Virus record (IMG/VR): IMGVR_UViG_3300037961_001273
Coordinates: 1 to 31,538 of that record
Strand: one strand, 5' to 3'
Source of the DNA: a virus
DNA: 31,538 nucleotides
Shown: one piece after another, positions 1 through 31,538 of the stretch
Numbering within the stretch: position 1 is the stretch's first letter
How the letters are laid out: the number at the start of each line of letters is the position of its first letter
Notes under the pieces: model-generated
What the model saw: only the letters and a program-made list of their open reading frames with translations
Told to the model about the DNA's origin: nothing
Database searches by the model: none
Made by a program: the position numbers and the translations under genes

Positions 1-86
1 ATTTAAGAGAACAAGGTCATGCAATTATAACAAAAAATGTTACTCGTAATGGTAAAACTTTTGCCGAGTACTCACTGATGGAGTAA
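1..86 (+). CDS. C-terminal part of a small winged-helix (HTH_39-like) protein, 5' end missing
   Basis: An open frame from base 3 encodes LREQGHAIITKN, then a short turn and NGKTFAEYSLME, and stops with TAA at 84-86. This is the usual C-terminal half (recognition helix and wing) of small phage winged-helix proteins of the HTH_39 type, about 65-70 residues long. The N-terminal half of such a protein lies at the other end of the window (31475-31538), in the same strand and compatible codon phase. The role would be DNA binding, probably regulation of the early block; this is inferred from the fold only. The next gene starts 2 bases after the stop. Confidence 0.65.
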   Translation, partial: LREQGHAIITKNVTRNGKTFAEYSLME

Positions 87-88
87 TC

Positions 89-349
89 ATGGATAAACCT
101 GACAAAGAATACTTCAATATTAGTGATAAGCAAATCGCTGAAATGGAGGATGGTGTTGATATAGATAAAATGAGAGCCTTTGATAAACATAACGAAGATA
201 TTGAAACAATGGAACTCACTAAATTTGCACTAAAAAATTATATCAAACGATTCGGTAAAGAAAGTAACATCTACGATAAATGTAAAGAATTGATTGTAGA
301 ACTTGATAATAATATCGAGCATACCGAAAACTATAAGGATATGTTATGA
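89..349 (+). CDS. Hypothetical protein, 86 aa, acidic and helical
   Basis: I do not recognise this family. The protein is rich in Asp, Glu and Lys and looks all-helical, with no Cys cluster, signal peptide or membrane segment. The start follows the upstream TAA by two bases and is preceded by a GGAG Shine-Dalgarno at 80-83. The stop overlaps the next start as ATGA (346-349), so translation is coupled to it. It lies between a winged-helix protein and a nuclease, so it is probably an early accessory gene. Confidence 0.7.
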   Translation: MDKPDKEYFNISDKQIAEMEDGVDIDKMRAFDKHNEDIETMELTKFALKNYIKRFGKESNIYDKCKELIVELDNNIEHTENYKDML

Positions 350-609
350 CATTAGATCAAGCTATTAAAATACAATCTACTATTGATGGCAAAGTTATAG
401 CGATTGATACTGTAGAATTTTTAGATCAAACATATTACTCTAAAACTAAAGAACAATGGATTAGATATGGCGATATGCACTTAGATCATTTTTTTAGAGT
501 CTTTCAAAATGAATTGGAATATAAAGAAGATGTTATTAATGAATCTAATCATATTTCAAAGAGTGATATCAAATCTTTAATCAAAGAAGTTATGGAGGAA
601 AATGATTGA
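346..609 (+). CDS. Hypothetical protein, 87 aa
   Basis: Unrecognised small protein. The N-terminal half (about residues 1-55) is mixed and aromatic, including a TYYSKTKEQWIRYGDMH stretch, and the C-terminal third is a charged helix ending in EVMEEND. No catalytic motif, signal peptide or membrane segment is visible. It begins inside the stop of the preceding gene (ATGA) and its 3' end overlaps the nuclease start by 8 bases, so the three genes form one translationally coupled unit. A partner or adaptor of the following nuclease is possible but is only inferred from position. Confidence 0.7.
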   Translation: MTLDQAIKIQSTIDGKVIAIDTVEFLDQTYYSKTKEQWIRYGDMHLDHFFRVFQNELEYKEDVINESNHISKSDIKSLIKEVMEEND

Positions 610-1390
610 ACATTTTAAGAAGTTTGATGCCGAGGATGTTAAAAGTATTTTACCCTTGTCATTTAGTCAAATAACGGACTTCGCTTTCAATAGAGAGCGA
701 TGGGCATTACGCAGAATATTTGGGTATGAGTTCCCATCTTCTGCCGCAGCAGAACGAGGCAAAGCAGTTGAATCTGGTTTAAACATGATATTAAATGGAT
801 TAGATCATTCTACTGCTAAAGTAAAAATGCATGAGGAGTTTGATGCTAATGTCAAAAGATTTAACGATCCTAAAACTTTAGATGAAAGAGAAAAATTGAA
901 TGATCTTTTAGATAGAGGTGTTCAAGCATTTAAAGATAATGCGTTGACGTGGAATCTTACAGGATATCAAGAAAAGATTGAGATTGATATTTTGGGCATA
1001 CCTTTGATTGGTTATACTGACTTCAAATTTGAAGATAAAAATACAAAAGAAGATTTTTATATTGATTTGAAAACAACAGGCAGAAAACCAACAGGAGTAT
1101 CAATGTCCCATGCTATGCAACAATCTATTTATCATAAAGGCACAAATGCTACTCAGAAACTGTGGTATTTAGTTGGTAAAAAAGTTGGTGCTGATTTCTA
1201 TGATTTTAGCATTGATGACTATAATACACCATTCAAAGTATGTGAGCAGATAGTATGTGCTATGGGAAACTACCTTAAATCAGTAGATACTCTTGATGAT
1301 GTTAAAAATACATTAGTTCCAAACCCAGATGATTGGATTTGGCGAGAAGAGGCTCTTGTAAAGGCAAGAAAAGAAGTTTGGGGGTATTAG
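602..1390 (+). CDS. PD-(D/E)XK superfamily nuclease (RecB/Cas4-like exonuclease)
   Basis: This is a 262-aa single-domain nuclease of the RecB/PDDEXK_1 type, which uses a divalent metal to degrade DNA ends, usually in recombination or DNA repair. The visible motif series is E57 in RGKAVESG, D140 in LIGYTDFKFED, D155 and K157 in FYIDLKTTG, then Q173/Q174 and Y177 in MQQSIYHKG (the QxxxY-like motif). No four-Cys iron-sulfur cluster as in Cas4 is apparent. The start at 602 follows a GGAGG Shine-Dalgarno (594-598). It is the last plus-strand gene, and its stop overlaps the stop of the convergent minus-strand gene. No recognisable RecT or Erf annealase accompanies it; the OB-like protein at 30386 might serve with it. 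Confidence 0.85.
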   Translation: MIEHFKKFDAEDVKSILPLSFSQITDFAFNRERWALRRIFGYEFPSSAAAERGKAVESGLNMILNGLDHSTAKVKMHEEFDANVKRFNDPKTLDEREKLNDLLDRGVQAFKDNALTWNLTGYQEKIEIDILGIPLIGYTDFKFEDKNTKEDFYIDLKTTGRKPTGVSMSHAMQQSIYHKGTNATQKLWYLVGKKVGADFYDFSIDDYNTPFKVCEQIVCAMGNYLKSVDTLDDVKNTLVPNPDDWIWREEALVKARKEVWGY

Positions 1391-1548
1391 GTACCTTTTA
1401 CCCTTAAAAGTGTCTGAGAGGCTCTATATGAGCCTTTCTGCACTATCTTTTTAGAGTATTTAGTCCTATTTTTCCTACGACCACGTTTTATAGGTCTTTT
1501 ATCAATTAATTCAGATATTGTCGCAGTAGTTGTAAATCCAGAACTCAT
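1387..1548 (-). CDS. Small basic hypothetical protein, 53 aa
   Basis: The 53-residue frame starts with MSSGFTTTATISELIDKRP and continues as a basic segment (KRGRRKNRTKYSKK). Support for it being real: the ATG at 1548 overlaps the stop of the upstream gene as ATGA (1545-1548), the same coupling used throughout this operon, and the frame is open to a TAA at 1387-1389. It is the last gene of the long minus-strand block and overlaps the convergent nuclease gene by 4 bases. Function unknown; a small DNA- or RNA-binding or virion-associated basic peptide would fit the composition. Confidence 0.6.
   Translation of the reverse strand: MSSGFTTTATISELIDKRPIKRGRRKNRTKYSKKIVQKGSYRASQTLLRVKGT
1416..1438. 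terminator. Hairpin between convergent blocks, candidate bidirectional terminator
   Basis: GAGAGGCTC (1416-1424) pairs with GAGCCTTTC (1430-1438) around the loop TATAT, giving 9 pairs including one G-U. It lies 26 bases after the plus-strand nuclease stop, inside the 3' part of the minus-strand gene. A TTTTT run at 1448-1452 follows on the plus strand but is offset by 9 bases, so this is not a textbook intrinsic terminator. Position at the meeting point of the two blocks is the main argument. Confidence 0.4.
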
Positions 1549-1727
1549 TTACCTACTGATCTCATAGCACGATTATGTGCTTGTCCAAAAGTGGCACCTT
1601 TTTTCATTGCTCTAGCCATTGAACGCATGTGTTTCAATGAATGATGTTTTGCGTGTTTGTTCATTGTTTTTTTTTGTCTCGGTTTTAAACCTTTTACAAT
1701 GTTTTTAATAGATGCCACTTTTACCAT
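1545..1727 (-). CDS. Small basic protein, 60 aa (marine-phage type)
   Basis: A His-, Lys- and Met-rich basic protein whose C-terminal part, SMARAMKKGATFGQAHNRAM, resembles a short helical element seen repeatedly in small proteins of marine phages. No enzyme motif, signal peptide or membrane helix. It sits in a run of four tiny genes downstream of the holin and is coupled to the next gene by an ATGA overlap. A nucleic-acid-binding or virion role would suit its charge, but nothing in the sequence decides this. Confidence 0.65.
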   Translation of the reverse strand: MVKVASIKNIVKGLKPRQKKTMNKHAKHHSLKHMRSMARAMKKGATFGQAHNRAMRSVGK

Positions 1728-1730
1728 GAT

Positions 1731-1829
1731 TTATCTTCTTTTCTTTTTTTTCTTAGACATTTTTGACATTTTAGATTTTTTACCTTTCTTCATGCCACCA
1801 TGTCCTTTGCCACCATAATGTCTAGGCAT
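1731..1829 (-). CDS. Tiny Gly/His/Lys-rich peptide, 32 aa
   Basis: The frame reads MPRHYGGKGHGGMKKGKK followed by alternating SKM and a Lys/Arg tail. A strong Shine-Dalgarno, AAGGAGG (1834-1840), sits 4 bases upstream of the ATG at 1829, which is the main reason to accept so short a gene. It ends 3 bases before the next minus-strand start. Peptides of this type, beginning PRHYGGKGHGGM, are familiar to me from other marine tailed phages, but no function is known to me. Alternative: a non-coding low-complexity stretch. Confidence 0.55.
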   Translation of the reverse strand: MPRHYGGKGHGGMKKGKKSKMSKMSKKKKKRR

Positions 1830-1838
1830 AGTTCCTCC

Positions 1839-1967
1839 TTAATGTAATATCCAATTATGTGCCGCAACAACTACTGCTACTGCAATCACTATCTGCACCC
1901 ACGATTTTAATTCTGTAAATGCATGCCACCATTTAGTAATTTTCTGTTCTACAAATTTTCTAGCCAT
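1839..1967 (-). CDS. Single-pass membrane peptide, 42 aa
   Basis: MARKFVEQKITKWWHAF is followed by a hydrophobic segment (about residues 22-40, rich in Val, Ile and Ala) ending NWILH, so this is a short cytoplasmic helix followed by one membrane helix. The ATG at 1967 has a good AAAGGAG Shine-Dalgarno (1973-1979). It is immediately downstream of the 3-TM holin and lysozyme, so a role as lysis accessory (antiholin or pinholin-like) is possible but is inferred only from location and topology. Confidence 0.6.
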   Translation of the reverse strand: MARKFVEQKITKWWHAFTELKSWVQIVIAVAVVVAAHNWILH

Positions 1968-1979
1968 AAATTACTCCTT

Positions 1980-2402
1980 TCATTTGTCGGTGTTTATTTT
2001 CTTCATTTTCTCGAACGATCTGATTCCCGACATGCCAAGTAAAGCCATGACAAGAGGCATCAGAGTGCCCATATCCATCTGTGGTATTCCTGTGACTTCA
2101 TACTGAAACAACCCACAAATAAATAAGATAAATTTACTTAATACATATTCCCAAAATATTGCTAATGCACAACTCATACCAATCAATGGTCGCCAAGCAC
2201 GTTGTAAAAATCCACTTATACCACCAGCTTTGCTTGAAGCATCTGCCAAGTTTATAGACATTTGCTTTTCTTTGAGTTTTGCTTCTATTTCAGCAAATCT
2301 ATTTTTTAATTGTAATTTTTCTTCTTCACTCGTATGTAAATCATCAATAACATTGGCTACTGCTTTAACAGTACCACCACTTAATAATTTTCCTAAAACC
2401 AT
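1980..2402 (-). CDS. Holin of the 3-TM / gene-transfer-release type
   Basis: This 140-aa protein matches the pattern of the GTA_holin_3TM family. It has a charged helical N-terminus (NVIDDLHTSEEEKLQLK, then EIEAKLKEKQMSINLADA) and a hallmark stretch around FLQRAWRPLIGMSCA. Hydrophobic segments at about 74-96 and 110-128 follow, with the closing motif LMPLVMALLGMSGIRSFEK. The family permeabilises the inner membrane at lysis, giving endolysin access to the wall. It is preceded by AGGAG (2408-2412) and lies directly downstream of the lysozyme gene, forming a lysis cassette. Confidence 0.85.
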   Translation of the reverse strand: MVLGKLLSGGTVKAVANVIDDLHTSEEEKLQLKNRFAEIEAKLKEKQMSINLADASSKAGGISGFLQRAWRPLIGMSCALAIFWEYVLSKFILFICGLFQYEVTGIPQMDMGTLMPLVMALLGMSGIRSFEKMKKINTDK

Positions 2403-2414
2403 GTGAACTCCTAT

Positions 2415-2861
2415 TTAAACGTCAACAGTAATACTTTTTTGCATTTTAGCAATAATTCTATTTGCTCTGTTAGTTGTTTGATTATACCATCTTGAGTCTT
2501 TCATCTCGACCATCGCACCAGCATAATCTTTATTTTTTAAACATTCTTTAAATTTAACAAACTTTTGTAAACGAGGTAATCCAAGTTGAAACACCATGTG
2601 AGCAACACATTCTTTGGCATTATTATCAATATCCATTCCCTCTGTAAAAGTTTCCATATCTTTTAATGCAATATTAAAATCTTTCATAAATAACTCTATT
2701 CCTCGTTCCTGAGTAATAGGTTGCATTAATTCTTCTTTTTCATCATCACGAATCAAATGCCCAGCACCGATTGTCCAATATCCTAAATGATCTTGATATG
2801 GTTTAAGTATTAAACCACCCTCTTCTCTGATTATATCTTCTCTTAATGTTTCTAAATCCAT
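2415..2861 (-). CDS. Endolysin, T4-type lysozyme (GH24)
   Basis: Muramidase cleaving the MurNAc-GlcNAc bond of peptidoglycan at lysis. With the start at 2861 it has 148 residues, and the GH24 triad is visible as E14 in REEGG, D24 in KPYQDHLG and T30 in YWTIGAGHL; the E-to-D spacing is one residue longer than in T4 lysozyme. I prefer the ATG at 2861 because it overlaps the stop of the upstream membrane gene as TAATG and has AAGGA 11 bases upstream. In-frame ATGs at 2885 and 2924 would add 8 or 21 N-terminal residues outside the family core. No signal peptide, so export depends on the holin. Confidence 0.9.
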   Translation of the reverse strand: MDLETLREDIIREEGGLILKPYQDHLGYWTIGAGHLIRDDEKEELMQPITQERGIELFMKDFNIALKDMETFTEGMDIDNNAKECVAHMVFQLGLPRLQKFVKFKECLKNKDYAGAMVEMKDSRWYNQTTNRANRIIAKMQKSITVDV

Positions 2862-3049
2862 TATTGTACCATCCTTAATATCCATGAAATAAATTGAGTT
2901 GCCACCATGAATCCTATTGTCCATAAAATATAATTAAGTTTTTTCACTTCTTTTTGTAAGTGGTAAATGTGATTTGTTTCTAATAGCTCAATCTTGTTAT
3001 AGATATTTACTATATGTTCTTTAGTTGTTTTAGGTGTTATTTTGCTCAT
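2861..3049 (-). CDS. Small membrane protein with C-terminal helix, possible XhlA-like lysis accessory
   Basis: A 62-aa protein with a coiled-coil-prone N-terminal half (KIELLETNHIYHLQKEVKKL) and one hydrophobic segment at about 41-60, ending in a short RMVQ tail. This topology resembles XhlA-type hemolysin/holin-associated proteins, although no diagnostic motif allows a firm call. It is TAATG-coupled to the lysozyme downstream and overlaps the secreted protein gene upstream by 4 bases. A second holin or antiholin is the best guess. Confidence 0.6.
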   Translation of the reverse strand: MSKITPKTTKEHIVNIYNKIELLETNHIYHLQKEVKKLNYILWTIGFMVATQFISWILRMVQ

Positions 3050-3282
3050 ATTACATTTACCCTAATATCTCTACATTCAAACTTAATTACTATCTTTTTT
3101 TCTTCTATATAATCTTTATCTAATTCTTCTAACTCAGTTAAATTCTTATATCTATTATATGCTAATTTATAACCAGCTTCAACACAATCATTATGCGTTT
3201 CAAATTGTAAACCAGTTATACTACTAGTAGGACAAGTCCCGGTAACCATACTACAAACATAAACTATTAATATAAATTTCAT
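3046..3282 (-). CDS. Small secreted Cys-containing protein, 78 aa
   Basis: The first 17 or so residues form a hydrophobic signal-like segment (MKFILIVYVCSMVTG). A short mature domain follows with Cys residues at THNDC and KFEC, compatible with one disulfide in the periplasm. The family is unknown to me beyond its occurrence next to lysis and membrane genes in similar phages. It overlaps both neighbours by 4 bases. A periplasmic role such as spanin-like or superinfection-related function is possible, but there is no lipobox in this protein. Confidence 0.6.
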   Translation of the reverse strand: MKFILIVYVCSMVTGTCPTSSITGLQFETHNDCVEAGYKLAYNRYKNLTELEELDKDYIEEKKIVIKFECRDIRVNVI

Positions 3283-3770
3283 TTCATACTAAGTGGATTT
3301 TCTAATGCTTTTTTAATTTGTTTAGTTACTTTATCTTCAAGTTCTGACATATCATTTTTAATTTCATCAATAGCTTCTTTTAAATCTTTTGCATTTTCTC
3401 TGCTATCCTCTTTGACTCTTTGTTCTACATCTTCAACAATAGTTTCAATACGTCTAACATCTGCTTTTAAATCGTTTTTAAGTTCTTTAGCAACATCTGC
3501 TACCAAAGCAACTTCATCTAGTATTATTGTTATTTCTGATTGTAACATATTAAATTCAGTTTCAAGCACTTCTAATTTTTTATCAAAACCACTTAAATCT
3601 GGGGAAACAAAAGAATTTATTTTTGCCTCCATATCAAGATACCTTTGATAAGCCTCAAACCCACCCCACAATACACCTATAAAAGAACTCAAAATAGTGA
3701 TTATGAGAAAAACCCTACCTCCCTTAAATTTAATACCACCTATGTCAATCTCTGTTTGTTGTTTAGCCAT
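3279..3770 (-). CDS. Membrane-anchored coiled-coil protein, 163 aa
   Basis: After a short N-terminal KFKGGRV stretch there is one membrane helix at about residues 19-40 (VFLIITILSSFIGVLWGG). A long heptad-like helix follows to the end, with repeated charged patterns such as VRRIETIVEDVEQRVK. No catalytic residues. It would anchor in the inner membrane and project a coiled coil into either the periplasm or cytoplasm. Its start overlaps the stop of the 46-aa gene upstream (TAATG). It belongs to the membrane-protein run between the tail genes and the lysis cassette; function unknown, with spanin-like envelope bridging as one possibility. Confidence 0.65.
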   Translation of the reverse strand: MAKQQTEIDIGGIKFKGGRVFLIITILSSFIGVLWGGFEAYQRYLDMEAKINSFVSPDLSGFDKKLEVLETEFNMLQSEITIILDEVALVADVAKELKNDLKADVRRIETIVEDVEQRVKEDSRENAKDLKEAIDEIKNDMSELEDKVTKQIKKALENPLSMK

Positions 3771-3910
3771 TACTTTCCTTGTCCTCTATACTTTTTTGAA
3801 AAACCACGTCTTGTATCTTTATTCATTTTTGCTTTACTTGGTTTGCGACCAATACTTGTTTTGTGATAAACAGGTTCGTGTGCTTCATAATTTTTAAATT
3901 TTTTTGCCAT
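3770..3910 (-). CDS. Tiny basic protein, 46 aa
   Basis: The frame begins MAKKFKNYEAHEPVYHKTS and continues IGRKPSKAKMN, ending with a basic KDTRRGFSKKYRGQGK tail. Both ends use the TAATG overlap (3908-3912 with the upstream gene and 3768-3772 with the downstream one), so the frame is well supported despite its length. The IGRKP and KKYRGQGK pattern recurs in short proteins of marine phages. Function unknown; high charge suggests nucleic-acid or virion association. Confidence 0.7.
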   Translation of the reverse strand: MAKKFKNYEAHEPVYHKTSIGRKPSKAKMNKDTRRGFSKKYRGQGK

Positions 3911-4131
3911 TATTCTAATATTAATTTATTTATATGCTTACTGCCTAATTTATCTACCTCTATTTCAGCCATCGACTTAATACATTGATACTCAACTGAA
4001 CTACCAACATTACGAGAAGCAATCCTTTTACCTTTTAAACAATCACTCATTGATTCTTGTATTCTGTGTTCTTTGATTTCTCCTTGAACAATCATAAGTA
4101 AGGCTATCACAACTTCAGTTAATTTTTCCAT
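3910..4131 (-). CDS. Small protein with hydrophobic N-terminus, 73 aa
   Basis: A short hydrophobic segment (about residues 7-17, VVIALLMIVQG) could be a weak signal peptide. It is followed by GEIKEHRIQESMSDCLKGKRI and a second Cys in YQCIKSMAEIEV. The two Cys residues and their spacing suggest a small exported disulfide-bonded domain. It overlaps the coiled-coil gene upstream by 17 bases and the tiny basic gene downstream by 1 base. Not a known enzyme; likely part of the envelope-targeted module. Confidence 0.6.
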   Translation of the reverse strand: MEKLTEVVIALLMIVQGEIKEHRIQESMSDCLKGKRIASRNVGSSVEYQCIKSMAEIEVDKLGSKHINKLILE

Positions 4132-4477
4132 TTTCTCTCACTTTATCTTTGAGCTTTTCAATATCTTTTAAAGCTGATTCTAGTAAAGATTTATTAAACT
4201 CTATATTTACTTTGTTAGTCATGTTTTGCTCTTGATTCTCAATTAATTTTTCAACATCAGAAAAAAGTGATTCAAGTAACATAAACTGTTCCTGATCTAC
4301 TGGTTTTTGATCACTAGCTTTAAGTAAATCAGCTTGCATTAATTCTCTTGATGTTTCCAAACTTGTTAATCTTCCTGTAAGTTCTGTATATGCAAACACC
4401 CCAGCTACTACCCCAGCTATGATCATTAACATATTACGTATAGGCATGCTTACTGATGTATTTTCACTAATTTTCAT
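4115..4477 (-). CDS. Membrane-anchored coiled-coil protein, 120 aa
   Basis: Residues 1-11 (MKISENTSVSM) precede one membrane helix at about 15-32 (MLMIIAGVVAGVFAYT). A charged helical region follows, ending in ALKDIEKLKDKVREN. The ISENTSVSMPIRN opening followed by a single helix is a pattern I have seen in proteins of other marine phages, where its role is also unknown. It overlaps the large acidic protein gene by 11 bases upstream and the next gene by 17 bases downstream. Together with the 163-aa protein it may form a pair of envelope coiled coils. Confidence 0.65.
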   Translation of the reverse strand: MKISENTSVSMPIRNMLMIIAGVVAGVFAYTELTGRLTSLETSRELMQADLLKASDQKPVDQEQFMLLESLFSDVEKLIENQEQNMTNKVNIEFNKSLLESALKDIEKLKDKVRENGKIN

Positions 4478-6065
4478 ACTGACTTTCTATAATTTCATTC
4501 ATTAAACCATCACTACCAGCAAATAAAAAATAACTTGCTATATCATTATCAGAAATCACTGCATCTGGCAAAGTTGTATCTGTAAAGAAATCTACCCTAT
4601 CATTTAACTGTTGTTGACTATCAAAAAATGTCTTACTATCTGCAAGAACTTGCATAACAACAAGTGTTTTTAATTGAGAGGAAGAATCATATTTTTGCTT
4701 ATCATTAATTTTTTTCATAACTTTTTTTGCTGCTTTTTCTTTAGATGATTGTTTTTTCGATACTGTCTTGGATTGTTCGTTTTTGTCTTTCGATTCTTGT
4801 TGCTCTCCTTGCTTTTCTTCTGACTGCTTTTCAGCTAATTTGGATTCTGATTCGATATCTTCCTCGTTTGATTTATCGTTGGTTTCTGTTGTTGCTTCCT
4901 CGTTTTCTTCTTCGTTGGTTTCTGAGGCATCAGGTGAGGATTCTGTTTTTTCTGCTTGGTTTGTTTCTTGTGGTTTTTCTGTTGACGTTTGGTTATCTAC
5001 TTCTGAATCTACCTCAAGTTCCAACTCCATTTCTATTTCTTGCTCAACATCTACAACATTTACTTCAAGAGTTTCTGAATCTGATACATCAAGACTAGCA
5101 ACTTGTATTTCTTCTATTTCTATTTCAGCTATCTCAATCTCAATACTTTCATAAGTGATTTCTTCTGTTTCAATAGGCTCTAACTCCATACCAACATCTG
5201 ATTCAACAGGAATATTAGTTTCAAAAATATCTTCAACAACATCTATTACTTCCTCTGGTGCATCTGGTTGTAAAGCAATAAACTGCTCAACACTTGTAAT
5301 AGTTTCTTGAACTATTGTATTGACTACATTGTATAAGACGTTGATCGTTACATCATCAAACATAGGACCAACTGCTAAATTTATATCTCGCCCACCCACC
5401 TCGACTATAATGGTAGTTAAACTACCCCCAAAATCAAAACCACCTTGGTAGCTTTGAAATCCACTGTTAGTACCACTCGCACTTAAAATATCAGTACCAC
5501 TAAATACATTTGTTTGTCCATTTTTTCCTGTAATATGCATATAGATTGAATCTTGTGCATCTTGTTTTTCTACTTTGATTGAGTAGTTGGTTCTTCCACC
5601 TTTATCAAAACTTAAATTTGAAATATCAATAATATTTACAAAGGTAGTTCCCATTCCATCTACTCCCATGTTACTTGTGTTATTCCCTGATCCTGTAATC
5701 ATAGCACATTTATCAGTTCCTAATTGACCACAAGAACTGCCACTTGGCATTGTTGCAGGACCCTGTCCTCCCCAATCAATGTCCATATCGCCCTCTTTGG
5801 AACTTACGACATAATCGTTATCGCCATCTAATAAATTATCTGAATCTTCATTAGATACTGTTGTTGTAGTTGTAGTAGTAGTTGTTTCAGTAGTTATAGT
5901 ATATCCATTTGATTCATATTCTATTGTTTCAATAGAACTTTCCTCAATGATTTGTTCTATAGTAGGAGTGCATAATCCGACTGTATCAGTTGTACAATCA
6001 ACTGCTTGACTATAAAAGGGGAACCAACATAAAAGTAGCAATAGTGAAAAAAACTTTCCAACCAT
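4467..6065 (-). CDS. Large secreted acidic Thr/Glu-rich low-complexity protein, 532 aa
   Basis: A classical signal peptide opens the protein (MVGKFFSLLLLLCWF, cleavage near YSQA). A Thr-rich run of about nine consecutive Thr follows, then a folded Gly/Ser/aromatic domain (about residues 90-240, with SGNNTSNMGVDGMGTTFVNI). After this comes a long acidic Glu/Ile/Val then Glu/Ser/Thr/Lys low-complexity stretch, and a short folded C-terminus. I place the start at 6065 because AAGGGAG (6071-6077) sits 5 bases upstream and this ATG gives the clean signal peptide; an ATG at 6086 would add 7 residues. It overlaps the preceding gene by 56 bases. Likely periplasmic or cell-surface; function unknown. 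Confidence 0.7.
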   Translation of the reverse strand: MVGKFFSLLLLLCWFPFYSQAVDCTTDTVGLCTPTIEQIIEESSIETIEYESNGYTITTETTTTTTTTTVSNEDSDNLLDGDNDYVVSSKEGDMDIDWGGQGPATMPSGSSCGQLGTDKCAMITGSGNNTSNMGVDGMGTTFVNIIDISNLSFDKGGRTNYSIKVEKQDAQDSIYMHITGKNGQTNVFSGTDILSASGTNSGFQSYQGGFDFGGSLTTIIVEVGGRDINLAVGPMFDDVTINVLYNVVNTIVQETITSVEQFIALQPDAPEEVIDVVEDIFETNIPVESDVGMELEPIETEEITYESIEIEIAEIEIEEIQVASLDVSDSETLEVNVVDVEQEIEMELELEVDSEVDNQTSTEKPQETNQAEKTESSPDASETNEEENEEATTETNDKSNEEDIESESKLAEKQSEEKQGEQQESKDKNEQSKTVSKKQSSKEKAAKKVMKKINDKQKYDSSSQLKTLVVMQVLADSKTFFDSQQQLNDRVDFFTDTTLPDAVISDNDIASYFLFAGSDGLMNEIIESQYEN

Positions 6066-6576
6066 TAGAACTCCCTTCATCTTCAATTAATAATTTTTCT
6101 TTTTCTTCAATACTCTTAAAAACTAAACTTCCAGTTGGAACATCTTCTTGATTTTGTAGCCAACCATTTTTTGCATCTATACCAATGGCTGAATCGTATG
6201 GGCAATAAGTTCCAGCATTCCACATTGCATCAAAGACTCGGTAATCTGCACACAAGGTAGAGATTGCTGCAACTTTCATGCCCATTGCGTATAACGATCG
6301 AGAGAGTTTTAAACGTTCGCAATTTTCGTCACGCACAGTTACACCTGAACTTATACCGAGTATTTGAGTTTGAACTGCACCAGCTACTGCTGTTTTGCAT
6401 ATATCAGAATTGTTAACGACTACTGATGGTGCGTTTGCAGTTGGTGGTGTATTGTTAGTGACGACTGTTGATGAAACTGTATTTGTATCTGCCCCAAGAG
6501 CAGAGTTCATTAAACCATTAAGAAACCAAAATAATAATGCCGCGAGTATCGTTCCAATTATTAATCCATTCCTCAT
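6010..6576 (-). CDS. Secreted Cys-containing protein, 188 aa (marine-phage family)
   Basis: An N-terminal hydrophobic helix (about residues 5-28) is followed by a Thr/Asn/Pro linker and a conserved-looking domain: VVVNNSDICKTAVAGAVQTQ, then VRDENCERLKLSRSLYAMG, and STLCADYRVFDAMWNAGTYC. This domain, with its paired Cys residues, is one I recognise from many marine siphoviruses and podoviruses, without a known function. A second hydrophobic segment closes the protein (FFTIATFMLVPLL). It lies between the tail fibre cluster and the membrane module and has a large 3' overlap with the acidic protein gene. Confidence 0.7.
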   Translation of the reverse strand: MRNGLIIGTILAALLFWFLNGLMNSALGADTNTVSSTVVTNNTPPTANAPSVVVNNSDICKTAVAGAVQTQILGISSGVTVRDENCERLKLSRSLYAMGMKVAAISTLCADYRVFDAMWNAGTYCPYDSAIGIDAKNGWLQNQEDVPTGSLVFKSIEEKEKLLIEDEGSSNGWKVFFTIATFMLVPLL

Positions 6577-6584
6577 ATTTACTC

Positions 6585-7184
6585 TTATGTTTTTACTGTT
6601 TCTAAATTAATTTTTTTTTCTAATAAATCTTCATATATTTTATTAGATTCATCAATCAAATCAGTAAAATTATTTTTTAATAAATCTAATTTAATTTTTT
6701 CTGTTTTAGTTTTTTCTTCAATAATATCATGTTTATTTATAGGAACAACATGGAACTCTTTTAAATTATAAGATGAAAAAGATTTTATAAGTTTATCAAT
6801 ATCTACATTTTCAAAATTTATATTTAATTTTGTAGCAATATTTTCTACTACTTTCATTGGCTTGGTTATAATGTCCTCAAAAGAATAAATATGTATTTTT
6901 TCTTTATTTTTTAAAACAGAATCAAGAAACATTTTGTAACTTTTAATAAGTTGTTCAATTTTAAAATCAGGTTGAATTATAATTTGAGATGAAACACTAT
7001 CTATTGGATTTCTTATACTTGTCATAAAAAAATTAAATTTATCTTTAGGAAAATTAAAAGATTCAGGATTATGTTTAAATTTATATCCCCAATATATAGT
7101 AGTATTAGGAAAAGCTTTTTTTAATAAACCTACTGCAAAATGATTACCTGACCGAAAAGTTGCGTCAAATAAAATAGATTTCAT
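6585..7184 (-). CDS. Sulfotransferase-like P-loop protein
   Basis: The 199-aa protein has two features of PAPS-dependent sulfotransferases. One is an N-terminal phosphosulfate-binding-like loop (ATFRSGNHFAVGLLKKAFP, residues about 9-27). The other is a 3'-phosphate-binding-like motif (TSIRNPIDSVSSQ, about 55-67), followed by a later IYSFEDIITKP segment resembling the YEDL element. It is shorter than typical sulfotransferases (250-300 aa) and the C-terminus is Lys-rich helix. The start at 7184 abuts the previous stop. Placed right after receptor-binding genes, it might sulfate a tail, capsid or host surface glycan. Assignment is by motif only. Confidence 0.5.
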   Translation of the reverse strand: MKSILFDATFRSGNHFAVGLLKKAFPNTTIYWGYKFKHNPESFNFPKDKFNFFMTSIRNPIDSVSSQIIIQPDFKIEQLIKSYKMFLDSVLKNKEKIHIYSFEDIITKPMKVVENIATKLNINFENVDIDKLIKSFSSYNLKEFHVVPINKHDIIEEKTKTEKIKLDLLKNNFTDLIDESNKIYEDLLEKKINLETVKT

Positions 7185-7439
7185 TTAATCGCCGTTATAT
7201 GAATCTGCTAACTCTGGTTCTGGACTAACAAAAATATCTTTTACTGGATCGTATGTAAATCCTATTCCAGCATAAACTCCTCTAATATTATTATTATAAG
7301 AAGTTCTTTTACAAGTTTGACCTCTTAAATTACCATACCATGTTTCTGGGTCTAAACCCTCAATAGTTTCTGTTTCATCAACTCCTGTTATAACTTCTGT
7401 AACAATATTATTTTCATCTAAAAATGCGTAATGTGCCAT
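7185..7439 (-). CDS. Small tail-fibre-associated protein, 84 aa
   Basis: The protein begins MAHYAFLDENNIVTEVITGV and contains TSYNNNIRGVYAGIGFTYDP, a pattern common in small proteins and fibre C-termini of marine phages, where it usually ends with a Trp-rich SWxL tail; here it ends earlier, at ELADSYNGD. No signal peptide or enzyme motif. It is TAATG-coupled to the Gly-rich adhesin gene upstream and ends directly before the sulfotransferase-like start. Probably a virion component at the tail tip or a fibre assembly factor. Confidence 0.65.
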   Translation of the reverse strand: MAHYAFLDENNIVTEVITGVDETETIEGLDPETWYGNLRGQTCKRTSYNNNIRGVYAGIGFTYDPVKDIFVSPEPELADSYNGD

Positions 7440-8317
7440 TATGAAAAACTCACAGTCCCTGTTCCAGCAGTAATAGTTGTTATTTTATATCCACTTGATG
7501 AAGATGTTGAACCTGTTAGTCCAGCACCTAAAGTAATTGTTCTTTCATCATCATATTTAAGAACACAAATACCTGAACCACCGTAAACTTCTCCAGCACC
7601 TCCTGTATCTCCCTCTTTATTAGAACCTCCTCCACCACCACCAGTGTTGACTGTTCCAGCAAGTCCAAAAGCACCTCCTGTGTAGTTACCACCACCTCGA
7701 CCTCCCCCACCAGAGCCTCCTGTTGAGTATTCCGAGCTATTAGTAGTTCTTGAACCACCACCACCTCCACCAGCTCTTGTTACTGATGAGCCTGTTATTG
7801 ATGATGATGAACCATTTCCACCATTTCCACCTAAACCATCGCCTCTTACTTTAGCATTTTGACCAACGGCAGATGCACCACCTCCACCACCAGCTACTCT
7901 TCTGTTTAATGAATCTGTTGCACCAGTTCCTCCATTGTTACCTTGACCAGATGTGGCTGTACCACCTGATGATGTACCACTTATAGTACCAGCACCTCCT
8001 CCTCCAGAGCCACCGTTACCACCATTACCACTGTATGAACCATATCCACCACCATCAGATGTTATAGTTGCAAAAACTGAGTTACTTCCATTCGCTGCAT
8101 GACCACCACCAGCACCTACTGTAACTGTATATTCTGTGCTTGTTTCAATTGAAAACCCTGATGCTGTTCTATAACCACCAGCACCTCCGCCACCACCATT
8201 TGCGTAGGAACGATTTGCTCCTCCTCCACCTCCAGCGACAACTAAATATTCTACATTAAATGCAATTTTTGTAAGTCCTCCAGAACCAAAACCTAAAATT
8301 TGATAGCCAAAACTCAT
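7439..8317 (-). CDS. Glycine-rich tail adhesin / receptor-binding protein
   Basis: A 292-aa protein opening with a short FGYQILGFGSG segment followed by EYLVVAGGGGGANRS, and then dominated by poly-Gly runs alternating with Ser, Asn and Thr across about residues 30-250. The C-terminus (VLKYDDERTITLGAGL onward) is a small beta-type domain. Gly-rich domains with poly-Gly helices are known in phage receptor-binding adhesins such as T4-like gp38-type proteins, where the loops between Gly runs contact the host. It sits at the end of the fibre gene series, consistent with that role. Confidence 0.75.
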   Translation of the reverse strand: MSFGYQILGFGSGGLTKIAFNVEYLVVAGGGGGANRSYANGGGGGAGGYRTASGFSIETSTEYTVTVGAGGGHAANGSNSVFATITSDGGGYGSYSGNGGNGGSGGGGAGTISGTSSGGTATSGQGNNGGTGATDSLNRRVAGGGGGASAVGQNAKVRGDGLGGNGGNGSSSSITGSSVTRAGGGGGGSRTTNSSEYSTGGSGGGGRGGGNYTGGAFGLAGTVNTGGGGGGSNKEGDTGGAGEVYGGSGICVLKYDDERTITLGAGLTGSTSSSSGYKITTITAGTGTVSFS

Positions 8318-8329
8318 ATTTTAATTTTC

Positions 8330-9358
8330 TTAAGAATCGTTAGCCGCATCAGTAGTATAAAATAATTTAATACCTAATAATTTTGCATCTGCATTTAAAT
8401 CATCTGCTGATACATCTCTTGAGATTTGAAAAAACACTTGTTCATCAGTACTAGGCGAACCAGCTATAGTTACTGCTCCACTTTCTGCTGTAACATCTAA
8501 ATCATTTGCTGTTCCGCTATGTGATTTTGCTGAAGCCACAACTTGTGTTCCAAAGGCTGTATTACAAGAATCATTATCTGCAATAGCTACACCAGATAGT
8601 CCCCATGCTGTAGTTCCTGTATCCGTTGAATTAGCTGTAAAAAATGCTTGGAAAGTTACAGTTCCCTCGTTCCATGATTTAGGAAATGCTACTGCAAACT
8701 GTGCAAATTCATCTGAATCCTTATCAAAATCTAAAGTTTTTATTTCTGGACCATTTGATAATTCTGTTTGTGCTAAATCTGCACAACCATTAGTGCTATT
8801 AGGATACATAGCAACTGCTGGAATCCATATAGTTTCTTTACCAGCTATTTTTAATGCTGAACCGTTTCCTTGTAAAACTCCTGTACCTTTTGAAACTAAA
8901 TTTAATCCAATATTTGTATCACCACCTGTTGCTGAAAGACTAGGATTATTTCCTGTAGAATTATTTGTTATCGTAAGTTCATTTACTGCACTTCCTGTTT
9001 CTACAAATTTCAATAATTCATTTGTACCATCACCAATAGAATTACCATTGACATCTAACATACCACCTAATTGTGGGGTAGTATCAGTTAATAAATCTGT
9101 TGCAGAATCAGAAAAGTTAATAGTATTTGCAGATGTATTTACTGTTGCAAAAGTAATATCATCTGTACCATCAAAAAATTTTATTTCTAGACTATTTGAA
9201 CCAGAATTAGTCGTGTCTAACCAAAGTGTACCAACTGCCGCACCACTTGGTCTAGATGTTCCAGAGTGCATTGTGTTCAAAGCTGTAAGTGCATTATTCA
9301 AATCAGTTCTAAAACTTGGAAAAGACTGGTTCGCAATGTTCATGTCATGTTGTGCCAT
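8330..9358 (-). CDS. Tail fibre protein, 342 aa
   Basis: The N-terminus (IANQSFPSFRTDLNNALTA, then GAAVGTLWLDTTNS) resembles fibre N-terminal attachment regions, followed by a repetitive beta-rich shaft (DLLTDTTPQLGGMLDVNG and GTGVLQGNGSALKI). These segments are frequent in marine phage fibres. A C-terminal globular beta domain of about 150 residues follows (FPKSWNEGTVTFQAFFTA onward). It lies downstream of the tip protein gene and upstream of the Gly-rich adhesin, so it likely links the two. No enzymatic motif. Confidence 0.8.
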   Translation of the reverse strand: MAQHDMNIANQSFPSFRTDLNNALTALNTMHSGTSRPSGAAVGTLWLDTTNSGSNSLEIKFFDGTDDITFATVNTSANTINFSDSATDLLTDTTPQLGGMLDVNGNSIGDGTNELLKFVETGSAVNELTITNNSTGNNPSLSATGGDTNIGLNLVSKGTGVLQGNGSALKIAGKETIWIPAVAMYPNSTNGCADLAQTELSNGPEIKTLDFDKDSDEFAQFAVAFPKSWNEGTVTFQAFFTANSTDTGTTAWGLSGVAIADNDSCNTAFGTQVVASAKSHSGTANDLDVTAESGAVTIAGSPSTDEQVFFQISRDVSADDLNADAKLLGIKLFYTTDAANDS

Positions 9359-9375
9359 AATTTCTTATACTCCTT

Positions 9376-12294
9376 TTAAAATCCCTTTGCAATAAAATCA
9401 AATGTTCTTGAAACTGCTGAACCACTTGAATTTTTAAATGTTACATCAAAACCGTTAATAGTTTTGTTTTCTACCACAAAAAAATCTCCTGTAGCCATAT
9501 TTTCTCCTGTAATACCTACAGCATAATTAACACTTTTATATGGATTTGTAAATGTAACACTTTTTGTTCCAGCACCAGATACAATATCATTGCCACTAAA
9601 TATCCTATCTTCCATATCTACTGTAACTGTTACTTCTGATATTCTAGGTGTTGAAGCATTATCCCTTGAAATTAAAACTACTCTAAATTTAAAATATCTT
9701 GCAGTATATTCACCAATCACAAATGTTCTAAATGCAGTATATGTTGAGTTATCATCACTTGTTGCTATTTCAATATGGGCATTACAGTTCGTTGCAACAT
9801 CACCATCAAAATTAGAAGGTGCAGAATCAAATAGACCTGACCTACTATCAAATAAGTTATCTGGATTATCTGATGTTTGCGTTAATGATGCTGTTATTCT
9901 AGCAGTATGTTTAGCACCTATATCAACTACATTTGCAAACTCATAATTTCCTGTAGATACAAAATCCGCATCTGCTAAACCTGAATCAAAAAATCTAACT
10001 GTTTCATCATCAAAATTTCCATTTGCAGCATCAAAAAGTTCTGAAGTTTCTAATTGAATAGCATTATCTGTTATAACTGTATCATTTTTTGTGCCTGAAA
10101 AAGATGGGTGTTCACTAACAGTAGTAATATTATTAAAATTTGTAACACTTGTTACATTAGATATTATCGCAGTAGCATTTGAACTAAAGTTTCCTAATTT
10201 ATCTACAGCTTTGATAAGATATGTTCCAGCTCTAGCTGGTACTGATATTGATGTTGCTGGTCTTGATACTTTTTCAACTAATGCAACAGAGTTTTGCCAA
10301 TCAGCAGTTCCATCTGTTTTTTCACTAAATCTTAAATTATAATATGCTAAATCTAAATCTGGTATTTGTTCCCAACCTAAATGAGCTTCTTGTTTAAGTA
10401 TATTGCATGAAAAGTCAGTTACATCTGAGGGTGGGTCTATAGCTCCTACAATTTTTCTTTGTGCCGAAACATAGGTTGAAGAAGTGCCATTTGAATTGAC
10501 AGCTTTTACTCTCACATCATAAGTTTGTTGATCAATAACATTGAGTACCCTATGTGTTAATCCACTTCCTTGTGCATAAATTATAAAATTAGAATCCGTA
10601 CTTTTTTTATATTCTACTTGGTAATAATTAATAAATTTATCAGGGGAAGCTCCAATCGTAACATCTAAAGCTACAATTACAGTTCCATCATTGTATTCAA
10701 TTAAAGTATCATTTAATGTTACACTTGCTGGTGGTTGAACACTAAATGGATTTGGTAAAGTAGTATCTGGTATAGTAGCTGGTGCTACTTGTGTTCCAAA
10801 TGCGTAATAACTATCTTGATGTTCAGAGCATTGTAAAGTGATTGTATGATCAATATTTATAGTCATTCCTTGAACACGAAAAGGTTTAGCTGAGAAACTT
10901 GGTGTGGCATGAGTTACATTAACGATATCGCCAATGCTTAAATCTAAAGCTGTTGCATCAGTTTTAATATTAATATCTAAACTTGTTCTTGATCTTCTTA
11001 ATATTATTTCTGCCATTTCTTGTGCTTGATGAGGATTTGTTATCATTGAAAAATCAAAGCGACCTTCAAGTAATAATCCACCATCAGCAGTTTTCATTGT
11101 TGCATGTTGATCTGCACTTGCTAATCCTGTTTCATCAACAGGGGGAAACTGTGCTGTATCGGATTGATAATTTTTATCTGGGTTAATAAAATTGACTATT
11201 ACTCTATTATATCTTGAGTTTTTGTTTTTACTACTAACTTGTATTCCTCCAATAATATTATCTTCATCAAGTGTTATTGAAGCTGATCCTGAAGTTTCTA
11301 CTAATATGTTATATTTGCCACCACTAAAATTTAAAAATGATCTAGTTCCTCTTACAAAATCTTTTACATTATCTATTGCCTTTTTTGATGTATCTACAAT
11401 AGGGTGGCTATCCATCAAATCAATATCACTTGCACCACTATAAGGTGTTATATTTGTATCACAAACATCACCAGCTACTTGCCAATCTGCAAAGTTAGAA
11501 TCAAAATAACTGTTTGCTATTCCCATTCCAAATCTATCATTTCTTAAATAATCTAATAATTGATAAATACCATTATCTGAATATTCCCAAGTTGTTGAAT
11601 CATCTTTTCTATGACTACCACTTCCTCCTGTGACTGTACTATCTAAATTCGGATTATAAACTTTTCTGCCTTTTACTATAGCATTTACAGTTGGCAAAGA
11701 ACCAAACGCATCAGCATTCCATTTAAATTTTAATGCTATGTAGGCAAGTCCTCTTAATCTGTGATTTGATGTCCATGATGATAAACCAGATAATAAACTT
11801 GAAGCACTCTGATCATCAGTACCATAATGTGGTTCTATAGTTATTAAACTTGCGGCACTTGAACCCTCAACATTTGGATCAGCTTTGAAAAAATTAGAAT
11901 CAGAACTTGCAACACTTCTTTGAGTATTATTAGCTATATCACCATCAAATGTAACTTCATTATCATTAACAAATATTTTAGTTATGTCCTCAATCTCGCC
12001 CTCTGAAACTATTATAGCCATATACAAAAACTCGTTATCAGTTCCTGAAGTTTCTACAAAAATAACATTTCCTCCGACTTTCCTTGTCCCATAAACTATT
12101 GGTATGTGAGCATTTGCACTAAATTTATTAACTAGAACTCCTCTCGCATTTATATCCGAATTATTGTCACCAAAATCAGGTATTTCTGGAATAGGATTTA
12201 ACCAACCAATGACATCTTCGACAATATCTACAATTACATCTACGACATCACCAACAAAATCAATAGCATCTTCAATAGGATTCCAACCACCCAT
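9376..12294 (-). CDS. Tail tip / host specificity protein (lambda J-like)
   Basis: At 972 aa this is the largest gene. It starts with an amphipathic helix (residues 8-33) and then the J-like entry ANAHIPIVYGTRKVGG (about 61-76). The tip-hub core extends to about residue 500, with ILRRSRTSLDINIKT and SIGDIVNVTHATPSF typical of this family. Fibronectin-III-like modules follow at about 520-705 (YYQVEYKKS, TYDVRVKAV), then a C-terminal beta region to 972. It plugs the tail, carries fibres and helps determine host range. The start overlaps the stop of the GNAT-like gene by 1 base. Confidence 0.88.
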   Translation of the reverse strand: MGGWNPIEDAIDFVGDVVDVIVDIVEDVIGWLNPIPEIPDFGDNNSDINARGVLVNKFSANAHIPIVYGTRKVGGNVIFVETSGTDNEFLYMAIIVSEGEIEDITKIFVNDNEVTFDGDIANNTQRSVASSDSNFFKADPNVEGSSAASLITIEPHYGTDDQSASSLLSGLSSWTSNHRLRGLAYIALKFKWNADAFGSLPTVNAIVKGRKVYNPNLDSTVTGGSGSHRKDDSTTWEYSDNGIYQLLDYLRNDRFGMGIANSYFDSNFADWQVAGDVCDTNITPYSGASDIDLMDSHPIVDTSKKAIDNVKDFVRGTRSFLNFSGGKYNILVETSGSASITLDEDNIIGGIQVSSKNKNSRYNRVIVNFINPDKNYQSDTAQFPPVDETGLASADQHATMKTADGGLLLEGRFDFSMITNPHQAQEMAEIILRRSRTSLDINIKTDATALDLSIGDIVNVTHATPSFSAKPFRVQGMTINIDHTITLQCSEHQDSYYAFGTQVAPATIPDTTLPNPFSVQPPASVTLNDTLIEYNDGTVIVALDVTIGASPDKFINYYQVEYKKSTDSNFIIYAQGSGLTHRVLNVIDQQTYDVRVKAVNSNGTSSTYVSAQRKIVGAIDPPSDVTDFSCNILKQEAHLGWEQIPDLDLAYYNLRFSEKTDGTADWQNSVALVEKVSRPATSISVPARAGTYLIKAVDKLGNFSSNATAIISNVTSVTNFNNITTVSEHPSFSGTKNDTVITDNAIQLETSELFDAANGNFDDETVRFFDSGLADADFVSTGNYEFANVVDIGAKHTARITASLTQTSDNPDNLFDSRSGLFDSAPSNFDGDVATNCNAHIEIATSDDNSTYTAFRTFVIGEYTARYFKFRVVLISRDNASTPRISEVTVTVDMEDRIFSGNDIVSGAGTKSVTFTNPYKSVNYAVGITGENMATGDFFVVENKTINGFDVTFKNSSGSAVSRTFDFIAKGF

Positions 12295-12737
12295 TACATT
12301 AGCCTCCAGTTGCTACCCATATTTTCAAAACCTAATCTTTCAAATACAGGATCAATATCTAATTTAGAAGTTATTGATAATACTATTGGATTATCATCAG
12401 CAACTTTTTTAATCATTTCTACTAATTCTTTTACTAATTTATAATTTCTAAATTTTTCATGTATGTAAATCATTTGAATTATCATAATTTTTTGTTTACT
12501 AAACCAATATTCAGATTTGTTAAAAATACAACACCCCACCATTTTATCTCTGTCTAAATCTTTTATGCAAACAATTTTACCAATTTTTAAAAAGTTATTT
12601 AAATACTTATTTAATTTTACACTATCAACTTCTGGAAAATTACAATCTGTTAAATCTTTTTCTTTATAATCTTTTAATAAATCATGCAAATCACTTATAT
12701 CTTTTTTTTTTGCTTGATATAAATGTATACTTGTCAT
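12294..12737 (-). CDS. GNAT-like acetyltransferase within the tail cluster
   Basis: A 147-aa protein with the length and order of a GNAT fold: N-terminal helices, a strand segment KMVGCCIFN (about 65-73), a strand IIQMIYIHEKF, a helix after FRNYKLVKELVEMIK, and the C-terminal FERLGFENMGSNWRLM that typifies the last strands. The acetyl-CoA loop is poor: the usual R/Q-x-x-G-x-G/A pattern is replaced by KFRNYKLV, so activity may be altered. GNAT-like genes at this place, next to the J-like gene, recur in marine phages. It overlaps the upstream minor tail gene by 4 bases. Confidence 0.6.
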   Translation of the reverse strand: MTSIHLYQAKKKDISDLHDLLKDYKEKDLTDCNFPEVDSVKLNKYLNNFLKIGKIVCIKDLDRDKMVGCCIFNKSEYWFSKQKIMIIQMIYIHEKFRNYKLVKELVEMIKKVADDNPIVLSITSKLDIDPVFERLGFENMGSNWRLM

Positions 12738-13300
12738 TCTCTACCCCATTTAATATCTCTAACAGTAAGTGCAGCAAACTCCATACCTTTATCACCACTA
12801 AAAAATCTTTGTTGAGAATTATCAGTTGTTGTTCTACCACTCGTTTTACTAAAATTGCCCCAATGTGATGTTACTGTCATAATTAAATTTGCAGTACTAG
12901 TATTATCACTAATTTTATATTCATCTATATTTCCATAAAATAATAAAAAAGGGTCACTTATTAAAGCATTGTTATTATCTAAATATCCTCTGTAAATATA
13001 TACATCAGCATTTATAATATTTTCACTCAAAGCTACAGATACATAAGTTTGATCAACTGCTGATAGACTAAGTGATAAAGAATTTTTTGTTGGTTGATTA
13101 GTTTCACTTACACCTGTGATGCTACGCAGATGACCATTTGATAAATAAGTTCTTGATGTTCCAGATACACTTGATGTTAAGTCAAATGATGCATTTGTTA
13201 AATATATCGGAGTTCCAAAACCTATTTCTACTAATACTACAGGATCAATTATGCCTGTAGCTAATTGTGTTTTTACCGAACTCGATAATCCTCTTGCCAT
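12734..13300 (-). CDS. Minor tail protein (DUF2163 / lambda L-like position)
   Basis: The 188-aa protein begins ARGLSSSVKTQLATGIIDP and continues as beta-rich sequence with a characteristic late segment, SHWGNFSKTSGRTTTDNSQQ followed by RFFSGDKGMEFAA. That segment is typical of DUF2163-like tail proteins encoded between the distal tail protein and the tip hub. It likely contributes to the tail tip ring. It overlaps the upstream gene by 1 base and the downstream gene by 4 bases. It has no Cys-rich motif for an iron-sulfur cluster as lambda L has. Confidence 0.65.
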   Translation of the reverse strand: MARGLSSSVKTQLATGIIDPVVLVEIGFGTPIYLTNASFDLTSSVSGTSRTYLSNGHLRSITGVSETNQPTKNSLSLSLSAVDQTYVSVALSENIINADVYIYRGYLDNNNALISDPFLLFYGNIDEYKISDNTSTANLIMTVTSHWGNFSKTSGRTTTDNSQQRFFSGDKGMEFAALTVRDIKWGRE

Positions 13301-14292
13301 TATAAACTTTCAATAACATCTATTTCATATTTAAATAATAAATTTCCATCTTTATCGTTTGAATTAGTTTCAAACTCTTGTGTATCGCTAGTCGAGTGAA
13401 CTGTGATAGGAATTGATGAATATGTAACAACACTATTATCTGCTAATGCAGTTCTTAAAGGTGGCTCTATTGTTACTGTTTGAGAATGACTTGTAGCATC
13501 AACATCTTCAACAATCATGTAAACTTTGTCATGTGATGCAAACTTAATTAAATCACCAGCTCTAAAAAGTTTTTCAGCATCAGATGCACTTGGAGTATTG
13601 GCTGTCCAACCCATAGCAGAGTGATTCGTACAATAGTAGTAAAGAGTAGGTGCAGATGAGGCAACAGTTATTTGAGTAAATGCTCCAGCACTTCCTGGAG
13701 TTCCACTTGTAGTTACCCCAGTTGTATATTCGCTACCACCTCCATGCGTACCATTAGCTGTCGTGCTAAATCGTAAAGGGTGTCCAGAGTTTGAACTATC
13801 AGATTGATCAAATTTATATGTTCGTCCCTCAGATAAATTTAATGTAACATCTGCTGTTGCTGTAGAACCATTTATTGCAAATTTATTAGTTGAACCAGTG
13901 TTGTAGTAAGGGTGGTCACTAGGATTTCCACTTACTACTGTTACTGTTTTTGTTAATTCAGTTCCCCCTAGATTATCCATTGCTATAGTTGTGTCAGCCG
14001 CAGAATGAGACCCATTTACTAAAACAGTTCCTGTTTCAGTTCCTTGAGTATTAAAAGTAGATGGCAAAGTGATTGTAAAATTTTCTTTTCTACTTCTTTG
14101 TTTAACCATAAAAGCCATAATCGGTGCAAAATCTGATCTACTTAATGTTGGGTAAGATAATGTAAAACTAAATCTTTGTCCTTGTATTTGTCTTCTAAAA
14201 GTTTTGCCACTATCAGTTTCACTAAATAAAGTTTTTTGATTTGATTTAAAATTAATTGCCTCAAAGTTTGTATTTGGTAATGATCCACTCAT
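13300..14292 (-). CDS. Distal/minor tail protein with inserted cupredoxin-like domain
   Basis: The 330-aa protein has two parts of a tail domain (about 1-118 and 231-330, with RRQIQGQRFSFTLSYP and IEPPLRTAL) interrupted by an insert of about 110 residues. The insert carries the pattern GHPLRF (H171) and LYYYCTNHSAMG (C221, H224, M227), the same residue types as type-1 copper ligands in cupredoxins; the CxxHxxM spacing is tighter than plastocyanin CxxHxxxxM. Similar YYCTNHSxMG segments recur in marine phage virion proteins. It follows the tape measure gene, the normal place for the distal tail protein. Copper binding is inference. Confidence 0.7.
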   Translation of the reverse strand: MSGSLPNTNFEAINFKSNQKTLFSETDSGKTFRRQIQGQRFSFTLSYPTLSRSDFAPIMAFMVKQRSRKENFTITLPSTFNTQGTETGTVLVNGSHSAADTTIAMDNLGGTELTKTVTVVSGNPSDHPYYNTGSTNKFAINGSTATADVTLNLSEGRTYKFDQSDSSNSGHPLRFSTTANGTHGGGSEYTTGVTTSGTPGSAGAFTQITVASSAPTLYYYCTNHSAMGWTANTPSASDAEKLFRAGDLIKFASHDKVYMIVEDVDATSHSQTVTIEPPLRTALADNSVVTYSSIPITVHSTSDTQEFETNSNDKDGNLLFKYEIDVIESL

Positions 14293-14293
14293 A

Positions 14294-16258
14294 TTAAATT
14301 ACTGCCATCTTTCCTTTTTCATTTACTGCTGAATTAATTATATTTACTAAAACACCTCTACTATTTACTAATAATTCATTAAATCCTCTAGCATCAACAG
14401 TATTGATATTAAAGTTTACTGTTACAGGTTTGCCCATACTTAATTGATTATTTGGCACAACAGTTCCAGCTTGATCTGGTATAAATAATTCTGGACCAGC
14501 TTCACCAACTATTGATGGTTGACCAACTGCTGGACGTCCACCTTTTTCAAATCCTTTTATTTTATTTGCCAAACCTAAACCAAAAGCCAAAGTTCCTGCG
14601 GCAAGAGCAAAATTTAAAGGTGGTGGTGCAGAGGCTAAAGCACGTGTTGCTGCTGTGTACGCATTCATAAATGCTTCTTTGATTCTTTCCATTTTAAATA
14701 ATGCACTAGCTTTTTTTATAGCTGAACTTACTGCGGCACCTACTAAAGCATTTACTATTTGTTTTATAATTACTCTTGCTAAATCTTCTATTTGCAATTT
14801 TCCTGTCATTACAAAATTTGAAAGAGCATCAGTAATATTCTTAAATGCGTTTTTACCTACTTGCTCAAAGTTTTTAGTTACATCAGAAGCATTTTTCATA
14901 GCTTCTTTAAATCCTTCTCTAAAACCTTCGTATGCTTTTTCTAACATACCTACTTCTTTTCTTTCCTTTATTAACTGATCTTGAGCTTCTATTTGTCTTA
15001 GTTTTCTTAAGTGAGCAAACTTGGCTAATTCTTCATCTGCTCTTTTTTCTTGTTCCATTAATTCATCAACTCTTTTTAAATAGTCAATCATGGATTGTTC
15101 CATGTGTCCTGTACCTATGATTACAGTATCTAAAGCACCTCGTAATTTTGAAATATCTATATCTTCAGCATTGAAAAATTTTTCAATCATTGCCGCAGTG
15201 CTTTCGGTTACTGCTCCAAAATCAATTAAATCTAATCCAAGTTTTTTTAATCCTACATTTATTGCATTTTTAATATCATCAAATAATGACCCTATTGCTA
15301 CTATCAATAATTTTGCTTTACCACCTAACATTAAAAAACCAATAATACCCATGGCTCTCATCTCTGGAGGAAGAAAATTAATAAAAGAAAATAAATTTCT
15401 TACTGAATCTACAAAAAAATCAAATATAGGTCGCATCATGTCAAGGACTCTTGCAGTTCCGAGCATAATTTTTCTTAATGCAGTTACTAATGCCTCACTA
15501 AATGATTCTGCTGCTTTTTCTAATGAGCCAAAGTTTTTTTGTAAAATATTTTCTACTGCTATTAAATTAGATTTAAGGAAGTCAAATGCACCAGCTTCCA
15601 TAGTTGCTTTTTTAAATAAGAATATTTTATCGCCAATCATTGATAAAACACCATCAAATGTTTTTGCTAAATCATCTGTTGCTTTACCGAACCTACCTCC
15701 AGGACCAAATACTCTTTCAAATGCTTCTGCTGTTTCTTCTGCTGTAACTGTAGCACCAGCTTTGAATCCTAATAAATCCCTAACACCTCTTTCTCTAAAT
15801 AGATCAGCCGCACTGATACCAGCTGATAGTGATCTTTGTATTTGTTCTGAAGTAGTTCTAAAATCTAATCCTGTTACTGCAGCAACATTACCTGTTATCT
15901 CTAAAATTTTTGATAATTCGTTTGCATCTTTTGAAACGACTGCAAGTACACCAGCACCTTGTTGTATTTCATTTAGTGAGAATGGCACACGACTTGCAAA
16001 TTTAGCCATTACGTCAAATGCTTTTGCACCCTCATCAACAGTGCCAAATAAAAATTTTAGTCTTACTTGTAATCTTTCTATATCTCTTGCAGTATTTACA
16101 AATGATCTTGCTACTATTCCACCACCTAATGCGGCGAAAGCAACTTTCAAATTAAATACAGAATTTTTTAGATTGTTTACTCCCTTAGTGGCAGTTTGCA
16201 TTGCCATTCGGGTTTTATCTTTCGCGATAATATCTATATTTACTTTTTTAGTAGCCAT
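14294..16258 (-). CDS. Tape measure protein
   Basis: A 654-aa helical protein that sets tail length and is ejected with the DNA. The N-terminal half shows the usual TMP features (FAALGGGIVARSFVNTARD, FASRVPFSLNEIQQGAGVL, DLFRERGVRDLLGF). The centre contains hydrophobic stretches (about 290-330), and the C-terminus has the conserved GGRPAVGQPSIVGEAG followed by PELFIP. At about 1.5 angstrom per residue the tail would be near 100 nm, assuming the usual ratio. The ATG at 16258 abuts the stop of the frameshifted chaperone product, the standard order. Confidence 0.92.
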   Translation of the reverse strand: MATKKVNIDIIAKDKTRMAMQTATKGVNNLKNSVFNLKVAFAALGGGIVARSFVNTARDIERLQVRLKFLFGTVDEGAKAFDVMAKFASRVPFSLNEIQQGAGVLAVVSKDANELSKILEITGNVAAVTGLDFRTTSEQIQRSLSAGISAADLFRERGVRDLLGFKAGATVTAEETAEAFERVFGPGGRFGKATDDLAKTFDGVLSMIGDKIFLFKKATMEAGAFDFLKSNLIAVENILQKNFGSLEKAAESFSEALVTALRKIMLGTARVLDMMRPIFDFFVDSVRNLFSFINFLPPEMRAMGIIGFLMLGGKAKLLIVAIGSLFDDIKNAINVGLKKLGLDLIDFGAVTESTAAMIEKFFNAEDIDISKLRGALDTVIIGTGHMEQSMIDYLKRVDELMEQEKRADEELAKFAHLRKLRQIEAQDQLIKERKEVGMLEKAYEGFREGFKEAMKNASDVTKNFEQVGKNAFKNITDALSNFVMTGKLQIEDLARVIIKQIVNALVGAAVSSAIKKASALFKMERIKEAFMNAYTAATRALASAPPPLNFALAAGTLAFGLGLANKIKGFEKGGRPAVGQPSIVGEAGPELFIPDQAGTVVPNNQLSMGKPVTVNFNINTVDARGFNELLVNSRGVLVNIINSAVNEKGKMAVI

Positions 16259-16432
16259 TTATCTTTTCATCTTTGCAATTCGTTCTTGTCTTTCTCGCTC
16301 TTCATTTTGAAGATTAAAATATGCTAACCACATATTAAACTCTACGACCGACATTTGCAAGATTTCTGAAACTGTTTTGTGCAGTTTCTCGCCTAAAGCA
16401 AATATATTATGGAGTTCTACGTTATTTTTTAG
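16259..16432 (-). CDS. -1 frameshift extension of the tail assembly chaperone (GT-like)
   Basis: After a -1 slip in the A9C run the frame continues for 57 codons from 16432 to a TAA at 16259-16261, immediately before the tape measure ATG. The peptide (LKNNVELHNIFALGEKL, then SEILQMSVVEFNMWLAYFN, then a charged tail) has the SEILQMS and EFNMWLAY pattern of the T part of lambda-type G/GT chaperones. There is no ATG or Shine-Dalgarno suited to independent start near 16432. The fused product would have about 174 residues and recruit the tape measure protein during tail assembly. Confidence 0.85.
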   Translation of the reverse strand, partial: LKNNVELHNIFALGEKLHKTVSEILQMSVVEFNMWLAYFNLQNEERERQERIAKMKR

Positions 16433-16782
16433 TTTTTTTTTGCTTCAATGATATTGGTTTCTTGTGAACCCATTATCTTTGTTGCCACATCAGCAATAAC
16501 ATTTGTATCAGCTTTTGTCTTGAATGATAAAATATGACTAGCATTAAACATTTTATCGCCATCTTTAGTTAATGCTTTTTCAATAATAACATCAATCAAA
16601 ACTATCAAATCAGTAGTAGTTGCACCTTTGAATATTTTTGCCTTTTCAGACATATTAAAAGGTTTACAATGTATAGCTTTATCGCCGACTAAACCCCATT
16701 CAGGAACTTCAATTACTTTTGTTTCTTGAGTATTAAAATGATCTCTAATACCTTCAAAATAATCTATTTTTTCATCAGCCAT
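16429..16782 (-). CDS. Tail assembly chaperone, short form (G-like)
   Basis: A 117-aa protein between tail tube and tape measure genes, with FNMSEKAKIFKGATTTDLIV and a C-terminal KIMGSQETNIIEAKKN. Its position, size and the overlapping -1 frame identify it as the G-type chaperone that coats the tape measure protein before tube polymerisation. It stops at TAA 16429-16431, two codons after the slippery run. Most ribosomes should end here, while a minority shift to make the longer form, as in most long-tailed phages. Confidence 0.85.
   Translation of the reverse strand: MADEKIDYFEGIRDHFNTQETKVIEVPEWGLVGDKAIHCKPFNMSEKAKIFKGATTTDLIVLIDVIIEKALTKDGDKMFNASHILSFKTKADTNVIADVATKIMGSQETNIIEAKKN
16432..16441 (-). 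promoter_or_regulatory. Programmed -1 frameshift slippery site
   Basis: On the minus strand the chaperone gene ends GCA AAA AAA AAC TAA. The run of nine A then C contains A_AAA_AAC and, one codon earlier, A_AAA_AAA, both allowing tandem slippage by one base. A slip leads directly into the 57-codon chaperone extension. I did not find an obvious strong downstream pseudoknot by eye; the adjacent stop codon may itself slow ribosomes. Confidence 0.85.
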
Positions 16783-16791
16783 AAATTAAAA

Positions 16792-17178
16792 TTATACTGT
16801 GCCGATAGTTAGACCACCTGTGCCTTGAACAGTAACAGTTCTTGTAGTTACTCCATCAAGTGTTACACCAACTGACATTCCTGTAACGATACCTGTACCA
16901 GATAATTTTTGTTCACCTGATCCAGAACCTTCTGGCATAAATTCAAAACTTAAACTAGAGCCTTGAACTAATGTACCTTGAGCAGTATCATCATCATCAA
17001 AATTCATATCAATAGATGCAGTAAATGTTCCTCTACCAACTACAAACGATTTCATAGAACTACCTAATGCAGTATCTTCTACAACGTCGTGTGTCGTATC
17101 AACAGTAAATCCAGTTGCTTTACCAATATTAGTTCCACCAACATGAACTACTGCGTCCTTACCATGATGTGTTGCCAT
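16792..17178 (-). CDS. Major tail tube protein
   Basis: A 128-aa beta-rich protein (KDAVVHVGGTNIGKATGFTV, DTALGSSMKSFVVGRGTFTA, and a Gly/Thr-rich C-terminus) of the size and composition of tail tube subunits that stack as hexameric rings around the tape measure. It is directly upstream of the chaperone gene and downstream of the tail terminator, the canonical place. A good AAAGGAG Shine-Dalgarno precedes the ATG. No immunoglobulin-like C-terminal extension is present. Confidence 0.85.
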   Translation of the reverse strand: MATHHGKDAVVHVGGTNIGKATGFTVDTTHDVVEDTALGSSMKSFVVGRGTFTASIDMNFDDDDTAQGTLVQGSSLSFEFMPEGSGSGEQKLSGTGIVTGMSVGVTLDGVTTRTVTVQGTGGLTIGTV

Positions 17179-17181
17179 ATT

Positions 17182-17352
17182 TTACTCCTTTGTCTTTTTA
17201 ATTTCTTTTATAATCTTTTCAGTTTCCTTTGCAACTGAAATATTTTTTTTGTTATCCATAGTTTGATAACCAAGTTTTTTATAATGTTCTACAAAATCTT
17301 GAGATACTGTTATCACACTATCGCCTTTTTTCATATTTACATCTTTTGCCAT
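17182..17352 (-). CDS. Small Lys-rich hypothetical protein, 56 aa
   Basis: The frame starts MAKDVNMKKGDSVITVSQD, continues through FVEHYKKLGYQTMDNK, and ends in a charged helix (ETEKIIKEIKKTKE). The start overlaps the stop of the tail terminator gene by one base (TAATG at 17350-17354), and its stop codon overlaps the Shine-Dalgarno of the tail tube gene. It fills what would otherwise be a 170-base gap. The short beta-like front resembles small linker proteins found between neck and tail genes; function unknown. Confidence 0.7.
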   Translation of the reverse strand: MAKDVNMKKGDSVITVSQDFVEHYKKLGYQTMDNKKNISVAKETEKIIKEIKKTKE

Positions 17353-17795
17353 TATGCAGTCCCCCTTGTAAATTCATACATCACACGCACTGTTATTCTT
17401 ACACCACCATAAGGGTATATTTGTCCCTCATCAGAATTTGCAGAAATAATTTGTGTATCTAATGCATTTCCATTTCTTGTTATATCATTATCAAGAGTTT
17501 CTTCAACTACTTCAATAATTTGATTCCTAACAGTATCAATATTAGTATCTGTGCCTTTACCGAAAGCTACTATCAAAAAATCAATAGTACCCATATATGT
17601 TCCAGAGCCTGTAGCACCTATAGAAGCTGGTTCTCTTGTTTCCTCACCTGATTGAATGAATGCGGCTGGGAACTGTGCATCTGATAATTCCTCAACTTCA
17701 AATGGTTCTCTTGTTAATTTTTTAAACTCAATAGGACTTGTTACTGCATCAAGTTTTGTAATTATATCGTTAGCAATGTTTTCTCTTTTACTCAT
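17352..17795 (-). CDS. Tail terminator protein
   Basis: A 147-aa alpha/beta protein of the gpU/tail-terminator type: an N-terminal helix (RENIANDIITKLDAV), then strands with EELSDAQFPAAFIQSGEET, a helix with TVRNQIIEVVEETLDND, and closing strands GGVRITVRVMYEFTRG. Such proteins form the hexameric ring that stops tail tube growth and attaches the tail to the head. The location between a neck protein and the tail tube gene supports this. It overlaps the upstream gene by 4 bases (ATGA). Confidence 0.75.
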   Translation of the reverse strand: MSKRENIANDIITKLDAVTSPIEFKKLTREPFEVEELSDAQFPAAFIQSGEETREPASIGATGSGTYMGTIDFLIVAFGKGTDTNIDTVRNQIIEVVEETLDNDITRNGNALDTQIISANSDEGQIYPYGGVRITVRVMYEFTRGTA

Positions 17796-18256
17796 AATCC
17801 TACTGCACTAAAATAAAATTTTGCAAATTCGTTTTTTAATTGTTCTTCTTCTCTATTACCTATAGCAAAAAAAGGTCTAACTGTTTTTCTTTTTCCTACT
17901 CCAAAGAAATCATGTTGAGCAGCAATCTTTTCTCTTTCTTTATTTGAAAAGAATAATGTGTTTGTAGTTCCTCTTTGTCTAAAATCTAAACTTCTAAACA
18001 TTTTCCCTGTATCAGTTAAATCAACAAATCCTGTTTGTCGTCCTCTATCTTCTCTAGTTTTCTTAGTTGATTTTGCATAAGGCAACATTTTACCACCATC
18101 AGGTAAATTACCAGATTGAGTTCTTTTAGTAATCATTAATACTGCCATGTTTGAAACTCTATTTAAACTTTTTTGAGTAGCAGATAATTGTTTTCTAGTT
18201 ATGCCTTTTAAAAAATTTCTTACTTGTAATGTGTTGGCTTTTATTTTTAGTTCCAT
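17792..18256 (-). CDS. Neck / tail completion protein (Mu gpG / HK97 gp10-like)
   Basis: The 154-aa protein carries the pattern of phage virion morphogenesis proteins: RVSNMAVLMITKRTQSGN, DGGKMLPYAKSTKKTREDRG and FVDLTDTGKMFRSLDF (about residues 77-92), ending with RPFFAIGNREEEQL. Such proteins act at the head-tail interface. It is basic, as usual for the family. It overlaps its neighbours by 1 and 4 bases and lies between the connector and the tail terminator. Confidence 0.72.
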   Translation of the reverse strand: MELKIKANTLQVRNFLKGITRKQLSATQKSLNRVSNMAVLMITKRTQSGNLPDGGKMLPYAKSTKKTREDRGRQTGFVDLTDTGKMFRSLDFRQRGTTNTLFFSNKEREKIAAQHDFFGVGKRKTVRPFFAIGNREEEQLKNEFAKFYFSAVGL

Positions 18257-18732
18257 TACCTTACCAATCGTAAGCTATGTAATGGTTCCTTTTCACTATC
18301 AGATACCGTACCCCCACCATCTTCGTCGTATTCTACCCCGTCCCTAAGTATAGCTTGGAACTCTTCTTCGTATCTGTCCCTATAAAAATCTATTTGAACT
18401 TGAAAAGTATCTTTGCCCTCGCCAGTGTCAGGGTCTCTCCATTTAGTAAGTTGAGGATATATGTATTTCCATAATGCTAAATAAACAACAGATAACTCCC
18501 ACTGTGATGCAGTAAGTTTGCTGTTTTCCATTTCAACAGATGTGACTTTTGTAATATCTTTGTATCTAACTTGGTGTCTATATCTTTCCCACCATTCTTC
18601 TCTAATACGTCTTAATACATCATTCTCAGCAAATTGTATTTGATCAACAAAAGTAGTTATACCAAATCCTAAAATATCTGGTTGAATCTTTTGCAAATGT
18701 GTATTCTGCACACTAAAGACTGTTGAAGACAT
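18256..18732 (-). CDS. Head-tail connector protein
   Basis: A 158-aa mostly helical protein (AENDVLRRIREEWWERYRHQ, LTASQWELSVVYLALWKYI, VQIDFYRDRYEEEFQAIL) followed by an acidic linker and a short HSLRLVR tail. The helical bundle, the length and the position after the capsid gene and before the gpG-like protein match the adaptor that docks on the portal (HK97 gp6 / SPP1 gp15 role). The motif match is weaker than for the neighbours, so the specific family is not fixed. It overlaps both neighbouring genes by one base. Confidence 0.62.
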   Translation of the reverse strand: MSSTVFSVQNTHLQKIQPDILGFGITTFVDQIQFAENDVLRRIREEWWERYRHQVRYKDITKVTSVEMENSKLTASQWELSVVYLALWKYIYPQLTKWRDPDTGEGKDTFQVQIDFYRDRYEEEFQAILRDGVEYDEDGGGTVSDSEKEPLHSLRLVR

Positions 18733-18938
18733 TATTTTTTAGTTTTCTTTTTTACAACTTTTTTAACAACTTTTTTTGCGACTTTAACAGGTTTATCTGC
18801 TTTTGGTTTTGCAGTTTTACCGTCATCTAAAAACCAACCACGCATATTAAATCTTTCAACATTATTTTCGTAGTCAACTTTTTTTCTTTCAATAACATCG
18901 CCTTTGTTATTTTTAAGTTTTACTGTTTCTATTGTCAT
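18732..18938 (-). CDS. Small protein with Lys/Val-rich tail, 68 aa
   Basis: The front (MTIETVKLKNNKGDVIERKK, then VERFNMRGWFLDDG) looks like a short beta unit, and residues about 42-68 are a Lys/Val/Ala-rich tail with repeated KKVV units. No enzyme or membrane feature. It is the first gene after the capsid hairpin and overlaps the connector gene by 1 base. The front part resembles short head-tail linker or capsid-associated peptides; the basic tail could touch DNA. The ATG at 18938 has no clear Shine-Dalgarno. Confidence 0.65.
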   Translation of the reverse strand: MTIETVKLKNNKGDVIERKKVDYENNVERFNMRGWFLDDGKTAKPKADKPVKVAKKVVKKVVKKKTKK

Positions 18939-18954
18939 AATTGTTTATACCAAA

Positions 18955-18979
18955 TATGGGGTGGATTGACCACCCCATA
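18955..18979 (-). terminator. Strong hairpin downstream of the major capsid gene
   Basis: A perfect 10-bp stem (TATGGGGTGG at 18955-18964 against CCACCCCATA at 18970-18979) with a 5-base loop lies 11 bases after the capsid stop, in the only notable gap of the head operon. On the minus strand it is followed by only a short T run, so partial termination or 3'-end protection of capsid mRNA is more likely than full termination. Confidence 0.6.
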
Positions 18980-18990
18980 ATTTTAATTGA

Positions 18991-19830
18991 TTAGTTTGCT
19001 AAAGTATCAGCAGTTAGTTTCACTCCATAAGAATCATGAAGTTCGCCAACTCCGAATACAGCAGTTGCTACAATCTCATCTGCTCTTAAACTTGCATCTC
19101 TTTGAGATTCAATTTTTAAATCTTGCATCATAGCAAGACCAAGAGCATCTTGTGAGAAAACACCACCGATAGAATCATCTGAACCATCTACTGAAATATT
19201 TGATGTTTCAAAGATTTGGATACCAGCTACATTACCTACGAAACCACTTCTCATCGCTTCGTTTGATAACTCAGTATCTCTACCAACAAATGTATTTGTT
19301 AAAGACTTTTTAACATTGAAAATTTGTTTAGGGTGGAACACACCGAAGTATGGACCAGGTGCTTTATTAGTTTTAAGTTCTGCCGCACACTCAAATAAAT
19401 CTTGTACTGTTAATTCAGAACCAGCTCCGGGACCTTTTTCAGTTGAGAACCCTGAGAACAATGCCGCAAGGTCAGAATCAATTTTAGTTGCAATCGCTTC
19501 ACCGAATAATCTTCCGATATCTGCCGCAACATTTCTTGATGCTGAGTTTCTTGCTAAGTCCGTTAATGTAGTCATAATACCAACTTCTGATGCTGTAATA
19601 GTAACAGAAGATGGATTGACTGCTGTGTTTGAAAGATCAGATGCCTCACTCACAGCTGCTGCTGACACGTTTGCGTAAATCGGTACTTCAACTGATTTAC
19701 CACCACCAGCTATACTGTAATTTCGGACAAGACCTCTCATGATTGATTGTTCGCTAGCAACGAACAATGCTTCAGCTACGATTTCAGTATATAGTTCTGA
19801 TATCGTGCTACTTGTTGTTTCATTAGCCAT
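18991..19830 (-). CDS. Major capsid protein (HK97-fold)
   Basis: A 279-aa protein beginning SSTISELYTEIVAEALFVA, with EVGIMTTLTDLARNSASRN, a phage capsid-like core (DLFECAAELKTNKAPGPYFG, GVFHPKQIFNVKKSL) and a C-terminal segment KIESQRDASLRADEIVATAV found in HK97-fold capsid proteins. There is no long N-terminal delta domain, consistent with a separate scaffold gene upstream. It has a strong AAAGGAG Shine-Dalgarno and a hairpin follows the gene, both expected for the most abundant virion protein. Confidence 0.9.
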   Translation of the reverse strand: MANETTSSTISELYTEIVAEALFVASEQSIMRGLVRNYSIAGGGKSVEVPIYANVSAAAVSEASDLSNTAVNPSSVTITASEVGIMTTLTDLARNSASRNVAADIGRLFGEAIATKIDSDLAALFSGFSTEKGPGAGSELTVQDLFECAAELKTNKAPGPYFGVFHPKQIFNVKKSLTNTFVGRDTELSNEAMRSGFVGNVAGIQIFETSNISVDGSDDSIGGVFSQDALGLAMMQDLKIESQRDASLRADEIVATAVFGVGELHDSYGVKLTADTLAN

Positions 19831-19849
19831 TTAATTACTCCTTTAATGG

Positions 19850-20575
19850 TTATTTGTTAAGAACAATCTTAGTCGGCTGAGAATCTCTCTGCTTCCTATA
19901 CTCTGCGTATTTTTTCTTATCCGCAGGATTGTTCATGTCTAAATCACTCAAATTAAAAGGTTTATTGAGCTCTGTCCTATCCACATTTGACACTGAGCCA
20001 CTACCACTTGGGGAGGCAGTAACAAAGTGAGGGTTTTGTGTCAAAAACTCAGAAACTAACTCGTCAGTAGTTAAGAGTTCCCCTTTGTTGTTATATCGTG
20101 TTATACCATTTTTATCAAGGATTTCAACATTGCCTGTATCATTCAATCTCATATTATTTTGTAATAGAGATACCACTTGTTCTGGATTGATAGCACGATT
20201 CTTTGAAGCTGATTGAAGTAAAGCTCGATTTATTTTTATATCTTTGAGTTCACTTTCAAGACTATTAATTTTTTTTCCATACTCTTCTGATTTTTCTTTA
20301 AGTATTTGTTCAAACTCGCCTTTTTTAATTTTTTCTTTTTCTTCTGCTTCTCGGCTTTGTTTGACTGCATTAATTGCAGTATCTAAATCATCAACATCTA
20401 ATTTTTTATAAATTGATGCTCTTTCTTTTGCTAGTCTTTGTTTAACGATGTTATTTACGTCATCTTCAGAAAAAGTATTATTATTAACTTCTTTTACTTC
20501 TTCTGTTTTAGTTTCAGTTGTTTCACGTGAAACATCTGGTTGCGTAGTTTGTTCTACTTGGTTTTCTTCTGCCAT
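19850..20575 (-). CDS. Capsid scaffolding protein
   Basis: A 241-aa acidic protein directly upstream of the capsid gene. The N-terminus is disordered (Glu/Thr-rich). The middle is a coiled coil (about 60-130, KQSREAEEKEKIKKGEFEQI and ESELKDIKINRALLQ), and the C-terminal half contains a short folded region and a basic end (PTKIVLNK) that could bind the capsid shell. This order (disordered acidic, coiled coil, basic tail) is typical of SPP1- or P22-like scaffolds. No protease motif is visible, and no separate prohead protease gene was found. Confidence 0.85.
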   Translation of the reverse strand: MAEENQVEQTTQPDVSRETTETKTEEVKEVNNNTFSEDDVNNIVKQRLAKERASIYKKLDVDDLDTAINAVKQSREAEEKEKIKKGEFEQILKEKSEEYGKKINSLESELKDIKINRALLQSASKNRAINPEQVVSLLQNNMRLNDTGNVEILDKNGITRYNNKGELLTTDELVSEFLTQNPHFVTASPSGSGSVSNVDRTELNKPFNLSDLDMNNPADKKKYAEYRKQRDSQPTKIVLNK

Positions 20576-20588
20576 TTATTTCTCCCTG

Positions 20589-21494
20589 TTATATGTTCCA
20601 TTCTGGGTTAGTCGGAATCCAAGTATGTCGGCATCTGTATCCACCACGAACTATAAACGGATCGCCTGTAGATTTACCAGCCCACGATCTCGAGTTCCAA
20701 ATATCCCGAACTTCTGTTTCGGTAAAGGTTTTATTTACCATATTTCTACAAAAAGGTCTAGAGTCACGAACAAGAGTGCCTGTATATCTAAAATGATTTA
20801 GACCAGCATCTTTTGCCTTTTTGACTGTAAATTGTCCATGAAACTGCATAACCGAATCATGTGCTATTTGTCCAGCATATCTTCTTAAATTGTTTCCTGA
20901 TCTATCAGCCGCATACTGTGTGTGTAGTTTTCTAATAGCTTCTTCTACTTCTACTTTCATTTTTGCGTTAAACTTGTTTTCGTTAATAAAATCAACAAGA
21001 TTATTGATTTCGCTGATATTTGACTTTTGATAAACACCATTAATGTGTGCTCTTATGTTAGCAACCATATCATCAAAAGGTCGCCCAGCTATGATGCTTT
21101 GATATACTTCGTCATTGATAACTTTTAAGAATCTTTCAGCGATATCTTCAAAACCTTGAAATACTTGTGTTTTCAATGAGTTAATCGTAGCTAAATCAAC
21201 TTGTGTTAAATTTTTAAATCTATCAGGTATAGGCATTTCGCCAAACGTATCTAATACTTCTTTGGCAATTTTATTATATTCTTCGTTAATAATTAAATCA
21301 GCTTCTTCTAAAAAAGTGTTTTCAATAGTTGCTCGTAGCTGTGGTTGTAGCTGTATAGCTAATCTTGTATCTACATCTAGATCGCCTTTAGTTGCTTGTG
21401 TTACTTGCCTAATAATATCATCTTCTAAACGATATAGTGTGTTGATTATTCGTTCTTCGTGTTGATCAGCTAATTGATCTAATATTCGGCTCAT
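20589..21494 (-). CDS. Minor head protein (MuF / SPP1 gp7-like)
   Basis: A 301-aa protein with a long helical N-terminal region and the C-terminal minor-head motif series: RYAGQIAHDSVMQFHGQFT, LNHFRYTGTLVRDSRPFCRN and SWAGKSTGDPFIVRGGYRCR, then HTW. The Cys and His residues in RPFC and YRCRH are typical. These proteins bind the portal inside the head and may be ejected with DNA. It overlaps the upstream small gene as ATGA. No toxin-like C-terminal extension is present, unlike some MuF proteins. Confidence 0.9.
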   Translation of the reverse strand: MSRILDQLADQHEERIINTLYRLEDDIIRQVTQATKGDLDVDTRLAIQLQPQLRATIENTFLEEADLIINEEYNKIAKEVLDTFGEMPIPDRFKNLTQVDLATINSLKTQVFQGFEDIAERFLKVINDEVYQSIIAGRPFDDMVANIRAHINGVYQKSNISEINNLVDFINENKFNAKMKVEVEEAIRKLHTQYAADRSGNNLRRYAGQIAHDSVMQFHGQFTVKKAKDAGLNHFRYTGTLVRDSRPFCRNMVNKTFTETEVRDIWNSRSWAGKSTGDPFIVRGGYRCRHTWIPTNPEWNI

Positions 21495-21766
21495 TTAATA
21501 CTATTTCGCCAAGCATATAAACTCCAATACGCAGGACTCAAACTTTTTTGCCCTCTTACCTTTTTCAACACTCCACCCATTCTCGCCATGAAGCTACGTT
21601 TTCTTGCTGGTATGTTAGATTTAATTTTCATTCCCGGATCGCCGAATCTTACCTTTTTAACATTTTTAGTTTTTTTATCTCTTACAAATACTGCAAACTT
21701 TTTTGATTGTCCTGGAGTACGAAAAGGTTTACCAAGTTTGACTGCTCTACCTTGATACTTTGCCAT
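21491..21766 (-). CDS. Small basic protein, 91 aa (head operon)
   Basis: A Lys/Arg-rich protein with KKVRFGDPGMKIKSNIPARK, then RSFMARMGGVLKKVRGQKS and PAYWSLYAW. The FGDPxMxIK and arginine-rich ARxRSFxAR pattern followed by a YWS motif is a recurrent family in marine phages; here the usual Cys residues seen in related proteins are absent. It is coupled to both neighbours (TAATG upstream, ATGA downstream). Located between portal and minor head protein, it is likely a head-associated or DNA-condensing protein; function unknown. Confidence 0.75.
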   Translation of the reverse strand: MAKYQGRAVKLGKPFRTPGQSKKFAVFVRDKKTKNVKKVRFGDPGMKIKSNIPARKRSFMARMGGVLKKVRGQKSLSPAYWSLYAWRNSIK

Positions 21767-22038
21767 TACTTTCTTCTTCTTTTACGTTTTGATGCTCTTA
21801 AAATAATATCTTTATCAAAGGTTCCTGATCTGCCTCTGCTGATTAATTTGTTAACACGTGCCATTGACCATTGAGCCATACCGATACGTGGTCTAGAACC
21901 ACTGCTTAAAAAAGCACCTTGCCCTCTACGATACGATGCTTTTAAATCAGCAAAATTAAATAGTTTTGATTTTTTCGCTTTTGCTTTTAAAGTTCTAACA
22001 ACACTTGCAGATAAAGGTTTTCTAAATTTTCTAGCCAT
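21766..22038 (-). CDS. Small basic protein, 90 aa (head operon)
   Basis: A strongly basic protein with SSGSRPRIGMAQWSMARVNK, followed by LISRGRSGTFDKDIIL and an Arg/Lys tail (RASKRKRRRK). The AQWSMARVN followed by a short Gly/Asp segment resembles the helix-turn of small proteins known beside portal genes in other phages (WAMARVN type). Both ends overlap neighbours by one base (TAATG). Probably DNA-binding or virion-internal; no enzyme motif. Confidence 0.75.
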   Translation of the reverse strand: MARKFRKPLSASVVRTLKAKAKKSKLFNFADLKASYRRGQGAFLSSGSRPRIGMAQWSMARVNKLISRGRSGTFDKDIILRASKRKRRRK

Positions 22039-22217
22039 TATATTTTTGTCCTACGTTTTAGTAAACTCATTGGAATCCGTCCACCACTTTTATAAATTGA
22101 TGACATAGTTTTTAACAAAGAAGCACGAGCAGATCTTTTACTACCTTTTAATCCCTCTAAATATTTTTTTGGAATTTTAGTTTTCTTATCTTTTTTAACT
22201 TTCCGTTTCTTCGCCAT
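22038..22217 (-). CDS. Small basic protein, 59 aa (head operon)
   Basis: A very basic protein (MAKKRKVKKDKKTKIPKKY, then LEGLKGSKRSARASLLKT) ending in IPMSLLKRRTKI. The frame remains open upstream to 22289, but I choose the ATG at 22217: this limits the overlap with the portal gene to 23 bases and begins at the conserved-looking Lys-rich front. The YLEGLKGSKRSARA unit recurs in small proteins of related marine phages. It is the first of three consecutive tiny basic genes between portal and minor head protein; function unknown. Confidence 0.68.
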   Translation of the reverse strand: MAKKRKVKKDKKTKIPKKYLEGLKGSKRSARASLLKTMSSIYKSGGRIPMSLLKRRTKI

Positions 22218-23619
22218 CAGGTGTTTGTCCTTCAACTTCAGTTGTTGTAAATTGACCTCTAATAGTTCTGGTGCTATCAATCTCATCATTTATAGTTTTG
22301 ATTAATTCGTTATCATCTATTACTGCTTCAGCGATTTGTTTATCAAGTTCTTTGTTAAAAGTTTCCGATCTAATGCCACTTGCTTTAGCCATTTGTAAAT
22401 ATTGTAAATCATTTGCCCAATCTCTTATATCGAACGTATCTGGGTAATCAACTTTACCATCCCAATCTTTATCTTGCCACTTAGCAAACAAAGACCAAAT
22501 GTGTTCTTCTGCATTTTCTAAATAATCTGCCTTTTCAGATAATCTTGCATTCAATAATTGGAACTCAGTTTGCAAAGCAATACCACTTGCTATTTGTCCT
22601 GATGTTGCTCTTACAGAACCCATGTGAGTAATTCTATCAATAGCATCAATTTTATTTTGAATACATTTCATTATACCATCTAAGTTTTGTCCACTTGGTT
22701 GTATAATGTAAGGTTTCAATGCAGGTTCAATATCTTCTGGCATTTCTATAACACTACCAGCACCAGCACTTGCTTCTACATTTGGTGTTTTAACTAAACT
22801 TGGGTGATTTGCTAATCTGATTAATTGTTCTTTTTCAGAGTAATCATTGTAAATAGATTGTTGCAAGTATGCAACATCTGCTAGATCACTTATGCCAATA
22901 GGACGTTTTGCACCTCTTAAATTATAAACATTGACTGCTGGTATCTTACGTAAAGGGTTTTGTATTTCTTCTAATAATCTTGCGTCGCCCTCAGCATATT
23001 CTTTTTCGTAATCTTCTATTTCATAAGTTGATATAGTTTCTTCTGTAAAAACTTTTACGATAGCTCTATCTTGATTTATGTCTTCAACGATTGCTAAATA
23101 ATCTAAATAAAATCTACCACTTGATGCTCTACGGTAATTCCAATTAACAACATTTTCTGGAGTGTAAATTGACATATATGGTCTAATGTCTTGTTCAAGT
23201 TCTTCTGCTCTTGTTTTTAAATTTGTTTGTGGCTTATCAATAACTACCCAACAGTTACCATAGATACTTGCATTCATTTGCACTTCTCTCATAACAGTAT
23301 CAAATGATCTACCATCTAAATCTGCATCAGCTAAAAAAGATTCTAATTGTTGATCGCCGTCTAACGAACCATAATCTCTAGTCGGAGGAACTCGCCATAA
23401 AAAACTTGTATAAATTTGCACAACATTTTTACAATGATTGTCAACAGGTGTGTGCCTTATTCTTTGATCGTATTCTTCTGGTGTTTCTAAAATATATCTA
23501 TGTAAGTAGTATCCGTTTCTATAATCGTTACCACCTAAATAACTACGAATGTAAAATTCCCAATTAGCAATATTGGCATGCCATAAAGGGTGTTTTGTTT
23601 TTAATGCCTTACTGTCCAT
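22195..23619 (-). CDS. Portal protein
   Basis: A 474-aa portal of the SPP1/HK97-like class, forming the dodecameric ring through which DNA enters the head. It has the expected N-terminal region (WEFYIRSYLGGNDYRNGYYL) and the portal wing/stem features (PVDNHCKNVVQIYTSFLWRV, ADVAYLQQSIYNDYSEKEQL, GSVRATSGQIASGIALQTEF). I prefer the ATG at 23619, which overlaps the terminase stop as TGATG and has AAGGTGGAG just upstream; an in-frame GTG at 23628 would add 3 residues. It directly follows the large terminase, as usual. Confidence 0.9.
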   Translation of the reverse strand: MDSKALKTKHPLWHANIANWEFYIRSYLGGNDYRNGYYLHRYILETPEEYDQRIRHTPVDNHCKNVVQIYTSFLWRVPPTRDYGSLDGDQQLESFLADADLDGRSFDTVMREVQMNASIYGNCWVVIDKPQTNLKTRAEELEQDIRPYMSIYTPENVVNWNYRRASSGRFYLDYLAIVEDINQDRAIVKVFTEETISTYEIEDYEKEYAEGDARLLEEIQNPLRKIPAVNVYNLRGAKRPIGISDLADVAYLQQSIYNDYSEKEQLIRLANHPSLVKTPNVEASAGAGSVIEMPEDIEPALKPYIIQPSGQNLDGIMKCIQNKIDAIDRITHMGSVRATSGQIASGIALQTEFQLLNARLSEKADYLENAEEHIWSLFAKWQDKDWDGKVDYPDTFDIRDWANDLQYLQMAKASGIRSETFNKELDKQIAEAVIDDNELIKTINDEIDSTRTIRGQFTTTEVEGQTPDGEETES

Positions 23620-24833
23620 CAACTCCACCTTGTTGGAGGGTTTGGTTTAAAATCCCTACGTAAAGGAAAATTATACTCTATCATGTAACCTAATGCATCG
23701 TTAAAGTGATCATAGCCACTATCTTTATCAGGCACATGAGTTCCCTCTTTGTATATTTGTCTTTCTATGCTTTTTATCACATTTTTACAAGAATTTAAAA
23801 TAAACAAACTATGCTGTCCTTTTGCATTTTTTAATTTTGCATTTACAGAATTTATTCTATCTCTGACTAAAGGTGCAGAGTTTTTACATTTAACTTCAAA
23901 ACCAGCATTTTTTAAAATTGCTAAATCTGTTAATCCACCAGCAGATGTTTTTCTTTGTCTAGCACTTGGGTCTGGATAAATCACAATATTTTTTTTATAC
24001 CTTTGTTTTATTTCATCAACCATTTCATTTGTATTTGATGACCATATTTGTATTTCATCTATAACATATATCTTATCTTTTTCTATAACGCAAACAACTG
24101 CACACATTGGATCAACATTAAAATCTAATCCGATATGCAATGTTAATATTTTATTTTTAAATCTTTCAATTAAATTTTTATTCCTATCAAAATTATAATA
24201 GATCATTCCTGAATAATTTACGAAAGATGCTAAATATTCTTGCTGAAAAGTACGTTCATCTAAATCATCTTTAGCTTGTTCTATTTCTTCTGGGGGAACT
24301 TGCATACCTTCTAACGTAGTGTATTTAAAACTTTTCCATTCTTTATCTGATTGTCCTTTAGTAAATAAATCATAAGACCAGTTACCGAAACCACGAGGAG
24401 TTCCACAAAATAGTGCATGCCCTTGCGTGTCACTCAAAGTTGGTCTTAATACTTCATACCATGCTACAGGATTAATGTCGCTAAATTCGTCCATCACTAA
24501 AAAATCTAAGCCAACACCTCTCAAGCTATTTTCATTATCTGCACCTCTCAATGATATTCTAGAATGATTACGTAAAGTAACTGTTAAATCTGAATTATTT
24601 ACATCTTCAATCCAATTATGAGCTCTGAGTCTTTGAACAAGTTCAGTCCAACATATTGATTTGGCTTGTCTATAAGTTGGTGCCACATACCATACCTTTT
24701 TGTTTGGAAACCTTGCAAATCTAGCAAGTTCATTAATTGCTAAAAAGGTTTTACCAAATCTTCTTCCGCTGATTAATATTCGGAATCTTGATTTATCATT
24801 GATTACTTCTGCCTGTGGCTTTGTATATGGCAT
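23619..24833 (-). CDS. terL: Terminase large subunit
   Basis: The 404-aa packaging motor has an ATPase with Walker A SGRRFGKT (residues 22-29) and Walker B FLVMDE (111-116, D115 and catalytic E116), plus the coupling region FCGTPRGFGNW. The C-terminal RNase-H-like nuclease shows D237 in HIGLDFNVDP, D288 in YPDPS and D375/D379 in GYDHFNDA. It cuts and pumps DNA into the procapsid. It starts one base after the small subunit stop. A headful or cos type cannot be decided by eye. Confidence 0.95.
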   Translation of the reverse strand: MPYTKPQAEVINDKSRFRILISGRRFGKTFLAINELARFARFPNKKVWYVAPTYRQAKSICWTELVQRLRAHNWIEDVNNSDLTVTLRNHSRISLRGADNENSLRGVGLDFLVMDEFSDINPVAWYEVLRPTLSDTQGHALFCGTPRGFGNWSYDLFTKGQSDKEWKSFKYTTLEGMQVPPEEIEQAKDDLDERTFQQEYLASFVNYSGMIYYNFDRNKNLIERFKNKILTLHIGLDFNVDPMCAVVCVIEKDKIYVIDEIQIWSSNTNEMVDEIKQRYKKNIVIYPDPSARQRKTSAGGLTDLAILKNAGFEVKCKNSAPLVRDRINSVNAKLKNAKGQHSLFILNSCKNVIKSIERQIYKEGTHVPDKDSGYDHFNDALGYMIEYNFPLRRDFKPNPPTRWS

Positions 24834-25166
24834 TTATGTAAGGTCTGGATTCCATGGTAATGGTTCGCTTTCCTCTGATGTTTCTACCTTATCTTTCATG
24901 CCGAGATAATTTTTTGAAAGCCATATCAACATGGTAGTATTACCACGCATTGCTTTATCAAACATGGCTCTTCTCAATGACCTTTTGCCCTTATCCCATC
25001 CCTTTTTTATAGGGGGGTCAAAATTACGTTTTAAAGTGCTTACTGACACACCACAAAAATTTGCAATCTCTTCTCTTGTACACTGCATAGTGGCTAATTT
25101 TTCTATATCTTCCAACGAATATGGGATATTTTTTTTTGGTCGCCCAACTTTTTTTTCTGTATCCAT
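24834..25166 (-). CDS. terS: Terminase small subunit
   Basis: The 110-aa protein begins with a basic VGRPKKNIPYS segment. It has a helix-turn-helix at about residues 17-48 (MQCTREEIANFCGVSVSTLK) and continues with SLRRAMFDKAMRGNTTMLIW and LSKNYLGMKDK, the typical close of small terminase subunits. It recognises phage DNA and recruits the large subunit encoded directly downstream. If the DNA is hypermodified by the neighbouring cassette, this protein must read modified packaging sites. Confidence 0.88.
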   Translation of the reverse strand: MDTEKKVGRPKKNIPYSLEDIEKLATMQCTREEIANFCGVSVSTLKRNFDPPIKKGWDKGKRSLRRAMFDKAMRGNTTMLIWLSKNYLGMKDKVETSEESEPLPWNPDLT

Positions 25167-25215
25167 CTAATCCTCTTTCCCCTGAGTAAAGGTATTTTTA
25201 GTTAATTTTGACTTT

Positions 25216-25986
25216 TTACCTTTTTTTTCGCCTTTGGTCAATTAACCTTACTTCTGGATATTTACCTTTTGATTTTGTATTACGTTTGCAATACATGGGA
25301 AAAGTTTCTAACAACCATTTAACCGCAGTTTCTTCATATTCAACAGTTCTATAATTTTGTATGCCACCTTTTTCAGAATAATATTTAGTTTTTGGTGCTA
25401 CATAATTAAATCTAGTTACACCACCATCTGCTATGTAATATCTAATTGATCTTTCAAAATCTTCTTTACCATACTCTGGGTTTGTTGATACGTATGCTTT
25501 TTCATCATGATTATTTCGCCACCCATAAAAACAAGCAACAATGTATTTTAAGTTAAAAGTAACATTATTTTTCATAAAATATGGGTTAATTACAGGATTT
25601 ACTCCCCACATATCTATTTTTTTATCAAGTGATATTGCAAAAGCATTTTCTACAAACTCAGTCAAACTGTTTAATTGTATTGTATTTTTGTCATCAACTT
25701 TCATAGCAACTAAATCAATGTCATCATCAATACCCAATATAAGTTCATCTTCCTTATAATAATCTACAATAAAATTACGTTGTGTATTTACATGTTTTGT
25801 GTTGCTTACAATAATATTTACAGGATAATTTTTTAAATTTTCTCTATATGCTTGTTCTTCATTAGGATTACTTAAAAATATATCTACCTTTGACATATCA
25901 ATGTCAGTTTGTTTTAAATAATTAAGGGTTTTTTTTGTAATAGTATCTGCTCTTGATATTGATGGTATTGCCACTCTAAAATTCAT
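25216..25986 (-). CDS. TET-associated glycosyltransferase-type protein (TAGT-like)
   Basis: The 256-aa protein shows the GT-A-like layout of TET/JBP-associated glycosyltransferases: an N-terminal nucleotide-binding strand FRVAIPSISRADTITKKT, a middle segment VNIIVSNTKHVNTQRNFIVD, and an acidic metal-binding motif LILGIDDDIDL with D87, D88 and D89. The N-terminal IPSxxR and the QRNF element before DDD fit this family as described in phage base-modification operons. It would add a sugar to a hydroxymethylated base made by the dioxygenase encoded directly upstream, with which it overlaps as ATGA (25983-25986). Donor sugar and target base cannot be read from sequence. Confidence 0.78.
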   Translation of the reverse strand: MNFRVAIPSISRADTITKKTLNYLKQTDIDMSKVDIFLSNPNEEQAYRENLKNYPVNIIVSNTKHVNTQRNFIVDYYKEDELILGIDDDIDLVAMKVDDKNTIQLNSLTEFVENAFAISLDKKIDMWGVNPVINPYFMKNNVTFNLKYIVACFYGWRNNHDEKAYVSTNPEYGKEDFERSIRYYIADGGVTRFNYVAPKTKYYSEKGGIQNYRTVEYEETAVKWLLETFPMYCKRNTKSKGKYPEVRLIDQRRKKR

Positions 25987-26894
25987 TTATTTTTAATCCT
26001 TTCAAGTTCTTCCTCGGCACTACCACATTCTGTCATTTTTTCTCTAAAATATGCTACTATTGATATTCTTTCAGCATTGCCGATAGGTTTAATTTCAGTA
26101 TTTCCATGTAATTCGTGTACGTCAAAAAAGGCAACATCACAGCTTCTTACATCAACACCAATGCCATATTTAGGTATAATTGTATATGCACCCTTATAAT
26201 CCCCAGCTTGTAAAACTCCTAAATTACCAAATCCCTCCTTTAAATCACCAGCATCATAATGACAAGCAGTGCGAAAGTTTTTGTTTACTGTAATAGTAGT
26301 AAAAGGTGTTTGTGGTATTTTAAAATCTACATGAGTATTATCCCATGCTTTTTTTTGTGCTTCATATCTTTCTGGTATGTATCTTTTAAATAAATCGCCA
26401 ATATATTTAACGTAAGGTAGTGTTTTTTTATATTCATCAAAGTATTTGCGTGTAAACTCTGTTGTTCTACAATAAGGTATTCTTGAGTATCTATCAGCAT
26501 AACCTACTATTGAACTATATACTGCTTTTGCTTTTGGCGAGTTTGATAACGTACCATCTTTTTTAAGAGGATAAAATCTGTTGCCCTGTATTTTACCTAC
26601 CGTTAATCCGTCAATTTTATCTCCCATTTTGAGTTCTGGTGGTAAAGGACCTGCGGCTTGACCTCTGTTATTTGATAAATATGTTGCTTTTCTAAATGAT
26701 TTGTATGCTTCAAAAGCAATATTTTGTGGGATTATATTTTTTAAAAATACAAGTAATGTTTCGCCTTTTTCATTTTTGACTATGGTATCGCTATTTATTA
26801 CAGGATATTTCAAATAAGATTCATCTAAAAAATTACCATGTAATTGCCTTATTTGTTCGTCAGTAAGAACAGGATTAGCTTCTATTGTTCTCAT
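25983..26894 (-). CDS. TET/JBP-family 2-oxoglutarate/Fe(II) dioxygenase (predicted DNA base oxidase)
   Basis: The 303-aa protein has a TET/JBP-like catalytic core. The HxD pair is H212 and D214 in FRTACHYDAGDL, the distal metal ligand is H263 in FDVHELHGNTEI, and R276 in ERISIVAYFR would bind 2-oxoglutarate. The ELHGNT and RISIVAY segments parallel ELHATT and RISLVFY in animal TET2. Upstream features SNNRGQAAG, SIVGYADRYSR and PYCRTTEFT are typical of the phage branch. It would oxidise 5-methylcytosine or thymine in DNA. It overlaps ParB by 20 bases and the glycosyltransferase by 4, so they form one coupled cassette. Confidence 0.85.
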   Translation of the reverse strand: MRTIEANPVLTDEQIRQLHGNFLDESYLKYPVINSDTIVKNEKGETLLVFLKNIIPQNIAFEAYKSFRKATYLSNNRGQAAGPLPPELKMGDKIDGLTVGKIQGNRFYPLKKDGTLSNSPKAKAVYSSIVGYADRYSRIPYCRTTEFTRKYFDEYKKTLPYVKYIGDLFKRYIPERYEAQKKAWDNTHVDFKIPQTPFTTITVNKNFRTACHYDAGDLKEGFGNLGVLQAGDYKGAYTIIPKYGIGVDVRSCDVAFFDVHELHGNTEIKPIGNAERISIVAYFREKMTECGSAEEELERIKNK

Positions 26895-27483
26895 TTTCGA
26901 TAGCTTTATAAACAGTATCAGTCAAATTATTAGTGTTATATCTTTCTTGTAGGTTTTCTACCATAGCTTTGAATTTAGGCTCAGATTCAGAATTTAAAAA
27001 TAATTGAATCATTCTTACTTGTGAGGGTATAAAATCTTCAATATTTGTTTCATTATTTTCCATTCCTGATTGTTCTGGACTTACAAATAACGGATCATCT
27101 TGATTAAATATTCTGTTAAGTTCGTTTTGTTCAAATCCTAAACTATCCAAATCAAACTCTGATTTTTGCAAATCTAATAATTCAAGATTCAATAATTCGT
27201 TATCCCACTGTGACTCTTCTGCAACACGATTATCTGCAATACGATATGCTTTGACTTGGTTATCAGATAAATTATTTGCTATGATTACCGGGACTTCTTT
27301 CATGCCAAGTTTCATTGCGGCTTGATATCTTGTATGTCCTACAATAATAACATGATCTTTATCAACTACGATTGGTTGTTGAAATCCAAACTCTTTAATT
27401 GAACTTGCAACTTTATCAACATGTTGATTTTTTCTAGGATTTCTTGAGTAGGGTACAATCTTATTTATTTCAATATTTTGCAT
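26875..27483 (-). CDS. ParB-like (ParB/Srx fold) protein of a DNA-modification cassette
   Basis: The 202-aa protein has an N-terminal ParB/sulfiredoxin domain (about 1-95): INKIVPYSRNPRKN, SSIKEFGFQQPIVVD and VGHTRYQAAMKLG (GHTR at 49-52, as in ParB nucleotide-binding motifs). The following LSDNQVKAYRIADNRVAEES is what usually links this domain to a DNA methylase in phage fusions, but no methylase follows; the tail is a different segment (IPSQVRMIQLFLNSE). ParB-like proteins often accompany TET/JBP genes and may direct modification to sites. It starts 2 bases after the stop of the upstream replication gene. Confidence 0.85.
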   Translation of the reverse strand: MQNIEINKIVPYSRNPRKNQHVDKVASSIKEFGFQQPIVVDKDHVIIVGHTRYQAAMKLGMKEVPVIIANNLSDNQVKAYRIADNRVAEESQWDNELLNLELLDLQKSEFDLDSLGFEQNELNRIFNQDDPLFVSPEQSGMENNETNIEDFIPSQVRMIQLFLNSESEPKFKAMVENLQERYNTNNLTDTVYKAIENENNRS

Positions 27484-27485
27484 AA

Positions 27486-28328
27486 TTACCTATATTCGTT
27501 GACCATTCCTAAATCTTCAATGGCTTGTTGTTTTGTTATTTTACCTTTCTTAATACCGAGATCAATAACATCTTTATTTTTCAATGCCCAGTCTTTAATA
27601 AATCTTGTGACTTTTTTATCACGGATTGCATCAGTAAACATTTGTAACCTAGTTTCCTCTTGATTTACAACACCAAAACTTTGGTATTTATCTGGGATAT
27701 CTTCCTCCCATCTTTTATCTTTTAACCATTTACTAAAATGTGGAATAAATTTTTTTTCTTCTGTACTAGAGCATAATTTATTATATCCCATAACAATAGT
27801 ATCATCATCAATAGTTTTTTTTGCTATTTTATATTGCTCGTATGCTCTGAACTTACTGCCTCTTTTGTTATATAATCTTCCCCATACATTATCGAACTCC
27901 TTTGTATATATGGTTTGAGTAGAGGTAGGGGTAGGGGTAGAGGTAGGGGGGTTATCGCTGGGTTTTTTTGGACGACCACCTAATTTACCATTGGCTTTTG
28001 AACTATCAATTTTTTTAGTGATATACAAATATTCTTGAAGTTGTCTTTCGTTTTGCCAATGAGATTTATTTATTAATCTAAAATTTTCTCCTAAAACTTT
28101 TGCACAAGTTTTTTGCTCTTGTTCAGTAAATGCCATAGCAACTCTGTAAATTAATTCTTTATCATCTGGTATGCCTTTGCACCTTTTATTCCAATTCCAA
28201 CATAATAATCTTATATAAATTCCTAATGCCTCGTTGGTCATGTGCTGAGTACCAGCTATAAAATCTTCGGTAAATAAATACCATGCTTTGAGTTTTTCTT
28301 TAGGTTTCGAGCTCTCGTCTATAAACAT
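27486..28328 (-). CDS. DUF1376-type phage replication initiator-like protein
   Basis: The 280-aa protein has an N-terminal DUF1376-like domain (AWYLFTEDFIAGTQHMTNEA, then LGIYIRLLCWNWN and GIPDDKELIYRVAM), found in phage replication organiser proteins. A Ser/Thr/Pro hinge (about 127-140, encoded by five hexamer repeats) precedes a C-terminal helical domain with FIPHFSKWLKDKRWEEDI, typical of DnaD/helicase-loader-like C-termini. I prefer the ATG at 28328, preceded by GGAGG; an ATG at 28340 would add MEAK. No helicase or primase gene is visible, so it likely recruits host replisome parts to an origin. Confidence 0.78.
   Translation of the reverse strand: MFIDESSKPKEKLKAWYLFTEDFIAGTQHMTNEALGIYIRLLCWNWNKRCKGIPDDKELIYRVAMAFTEQEQKTCAKVLGENFRLINKSHWQNERQLQEYLYITKKIDSSKANGKLGGRPKKPSDNPPTSTPTPTSTQTIYTKEFDNVWGRLYNKRGSKFRAYEQYKIAKKTIDDDTIVMGYNKLCSSTEEKKFIPHFSKWLKDKRWEEDIPDKYQSFGVVNQEETRLQMFTDAIRDKKVTRFIKDWALKNKDVIDLGIKKGKITKQQAIEDLGMVNEYR
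27919..27948 (-). repeat. Five tandem hexamers (GTAGGG/GTAGAG) coding a Ser/Thr/Pro hinge
   Basis: On the plus strand the units read GTAGAG, GTAGGG, GTAGGG, GTAGAG, GTAGGG. In the gene's frame they encode alternating Thr with Pro or Ser between the two domains of the replication protein. Unit changes by slippage keep the frame and only alter hinge length. Confidence 0.85.
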
Positions 28329-28551
28329 CTTTGCCTCCATTTTTTATTTGTTTATAAAATTTGACTGTGTATTCATCAACTTTTAAATCAAAATCATCTT
28401 CTGAGAAATCATTATTAGTTAAAAATTCATCAGTAACTTTTGTTATTGCTTTGTTTTGTGCCTTAACCCAACAACCAATAAATTGGTCAGCTTCCTTTGG
28501 GTCTTTTGGAACTACAAATGTATGATTGTGGACTTTGACGACGTGGGACAT
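28300..28551 (-). CDS. Hypothetical protein, 83 aa
   Basis: Unrecognised protein with a short beta front (SHVVKVHNHTFVVPKDPKEA) and a helical acidic rest (VTDEFLTNNDFSEDDFDL). No metal-binding, signal or membrane feature. It overlaps the nuclease gene upstream by 65 bases and the replication gene downstream by 29 bases, so it is a coupled member of the replication module. The ATG at 28551 lacks a clear Shine-Dalgarno, but no other start is present in the frame. Confidence 0.6.
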   Translation of the reverse strand: MSHVVKVHNHTFVVPKDPKEADQFIGCWVKAQNKAITKVTDEFLTNNDFSEDDFDLKVDEYTVKFYKQIKNGGKDVYRRELET

Positions 28552-28894
28552 ATTTATCTATGATACTCGCTAAATCCTCCAAACAACTTTTAATATTACC
28601 TTTTATAATAAAATGCGGAGTATTTAAAGCACTTGATTGGACTTTCCATAATTTTTGAGCATTTGATAATTGTCCTTTTTCGTTTTTCAGTTCGACATAC
28701 AGGAGTTTGCCATTAGGATATTCAATGACTAAATCAGGTGCACCAGCACGAAAACCCATTTTTTTGAGCTTAAACCTATAATTAACAGATCGTTTGCCCT
28801 CGTTGGCTATATGATAATGCCGAAATATATAAATATCTGCTAATTCATTGAGCAAATAATTACAGGCAATCTGTATATCAGCTTCTTTTGTCAT
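28487..28894 (-). CDS. VRR-NUC domain nuclease (Holliday-junction-resolvase-like)
   Basis: A 135-aa stand-alone VRR-NUC protein of the PD-(D/E)XK superfamily. The motif series is HIANEGKRS (29-36), MGFRAGAPDLVIEYP with D54, and LLYVELKNEKGQLSNAQ with E68, K70 and Q80. Stand-alone VRR-NUC proteins act on branched DNA, and in phages are thought to resolve replication or packaging intermediates. It is the first gene of the long minus-strand block. The ATG at 28894 has no Shine-Dalgarno and touches a perfect 9-bp inverted repeat, so leaderless or hairpin-controlled translation is possible. Confidence 0.85.
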   Translation of the reverse strand: MTKEADIQIACNYLLNELADIYIFRHYHIANEGKRSVNYRFKLKKMGFRAGAPDLVIEYPNGKLLYVELKNEKGQLSNAQKLWKVQSSALNTPHFIIKGNIKSCLEDLASIIDKYVPRRQSPQSYICSSKRPKGS

Positions 28895-28922
28895 AGGGGG
28901 AATCTAACCTAAAATTCCCCCT
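28895..28922. repeat. Perfect 9-bp inverted repeat abutting the VRR-NUC start
   Basis: AGGGGGAAT (28895-28903) and ATTCCCCCT (28914-28922) form an inverted repeat with a 10-base spacer. The inner end lies directly next to the ATG at 28894. As DNA it is a good operator candidate; as RNA it would form a stable G-C rich hairpin touching the start codon. Confidence 0.8.
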
Positions 28923-28926
28923 AGAT

Positions 28927-28955
28927 GTAGTGTAAACTATGGAGGCATACACTAC
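28927..28955. repeat. Perfect 8-bp inverted repeat, candidate operator
   Basis: GTAGTGTA (28927-28934) and TACACTAC (28948-28955) are separated by 13 bases that contain ATGGAGGCA. The centre-to-centre spacing is 21 bases, two helical turns, which suits binding of a dimeric regulator such as the small winged-helix protein encoded across the window ends. Confidence 0.7.
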
Positions 28956-28995
28956 GGAAGCTAATTATTCCCTAAGAAGAAGAATAATACTCATA

Positions 28996-29066
28996 TTTTA
29001 TGACGATTTTTAGCAATAATCAAGGTTTTTAAGAGTTTTTTTTATGAAGATTTTTTGACGATTATG
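28996..29066. repeat. Three iteron-like direct repeats
   Basis: TTTTATGACGATTTTT (28996-29011) and TTTTATGAAGATTTTT (29040-29055) differ at one base, and a third related copy TTTTTTGACGATTATG is at 29051-29066. The starts are 44 and 11 bases apart, multiples of about one helical turn, so bound proteins would face the same side. Such arrays occur at replication origins and operators. Confidence 0.6.
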
Positions 29067-29131
29067 CTTTTAAAAACCCAAAAAAAGAAGTAGGTTTTAA
29101 AAATAATAATAATAATAATATGGAGGCAAAA

Positions 29132-29449
29132 ATGACACATAACCTACAAACTCAAACCTTTAATTTTGATGGTAAAACTTTCAAAAAAGGTGTTGATTCA
29201 TACAACTATTCTGATGCTATGTTTATTGTTGAGCGATCAGAAAAAACATTAATCTCTTACGTTGATGATGATAAAAAAATTATTCATCATGGCGAGATAT
29301 CAAACCCAGCTGAGTACCTTGAAGATAATAACAGGATACTTGTAAGCAAACGTGGTAATGCTTTAGGTTGTATTATTTACTTAGGTAATAATCAGGACTT
29401 GGTAGAAGACATGGCTTTTGATGATATTACAACATGGGCAAAAAAATGA
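29132..29449 (+). CDS. Hypothetical early protein, 105 aa
   Basis: First gene of the plus-strand block and not recognised. The sequence is beta-rich and mildly acidic (KKGVDSYNYSDAMFIVERS, then LISYVDDDKKIIHHGEIS and GNALGCIIYLGNN). No signal, membrane or metal-binding motif. I start at the ATG at 29132 because GGAGG (29122-29126) is placed 5 bases upstream; the frame could start at 29120 only by reading that Shine-Dalgarno as coding. Being first after the control region, it may be an immediate early host-takeover or counter-defence protein, which is inference from position. Confidence 0.7.
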   Translation: MTHNLQTQTFNFDGKTFKKGVDSYNYSDAMFIVERSEKTLISYVDDDKKIIHHGEISNPAEYLEDNNRILVSKRGNALGCIIYLGNNQDLVEDMAFDDITTWAKK

Positions 29450-29646
29450 TTAATAGATTATTTAAAAAAACCCAAAAGATATCTTCAATCGAGAATGGTA
29501 AAGTTAATTATTATTTTAAATTAACTTTTTTAAATAACGATACTGCTGTTTTTGATAACAGTGGTAACGAAGTAATGAGTAGTAAAGTAATCAATAATAA
29601 TAAGGAGGCTAACAATGTTATTACTTACCCAAGCACAAAAAAATAA
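29446..29646 (+). CDS. Hypothetical protein, 66 aa
   Basis: The ATG at 29446 overlaps the stop of the previous gene as ATGA, so I take it rather than the in-frame ATG at 29434. The protein (MINRLFKKTQKISSIENGKV followed by NYYFKLTFLNND and DNSGNEVMSS) looks like a small beta sheet with a basic N-terminus. The 3' end overlaps the DUF2958 gene by 32 bases, including that gene's Shine-Dalgarno. Function unknown. Confidence 0.65.
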   Translation: MINRLFKKTQKISSIENGKVNYYFKLTFLNNDTAVFDNSGNEVMSSKVINNNKEANNVITYPSTKK

Positions 29647-29920
29647 ATTAATAGAAAACCATAAAGCACAAGATGGTACAAAAGAGTTTAAAGCAGAAGT
29701 AAAACTTTTTAATCCAACAGGTGCTGGAACATGGTATTTATCTGAACTTGATCCTGAAACAAATATTGCTTACGGATTATGCCATATTCACGATTTTGAT
29801 TTTGGTTCTGTAAGTCTTAATGAATTATCAGAGTTCAAAGGTCAGTTCGGTTTAGGTATTGAAAGAGATAAATATTTTACACCTAAAAGTTTTGAGGAAT
29901 GTAAAAATGCCCAAAAATAA
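29615..29920 (+). CDS. DUF2958 domain protein
   Basis: The 101-aa sequence matches the DUF2958 pattern: LLTQAQKNKLIENHKAQDG, then VKLFNPTGAGTWYLSELDP, YGLCHIHDFDFGSVSLNEL and LGIERDKYFTPKS. DUF2958 proteins are found on conjugative plasmids and phages, with no established biochemical role known to me. It has a strong AAGGAGG Shine-Dalgarno (29602-29608) after an AAT-triplet stretch. Its end overlaps the next gene by 14 bases. Confidence 0.85.
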   Translation: MLLLTQAQKNKLIENHKAQDGTKEFKAEVKLFNPTGAGTWYLSELDPETNIAYGLCHIHDFDFGSVSLNELSEFKGQFGLGIERDKYFTPKSFEECKNAQK

Positions 29921-30365
29921 AAAAAATAAATTATTTCCCTATGGCTATGATCATAGGGAAGTAATAGGTTATTCGACAGATGGTAAAAAAACACCTTTGT
30001 ATCGAATTAAAAGAATTATGCCTAAAGAAAAGACTAGCTTTAACAATTTCTTTAGAGTATCAATAACTTTGCTTCTAATATGTGGTGCTATACTGTTCCT
30101 TGCAAGTTGTAGCACCGCACCAATCGTAGATAGTAGAGGCAAAAGCTCGGCAAATATTGAGGGGAATGCCGAGCGATATCATGACGATTATTATACATGC
30201 GTTGATTTAGTGAAAGACAACACCAATATGGTAGTGGATAAATCTAAATTAGTTTATAATACATTTCGTTGGCGAGTATTATGGCTTTCGCCTAAATTAA
30301 CAACTAGACAAGATTTAATTAATAATTGTTTAGAGGGAAGAGGCTATAATGTTCTTAACAAATAA
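29907..30365 (+). CDS. Phage-encoded lipoprotein, candidate superinfection-exclusion factor
   Basis: The 152-aa protein has a hydrophobic segment and a lipobox, LLLICGAILFLASCST, with the lipidated Cys at residue 68. It is followed by APIVDSRGKSSANIEGNAER and a domain ending NNCLEGRGYNVLN. The start at 29907 is supported by a GAGG upstream and overlap with DUF2958, but it puts 53 cytosolic-looking residues before the Cys. An internal ATG at 30018 would give a normal lipoprotein signal with the Cys at position 31. The mature part resembles lipoproteins of other marine phages. Early expression suggests superinfection exclusion, which is inference. Confidence 0.7.
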   Translation: MPKNKKNKLFPYGYDHREVIGYSTDGKKTPLYRIKRIMPKEKTSFNNFFRVSITLLLICGAILFLASCSTAPIVDSRGKSSANIEGNAERYHDDYYTCVDLVKDNTNMVVDKSKLVYNTFRWRVLWLSPKLTTRQDLINNCLEGRGYNVLNK

Positions 30366-30385
30366 TAATAATATAGGAGGAAAAT

Positions 30386-30832
30386 ATGGTAGCAATCGTA
30401 GATAAATGCTTCGATAATACTAAAGATGGTGTACCAAACTATGCCATTGATTTAATAGACGGCACTCGATTATATGTAAGAGGATCAGTGCTAAACCCAA
30501 TGCCAAAAAAAGGTGATGCAATTGATTATACTGAAGTAAACACTAAAACTTCAGCAAATGGTAATCAATATACTAATGTGAAAGATGTTTCTATATCAGC
30601 ACCACCAAACTTTGATGATGATATAAACCAAGTACAAACATCAACATCTACAAGCACAGTTACAAATGGTACTATGAAAATCACTGATGTACAAACTCGT
30701 CAGAGAATGGACATATTTGTAACAGGAGTTGTTGGTCGTTCAATGGGTAGTGGTCATTTTAGTGTTGATCACATTGAGGACTTAACTAAAAATGCAGTAA
30801 AGGCATTTGATGAGTTCCTCAAAAATAAGTAA
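30386..30832 (+). CDS. Possible single-stranded DNA-binding (OB-like) protein
   Basis: The 148-aa protein has a beta-barrel-like N-terminal half (VPNYAIDLIDGTRLYVRGSV, GDAIDYTEVNTKTSANGNQY), a Thr/Ser/Asp-rich linker, and a C-terminal TRQRMDIFVTGVVGRSMGSG followed by SVDHIEDLTKNAVKAF. This layout is similar to small phage ssDNA-binding proteins found next to nucleases, though no acidic C-terminal tail as in host SSB is present. It has an AGGAGG Shine-Dalgarno (30376-30381) behind AAT triplets. Alternative: an unrelated OB- or SH3-like early protein. Confidence 0.45.
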   Translation: MVAIVDKCFDNTKDGVPNYAIDLIDGTRLYVRGSVLNPMPKKGDAIDYTEVNTKTSANGNQYTNVKDVSISAPPNFDDDINQVQTSTSTSTVTNGTMKITDVQTRQRMDIFVTGVVGRSMGSGHFSVDHIEDLTKNAVKAFDEFLKNK

Positions 30833-31112
30833 AAACTATAAGAAAATCTTTAGTGACTATTGGGGATATCGAGGTCAAGATGTCCCCATGTGTTGGGGTT
30901 GCAATATGCAAATAGCAGTTGATATCCACCACCTTGTTCCTCGTGGTTTTGGAGGAAGTAAAAAAAATTTAAGAAACACTATAGATAATCTTATACCACT
31001 CTGTCGTCCATGCCACATGATAGCCGAGAGAGATAAGTTTTTTAACGAAGAATTAAAAATTAAATTAAGAGATAAAATAGCAGAAAAGGAGTTTGAAGAA
31101 AATGGCGACTGA
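30810..31112 (+). CDS. HNH endonuclease domain protein
   Basis: The 100-aa protein has the zinc-stabilised HNH fold: C28-x2-C31 in MCWGCN, the H motif VDIHHLVPRGFGG (H40/H41), N60 in NTIDNLIPLC, and C65-x2-C68-H69 in CRPCHM. Such small HNH proteins are nicking or cleaving enzymes; beside terminase they aid packaging, but this one lies in the early block, so recombination, host-DNA attack or homing are options. The ATG at 30810 follows AAAGG at a good distance and overlaps the upstream gene by 23 bases. Confidence 0.88.
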   Translation: MSSSKISKNYKKIFSDYWGYRGQDVPMCWGCNMQIAVDIHHLVPRGFGGSKKNLRNTIDNLIPLCRPCHMIAERDKFFNEELKIKLRDKIAEKEFEENGD

Positions 31113-31461
31113 TATTTATTCATTAGATTTTGAGCCAAATAAAATTGCACACCAACAAGAAGAATTAGGTATGGTTTTTGCTGACGAAGATACGGCAGTT
31201 CAATTAATGAAAGAAGAAAAAAATATGATCGTTGCAGAATTAACGGTATATTATTCTCAGAATACGAGTTATAAAAATACTTCTGAATTAAATGCACATA
31301 TTTATTCAGATAAAAGATTTAAGGAGTTTGTTGAAAGATATCGCAAAACCTTAAAAGGTAGGAATCGTTCTAAAATTAGACATGAAACCTACAAAACTTT
31401 TGTTGAAAACTTAAGAACTAAAGTCGTCAATGAAAGAGAGTTAGCTAAAAAAAACTTATAG
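31102..31461 (+). CDS. Hypothetical protein, 119 aa
   Basis: Unrecognised mostly helical protein with an acidic N-terminal region (ATDIYSLDFEPNKIAHQQEE) and a strongly basic C-terminal region (RFKEFVERYRKTLKGRNRSK, TFVENLRTKVVNERELAKKN). No catalytic motif. The ATG at 31102 is preceded by AAGGAG (31087-31092) and overlaps the HNH gene by 11 bases, so the two are coupled. A partner of the HNH protein or a DNA-binding early protein would fit, without direct evidence. Confidence 0.7.
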   Translation: MATDIYSLDFEPNKIAHQQEELGMVFADEDTAVQLMKEEKNMIVAELTVYYSQNTSYKNTSELNAHIYSDKRFKEFVERYRKTLKGRNRSKIRHETYKTFVENLRTKVVNERELAKKNL

Positions 31462-31474
31462 AAAGGAGTTATAT

Positions 31475-31538
31475 ATGGCTAGTCAAAACACAAGAATACT
31501 AGATTATTTAAAATCTGGTAAAAAATTAACACCAATAG
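31475..31538 (+). CDS. N-terminal part of a small winged-helix (HTH_39-like) protein, 3' end cut
   Basis: The frame starts at ATG 31475 after a strong AAAGGAG (31462-31468) and reads MASQNTRILDYLKSGKKLTP, then I, when the window ends one base into the next codon. NTRILDYLKSGKKLTP is the first helix and turn of the HTH_39-type domain, in which EAL...F...RLAARI and a DLR segment normally follow. The left end of the window begins with the matching LREQGHAI tail, so the two are probably one gene. Confidence 0.7.
   Translation, partial: MASQNTRILDYLKSGKKLTPI

Follow-up and report, generated by a model that had tools for sequence, protein, structure and literature searches.

To our knowledge, the characterised phage TETs oxidise 5-methylcytosine made by a phage C5-methyltransferase, and Burke et al. 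(cited in PMC11404850) reportedly described hypermodification by such TET plus C5-methyltransferase systems in 2021. In these systems, exemplified by Melnitz, a TET/JBP enzyme is followed by tailoring enzymes, as in the locus described here, and Melnitz has a kinase of the type found in the capping slot of some relatives. The window (the whole stretch of 31,538 bases analysed here), in contrast, lacks a C5-methyltransferase, contains a ParB-fold protein and has a cap that is exchanged as a single gene. The kinetoplastid base J pathway (JBP1/2 and the J glucosyltransferase) follows the logic that we propose, thymine hydroxylation and then glycosylation, but the window encodes a different glycosyltransferase and a ParB partner. 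T4 and M6-like phages hydroxymethylate at the nucleotide level with a thymidylate-synthase homologue. Thymidine hypermodification of the M6/ViI type shares 5-hydroxymethyluracil as the presumed intermediate, and kinase and ADDT occur in TET operons; there, however, 5-hydroxymethyluracil comes from dUMP via that homologue, which the window lacks.

ParB-fused phage DNA methyltransferases, ParBc beside CmoX (PMC12783734) and DpdB/ParB beside DpdA likewise combine a ParB N-domain with a DNA-modifying enzyme, whereas the ParB of the window is a separate protein whose tail is specific to TET islands. The actinophage ParB-TET-(ADDT)-kinase operons of CaiB, Acadian, Zemanar and Altadena resemble the window in ParB, TET and tailoring enzymes and have neither a C5-methyltransferase nor a thymidylate-synthase homologue; those of CaiB, Acadian and Zemanar also lie directly before the terminase genes, as in the window. 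Acadian and Altadena have a PIG-L deacetylase, and CaiB and Zemanar have, in place of the window's lone glycosyltransferase, ADDT (PF18724, the thymidine-hypermodification transferase family) with a P-loop kinase. For actinophages, a ParB-TET arrangement ahead of the terminase genes had thus been recorded earlier: in Gordonia phage CaiB, ParB-TET-ADDT-kinase stands ahead of terminase, as its authors noted, referring to Iyer 2013 (PMC9302106).

The cassette and its genome

The window covers 31,538 of the 31,905 bases of an IMG/VR record (G000), the rest being an N gap and 345 bases. These 345 bases are 92% identical to the record's own start, which reflects either terminal redundancy or an overlap of the scaffolded ends; the genome unit is therefore essentially complete, as had been supposed from the sequence. 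This is a small marine virus of bacteria whose host is probably SAR11, a host assignment taken from the related isolate HTVC112P (32,478 bases), whose layout matches that of the window. The features discussed below are these:

23619..24833, minus strand: terminase large subunit (PF17289/PF03237), the anchor for finding relatives
24834..25166, minus strand: terminase small subunit (phrog_309 1.2e-11), right island border
25216..25986, minus strand: TET-associated glycosyltransferase (TAGT), 256 aa (PF20691 5.1e-13), in the exchangeable capping slot; DNA alignments with relatives stop at 25982 and start again at 25216
25720..25728, minus strand: nucleotide-sugar motif DDD87-89 in the TAGT, with D87 and D88 unchanged across 18 TAGTs
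25983..26894, minus strand: TET/JBP-family Fe(II)/2OG dioxygenase, 303 aa (PF12851 7.6e-25; predicted fold NgTet1/TET2)
26253..26261, minus strand: HxD metal-binding motif H212-Y-D214 of the dioxygenase, invariant in 30 relatives
26875..27483, minus strand: ParB-fold protein, 202 aa, with N-domain (aa 1-130), flexible linker and C-terminal tail (PF02195 8.8e-12; model matches Noc/ParB CTP-binding domains)
26881..27012, minus strand: ParB C-terminal tail, aa 158-201, RMIQLF...LTDTVYKA (39/40 TET-linked ParBs, 0/60 others)
27486..28340, minus strand: primosomal-type protein (DUF1376; PF07120 1.3e-10, phrog_9327), left island border, conserved in relatives

ParB and TET overlap by 20 bases and TET and glycosyltransferase by 4, all on the minus strand. 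The ParB_N, Tet_JBP and TAGT matches exceed the curated Pfam cut-offs, at 87.5 bits against 34.9 for the dioxygenase and 49.9 against 27.5 for the glycosyltransferase, and the original prediction of three coupled genes for a ParB, a TET/JBP enzyme and a TAGT holds. Elsewhere in the window, a Sulfotransferase-domain gene (6585-7184, minus strand; PF00685 8e-8) lies amid tail-fibre genes; its product may act on a component of the surface or of the fibres.

The four dioxygenase residues singled out beforehand, H212, D214, H263 (the Fe(II) ligands, HxD...H) and R276 (the 2OG arginine), are invariant in an alignment of 30 relatives. Since a PDB sequence search with the TET gave no match, folds had to be compared. 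The AlphaFold2 model (pLDDT 79.8) finds NgTet1 (Foldseek E 5.5e-12; VIA-align Z 19.5), TET2 (Z 19.2), CcTet and CMD1 as its top PDB matches, with the AlkB group next in the VIA-align ranking at Z 13. On this model, the 303-aa protein is predicted to have the TET-type double-stranded beta-helix fold. Membership in another 2OG oxygenase family had been named beforehand as one way in which the assignment could fail; prolyl-hydroxylase or AlkB identity is ruled out by the Pfam matches and the fold ranking. A peptide-pattern search of 84,980 bacterial and archaeal genomes found no relative of this TET.

We also considered D217, three residues after the HxD aspartate and aligned with NgTet1 D234, as a discriminator between cytosine and thymine; it does not discriminate, because the residue is D in both the window TET and the C5-methyltransferase-linked TET of Melnitz and N in actinophages and human TET2. 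The alanine mutant of NgTet1 D234 is inactive (PMC11404850). In public annotation, the TET/JBP proteins of HTVC112P, Cr30, DLP6, S-CBWM1 and the Acadian group appear as SNF2 DNA repair, DnaJ chaperone or queuine tRNA-ribosyltransferase/DpdA, and such misannotations hide TET/JBP systems.

The capping slot and the surrounding island

Gene order was compared across 80 IMG/VR loci that encode relatives of the dioxygenase. Small-phage members have the common order primosomal gene, ParB, TET, slot and terminase, in which the slot is occupied by one or other of two TAGT types, by an FkbM methyltransferase (in HTVC112P and elsewhere), by a P-loop kinase or by a GT-B-like transferase, and in some cases by combinations that include a small methyltransferase. 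The flanks of exchanged slots are 80-99% identical between relatives. Compared with one relative (L009), the window is 81% identical on both sides and the alignment breaks from 25982 to 25216, exactly the glycosyltransferase gene; two others (L007, L013) have one additional gene between TET and glycosyltransferase in the DNA alignment; and the two flanks that enclose different caps in L232 and L235 are 94.5 and 95.9% identical. Caps change at least 12 times on a tree of 35 TETs. These alignments mark the gene that follows TET as an exchangeable slot for the cap, with single-gene swaps.

The glycosyltransferase motif reported earlier as D87-D89 is in fact DDD87-89; D87 and D88 are invariant in 18/18 relatives, and the third position is D or N. 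A role for the slot kinase on hydroxymethylated bases is supported by its homology to the kinases in the Melnitz TET operon and in Cr30. In S-CBWM1, P12024L and C48C1, TAGT or sugar-nucleotide genes adjoin the TET. A common module of TET, GATase_6, GNAT-like and ~330-aa proteins occurs in L030, L343 and L346 and in the T4-like L060-L080, followed by a kinase in the small phages L343 and L346. Its presence in both small and large T4-like phages suggests transfer of the whole module, and its GATase_6 amidotransferase may add nitrogen to the base.

Relatives found from the terminase (TerL 68-99% identical) gave 100 loci, which are non-independent and include at least four contigs counted twice (e.g., L002/L213, L014/L219). 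In the island position, between the primosomal gene and terminase, ParB is fused to an N6/N4 methyltransferase at 18 loci or stands beside Mom (11 loci), a TAGT without TET (13), a C5-methyltransferase plus a methyltransferase (4) or 7-deazaguanine genes (5). The last are a DpdA-like gene with a YhhQ/Vut_1 transporter, or QueC with a DpdA-like gene and DUF5591, the DpdA-like call being a reading of sequence and neighbours with no Pfam match. Different chemistries are found in phages whose TerL proteins are 97-99% identical, both in L273 (7-deazaguanine) and L281 (C5-methyltransferase) and in HTVC112P (TET and FkbM) and L349 (Mom). No island holds both a TET and a C5-methyltransferase (53 TET loci, 7 C5-methyltransferase loci), which is partly expected if each island holds one module. 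These comparisons mark the locus as a ParB-centred modification island, in which whole chemistries are swapped beside a constant ParB; the original prediction had overlooked both this and the exchangeable third gene. In the literature searched we found neither the pelagiphage island nor its pattern of exchange nor the tail coupling described below.

Some islands (G081, comprising L266, L425 and L426, with L223, L240, L268 and L341) pair ParB with a strong TAGT (PF20691 7e-44 in L240), and neither a TET nor a thymidylate-synthase homologue was found in them. The genes after ParB in L227 encode a radical SAM-SPASM protein, a methyltransferase and a TAGT, possibly a further modification chemistry. 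Between TerS and TerL, L237-L243 and L254 encode a ~195-aa protein with no Pfam match and an HPPCT motif resembling C5-methyltransferases.

In Bclasvirinae mycobacteriophages, ParB is gene 1 and is followed by the module and then terminase. The module is DpdA-QueC-QueD-QueE-FolE in Faze9, TET-TAGT-PIG-L-kinase in Acadian and TET-ADDT-kinase in Zemanar, and Gadjet has a PAPS-reductase-like gene. Faze9 was used in place of Rosebush, the two being one species; Rosebush DNA carries preQ0 at 28% of Gs (PMC6884629). Among the loci analysed, the actinophages L427-L429, L089 and L431 show this layout, with TET, DpdA or PAPS-reductase-like modules. Actinophage TETs were not retrieved by tblastn with the window TET. 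The suggestion that modification is linked to packaging gains only positional support, from the recurrence of the site before terminase in mycobacteriophages, but in S-CBWM1, P12024L, DLP6 and Cr30 the TET lies away from terminase.

The ParB N-domain is conserved across the island modules, with GHxR invariant, and its modelled fold resembles the CTP-binding domain of Noc/ParB, the best PDB matches. Most of its closest relatives in named phages carry a DNA-methylase annotation or are fused to such an enzyme, and no ParA domain was found among the window ORFs scanned, which sets the protein apart from ParABS systems. Beyond a low-confidence linker, the tail is predicted to form a separate helical module. 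Its RM-x-QLF...LTDTV pattern is present in 39 of 40 TET-linked ParBs (the remaining one is a truncated ORF) and in 0 of 60 other ParBs of the lineage; a different tail is found in 11 of 13 TAGT-only islands, and a CxxC tail accompanies Mom, C5-methyltransferase and ParB-only islands. Enzyme-specific tails fit tail-mediated docking of the partner enzyme. We treat docking as a putative role, because physical linkage of a tail and the next gene in recombination could also produce this pattern.

Candidate substrates

We consider DNA-base hypermodification very probable as the function of the cassette and read the three genes as a post-replicative operon for it. In the mechanism we propose, ParB would be the DNA-binding and targeting subunit, loading on phage DNA and recruiting and docking the dioxygenase via its C-terminal tail. 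The TET/JBP enzyme would hydroxylate a pyrimidine of the phage DNA at its 5-methyl group, most likely converting thymine to 5-hydroxymethyluracil, and the TAGT, by the habits of its family, would cap the hydroxyl with sugar from a host NDP-sugar, relatives using another sugar, a methyl or a phosphate instead. DNA modified in this way would block host restriction.

Thymine, host-made 5-methylcytosine and the product of an unrecognised methylase had been put forward as substrates. Thymine is the best supported of the three, and we give it roughly even chances, firstly because the phage encodes no enzyme that makes 5-methylcytosine. PF00145 is absent from the full 31,905-base record and no base methylase was found among the window's larger ORFs, all of them Pfam-scanned, so the reported lack of a cytosine methyltransferase stands; an unrecognised methylase within this genome was rejected as unlikely, no sizeable ORF being left. 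PF00145 is also absent from HTVC112P and 23 related records, from nine complete named genomes in five phage groups (P12024L, DLP6, Cr30, S-CBWM1, C48C1, Altadena, Acadian, CaiB and Zemanar) and from eight further TET records, two of them 33 kb. Among about 40 TET-bearing phage records the one exception is Melnitz, our positive control, where the methylase adjoins the TET; because PF00145 was detected there and in non-TET relatives, the test works. Many IMG/VR records are fragmentary; the result rests chiefly on contigs of 30-34 kb and on the complete genomes of named phages.

Thymine is favoured, secondly, because the phage has no nucleotide-level hydroxymethylase and, thirdly, because TET operons hold ADDT and kinase without the thymidylate-synthase homologue that normally supplies 5-hydroxymethyluracil. 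Against thymine stand the C5-methyltransferases of some SAR11 genomes, detailed below, and the distance between the two TET groups, for the argument leans on TETs of distant actinophages. Restriction resistance is listed for the DNA of DLP6 (PMC8228603); the enzymes used included some with G+C-only sites, the outcome per enzyme not being stated (PMC5349666). This resistance is suggestive evidence against thymine, as it would better fit modified C or G, but DLP6 may have other modifications.

Of the alternatives, the one that survives best, though we consider it unlikely, is that the dioxygenase acts on 5-methylcytosine placed by a host C5-methyltransferase at restriction-modification sites and that the glycosyltransferase caps 5-hydroxymethylcytosine there. 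PF00145 is above cut-off in 8 of 50 SAR11 genomes, a lower bound as the genomes are incomplete, and the nearest folds, NgTet1, TET2 and CMD1, were solved with 5-methylcytosine DNA. Most of the sampled SAR11 genomes nevertheless lack PF00145, the cassette is conserved over many phages and hosts, and TET and non-TET relatives do not differ as expected in CpG (p=0.5) or other dinucleotides. Dinucleotide and palindrome statistics showed no difference between TET and non-TET relatives for CpG, TpA and others; weak differences in ApC and GpA (p 0.001 and 0.007, uncorrected) were left out of the argument.

Modification of host DNA, RNA or a surface glycan in place of phage DNA seems to us improbable. 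TAGTs do fall within the broad GT-A superfamily and isolated phage glycosyltransferase genes often act on glycans, but the strict coupling to TET and ParB, and exchange at the same site with proven DNA-modification systems (Mom, DpdA/QueC, DNA methyltransferases), speak for a DNA target. Very little probability attaches to another methylated base such as N6-methyladenine, with the cap stabilising the hydroxymethyl product: the crystal structure of CcTet, one of the close matches to the model, contains 6mA-DNA, and adenine chemistry occurs in other islands of the lineage (Mom, N6/N4 methyltransferase), yet no adenine methylase was found in the window ORFs scanned, and N6-hydroxymethyladenine is unstable. 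The idea that a thymidylate-synthase homologue hydroxymethylates nucleotides and the TET does something else is equally far-fetched, as PF00303, though present with a TET in Cr30, is absent from this genome, HTVC112P, near-complete relatives and the other named TET phages tested.

Modification from swappable parts

Returning to thymine, we tentatively suggest a wider reading, possible although we would not bet on it, in which ParB is a general targeting subunit serving interchangeable chemistries at one position, with one conserved N-domain and C-terminal tails specific to each enzyme. Its TET version would hydroxylate plain thymine, giving SAR11 phages a pathway like that of base J, in which the cap can be exchanged between sugar, methyl and phosphate.

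That a cassette without a C5-methyltransferase occurs in phage groups unrelated to one another suggests that viruses hydroxylate thymine by a route other than that through thymidylate synthase. Cultured phages are at hand for testing it: HTVC112P, which grows on Pelagibacter, and Acadian, Zemanar and CaiB, whose hosts are laboratory actinobacteria. Near-identical phages differ in their caps, and entire chemistries change next to a ParB that stays constant, which indicates that DNA modification evolves as swappable parts, as would be expected if the defences of hosts target particular modifications. What ParB does beside the DNA-modifying enzymes of phages has been stated to be unknown (PMC12783734), and the island system makes its role there directly testable.
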